From Deltaproteobacteria bacterium (GTDB taxonomy: Bacteria > Myxococcota_A > JAADFL01): a stretch of 18,571 nt of DNA. How positions within the stretch are numbered: position 1 is the first letter of the stretch; every line of letters starts with the position of its first letter. The notes beneath the pieces were generated by a model. It had not been told where the DNA came from. It did not search any database and saw only the letters and a list, made by a program, of their open reading frames with translations. The stretch is taken from positions 1 to 18,571 of the forward strand of contig JAADFL010000013.1 of NCBI GenBank assembly GCA_013152945.1. The letters run 5' to 3'. Below, piece by piece: positions 1-18,571 of the stretch. Made by a program: the position numbers and the translations under genes.

Positions 1-12
1 TTGCAAAGCCGC

Positions 13-42
13 TTGACCTTTTAGAACTCATCTGTTTTAAAT
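13..42 (+). promoter_or_regulatory. Candidate sigma70-type promoter of the first lipoprotein gene
   Basis: TTGACC at 13-18 is followed after 18 bases by TTAAAT at 37-42, in an AT-rich leader about 80 bases before the lipoprotein start at 121. The -35 matches five of six consensus bases and the -10 four of six. This is a pattern match only. Confidence 0.3.
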
Positions 43-120
43 ATGCACTAAATTTTTAGTCGTACGTTTCGACGTTGTTTATTGGTTTCCAGGTACGACA
101 ACTTTTGGAGGTGCATTGAC

Positions 121-1548
121 ATGGAAAAGAGAACGTTAGGTCTTATTTCAACACTGGTGATTCCGTTGGCCATCGCCATCGGGGCCGGTATCTACACCTT
201 TACAGGTTGTGGGGGTGACGACACCAAAAGCGGAGACACTGATACCGACACCGATGTCGACACTGATACCGATACTGACACCGACACCAACAACAATCTC
301 GGTCAAATGGGAGATACGTGCCAGAATGGCAATGATTGCCAGGGCAAGGTATGCCTTGCTACACCAAGTGGAAAGAAGTGCTCCAAGCAATGCAAGGGAA
401 ACTCGGATTGCAACAGTGTATCAGGATGGACATGCCAGAATGTCCAGGGATACAATGTTTGTGCTCCTTCCGGTGGAGACACGGATGTTGACACGGACAT
501 CGATACCGATACCGATACCGATACCGATACCGACACCGGCACCAGCACTGACACCGGCACCGACACCGGCACCGACACCGGCACCGACACCGGTACGGAT
601 ACCGGCACAGGCGGAAACTCAAAGCCCGGTGATTCGTGCAACCAGCAAAAGCCATGTTCAGGCAATGAGGCGCCGCTTTGCTTGTCAACCTCGCAAACCG
701 AGGGGTTCTGCTCGTTCAACTGCAGCACTGATGGCGATTGCACCACTGCATTTCCAGGCGGGTGCTGTTCAGACCTGAAAGACAACAGCAAGGCATGCGT
801 GCCGAGTCAATATTGTGCTGGAGACCAGCAGTACAAGGATAAGTGCGGCCAGGGGTACGGCAACTGCGCCAAGGACTTGACTTGCATCTTGCAAAAACAG
901 GGCGATACAGTGGGTGAATGCTGGTACACATGCGATCCGAACGGTCAGAACCAGTGCCAACAAGATAATGGTACTTGCTCGGCTCTACAGAGCGGCGGCG
1001 GTGTATGCGTACCGCCCGGGGATAGGCAGTACAAGCAATCCTGTGGAACAGCGGATACGGGCCAGTGTGCAGCCGGTATGCTTTGTATTACTGTCCACCA
1101 GGGCGACAAAGAAGGCGTGTGCTGGTATTCATGTGATCCTAAAAACAACCCGACTTGCCAGGATCAGGGCCAATGCGTGGGACTGCAGAACGGCGGCGGC
1201 ACGTGTATTCCGCCGGGAAATGCGAATGCAGGTGATATCTGCGATCCTATTGATAATAACTGCAAGACCGGACTTCTTTGCTTTGCACTTGCCAAGGATG
1301 CGAATTCGCAGTGGGGCGACAAGATGTACTGCAGCGAGGATTGCACCAACAGCGGCACATGCCAGGCCAAGGACAAGGGCTTTGTGTGCAAGCAGATTTT
1401 CAAGGACCAGAGCGGTAACGTGAAGGGCTACTGCATGTATCCATGCGGTGATAATCAGAATGCCTGCCAGGCCCTTGGCTCGGATTGGCAATGTTACGAT
1501 TTGTCCAACGGCCAATCACCCAAGGATTACTCTTTCTGCTTGCCGTAG
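121..1548 (+). CDS. Secreted Cys-rich lipoprotein with Asp-Thr repeat linkers
   Basis: Predicted 475-residue surface or periplasmic lipoprotein of unknown function. The start is the ATG at 121, preceded by GGAGG at 107-111; an in-frame TTG at 82 has no ribosome binding site and would put 13 polar residues before the signal peptide. A basic N-terminus (MEKR) and hydrophobic core lead to a lipobox-like FTGC with Cys30, followed by Gly-Gly, so the protein would not be held at the inner membrane by an Asp+2 rule. Residues 39-56 and 120-163 are Asp-Thr and Asp-Thr-Gly-Thr linkers. Between and after them are Cys-rich modules, several beginning G-D-x-C. Residues about 235-365 contain two clearly duplicated modules of about 65 residues (pattern YKxx[10 protein letters not shown] or VCWYSCDP, GGGxC(V/I)PPG). 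There is no recognisable catalytic motif; many Myxococcota surface proteins share this build. Disulphide-stabilised adhesion or binding modules are an inference. Confidence 0.85.
235..288 (+). repeat. Asp-Thr codon repeat tract 1
   Basis: Eighteen codons alternating Asp and Thr (one Val) form the linker directly after the lipid-anchor region. The DNA mixes GAT/GAC with ACC/ACT, so it is repetitive in protein more than in bases. Confidence 0.85.
478..609 (+). repeat. Asp-Thr / Gly-Thr codon repeat tract 2
   Basis: Forty-four codons: first Asp-Thr with Val and Ile interruptions, then Asp-Thr-Gly-Thr units. The second half is close to a perfect 12-base repeat (gacaccggcacc), a substrate for replication slippage, so linker length may vary between strains. 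Confidence 0.85.
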
Positions 1549-1837
1549 GCTGCTCGTGATTTTACCGGGTCATCACCTGAATGGGTGACGGCTCCGGCTC
1601 CATCGATTAAAAATCATCCGTTCTGACAAACTCTCGTAAGAATTATTTACTATGTTATTCCGACACCATATTTTTCCGGCCCGGTTGCAGGGATGTCATA
1701 GGCAACGGCTCTATTGTCCTTTCCAGGGTTTTCTCTCTCCAATTTCGATGTTTTGTGCCTTGTAAAACAAGGGTGGGTTAAACTATTCTAATAAACGATG
1801 TGTTATCCCGGTTTTTTAATGGAGGGACTATTTTGGC

Positions 1838-2110
1838 ATGGACAGGGTTCACTTGTTGATTAGAGGCAGGGTCCAGGGAGTCTGGTTCAGGCAGAGCACA
1901 AAAGAACAGGCAATACGGCTTGGGCTCAAAGGATGGGTGCGCAATCTTCCTGATGGGCGTGTGGAAGCCGTGGCAGAGGGAAATCGCCCTGAACTCGAAA
2001 AATTGATTGAGTGGTGTCGCAACGGACCGCCCCTTGCCAGGGTGGATGAGGTGGAAGTCGAGTGGCGGAAGCCGGAAAAAGATTTGCCTGGTTTTACGGT
2101 TGCATTCTGA
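1838..2110 (+). CDS. acyP: Acylphosphatase
   Basis: A 90-residue protein of normal acylphosphatase length, hydrolysing the carboxyl-phosphate bond of acyl phosphates in the cytoplasm. The family signature is complete: GRVQGVWFR near residues 10-18 carries the phosphate-binding loop with the catalytic Arg, and GWVRNLPDGRVE near 32-43 carries the catalytic Asn. GGAGGG at 1821-1826 lies 11 bases before the ATG. It precedes the heat-shock genes in the same direction with a 64-base gap, so it may be separately transcribed. The physiological substrate in bacteria is not settled. Confidence 0.95.
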   Translation: MDRVHLLIRGRVQGVWFRQSTKEQAIRLGLKGWVRNLPDGRVEAVAEGNRPELEKLIEWCRNGPPLARVDEVEVEWRKPEKDLPGFTVAF

Positions 2111-2174
2111 TGTTGCTTGTTGACATGACGGGCATGGGCGATTAGCTTTTCATAATGATAAAAGGAGATGAAAT

Positions 2175-2612
2175 ATGAGCAGTTCGAAATGGGACCCGTT
2201 CAAGGACTTGATGGCGCTCAAAGACAGGATGAACCGTCTCTTTGACATGAGTTTGTCCCGGGAACTGGAACTTGCAACAGGTGCAGGTGCCGGGACATGG
2301 GCGCCTACATGTGATGTCATGGAAACAGAAGAGGGATTGCTGATACAGGCCGAGCTTCCGGGCTTGTCCGAGGGCGATTACGAGGTCCTGCTGGATGGCG
2401 GTGAAGTTGTAATACGCGGTGATCGAAAGCTGCACAAGTCAAAGCCCAAGCAAGGTGCCATCTTCCGTCTTGACGGAAGGTACGGGACCTTCAGACGGGC
2501 CTTCACCCTTCCGGATTGGGCCGATGAGGCGCAGGAGAACATAAAGGCGAATTACAGCGATGGGGTTCTGGAAGTAAAGATCGGCAGGGCGAAAAATCGG
2601 GACTCCGACTAG
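2175..2612 (+). CDS. Small heat-shock protein, Hsp20/alpha-crystallin family
   Basis: A 145-residue ATP-independent holdase chaperone. Residues 1-40 form a short N-terminal arm (WDPFKDLMALKDRMNRLF) typical of bacterial Hsp20, and residues about 43-138 the alpha-crystallin domain, with the AELPGLSEGDYEV strand-loop and the closing GVLEVKI strand. AAGGAG upstream of the ATG is a clear ribosome binding site. After the domain only GRAKNRDSD remains, and the I-x-I/V oligomerisation motif usual in this family is not obvious. A TTGACA lies at 2120-2125, but its spacing to an AT-rich -10 is not convincing, and no HspR-type inverted repeat was seen. The gene leads a three-gene operon with cbpA- and cbpM-like genes, 7 bases from the next start. 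Confidence 0.93.
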   Translation: MSSSKWDPFKDLMALKDRMNRLFDMSLSRELELATGAGAGTWAPTCDVMETEEGLLIQAELPGLSEGDYEVLLDGGEVVIRGDRKLHKSKPKQGAIFRLDGRYGTFRRAFTLPDWADEAQENIKANYSDGVLEVKIGRAKNRDSD

Positions 2613-2619
2613 GTGCCGG

Positions 2620-3573
2620 ATGAAAAAACGAGACTATTACGAAGTTTTGGGCATTCCAAGGAATGCGGATGAAAAGAAGATAAAATCCGCTTTCAGGAAA
2701 CTTGCAAGGAAATTCCATCCGGACGTAAATCCCGGGGACAAGGCTGCCGAAGAGAAATTCAAGGAGATACAGGAAGCCCATGATGTCCTGTCGGACAAGA
2801 AGAAACGAAAACTTTACGACCAATTCGGTCACCAAGGCGTGTCACCCGGGTTTGATGCCGAGGCAGCCGAGAGGATGAGGAGGCAATGGTCCGCAAGTGG
2901 TGGGGGCGGTATCCCGTTCGATTTCGGAGATGCTTTCCGGTATCGGACCGGTGGTCCCGGAGCAGGCTTTGACTTCAACAATCTCGGAGACCTGTTCGGC
3001 TCGGTATTTGGCAGGCACAAGGGTCCTATGAAAGGGCAGGACCTTTCGACCAAGGTGGAAATAGGCTTCAGGGAGGCGCTTAAAGGCACCGAGGTAAGAT
3101 TGAGGATCGAGAGCCGGGGCAGGCCGAGAAACCTGACCGTTAAGATACCTCCCGGAGTAAAGACCGGAACAAGGGTGAGAGTGGCGGGAAAAGGGGCGCC
3201 GGGACGGGCCGGGGGGCAGCCTGGTGACTTGTACGTCGAGACCGTTGTAAGGGATGATCCATTGTTCAAAAGGGACGGGGACGATCTTTACTGCGAAATA
3301 CCCATTACCTTTTCCGAGGCGGTTCTTGGTACCAAGATGGAAGTACCGACTCCGTACGGTCCGGTTCAGCTCAAGGTGCCGGCAGGAACGAACAGCGGGA
3401 GAAAGTTCAGGCTCAAGGGAAAAGGGGCACCCAGGCTGAAGGGTAGCGGCAAGGGTGATCTATATATCCGGGTCATGGTCCTGGTTCCGAAAGATCTCGA
3501 CGACCGGGCACGTGAAATGGTCAGGGAACTTTCAAAGTTCGAAAAAAAGAATCCAAGGCGAGGTATTTCTTGA
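2620..3573 (+). CDS. cbpA: DnaJ-family co-chaperone, CbpA type (no zinc finger)
   Basis: A 317-residue J-domain protein that would stimulate the ATPase of DnaK and deliver clients. The J domain occupies residues 5-70 with the HPD motif at 33-35 and the YDQFGHQG end. A Gly/Phe-rich linker follows (about 88-130), then the two DnaJ C-terminal substrate-binding beta-domains (about 140-310; GVKTGTRVRVAGKG and VPAGTNSGRKFRLKGKG). The CxxCxGxG zinc-finger repeats of true DnaJ are absent, which makes it CbpA/DnaJ type II. It starts 7 bases after hsp20, and its stop codon overlaps the TTG start of the next gene, so the three genes are probably co-transcribed. Confidence 0.93.
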   Translation: MKKRDYYEVLGIPRNADEKKIKSAFRKLARKFHPDVNPGDKAAEEKFKEIQEAHDVLSDKKKRKLYDQFGHQGVSPGFDAEAAERMRRQWSASGGGGIPFDFGDAFRYRTGGPGAGFDFNNLGDLFGSVFGRHKGPMKGQDLSTKVEIGFREALKGTEVRLRIESRGRPRNLTVKIPPGVKTGTRVRVAGKGAPGRAGGQPGDLYVETVVRDDPLFKRDGDDLYCEIPITFSEAVLGTKMEVPTPYGPVQLKVPAGTNSGRKFRLKGKGAPRLKGSGKGDLYIRVMVLVPKDLDDRAREMVRELSKFEKKNPRRGIS

Positions 3574-3917
3574 GAAAGAGGAAGTATTATACCCCGGATC
3601 AGGCTGCGGAATTACTTGGCGTTGGCCGGGATGTGATCGAGACTTTTATTGAAAGGGAACTCTTGGACTTTGTGAGGAGGAGGGGTGACTTGGTATTGCC
3701 CCTGGAACAGGTCGAAAGGGCAAAGGTTGCATGCACCTTGAGTGAGGAGCTTGGCGTCAATCTGGCCGGTGTGGAGGTGGCCCTGCACTTGCGGGATAAG
3801 TTGATAAGCCAGCAAGAGGCCATGTTGGAATTTGTGGACAGGATGATGAAGATGTTCAACGAGGAAATCGACAGGATAGAGAAGGGCCTGGATCGAGACG
3901 TGTTGGACGGTGAATAA
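3570..3917 (+). CDS. CbpM-like / MerR-family chaperone modulator
   Basis: A 115-residue protein starting at a TTG whose last two bases overlap the cbpA stop (TTGA), which suggests translational coupling. Residues 6-35 (YYTPDQAAELLGVGRDVIETFIERELL) resemble the MerR-type helix-turn-helix of CbpM and HspR; the rest is helical with a likely coiled-coil tail (MEFVDRMMKMFNEEIDRIEKG-like). In other bacteria CbpM binds the J domain of CbpA and inhibits it, and HspR represses heat-shock genes. The position straight after cbpA favours the CbpM role, but DNA binding cannot be excluded. No HspR-associated operator was seen upstream of the operon. Confidence 0.8.
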   Translation: MRKRKYYTPDQAAELLGVGRDVIETFIERELLDFVRRRGDLVLPLEQVERAKVACTLSEELGVNLAGVEVALHLRDKLISQQEAMLEFVDRMMKMFNEEIDRIEKGLDRDVLDGE

Positions 3918-4363
3918 TAGGACGGGACTTGGTCGGTTGGGGTCGTTCCCGGATTTTCCACGGTCGTTTTCCCTGGGTTGATTTTTTCCTCTTGTAATAG
4001 CCGGGCGTTGCGGGAGCTTGAAGCGCAAAGCGCAATGCTCGCAGCTCGCTCGTAGCTTGTAGAACGCCCCCTTCAATGTCACCCCGTCTCCAAGCAGGTT
4101 TGCCGACAGACCGAATGACCCGGCCGCGGTCCGGCTTGACCTTTGTTTGGCAGGGGATATACTTTGAACAAAATGGACAGGCGGCATGCAAAGGGCAGGT
4201 TGAAGGTCGTGATGAGCCCGGATGATACCGGATGACAGCGAAAGAGTGTAACAGGAGGATAAGGACTCCTGCCTTGTATGCGCACTTGCCGCCACGTATG
4301 GATAGGGCCGCATGCCATCTCGAATGCTATCGCGCCGGTCCGAAACCTTAAGGAGGTGTCCCG
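3918..4363. other. Gene-free stretch between the chaperone operon and the surface-protein gene
   Basis: No coding region with a ribosome binding site or recognisable product was found on either strand. A weak hairpin (cgggac ... gttcccg) lies just after the cbpM-like stop, near 3921-3952, but has no clean T-run. The long open frames crossing here are antisense to neighbouring genes. The segment probably holds the promoter of the 4364 gene; no -35/-10 pair stands out. Confidence 0.5.
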
Positions 4364-6298
4364 ATGACCAGGAGAACCGCCTTCATGTTTGCATCCGTCT
4401 GTTCGGTCGTGTTCGCAGCCTGCGGCCCTGGACCCGGCGCCGACGTGTCGTCCACGAGGCGCGCGGCGCTGAACAGCATCCAGTACGACGGTACAGGCAT
4501 ACACAGCATCGTATGGAACGGAGTAAACATACTGGAGGGTGTAGGTGGTTACTATGTCATCGGCTCGTGCACGGGAGCGGACTCGGAGGACCAGAATGTC
4601 ATCTCCCTGGGGAGCGACGGCAAGACGCTCCATGCCCCTGGAGTATGTCCTGGTGCACCCTTCAGCATACAGCTCACCGGAAACAACCCGGTGCACGCCA
4701 AGATAACCGTTGGTCCCCTTCCGGTGGACTACCGGTCCTTGAGCGTGCCCTTCGATCCAACCATGGCGTACTTCGACAGGTTCAGGATAAGCTCGAGCGG
4801 TTACCTGGTGGGATGCGCCAACACCTGGTCGCCCAGAAGCGGCTCGGGCGGTCCCTTTTCGGACATTCCCCAGCCATGCACAATACCGGGCCACGGTGCA
4901 GTGGGTGTAGCAAGGGTAACAAAGGTAGGACCTGGATGGTGGGGCGAGATCTCCGGCAGCGTGGTGACCGTCAGGCGGACGATAGTCGGAGGCAACATCA
5001 AGGAAGGAGTGTTTATAAACCACCCGTACACGCACAACATGGAGCTCTCTTTCCAGGTCGAACCGGTGAGTCAGCATATACTGCCCAAGGGCAGCACGTA
5101 CACACTGGAGGAGGATATCTCGTTCAGGGACCCAGGCGACGAGCCGACAGAGGACGCAGAGTTCGTCTCCGCGGACATACCCGATAAGGTATCCGCACGC
5201 AGCGAGGTCGAGGTCAACGTGACCATGCGGAACTCGGGAGAGACCACCTGGACCGAGCCTGCCGATCACATGGGAGGCACCCGCCTGGGCAGCCTTGCGG
5301 ATAACCAGTTCGTCTGGATACCAGGAGCTGCCGGGGGATACCGGAACAACCCGGGTGACCAGAGGCTGTACCTGGCCTCTTCGGTTGCGCCGGGCCAGGA
5401 GGTGACCTTCACCTTCAAGCTACAGACCCCCGACACCCAGGGCACGTACACCTTTGGAGCAAGGATGGTGCACGACGGCGTGGCATGGTTCGGCCCGGAG
5501 ATCAAGCGCACCATAGAGGTGACCAACGACCCCTGCGGGGGAGGCCCCATCAACGGTTGCGGCGGCTGCGGCACCCTGGATCACTCTCCAGGCGGCTCGT
5601 GCGGTGAGTGCGGGACCTATGTCTGCGACGGCGTGGACGCGGTCAAGTGCGTTGACCCGGGCAAAAACGCCTGCGGCGGGTGCAAGGCATTGAGCGCCTC
5701 GCCGGGTGACGCCTGCGGCACCTGCGGTAAGTACGAGTGCAACGGCCAGGATGCCTTGAGGTGCAACGAGGGTTCCATCAACGGTTGCGGCGGCTGCGGC
5801 ACCCTGGATCACTCTCCCGGCGGTTCGTGCGGCGAGTGCGGGACCTATGTCTGTGACGGCGTGGACGCGGTCAAGTGCGACGACCCGGGCAAAAACGCCT
5901 GTGGCGGGTGCAAGACCCTTGCAGTCTCACCTGGAGACGAGTGTGGTGAGTGTGGGACCTATGTCTGCGACGGCGTGGACGCGGTCAAGTGCGACGATCC
6001 AGGCGCCAACACCTGCGGCGGGTGCACCGGACTGGACCACGATCCAGGCATGCCCTGCGGCACCTGCGGCAAGTACATATGCAAGGGAACAGACGAGGTG
6101 GAGTGCCAGGACCCGGGCCTGAACGAGTGCGGCGAGTGCGGCGACGTGCCGCCGGACGGGTGCGGCTCCGGGGATGATGACGGGTCGTCATCATCCTCTG
6201 GTTGTACCGCGATAGGAGGCGGCGATCTAGCGCTGCCCCTGCTGATCACATTGCTGGCACTGGTCGGGCCGGGACTACGCAGGAGAAACCGCGGATAG
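4364..6298 (+). CDS. Surface lipoprotein with NBR1-type Ig-like domain, Cys/Gly repeats and MYXO-CTERM-like tail
   Basis: A 644-residue exported protein of unknown function. AAGGAGGTG (4349-4358) sits just before the ATG. The signal peptide ends in FAAC (Cys20), a lipobox. Residues about 40-250 form a domain I do not recognise, probably beta-rich. Residues about 264-388 resemble the Ig-like domain first described in NBR1: the GxxRLGS-like turn, V-x-PGQ-x-V-T-F-x-F, GTYTFGARM and DGVAWFG. Residues 397-586 are five tandem 38-residue units, each with six cysteines (N-x-CGGC ... CGxCGxYxC ... C-x-DPG). An acidic Ser-rich spacer follows, then SGCTAIGG, a hydrophobic stretch and RRRNRG. This Cys + membrane helix + Arg-rich end is the layout of MYXO-CTERM sorting tails. 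Lipidation at the N-terminus and anchoring at the C-terminus would be an unusual pair. Likely monocistronic. Confidence 0.85.
   Translation: MTRRTAFMFASVCSVVFAACGPGPGADVSSTRRAALNSIQYDGTGIHSIVWNGVNILEGVGGYYVIGSCTGADSEDQNVISLGSDGKTLHAPGVCPGAPFSIQLTGNNPVHAKITVGPLPVDYRSLSVPFDPTMAYFDRFRISSSGYLVGCANTWSPRSGSGGPFSDIPQPCTIPGHGAVGVARVTKVGPGWWGEISGSVVTVRRTIVGGNIKEGVFINHPYTHNMELSFQVEPVSQHILPKGSTYTLEEDISFRDPGDEPTEDAEFVSADIPDKVSARSEVEVNVTMRNSGETTWTEPADHMGGTRLGSLADNQFVWIPGAAGGYRNNPGDQRLYLASSVAPGQEVTFTFKLQTPDTQGTYTFGARMVHDGVAWFGPEIKRTIEVTNDPCGGGPINGCGGCGTLDHSPGGSCGECGTYVCDGVDAVKCVDPGKNACGGCKALSASPGDACGTCGKYECNGQDALRCNEGSINGCGGCGTLDHSPGGSCGECGTYVCDGVDAVKCDDPGKNACGGCKTLAVSPGDECGECGTYVCDGVDAVKCDDPGANTCGGCTGLDHDPGMPCGTCGKYICKGTDEVECQDPGLNECGECGDVPPDGCGSGDDDGSSSSSGCTAIGGGDLALPLLITLLALVGPGLRRRNRG
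5552..6121 (+). repeat. Five tandem 114-bp (38-codon) Cys/Gly repeats
   Basis: Exact 114-base units start at 5552, 5666, 5780, 5894 and 6008. Units 1 and 3 are nearly identical in DNA (228-base offset), as are the second halves of units 1, 3 and 4, which indicates recent duplication or gene conversion. Each unit encodes six cysteines at unit positions 3, 6, 17, 20, 25 and 33. Confidence 0.9.
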
Positions 6299-6653
6299 CG
6301 TTGCCAGGCGCTTATCCACACACACAACCCACCGAGGTTGAAATCGCCGGTATTGAAAAGTGCATTGATACCCGGAAGTTACAATTCAGCCAGAGTAAGG
6401 GTGCAATGCAATTGGGGATCGTGCTCCATGACCGATCAATGCTGACCAGCGTCAGAAAATTGCTGCCTACTCAAAAGCCGGTGATTAAAATCAGTGGATT
6501 GAACACCAAGCGGACCGGGTCATGGCCTGCAACTTCGGTGTTTGGATACCGTGTTTTTTTTGGAGTGACTTATTTATTTGAAAGCACGAGGTTTTTCCGG
6601 GGCGATATAATCAACCTCGGTGGGGAGGAATCCGGTGGGGAGGAATGGGCTTA
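6299..6653. other. Convergent intergenic region
   Basis: This region lies between the plus-strand surface-protein gene and the minus-strand TPR gene. It holds a candidate plus-strand terminator (6536-6561), an imperfect inverted repeat around 6585-6622 (cacgaggtt / aacctcggtg) that could end the minus-strand operon, and a short tandem duplication of cggtggggaggaat near 6618-6646. No supported gene was seen. Confidence 0.5.
6536..6561 (+). terminator. Candidate intrinsic terminator
   Basis: A six-pair stem with a four-base loop (cggtgt / ataccg, one G-T pair) at 6536-6551 is followed by TG and eight Ts. It lies about 240 bases after the 4364 gene's stop and is oriented to end plus-strand transcription. 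The stem is only moderately stable. Confidence 0.4.
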
Positions 6654-6673
6654 TCAATGGGCGTCCAGACCGG
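6648..6673. repeat. 26-bp direct repeat, copy 1
   Basis: An exact 26-base match to 14221-14246. Here it covers the last codons and stop of the TPR gene (minus-strand frame GLDAH-stop). Two exact copies 7.6 kb apart are unlikely by chance in a window this size. Confidence 0.8.
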
Positions 6674-7277
6674 ATAGGGCGGACTGGTTCCTTGGGTTGA
6701 TGCGAAGCACCTCCTTGAATAACTTCTTGGCGGCCTTGCTCCTGCCCTGGCGAAGGTATGTCCATGCAAGGCCGAGCTTCATCTCCAGGTTCCCCGGGTA
6801 CAGCGCTAGTATGTCCTTGTACAACCGGGCCGCCTCCGCGTACTTTCCTATCGAGAACTCGGTGAATGCAAGTCGGCTCTTGGCCGTGTAGTTGTTGGAG
6901 TCGAGGCGAAGCGCCTCCTTGCACACGTCCTCGGCTTCCTTCCATTTCTTCGAGGCCACCAGCGGAAGGCTTAGGCCTAGGAGCGGCTCGATGGCCTTTG
7001 GTGCCATGCGAACCGCCCTCCTGTAATGAATGGCCGAATCGGTATGCTTCCCTAGGAGGTAGTACAGCCACCCGGCACGTAGGTTGGCCATGTAGTCATC
7101 GGGTGACTTCCTCAGCACGAGCATGACCTCTTTCAATGCCTTCGAGTAATCTCCCGAGGACTCGTAGTCCAATGATTGGCGAAAGTGCTCAGACACGCCG
7201 CCATCGCCGAGCGAGGCCAAGGGAAAAAGTGAAAAGCACGTGAAAACGACGATGGCACTCGATCTTATTCGATTCAT
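6654..7277 (-). CDS. Secreted TPR protein
   Basis: A 207-residue periplasmic or surface protein built of tetratricopeptide repeats. I chose the ATG at 7277, which follows AGGAGG with good spacing and starts a signal peptide (MNRIRSSAIVVFTCFSLFPL) ending near ASLGDGG; a longer reading frame from 7340 overlaps the upstream gene and lacks a site. Residues about 28-200 hold roughly five TPR units (A-G-W-L-Y-Y-L-L-G, A-F-T-E-F-S-I-G-K-Y, AWTYLRQGRS). It is the last gene of the minus-strand operon, 31 bases after the TPR-barrel gene, and its repeats resemble that protein's TPR half, so it may be a paralogue or soluble partner. TPR arrays mediate protein contacts; there is no enzyme motif. Confidence 0.85.
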   Translation of the reverse strand: MNRIRSSAIVVFTCFSLFPLASLGDGGVSEHFRQSLDYESSGDYSKALKEVMLVLRKSPDDYMANLRAGWLYYLLGKHTDSAIHYRRAVRMAPKAIEPLLGLSLPLVASKKWKEAEDVCKEALRLDSNNYTAKSRLAFTEFSIGKYAEAARLYKDILALYPGNLEMKLGLAWTYLRQGRSKAAKKLFKEVLRINPRNQSALSGLDAH

Positions 7278-7308
7278 TACCCGGTCCTCCTTTTCTTCGT
7301 ATCCGGTC

Positions 7309-8937
7309 CTAGAACCATCCGGCGAGTCCGAACATCCCACCGATCAACGTGAAGGTTTCTTTGCCGTTGAGCCGCCAGTTACACTGCCGGCTGTCGATAC
7401 TACAGGAATCCCGCGTGAACTCGGCCGTGGCTTCGCCGACCTGCCCGTAATCCGCTCTTAGCTCGACCAGGAAGGAAAGGTGGGAGATAACGTCGTACCC
7501 CAGTTGAATCTTTCCTCCGAAAAGCAGCAGGTCGTCTGTGCTGTACAGGGTGTGGCCCCGGTCAGCCACGTAGTAGTAGCGTTCGCCTCCCCAGGCGGAC
7601 AAGGACAGCTTCAAGTCGCTTAATGGCAGCCAGGTGGCGTTCAGCGAGCCGGAAAAGAGGGTCCTTGCCTCGCGAGGCCAAATCGCCGCATCATCCAGGG
7701 GATACCCGGGCAATGGCGCGGGCGAGGGAAGCAGCTCCCATGACCAGACCGAGCGCGCGGGTGGATCGCTGTTGTGCAGCACTGTCAAGGTTCCTCTGAT
7801 CGAAAGCGATTCGGATGGACTCCAGGTCATCGAGGGTTCCACTTGTAACACGCGACCGTCCGGGTAGAAAGACAGCGCTCCCCCGAGGCCCAGGGAGACA
7901 GGACCTATCTCATGTTTCGTCTCCAGCAAGGCCACTTGCAGGTGATTCGTTGTATCGAGGTCTCCGAACACGTGCACGTAACCGGCGAACACTTCACCTC
8001 CTCGCCACAGGTGTAACGAAAACGCAGCCTCGATTTCGTGCTGCATTGCCGAATAATCGTTATGCCAGGTTATCTCCACCATGTTGTATGAGAGGTAGAG
8101 CTCGGCTATTTTGCTGACCGCGCCCTGGCATACCACGGTAGTTGCCCAAAGGAATGCACGGTCGTTGTCAAGCCCGAGGAATCGGCGGTAGGTCCCATAG
8201 ATACCTGCAAGGCCGGAGAACATCGGCGTGGAACGTGCTTTCGCGACTGCCTGGAGCCCCTTGGTGACCCTCGCATCTTTAGGGGCTACAGCGCGGGCGG
8301 CAAGGAAGTAATGCTCGGCTGCATCCAAGCTCTCGTTCCCGCCCAGCATGACACTGGTCCAACCAAGGCCGAGCAGGGCGTTTAGGTCTCCCGGCCTGAG
8401 TTCCAGTGCCTTGTTATAGGCAGAGAGGGCGGCGGCGAGTGATCCTTGCTCGTAAAGGGCCAGTCCGAGCCTGACCCAGGCCCAGTACGAAAGGGGGTCT
8501 TCCTCGATTACTTCATTGCAGACCTTCTCCACTTCATGCCAGCGGCCATCCCCTATCAAGGGGAGCGTGAGGCCGAGCTTGGCTTTCTCGGATTCGGGCT
8601 GAAACTCGAGGGCTTTACGGTATGCCCTGGCGGCTGATTCGTTGTCTTTAAGGCGATAGTACAACCAGCCTGTCTTGAGCATTAGATCGAAGCTTGGCCC
8701 GGTACGGCTGACTGCACGTTTTAACACGGAGAGCGCTTCCTCGAGGCGACCCTTGGACTCCAGCGCGTTGGCGATGGATAACGGGCTTTCGGGGGCGCCC
8801 CGTTCCCCTGGAGGCACGGTTTTTTCGGTTACACGGCCACCGCTTCCTGCCGTCACCGTACTCGATTCAGCGACGGCAGGGCAGGCGGCAACGAGCGCCA
8901 GGAGAAAGGATATCCCTGTACCGCGGGGCTTGGTCAA
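7309..8937 (-). CDS. TPR protein with C-terminal outer-membrane beta-barrel
   Basis: 542 residues. The TTG start at 8937 overlaps the stop of the upstream gene (TTGA) and has GGAGGA about nine bases before it; no closer ATG gives a signal peptide. Residues 1-24 are a signal peptide (ISFLLALVAACPAVA). Residues about 50-235 contain about five TPR units. From about 250 to the end, alternating hydrophobic/polar strands with many aromatic residues end in GLAGWF, the terminal Phe typical of outer-membrane barrels. TPR-plus-barrel architecture is known from polysaccharide or peptide exporters (for example PelB, BcsC) and from YaiO-like proteins. It is much shorter than BcsC, so the barrel would be small to medium. 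In this operon it could be the outer-membrane exit or receptor for the product; that is inference. Confidence 0.82.
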   Translation of the reverse strand: MTKPRGTGISFLLALVAACPAVAESSTVTAGSGGRVTEKTVPPGERGAPESPLSIANALESKGRLEEALSVLKRAVSRTGPSFDLMLKTGWLYYRLKDNESAARAYRKALEFQPESEKAKLGLTLPLIGDGRWHEVEKVCNEVIEEDPLSYWAWVRLGLALYEQGSLAAALSAYNKALELRPGDLNALLGLGWTSVMLGGNESLDAAEHYFLAARAVAPKDARVTKGLQAVAKARSTPMFSGLAGIYGTYRRFLGLDNDRAFLWATTVVCQGAVSKIAELYLSYNMVEITWHNDYSAMQHEIEAAFSLHLWRGGEVFAGYVHVFGDLDTTNHLQVALLETKHEIGPVSLGLGGALSFYPDGRVLQVEPSMTWSPSESLSIRGTLTVLHNSDPPARSVWSWELLPSPAPLPGYPLDDAAIWPREARTLFSGSLNATWLPLSDLKLSLSAWGGERYYYVADRGHTLYSTDDLLLFGGKIQLGYDVISHLSFLVELRADYGQVGEATAEFTRDSCSIDSRQCNWRLNGKETFTLIGGMFGLAGWF

Positions 8938-11138
8938 TTTTCGGGCTCCTCCGTAAGGATTTGCTCTACCATGGTCTTTTGCCCGGAGGGACTGTCGAGG
9001 GAGAGCCTGGCCGGGCCGAGCGTCTTGTCCAGGTGCAGCACGGCCTTCCAGGTTTTACCACGGCCTCCCAGCCGGAGCCTGCTCGTGACCTCCACGTGGA
9101 CCGGCATGACGTCCATCGAGAGGCCGGCGATCTCGATTCGTTCCAGGGGACCGAAAGATCCATGTGCCTCGACCCGAAACGGGTCTGTGAATGGAAGGGC
9201 CATGTCCCTGAAAATCCTGGCCATGGGTCCGAGGAACAGGGAAGTGGCAGGTCGATCCTTCCACGTAAGCGCCGGGTCCCTGTCCAGCGGGATCTTGGTT
9301 GCTGCTACGAACAGGGCATAGAGGCCCGAGTGCCTGCTTCCCTCGAAAGAGAGGCTCCAAAACGAGTCGGACGTGATGGAGAAGTAAAGCCTGTCCCCCA
9401 GGGGGCGTGACTCCAGGAACGTTCTGCCGAGCAGGTCGGTCTCGACACACCATTCCTCCACGGTCTCACTGCCGGCGCTCCTGACCTTGAACTTGAACGT
9501 TCGTCCTGTTGCCAGGTCGAGCCCTCCTTTAAGAATGTCGTTCGTATCGATTCGCCGCAGGGCGGTGCCCTCTTCCGGTACCCCACGCGGGATCAGCTCT
9601 GGCCCATCCGGTGTCACCTTGACCCATTCGGCCACCTCGAAGTAAGTGGTGGTGCCCCCGGCTGTTGCCGAGTGCTGTACCTGCACGTGCAGGTGGGGTT
9701 GGGGAGACCGGCCGGAACTGCCGCAGGATGCAATGCCCTGTCCGCGTCTCACCCGGTCGCCGGGCTTGACCTTGATAGAGCCTGCCCGGAGGTGACAGAG
9801 TGTTACGTGCAGGTCCCCGTACAGCCATATGGTTACGAGGTTGCCCCAGTTCTGCTCCGTGTTTATCTCGCCGACCGGGTTGTCAGGCACACCGTCCTTG
9901 ACCGCTGATACCACGCCGTCTACCGGGGAGAGGATCGGCAGGTTGTAGGCATGGTAGTCCTCGACGTGTAGGCCGTTTCCCGAGTAGGGCTTGCCCGATG
10001 CATCCATCACCTCGAGGTCCAGGCCGTGACGCCATTGGCCCTTGTGGGTGATCTTGCCGTCAAACCCCTGTGTAACCGTCCATGTTCCCCTTACGGGCAG
10101 CTCTATCCGGGGCACGCCGTCGGCAGGTACCCGGGCAGTCCTGGCGTTTACGGCCCGCAGGTTGTCCTCGACCCGGCCGGGAGCAAAGTCCACCGGCCTG
10201 ACAGCGCCGGTGCCGCCTTTCAGCTTCAAGCTGTAAAGAGAAACGAGCACTGCGATGTTGAACGGTGCGGCCAGCACGGGCAAGTCCAGGGGCGAAAGAC
10301 ATGCCCGGCAGGCTGCGGTCAAGAGGGCTGCCCCGGCCGCTGCAAAGGCTGCGAATATTATCGAACGCCAGGACATTACCACCCACACGCCGCCTAGCGC
10401 TATAGATGTGAGCAGGAAGTTGAAGCCGAGGTAGGATCTCGATATATCGGTCACGGGGCCGCCGACCAGGCTGTACAGACCGTTACCCGCCGAGTAGCCC
10501 ACTATTGCGAGCAATAGTGTCAGTGGTGAGTAAAACAGGAGACCCAGGAACACGATGATACCGGACAGCAGGTTCACCTGGAAGAAGACCGCTCCAAGGG
10601 ACCGGAGAAAGGTGGAGATGTAAGCTGGTACCGGGAGGGAGTCCGCCCAACGTGCGGCGAGCATCGGGCCGAGCGTAATCTCGAGGTTTGAGAACCCCTT
10701 TGCCGCGAGAAGTGCCGATAATGTTACGAGCACAAAGGGAACGGAGAGAAATGGGAGACCCAGGTGGTCCCCCAGGAACCCCCGGCAGGCAAATGCCACC
10801 AGGGTCGAGCCCGATGCGGCGAGCACGAGGATTGCCATTGCCGGGAGGTCGGGCTTGTACATCAATCCCAGGGCAAGGCCTACCAGGAGGCCGTTGAAGC
10901 CGTACTCTCCACGCCGGATCGCATCCCGCGGGGCTTGCAGGAGAAGCGCCGTGGCAGTGGCGGCGATACAGCCCGTCAGCCCGATGAATCCTTGCCTTGG
11001 CTCGACGAAGGTTGCCGCGGCGAATACGGCGCCCGCCCATGAGCTATGTGCGAACAAGGGTTGTGCATATGCGCGGAGCAATGCCTCGATCCACAGACCG
11101 GGCATGCCCCTTGGAATGCTCGATTCATTGTCAGGCAT
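8934..11138 (-). CDS. Urea-transporter-family channel fused to M23 metallopeptidase
   Basis: 734 residues in three parts. Residues about 18-305 match the urea transporter family (UT/SLC14): the two internal halves carry GFNGLLVGLALG (80-91) and GFNFLLTSIALGG (238-250), and the paired pore segments read LPFLSVPF and LPVLAAPF. Residues about 350-500 are an M23 (LytM-like) domain: the first Zn-ligand motif reads RHGLDLEV (His371, Asp374, an HxxD spacing rather than HxxxD), then CHL (His449) and PHLHVQV (His482, His484). Residues about 520-734 are an unrecognised beta-rich domain. M23 enzymes cut peptidoglycan cross-bridges outside the cytoplasm, whereas known urea channels have both ends in the cytoplasm, so topology is an open question. 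It sits between the decarboxylase gene (35-base gap) and the TPR-barrel gene (4-base overlap). Substrate need not be urea; no urease genes are near. Confidence 0.85.
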   Translation of the reverse strand: MPDNESSIPRGMPGLWIEALLRAYAQPLFAHSSWAGAVFAAATFVEPRQGFIGLTGCIAATATALLLQAPRDAIRRGEYGFNGLLVGLALGLMYKPDLPAMAILVLAASGSTLVAFACRGFLGDHLGLPFLSVPFVLVTLSALLAAKGFSNLEITLGPMLAARWADSLPVPAYISTFLRSLGAVFFQVNLLSGIIVFLGLLFYSPLTLLLAIVGYSAGNGLYSLVGGPVTDISRSYLGFNFLLTSIALGGVWVVMSWRSIIFAAFAAAGAALLTAACRACLSPLDLPVLAAPFNIAVLVSLYSLKLKGGTGAVRPVDFAPGRVEDNLRAVNARTARVPADGVPRIELPVRGTWTVTQGFDGKITHKGQWRHGLDLEVMDASGKPYSGNGLHVEDYHAYNLPILSPVDGVVSAVKDGVPDNPVGEINTEQNWGNLVTIWLYGDLHVTLCHLRAGSIKVKPGDRVRRGQGIASCGSSGRSPQPHLHVQVQHSATAGGTTTYFEVAEWVKVTPDGPELIPRGVPEEGTALRRIDTNDILKGGLDLATGRTFKFKVRSAGSETVEEWCVETDLLGRTFLESRPLGDRLYFSITSDSFWSLSFEGSRHSGLYALFVAATKIPLDRDPALTWKDRPATSLFLGPMARIFRDMALPFTDPFRVEAHGSFGPLERIEIAGLSMDVMPVHVEVTSRLRLGGRGKTWKAVLHLDKTLGPARLSLDSPSGQKTMVEQILTEEPEN

Positions 11139-11173
11139 CTTGGTTCACCGGGCGCCGTGGGTGGCCTGTCCAG

Positions 11174-12580
11174 CTAGGTCCCTCCATGGTATTGACCCTC
11201 GAGGCTCAACCTTGGCGGCAGCTTTTCCCGCCTTAGTATGTCGGAAAGGTCCTCGGCCTCCCGTATCAGCTCCACCTCGCCTCCCAGGCCGATTAGAACT
11301 ACGGGCGGCCTCGACCTGATGAACTGCATCCACTGCGTGACATTGTAGGCGCCCACGGGGCGTATTACCACCCTGTCACCCGTGGACAGGGAAGGGAGAT
11401 TAATCTCCGGGCGTATGATGTCTATGTTCATGCAAAGGGGGCCGTACACGGCCGCCGGCTCGTTGAACGGATCGTGCTCCTGGGCAGGAATAACTTGGTG
11501 GTTGTACCAGAAAGACGTAAAGAGGGTGTTTACCCCTGCATCCAGTATGATTGCCCTAAGCCCGTTGGGCAGGCGCTTGTTGGCAATTACAGTGGAGACG
11601 AGATAGCCGGACTCGTCCACGATCGCACGGCCGGTCTCCAGCACCAGCCTGGGTGGATCTTCCGCGGGTAGGCCGGATTGCGCAAGGCCCACGGAGACCG
11701 CCTCTGCGTACCGGTCGAAGTCGGGGTTCACGGATTCTCCCGTGAAGTACTGGCCCTTTAAGGTGTTCGTGGACGTGAAGCCTCCTCCCATGTCCAGGTA
11801 TTCGATCTTTACACCGTACTCCTTCTCTATCTGGAGGGCAAAGGAGCCGAGCTTTAGCGCGGTGACACGGTACGCATCGGGTTCCAGGATGAACGTGCCG
11901 ATGTGGCAATGGAGCCCCACCAGGTTTAGCTTGCCTCCCCCTACTATGCGCCTGACAGCGGCCAGGGCCTGGCCGCTTTCGAGGTTGAAGCCGAAACGTC
12001 CCCATTGCGGCTGTATCCCGGCGTCCAGGTTGATCCTGATAGCTATCTCGGGCTTCTTGTCGAGACGCGACGCAATGCCTTCCAGCTCGTGCACCTCGTC
12101 CAGGTGATCCACGTGTATTTTGGCCCCGTCCCTGGCCGCACGCTCCAGTGCAGGGACTGGTTTGTACGGCCCGTTAAAGTAGATCTTGTTACCGGGTACT
12201 CCAAGCCGGCGGGCCTTCTCGTACTCCAACTCGGAAACGACCTCTGCCGCGGCTCCTTCGCGGTGGAGAATTGCGCATATTGCATCCAGGTAGTTCGTCT
12301 TGTAAGACCAAGCCAGCTCAACATGTGGATGCCTCGTGGTGAAGGCCCTGGAGGCATCGCGGTACTTGCGCGCCAGGTCCGCCTCGCTGAACACGAACAG
12401 TGGTGACCCGTGGGCGGCCACGAGCTCCGAGACTGGTACGCCGGCTATGTGCGTCATGGGCTTCCTGGATGCGGGCGCTCCGAACTTGTTCATGAGCCCG
12501 GTCACGTGGCGTGCTATCTCGGGGCGCTCGTACCTTTCTTTGACTTCGACTTCGACTTCGTCTTTTCCGTCTTGGCTCAT
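11174..12580 (-). CDS. PLP-dependent amino-acid decarboxylase, LysA/ornithine-decarboxylase fold-III family
   Basis: 468 residues from the ATG at 12580, which lies 10 bases after AAGGAG; a TTG three codons earlier is too close to that site. The alanine-racemase-like barrel carries the PLP lysine in SYKTNY (Lys94), HCHIGT (224-229), the phosphate-binding GGGF (265-268) and ETGR (315-318). The C-terminal beta domain carries YGPLCMNID (Cys383, Asp387), matching the C-x(3)-D active-site motif of diaminopimelate and ornithine decarboxylases, and VGAYNVTQW. It would decarboxylate a D- or L-amino acid or an amino-acid conjugate. An extra charged N-terminal arm of about 40 residues, the company of ATP-grasp and PqqD-like genes and the lack of lysine-pathway genes suggest specialised metabolism rather than housekeeping lysA. 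Substrate unknown. Confidence 0.87.
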   Translation of the reverse strand: MSQDGKDEVEVEVKERYERPEIARHVTGLMNKFGAPASRKPMTHIAGVPVSELVAAHGSPLFVFSEADLARKYRDASRAFTTRHPHVELAWSYKTNYLDAICAILHREGAAAEVVSELEYEKARRLGVPGNKIYFNGPYKPVPALERAARDGAKIHVDHLDEVHELEGIASRLDKKPEIAIRINLDAGIQPQWGRFGFNLESGQALAAVRRIVGGGKLNLVGLHCHIGTFILEPDAYRVTALKLGSFALQIEKEYGVKIEYLDMGGGFTSTNTLKGQYFTGESVNPDFDRYAEAVSVGLAQSGLPAEDPPRLVLETGRAIVDESGYLVSTVIANKRLPNGLRAIILDAGVNTLFTSFWYNHQVIPAQEHDPFNEPAAVYGPLCMNIDIIRPEINLPSLSTGDRVVIRPVGAYNVTQWMQFIRSRPPVVLIGLGGEVELIREAEDLSDILRREKLPPRLSLEGQYHGGT

Positions 12581-12610
12581 CTTCAGCAATCTCCTTCCGA
12601 CAGCGTACGG

Positions 12611-13687
12611 CTATTCGCGGTGTACCTCTCCGGCAGTGCTCAACGCCTCGAGGTCATATAGGGGACGGACGAGATCCAGGGAATGACGCACGAACATTAC
12701 TCCCACGTCATATCTATCGAACGGCTCGACGTTTTCTCCAAGGGCCAGACTGGCACATGCATGGGGGAGATTGGCGCCCGCGCCCGCGGCAAGGTAGCAC
12801 CAGGCGGGAAACCTCGGGTTGATCTCCAGGAGGAAGTAGTCGCCCGAGCGGGCCGTCTTCATGACCTCGAGTTCCAATGGCCCGCGCCAAGACAGTGCAC
12901 GCACGGCCTTCTCCGTCAGCTCCTTGAGCTTTGGGTCACCCACGGTTATTCCGGCCCATGCCTTCCCCTTTTCCGTGAGCACGGTTTTACGCATGGGCAC
13001 GGCTCCCACCAGGCCCCCATTGCCATCTCCGAGGGCAACCACGTCGTACTCTTCACCAACCAGGAACTCCTGCACCACGACGGGCAATCCCCATGCTGCA
13101 GCGATCTTGTTGAAGTACATGGCTGCCTCGGGCTGGGTCCTGGCCACGTACGCATCGTAAAATTGGCCCTTTACCATCAGCGGGTAGGAGTAGGCCCCGG
13201 ATGCTACGAGCCGGTTGAGCTCGTTCAGGTCGGTAATCGGCGTGCTTCTAGGCACGGCTATGTCGAAGCGCTGGGCCAGCTTGTCGAACTCGACCTTGCT
13301 CCTGAGCTTTAATTGTTCTTCTGTAGGAAGGAACGTGCCTATGCCGAGCTTTTCGAGCTTGGGCACGAGTCTCACGTAGGGAAAGAGCTCGGCGTCCAGG
13401 GTGGGAACGATGGCATCGAGGTGCACGCGGGAGTGGATGTAGGAGAGCCGCTCGAAAAGTATATCGTCTCCCTGGGACGGGTACGGCACCATGAACACGT
13501 GATCTGCAATGCCGTCCATGTAGATCCCGGGGTCCATGACGTCATATGCAAGCCCGACCACCTCCAGGCTTTCTCCCATGGCGAGCCTAAGTGCCCTGAT
13601 GACCGGAACGCCGGGGCCCGGGTTGTCTGTTGCGTTGAGGCCACTCACCGCGATGGTGACCTTGCCCTTGCCGTCCTTGCTGCTCAT
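12611..13687 (-). CDS. ATP-grasp ligase (CarB-like)
   Basis: 358 residues. An N-terminal pre-ATP-grasp region begins VTIAVSGLNATDNPGPGVPVIRAL; the ATP-grasp core spans about 125-300 with KFDK-like SKVEFDKLA, the ATP-binding Lys in YPLMVKG (about 173), VVQEFLVGEEYDV (206-216) and the Mg-binding LLEINPR (286-292). This family joins a carboxylate, activated as acyl phosphate, to an amine or other nucleophile. It resembles carbamoyl-phosphate-synthase-like ATP-grasp proteins of unknown function rather than a named ligase. The ATG at 13687 lies three bases after the PqqD-like stop, and the decarboxylase starts about 30 bases downstream, so the three are almost surely co-transcribed. A role in making an amide-linked amino-acid product, then processed by the decarboxylase, is inference. 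Confidence 0.87.
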   Translation of the reverse strand: MSSKDGKGKVTIAVSGLNATDNPGPGVPVIRALRLAMGESLEVVGLAYDVMDPGIYMDGIADHVFMVPYPSQGDDILFERLSYIHSRVHLDAIVPTLDAELFPYVRLVPKLEKLGIGTFLPTEEQLKLRSKVEFDKLAQRFDIAVPRSTPITDLNELNRLVASGAYSYPLMVKGQFYDAYVARTQPEAAMYFNKIAAAWGLPVVVQEFLVGEEYDVVALGDGNGGLVGAVPMRKTVLTEKGKAWAGITVGDPKLKELTEKAVRALSWRGPLELEVMKTARSGDYFLLEINPRFPAWCYLAAGAGANLPHACASLALGENVEPFDRYDVGVMFVRHSLDLVRPLYDLEALSTAGEVHRE

Positions 13688-13690
13688 GGC

Positions 13691-13949
13691 CTACTCACCG
13701 AGGAGGCCGAGATCGGCCAGCCTGTCCATGAAGTCCGCGAGATCGTGCTTGGCGGTATCCTCCTCCACGTCGAAACGGGAGCAGATCTTCTCGACGATTT
13801 CCCTGTCATCCAGCCCCTCGACCAACGAGGCGCAGGATCACCAACCCGGTGCGATTGAGGGTGAACGTATGGCCGCTTGCAGGGTCGAAGGCAAAGCCGC
13901 TTTCGTTGACTGCCAGACTGGAGAGACGCTTACGTGCCTGCTCGTTCAT
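13691..13949 (-). pseudogene. PqqD-like (RRE-fold) protein gene broken by a frameshift
   Basis: GGAGGT precedes an ATG at 13949. The first frame encodes MNEQARKRLSSLAVNESGF, then FDPASGHTFTLNRTGLVILRLV, and stops at 13806 after 47 codons. The remaining PqqD sequence continues in another frame: EGLDDREIVEKICSRFDVEE, then DTAKHDLADFMDRLADLGLL, stopping at 13691. The whole length, 259 bases, is one base more than a clean 85-residue gene, so the fault is a net gain of one base between about 13812 and 13830. PqqD-family proteins (about 80-95 residues) bind precursor peptides or partner enzymes and are the basis of the RiPP recognition element. It is the first gene of the operon. An assembly or sequencing error is as likely as real decay. 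Confidence 0.78.
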
Positions 13950-14016
13950 GTGACCTCCGGGTAACAACTAGATATCAGACATGGATGCACGGGTAAAGGT
14001 TAAAGAACACACAAAG

Positions 14017-14105
14017 GGGATGGAGGCAGCTATCCCATGGAGACACACAATGGGCACACAATAGGGACGCACACACAATGGGGACGGAGGCAGCTATCCC
14101 ATGGA
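14017..14105. repeat. Tandem pair of 26-base units, 63-base period
   Basis: Positions 14017-14042 and 14080-14105 differ at one base (GGGGATGG versus GGGGACGG) and both run through GGCAGCTATCCCATGGA. The spacer is acacac-rich and carries degenerate ATGGGG(A)C words. Confidence 0.85.
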
Positions 14106-14153
14106 AATTACAACGGCATTACATATCTGGCGCCGGACCGCGCATTATTTTTT
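14080..14153. repeat. 74-bp dispersed repeat, copy A
   Basis: Aligns without gaps to 17991-18064 with six mismatches. The core CATTACATATCTGGCGCCGG is identical in both copies. It lies in intergenic DNA, suggesting a member of a small dispersed repeat family or remnant of a mobile element. Confidence 0.85.
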
Positions 14154-14220
14154 CAAACGCTCAAATATGTGAGAGCCGTGAACCGAGGTGGCAGGTGATG
14201 CCGAGCTGGCCGAGGACGGC

Positions 14221-14246
14221 GGCTTATCAATGGGCGTCCAGACCGG
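14221..14246. repeat. 26-bp direct repeat, copy 2
   Basis: Identical to 6648-6673, which is the 3' end of the TPR gene. On the minus strand it again reads TGLDAH-stop, but nothing upstream resembles TPR sequence, so it is either a remnant of a lost paralogue or an independent repeat. Confidence 0.8.
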
Positions 14247-14274
14247 TGCCGGATGAAACTTATTTTAAGCTTCA

Positions 14275-14649
14275 TTACAAGTTACCATCCGGCAGGGATT
14301 CCTTCCCGTACTTTCTTTTCTCCATGAACCCGATCACGACCGCAGACAGACCAATACCTGTAGGCACGCCCGCCAGGGCGATTATGAACGAAGGCGTGAC
14401 TCCGAGGGCCATTGTCACAATCAGCAGGACCATGCCTACCAAGGCAAGGATCCCACCTTTCTTCATCTTTACCGCTGCTGCCTTTGCTATGGCCTTCCGC
14501 TCGTATTTCGCGGAGAAAATAAGATTTTGAAGCACGCGGGCTGCCTCTTCCCGGGGGTATCCCATTTGCAGCAGCTCAACGAGCACCTCTTTGGGCCCGA
14601 TCTTGCCCTTGGTCATTGCCGCGGTCAATGATTCGAGAGCCAATGACAT
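14275..14649 (-). CDS. Small two-helix membrane protein, unknown function
   Basis: 124 residues. GGAG lies seven bases before the ATG at 14649. Residues 1-60 are soluble and helical (GKIGPKEVLVELLQMGYPRE; EEAARVLQNLIFSAKYERKA), with a look of a helix-turn adaptor. Two membrane helices follow, GGILALVGMVLLIVTMALGV (about 65-84) and FIIALAGVPTGIGLSAVVIG (about 88-107), then a charged tail. I do not recognise a family. It is divergent from the GAF gene and separated from the PqqD operon by the repeat spacer, so it stands alone. Confidence 0.7.
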   Translation of the reverse strand: MSLALESLTAAMTKGKIGPKEVLVELLQMGYPREEAARVLQNLIFSAKYERKAIAKAAAVKMKKGGILALVGMVLLIVTMALGVTPSFIIALAGVPTGIGLSAVVIGFMEKRKYGKESLPDGNL

Positions 14650-14783
14650 CCAGTATCTCCACGCAGGCCATCTCGCCGGCCAGTACGATATCCCGGGAAG
14701 CTATTTATCCCATTGCAGCTCGGGGGCGTCAAGATGCTGCTTAGTAGGGCAGAGCACCTGCTTGTAAGCTGCCGGCGGAGGCA

Positions 14784-14815
14784 TTGCAAAGACGCCTCTC
14801 GTATGGTTATACAAT
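14784..14815 (+). promoter_or_regulatory. Candidate promoter of the GAF-domain gene
   Basis: TTGCAA at 14784-14789 and TATACA at 14808-14813 (or TACAAT at 14810-14815) lie 18 to 20 bases apart, about 40 bases before the GAF gene start. Plausible but weak. Confidence 0.3.
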
Positions 14816-14851
14816 GTTATTCTGTCGCATGTGACGAGGAGGTCGTAACGA

Positions 14852-15316
14852 ATGTGCGTGTTGGAATACGAGGCATTGGCCGAGTCAGCTCTAAAGCTGC
14901 TCGAGACAGGTGGAGGTGGGCATACGGCCATGCAAGCCATGTGCAGGATGCTAAAGGAGCGGGTGCCCCATTATCACTGGGTCGGCCTTTACCTAACGTC
15001 CAGGGAAACGCCGGGCCTGCTAGAGCTCGGGCCGTTTGCAGGTGAACCCACCGAGCATGTCGCAATCCCCTTTGGCAAGGGCGTGTGCGGGAGCGCTGTA
15101 GAGAGCGGCAGTACTATAGTGGTGGACGATGTGACCCATGAGGACAACTACCTGGCCTGCAGCCTGGAGGTCAGCTCCGAGATCGTGGTGCCGATCATCA
15201 AGAACGGGAAGGTCCTGGGCGAGATAGACATCGACTCCCATGACCCTGCGGCCTTTTCCGAGAAGGATAGGAGGTTGCTGGAGAAGATCGCCAGGAAGCT
15301 GGCCGGGCTACTCTGA
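14852..15316 (+). CDS. GAF-domain protein, free methionine-R-sulfoxide reductase-like
   Basis: 154 residues, almost all one GAF domain. GAGGAGGT lies about nine bases before the ATG. It shares with fRMsr (MsrC/YebR) the HYHWVGLYL strand, IPFGKGVCGSAV, the DNYLACS motif, SSEIVVPI and GEIDIDS. fRMsr reduces free methionine-R-sulfoxide using three cysteines; two are present here (GVCG and LACS), but the first, normally in A-C-x-x-I just before the IPFG strand, appears as His in TEHVAI. Loss of this residue may mean altered resolving chemistry or a ligand-binding role. Single gene, not part of the operon. Confidence 0.83.
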   Translation: MCVLEYEALAESALKLLETGGGGHTAMQAMCRMLKERVPHYHWVGLYLTSRETPGLLELGPFAGEPTEHVAIPFGKGVCGSAVESGSTIVVDDVTHEDNYLACSLEVSSEIVVPIIKNGKVLGEIDIDSHDPAAFSEKDRRLLEKIARKLAGLL

Positions 15317-15379
15317 TTTGTGCGCCCGGCAGAGGCACTGTCTTGTGGGGCAATGATAGGCAATGATGATGGGTGATGA

Positions 15380-15420
15380 CCTTCGCCCCTCGACCTTCGC
15401 CCCTCGACCCCTCGACCCCC
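15380..15420. repeat. Short C-rich tandem repeat
   Basis: Two copies of cttcgcccctcgac followed by two shorter cccctcgac units, between the convergent GAF and lipoprotein genes. Strongly C-rich on the plus strand; function unknown. Confidence 0.7.
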
Positions 15421-15467
15421 ACGAGTCTCCTGCCTGTTTGTTCACCAAGAGGGCGTAATCTTGAATC

Positions 15468-17165
15468 CTAGTCCACGACCAGGTAGAATCGAATGGTCCA
15501 CTTGTTTCGGGTCTCGTCCATCAACTCCAGGTCGAATGGAATGCTCTCGCCTGACGAGGCTGTATCGAACACGTTCAATATGAAGCTGAACCCGGAAGTC
15601 GTGCACGAAGGGTCTACATGGTAACATCTACCGTATTCGGTATCCCCTCCAGCCATGGTCGGCCAGTCCGCCTGACGGGCGTGTATGTTCACATGGCTGC
15701 TGCTGGAGGTCAGCGTGCCTCTCAAGCCGTCCAGGCGACACGGGTTCGTGCAGCTATTGGTGAGCCACACCCTGATCTTCACCGAGGACGTGTTCCTTGG
15801 TATGTGGCCCGTCATGGAGCAACCGTCTGTCTGGTAGCACTCGGTGCGATCCATGATCGGGTTACCCGGGTGATCAGCAGCCTCCAGGGAAAAGGTGTCG
15901 GTCCACTCGTTCATGTGCTCGTCGTGCATGGTGAGGAGGAAGTCAAGCGTGTCTCCGGTGCCTACGCCGTCGGCTACTACGAACTCGAATGAGTAAGATG
16001 CGGTGCCACCCGGATCGGTGTTGTCGCCGTACTCTATGTCGTTGCTTCCAAGGGTGTGGAAGTCCGCGTTGGGCTTGGTTATCTTCTGCACGTCCTGGTC
16101 CTGTGTGGACAGGACAGCCGTCACCGAGTCGGCCCTGGACGTGCCGTGGTTCTTTACGGCCAGATTGAGCTGTATGGTCTCGTTCTGGCTTATAAGCTCG
16201 TCGTCGTTGTCGTCCTTGTACACGACAGCCCTTTCGAAGCGCAGGTCCCCTTTGTGCTTCTCCACCGTCTTCTCGAAGGGGATGCCCCACTGGTTACCCT
16301 GGTCGTCGGCAAGGTCCAGTTGGAACGGGATCTTGGTGCCGGCAGGTGTGTTCTCCTTTACCTTGAACCTGAAGGTGAAGGAGGCGGTGCACTCGTTCTC
16401 GCCCGGGTGATCGCAGGCACCCTCGACCGTGTCACCTGCAGAGATGACGCCGAAGTCAGCGTGGGTGAAGATCATCTGCTCCACTGCGTCGCTAGTGGTG
16501 GACACGTCGCCGGTGACGCCGTTGGCGTCGCCGGTGCCATCGTTCTTGACCCACACCTGCAGGGATACATCTTCGCCCGTGTTTATCGTCTCGTCGTCAT
16601 TGTCGTCCTTGATAACTATGGTGCGATCCAGCGCCAGGTGGGCGCCCGTGGCCTTCACTTCCACCTGGAACCGTGTCTTTGTTCGGCCCCCGCCGTCCCA
16701 GAACAACTCCAGCTCGAAGTCAATTATATGGCCGGGCTCCACGTCCCCCACGTGGAAGCTTACGGAATAATTGGGTCCTCCGCCGTGGGCGGTGCTATCC
16801 CCATAAGCCTCTTCTCCCCTGTATAGCCTGCCGCCGAAGTCTGCCTGGCCCACCTTGATCTCCACTGCTTCGTCCTGGGTGGTGAACACGCCCTTGACGT
16901 TGTCTATCCACTCGCCGCGTGCGTCGTTTCGGATCCACACCGTCAGCCCCACCGTCTCGTTCTTGTTGACCGCGCCGTCGCGGTTGTCGTCGAAACTCAC
17001 CATGCTCTTGGAATACTTGACCTGCTGGCCAGCCTCGAGCAGGTCCAATGTAAAGGTGACGGTATCGCGGCCTAGGCCGGAATCGGTCACGTCCAGTGTG
17101 AGCTTGAGGGTTGCAGGTGCCTCGGCCTCGCCGGAGATCTTGATCTCGTACGAGTAATCGCTCAT
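15468..17165 (-). CDS. C-terminal part of a split lipoprotein: four beta-sandwich repeats and part of a fifth
   Basis: The frame from the ATG at 17165 gives 565 residues, but it continues upstream of that ATG to at least 17210 with sequence that completes a domain begun in the preceding frame, so this is probably the downstream part of one gene. It contains the end of one unit plus four more, about 115-130 residues each. Each unit starts with an Asp/Asn-rich loop (DDNRDGAVN, KDDNDDETIN, KDDNDDELIS; plausible Ca2+ sites), a hydrophobic strand with V-x-N-D/H, an (A/N)ADFG-like motif, a Ser/Thr-rich strand and IPFQLDL-type strands. There is no signal peptide of its own. Similar repeats occur in secreted proteins of Myxococcota. 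Probable cell-surface role; no catalytic motif. The last unit has four Cys and a degenerate loop. Confidence 0.75.
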   Translation of the reverse strand: MSDYSYEIKISGEAEAPATLKLTLDVTDSGLGRDTVTFTLDLLEAGQQVKYSKSMVSFDDNRDGAVNKNETVGLTVWIRNDARGEWIDNVKGVFTTQDEAVEIKVGQADFGGRLYRGEEAYGDSTAHGGGPNYSVSFHVGDVEPGHIIDFELELFWDGGGRTKTRFQVEVKATGAHLALDRTIVIKDDNDDETINTGEDVSLQVWVKNDGTGDANGVTGDVSTTSDAVEQMIFTHADFGVISAGDTVEGACDHPGENECTASFTFRFKVKENTPAGTKIPFQLDLADDQGNQWGIPFEKTVEKHKGDLRFERAVVYKDDNDDELISQNETIQLNLAVKNHGTSRADSVTAVLSTQDQDVQKITKPNADFHTLGSNDIEYGDNTDPGGTASYSFEFVVADGVGTGDTLDFLLTMHDEHMNEWTDTFSLEAADHPGNPIMDRTECYQTDGCSMTGHIPRNTSSVKIRVWLTNSCTNPCRLDGLRGTLTSSSSHVNIHARQADWPTMAGGDTEYGRCYHVDPSCTTSGFSFILNVFDTASSGESIPFDLELMDETRNKWTIRFYLVVD

Positions 17166-17824
17166 CGAGCCCTGGCCCAGCCCCTTGCCGGAAGAGCCGG
17201 ACAGCAAGGCCCAAAGGTAGCGCATCCCTTGGTGACCGTGACACCCTGCTCGGATGTCTCCAGGACACCGATCACGTCCACTGCCGGGTCCTTGTCCGCA
17301 TTTTTCAAGGTTACCAGGAGCCTGACCGTATCGCCCGGGTTGACCACGCCGTCGCCTCCACTGTCCCAGGCAACTTCCACGCCGGTCACATCGAAGGAAT
17401 GCTGGTGCATGGATCCTGTGTATGGCTCGCACGTGCCGCCAGTATCCGTGTCTGTATCCGTGTCTGCATCCGTGTCTGCATCCGTGTCTGTATCCGTGTC
17501 TGCATCCATGTCTGTATCCGTGTCTGTATCCGTGTCTGTATCCGTGTCTGTATCCGTGTCTGTATCCATGTCGGCATCCGTGTCTGTATCCGTGTCTGCA
17601 TCCGTGTCTGTATCCGTGTCTGTATCCGTGTCGGCGTCAGCCGAGCTGCGGTGGCAGGTGCCGTTGATGCACGTGTAACCATCAGGACACTCGGGCGGCG
17701 AATCTGCACAGGCCATGTCCGCCGAGTCCGGGTCGAGCACCAGCGAGCAGGAGGATGGTGCCAGGAGGCAGGATGCAAAAGCCATTGTCATTGCCAAAAC
17801 CATTTGTGGCCTGTGCAGCACCAT
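17162..17824 (-). CDS. N-terminal part of the split lipoprotein: signal, Asp-Thr linker, half of first repeat
   Basis: 220 residues from the ATG at 17824, which follows AGGAGGAGG; an earlier TTG at 17839 overlaps that site. The N-terminus (MVLHRPQMVLAMTMAFASC) ends in a lipobox-like FASC (Cys19), with SSC at 26 as the alternative. A small Cys-rich segment follows (CADSPPECPDGYTCINGTC), then 66 residues of Asp-Thr/Ala/Met linker, then the first half of a beta-sandwich unit (GGDGVVNPGDTVRLLVTLKN). The frame leaves the domain near 17208 and ends with CCPALPARGWARAR and a TGA that overlaps the ATG at 17165 (ATGA). With one base restored near 17208 the gene would encode about 785 residues. Coupled re-initiation at ATGA is the alternative. 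Confidence 0.75.
   Translation of the reverse strand: MVLHRPQMVLAMTMAFASCLLAPSSCSLVLDPDSADMACADSPPECPDGYTCINGTCHRSSADADTDTDTDTDTDADTDTDTDADMDTDTDTDTDTDTDTDTDTDMDADTDTDTDADTDADTDTDTDTGGTCEPYTGSMHQHSFDVTGVEVAWDSGGDGVVNPGDTVRLLVTLKNADKDPAVDVIGVLETSEQGVTVTKGCATFGPCCPALPARGWARAR
17441..17638 (-). repeat. Asp-Thr codon repeat tract in the split lipoprotein
   Basis: Sixty-six codons of alternating Asp with Thr, Ala or Met. On the minus strand the bases are nearly perfect 12-mers (gacacggataca), with substitutions to gca and atg, more regular than the tract at 478-609. The plus-strand reading as Ser-Val repeats is an artefact. Confidence 0.88.
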
Positions 17825-17987
17825 CGCCTCCTCCTGCAACTGCGAAAACTGCGAAAACCAGGGCCAACACGCCCCAACCAGCCCCTTTTCTACCGGGCCA
17901 GCTTACTCCATAACATTGTTTTGTCCTTGTCAGCAAGGTGCTCTATGCGGCGCACCTCGTGGTTGACCCGCTGGTCGGGCCCGCAAT

Positions 17988-18213
17988 GATGGGGACGGAG
18001 GCAGCTATCCCACGGAAATCACGACAGCATTACATATCTGGCGCCGGACCATGCATTATTTTTTGGGCTCTCAATTTCGTAAAAAATATTTAAGAGAACG
18101 AAACAGCCCTGCGGCAATGCCTTGTCAAAGCCGTATTGTTTTCACCGGTCCCGGTCTTGCCCGGATTGAAAATGCCCAATGATATTGCGAACAAAACAGC
18201 CTCCGTCCCCATC
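17988..18213. mobile_element. Possible miniature element bounded by 15-bp inverted repeats
   Basis: gatggggacggaggc at 17988-18002 is perfectly inverted at 18199-18213, enclosing 196 bases that include the 74-bp repeat. No transposase and no clear target-site duplication were seen. A MITE-like or REP-like remnant is one reading; chance sharing of the common ATGGGGAC word with the adjoining minisatellite is the other. Confidence 0.4.
17991..18064. repeat. 74-bp dispersed repeat, copy B
   Basis: Matches 14080-14153 in the same orientation with six mismatches and no gaps. After it the copies diverge completely, which marks the repeat's right boundary. Confidence 0.85.
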
Positions 18214-18375
18214 CACCCACCCATCCACCCATCGTCCCCATCCACCCATCGCATCGGTCCCCATCGCATCGCGTCCCCATCGCATCGCGCCATCGCATCG
18301 GAGTTGGCCCATCGAGTTGCGTCCCCATCAAGTTGCGCCCATCGGGTTGGTCCCCATCGGGTTGCCTCCTCGAGT
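18211..18375. repeat. C-rich minisatellite, about 15-bp period
   Basis: GTCCCCATC begins at 18205, 18234, 18257, 18273, 18321 and 18350, with degenerate forms near 18288, 18306 and 18335, so spacing settles to 14-18 bases in the right half. Each unit ends in an RTYG-type word (gcatcg, gagttg, gggttg). Plus strand is strongly C-rich, and no hairpin-forming or CRISPR-like spacer structure is present. Confidence 0.8.
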
Positions 18376-18507
18376 TCCCTTGAGTTTCATAGCACTTCAG
18401 TCAGCAAGCAAACCTAATCTCTTGCCAACGGATCAAAGAGCTCGTAAATAGAAAAAATAATACAGTGGCCCAAAGTCACTGCAGGAGAACGAGTGGAGTA
18501 TGGTCAC

Positions 18508-18571
18508 ATGAAAGGTATTTTCATTTCAGCGAGTAATACAGGTGCGGGAAAAACCAGGATAGCATCAGCCC
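18508..18571 (+). CDS. Start of a BioD/CobB-like P-loop protein (partial)
   Basis: Only the first 21 codons are inside the window: MKGIFISASNTGAGKT, then RIASA. GGAG lies nine bases before the ATG at 18508. The P-loop (S-x-T-G-A-G-K-T) directly after one beta strand, four to six residues from the start, is the form seen in dethiobiotin synthetase (usually GTDTGVGKT) and in cobyrinate amidases. Identity needs the rest of the gene. Confidence 0.6.
   Translation, partial: MKGIFISASNTGAGKTRIASA

Follow-up and report, generated by a model that had tools for sequence, protein, structure and literature searches.

In the amino-group carrier system of LysW, LysX, and LysK, an ATP-grasp ligation protects the amine, a modification follows, and a metallo-amidohydrolase then releases the product. 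ATP-grasp ligation is also used in butirosin biosynthesis, where BtrJ loads an amino acid onto a carrier, and PylC, the pyrrolysine ligase, joins two amino acids via a side-chain amine. Conjugated substrates are in turn decarboxylated by the PLP enzymes of the FigC group (FigC, SbnH, AcsE, MccE, and BtrK); BtrK of the butirosin pathway acts on a conjugate, and MccE, a clade-2 decarboxylase, works on a peptide conjugate (PMC7857480). FigC/FslC, the N-citrylornithine decarboxylase of the rhizoferrin pathway, acts on an amino-acid conjugate supplied by a ligase, there an NIS synthetase. Here we describe an operon, conserved in several phyla, that encodes an ATP-grasp ligase and a FigC-type decarboxylase next to a urea-channel (UT) domain fused to a hydrolase.

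The window, i.e., the whole stretch of DNA analyzed, is 18,571 nucleotides long and is an entire contig (JAADFL010000013.1; G000:C13 in our set) of a 4.8-Mb, 94% complete assembly of a Deltaproteobacteria bacterium. In the order of reading, the features of its operon are as follows:

13691..13949, minus strand: PqqD-like gene (RRE-type small protein); one surplus base interrupts the frame in the assembly
12611..13687, minus strand: ATP-grasp ligase with a CPSase-like/PylC-like fold, 358 aa; Pfam ATPgrasp_Ter, 5.9e-10
11174..12580, minus strand: fold-III PLP decarboxylase of the FigC/clade-2 type, 468 aa (ATG start); both Orn/DAP/Arg decarboxylase Pfam domains
8934..11138, minus strand: UT/M23 fusion with a C-terminal all-beta domain, 734 aa; Pfam, AlphaFold, Foldseek
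10233..11090, minus strand: UT membrane domain of the fusion, residues 17-302; Pfam UT, 7.5e-62
9639..10109, minus strand: M23-type domain of the fusion, residues about 344-500; Pfam M23 at 399-490, 5.9e-12
7309..8937, minus strand: exported TPR protein with a predicted C-terminal beta-barrel-like part, 542 aa, terminal Phe; Pfam TPR matches, signal-like N terminus
6654..7277, minus strand: exported TPR protein, 207 aa; Pfam TPR matches; last gene of the operon, conserved

For the PLP enzyme, the list of open reading frames starts at a TTG three codons upstream (471 aa), and residues are numbered here from that start. A Pfam search of the window proteins supports the UT, M23, Orn/DAP/Arg decarboxylase, ATPgrasp_Ter, and TPR assignments, and both the TPR and the TPR-barrel proteins begin with signal-like stretches in the window sequence. 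The initial annotation gave gaps of about 3, 30, 35, -4, and 31 bases between the genes, which is correct, the UT-M23 and TPR-barrel genes overlapping by 4 bases. It also counted six same-strand genes, of which five are intact on the minus strand; the PqqD-like gene is not an intact frame here. This gene begins MNEQARKRLSSLAVNESGFAFDPASGHTFTLNRTGLVILR and runs for 47 codons to a stop; the adjacent frame takes up the reading as SLVEGLDDREIVEKICSRFDVEEDTAKHDLADFMDRLADLGLLGE and carries it to the final stop. The surplus base reflects a recent mutation or else an error in the assembly, and the frame is open in nearly all relatives.

Elsewhere in the window, secreted-looking proteins with long Thr-Asp (TDTDTD) linkers are encoded at 82-1548 and 17839-17162, and similar low-complexity repeats recur elsewhere in the phylum (L052, L056). 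A 644-aa protein with repeated Cys-rich CGGC modules (4364-6298) ends in a hydrophobic stretch and an RRRNRG tail, resembling a MYXO-CTERM-type sorting signal. There are also adjacent Hsp20 and DnaJ-type chaperone genes (2175-3573) and a stand-alone GAF protein that resembles free-methionine-(R)-sulfoxide reductase (14852-15316).

The genes were initially proposed to form one operon, and the set is indeed found together and in the same order in related genomes. A profile scan with the ATP-grasp protein over one genome per species confirmed at least 553 relatives, 80 of which were kept. The ATP-grasp, decarboxylase, and channel-peptidase genes co-occur in about 115 loci from several phyla (the 80 named ones plus 34 more in Myxococcota), with the order PqqD, ATP-grasp, PLP, UT-M23, (TPR-barrel), and TPR on one strand in Myxococcota, Bacteroidota including Ignavibacteria/Chlorobi, Elusimicrobiota, and Planctomycetota. 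Within the 80 loci kept from the at least 553, a UT-M23 match spanning both domains follows the PLP gene in 71, the other nine reaching contig ends, and a PqqD-like gene lies close to the ATP-grasp gene in 76. The ligase and decarboxylase genes often overlap by 4 bases across the loci. The TPR-barrel gene has no fixed place: in 56 complete loci it sits between the UT-M23 and TPR genes, in the rest it is elsewhere or unfound, and our search rule left it unmatched in 26 of 92 complete spans.

The distribution over genomes follows the same pattern. Of 296 Bacteroidota genomes, 27 encode the ATP-grasp enzyme, and precisely these encode full-length UT-M23, five further matches being to M23 alone. 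Full-length UT-M23 was found in about 36 of the 377 sampled genomes of the window's own phylum (a phylum that includes named Myxococcota assemblies), and the ATP-grasp gene in 36 of 377, the mismatches between the two sets being contig ends with the exception of one genome, G350. The ATP-grasp gene was further found in 13 of 199 Planctomycetota genomes and 1 of 149 Elusimicrobiota genomes, and the cultured Larkinella knui is a carrier of the operon. This gene clustering is far beyond chance, and the operon is a conserved, so far undescribed gene set present in at least hundreds of copies. The earlier statement that no named pathway has this gene set agrees with the open-licence PMC papers, in which we found nothing on the set or on UT-M23 or UT-sirtuin fusions; older subscription papers on ATP-grasp neighborhoods may mention parts of it. 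Two-component or AraC-type regulators are often encoded upstream, and in nine Bacteroidota loci (including L081, L087, L091, L100, L105, and L122) the upstream regulator is of the AraC type with an N-terminal domain that, by eye, is heavy-metal-associated-like. A role in anti-phage defense was considered and rejected, PADLOC having given only weak TPR matches.

The ATP-grasp protein has both the fold and the intact ExN motif of the carboxylate-amine ligases, with E288, N290, and R292 (ExN.R) invariant in its relatives. Its AlphaFold model (pLDDT 94) best matches 2pn1, an uncharacterised protein (Z 31.4), and biotin carboxylases, GAR synthetases, an L-amino acid ligase, and PylC match at a Z of about 24-26. 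PylC shares the fold (Z 24.7, 16% identity), but no PylB- or PylD-like genes were seen with the operon, and 2pn1 rather than PylC is the nearest structure.

The PLP enzyme has the features of the AR-fold PLP decarboxylase clade 2 (PMC7857480), namely the PLP lysine, the catalytic Cys, the Glu to the pyridine N, and the grouping with FigC, its closest solved relative (profile search, 6.8e-92). In a tree, the operon enzymes form a clade of their own (95/97), joined to FigC (100/100) and apart from LysA; with the Planctomycetota variants added, the position of FigC among the operon enzymes is no longer resolved, and we do not claim a single clade of variants and type I. All 72 operon proteins compared retain the catalytic K/R/H/E/R/C residues (K97, H229, E318, R321, and C386 among those conserved). 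With residue roles taken from the FigC and DAPDC literature (PMC7857480), the substrate-binding Arg that DAPDC has in its specificity helix is replaced by Thr or Ser (Thr358 in the window) and the Glu beside its catalytic Cys by Met, so that the CESxD-type motif of LysA reads Cys-Met-Asn-Ile-Asp in the operon enzyme. As in FigC/FslC, SbnH, and AcsE, Cys-Met stands where ODC and DAPDC have their Asp/Glu motif. The citrate-binding H357 and R387 of FigC, however, are I389 and Q419 in 72 of 72 operon proteins, and the nearby N389 is Met.

Because the enzyme is related to FigC and the FigC group acts on conjugates, its most likely substrate for decarboxylation is an amino acid already joined to another molecule, and the neighboring ligase is the obvious candidate for making the conjugate. 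A direct hint that the two enzymes catalyze consecutive steps comes from G350 (L191, reverse complement of 8131-10854), where the ATP-grasp ligase and the PLP decarboxylase form a single 907-aa ORF after the PqqD gene. No UT fusion was found near that ORF, indicating that the channel is not strictly needed. The operon differs from the FigC/FslC pathway in that the ligase is an ATP-grasp enzyme and in its UT fusion and TPR genes, which that pathway lacks. It differs from the butirosin pathway in that no acyl carrier protein was found with it, the small protein here being PqqD-like, and BtrK is a detectable relative at the superfamily level only.

The UT-M23 fusion was modeled confidently throughout (pLDDT 93), and Foldseek returned dvUT and LytM-type folds, with no match for the C-terminal beta domain. 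By both sequence (PF03253) and fold, the membrane part is a UT domain of the SLC14 urea channels (dvUT, UT-A, UT-B), from which it differs in its fusion to M23 or SIR2, its changed filter positions, and the lack of urease. We compared Gln24, Phe27, Glu187, and Thr294 of dvUT, which we take to be pore-lining positions of urea channels. The UT-M23 family has largely retained Gln24, Phe27, and the first Thr, the last of these as Ser; where dvUT has Glu187 it mostly has Ala, Thr294 gives way to Ser, Val, Ala, or Ile, and the second-half filter Glu/Gln and Thr are lost in nearly all of the 99 members. Urease genes are absent in the organism's own genome, and four relatives gave only short weak matches. 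The loss of two pore-lining positions together with the absence of urease makes urea an unlikely cargo, and urea assimilation was rejected as a function. The M23 domain has H365, D374, H449, H482, and H484 in all 59 sequences compared; the H ... HxH part (H449, H482, H484) is kept, and the first motif is H365-x8-D374, compared with H-x3-D in the family.

In 7 of 199 Planctomycetota genomes (divergent loci L215, L216, L217, L218, L219, L220, and L226), the slot of UT-M23 directly after the PLP gene is always taken by a UT-SIR2 fusion. The variant order is PqqD (in most loci), ATP-grasp, a long exported-looking TPR protein, usually a second ATP-grasp, PLP, and UT-SIR2, the second ATP-grasp gene, where present, being divergent. 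The SIR2 domain is complete (E of 1e-39 to 1e-43; four fusions match Pfam SIR2) and, when aligned to 1ici, shows intact catalytic motifs (GAGxSxxSGIPxxR, TQNxDxLHxxAG, and HG) and the Cys motif. After the UT domain, the linkers of the SIR2 fusions resemble those of the M23 fusions. In an unrooted UT tree, the M23-fused and SIR2-fused groups are separate with free urea channels between them, a topology that fits one fusion origin as well as two.

This exchange bears on the side of the membrane on which the hydrolase works. Sirtuins require NAD+, a cytoplasmic cofactor, so the hydrolase side of UT-SIR2 should be cytoplasmic, and since UT-SIR2 occupies the same slot with a similar linker, the M23 domain would by analogy be cytoplasmic too. 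We consider the hydrolase side of the channel to be probably cytoplasmic, with a considerable chance of the opposite orientation. The initial annotation, which had the peptidase acting at the envelope, is made doubtful by the same comparison. A positive-inside count was uninformative, as the charge patterns of the UT-M23 family and dvUT are alike.

Our tentative main reading, to which we assign a probability of roughly 45%, is that the operon encodes a biosynthesis-and-transport system in which an amide conjugate is made, decarboxylated, cleaved beside the channel, and exported. The ATP-grasp enzyme would join a carboxylate to an amino acid through an amide bond, and this may take place on a peptide or carrier bound by the PqqD-like protein. 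From the conjugated amino acid, the PLP enzyme would then remove the free alpha-carboxylate, like FigC, SbnH, and BtrK. On the cytoplasmic side, the UT-fused hydrolase, whether M23-type or sirtuin, would cut an amide bond in the decarboxylated conjugate, and the resulting small molecule would pass through the UT pore to the periplasm, to be handled there by the exported TPR and TPR-barrel proteins. The side that M23 faces and the direction of transport are the least certain of these steps. The scheme resembles the ligate, modify, and release logic of LysW/LysX/LysK, with the differences that no LysW-like carrier is present in the operon and that the hydrolase is M23 or a sirtuin, in place of an M20 peptidase.

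Other readings assign the same genes to ordinary metabolism, metal acquisition, peptide tailoring, or the cell envelope. The Pfam domain names would suit lysine, polyamine, or urea-nitrogen metabolism, and the window enzyme is the best match to the LysA model in its own genome, in which (94% complete) no LysA exceeds the family cut-off, unlike in most operon carriers. However, every operon copy falls below the cut-off of that model (TIGR01048, 297.9 bits), scoring about 180-232 bits (212.6 in the window), and a separate true LysA exceeds it in 22 of the 36 genomes with the operon; the LysA-model matches of these genomes nearly all have CES or CET where the operon enzymes have CMN. With the changed substrate residues and the separate clade, these results led us to reject lysine/DAP, ornithine, and arginine decarboxylation, and the ligase and decarboxylase stand, as the initial annotation implied, outside the known lysine, polyamine, and carbamoyl-phosphate families. 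With urease absent and the pore residues changed as well, ordinary metabolism is largely refuted and very improbable. The relation to FigC, and the heavy-metal-like domain of the AraC regulators upstream of some Bacteroidota loci, would fit a metallophore made as in rhizoferrin biosynthesis, by decarboxylation of an amino-acid conjugate, and exported to bind metal. We consider this improbable: the citrate-binding residues are lost, and no family resembling an NIS synthetase or a TonB receptor was seen among the conserved neighbors. The window enzyme scores 205.6 bits against the FslC/FigC model (NF041039), whose cut-off is 500 bits.

The small protein clearly belongs to PF05402, matching the Pfam PqqD family in 26 of 26 relatives tested, and many RRE domains fall within that family (PMC12710340). 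It might therefore serve as a RiPP recognition element, delivering a ribosomal precursor whose gene lies elsewhere to the ATP-grasp enzyme and the decarboxylase, a role for which MccE, acting on a peptide conjugate, offers a precedent (PMC7857480); the leader would be cut by M23, with the channel and TPR proteins as accessories. In RiPP clusters with an RRE, a precursor gene is expected nearby, but no conserved short ORF was found in the operon or within 1.8 kb of it in the loci with both ends, and the ribosomal precursor peptide suggested initially thus finds no candidate there. The sirtuin that replaces M23 is, moreover, not a leader peptidase, and we regard RiPP-type tailoring as rather unlikely. 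An envelope system, with M23 in the periplasm (UT N-out/C-out) acting on peptidoglycan or on an exported product and the TPR-barrel protein as an outer-membrane conduit, would account for several features. The nearest free-standing M23 relatives mostly have signal peptides or N-terminal membrane segments, the five zinc- or catalytic-type residues of the domain are invariant, its frequent Cys397 and Cys472 fit a periplasmic M23, and the TPR partners look exported. Against it stand UT-SIR2, with its need for cytoplasmic NAD+ in the same slot, and the known UT channels, both ends of which are in the cytoplasm; an envelope system of this kind is unlikely.

With one gene order in several phyla and at least hundreds of copies, the operon almost certainly yields a useful product, yet its genes have so far been given domain-based names one by one. 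Returning to biosynthesis and transport as the preferred reading, M23 and sirtuin families both break amide bonds, which fits the cleavage of a bond made by the ligase, and their exchange on the same channel domain leads to the hypothesis that this bond is broken again at the membrane. In a stricter form, which is less likely than not, the system would be vectorial and of a kind not described before: a cytoplasmic amide-hydrolase of the UT channel, M23-type in one lineage and a sirtuin in another, would cleave the conjugate made by the ATP-grasp and PLP enzymes at the pore mouth, coupling the release of a small amine or amide to its passage. The sirtuin would then act on a metabolite and not on a protein, and the M23 domain would work in the cytoplasm. 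If the hypothesis is true, which can be tested in a cultured host, sirtuins and M23 domains would reach into small-molecule biosynthesis, and urea-channel homologues would gain a new cargo.
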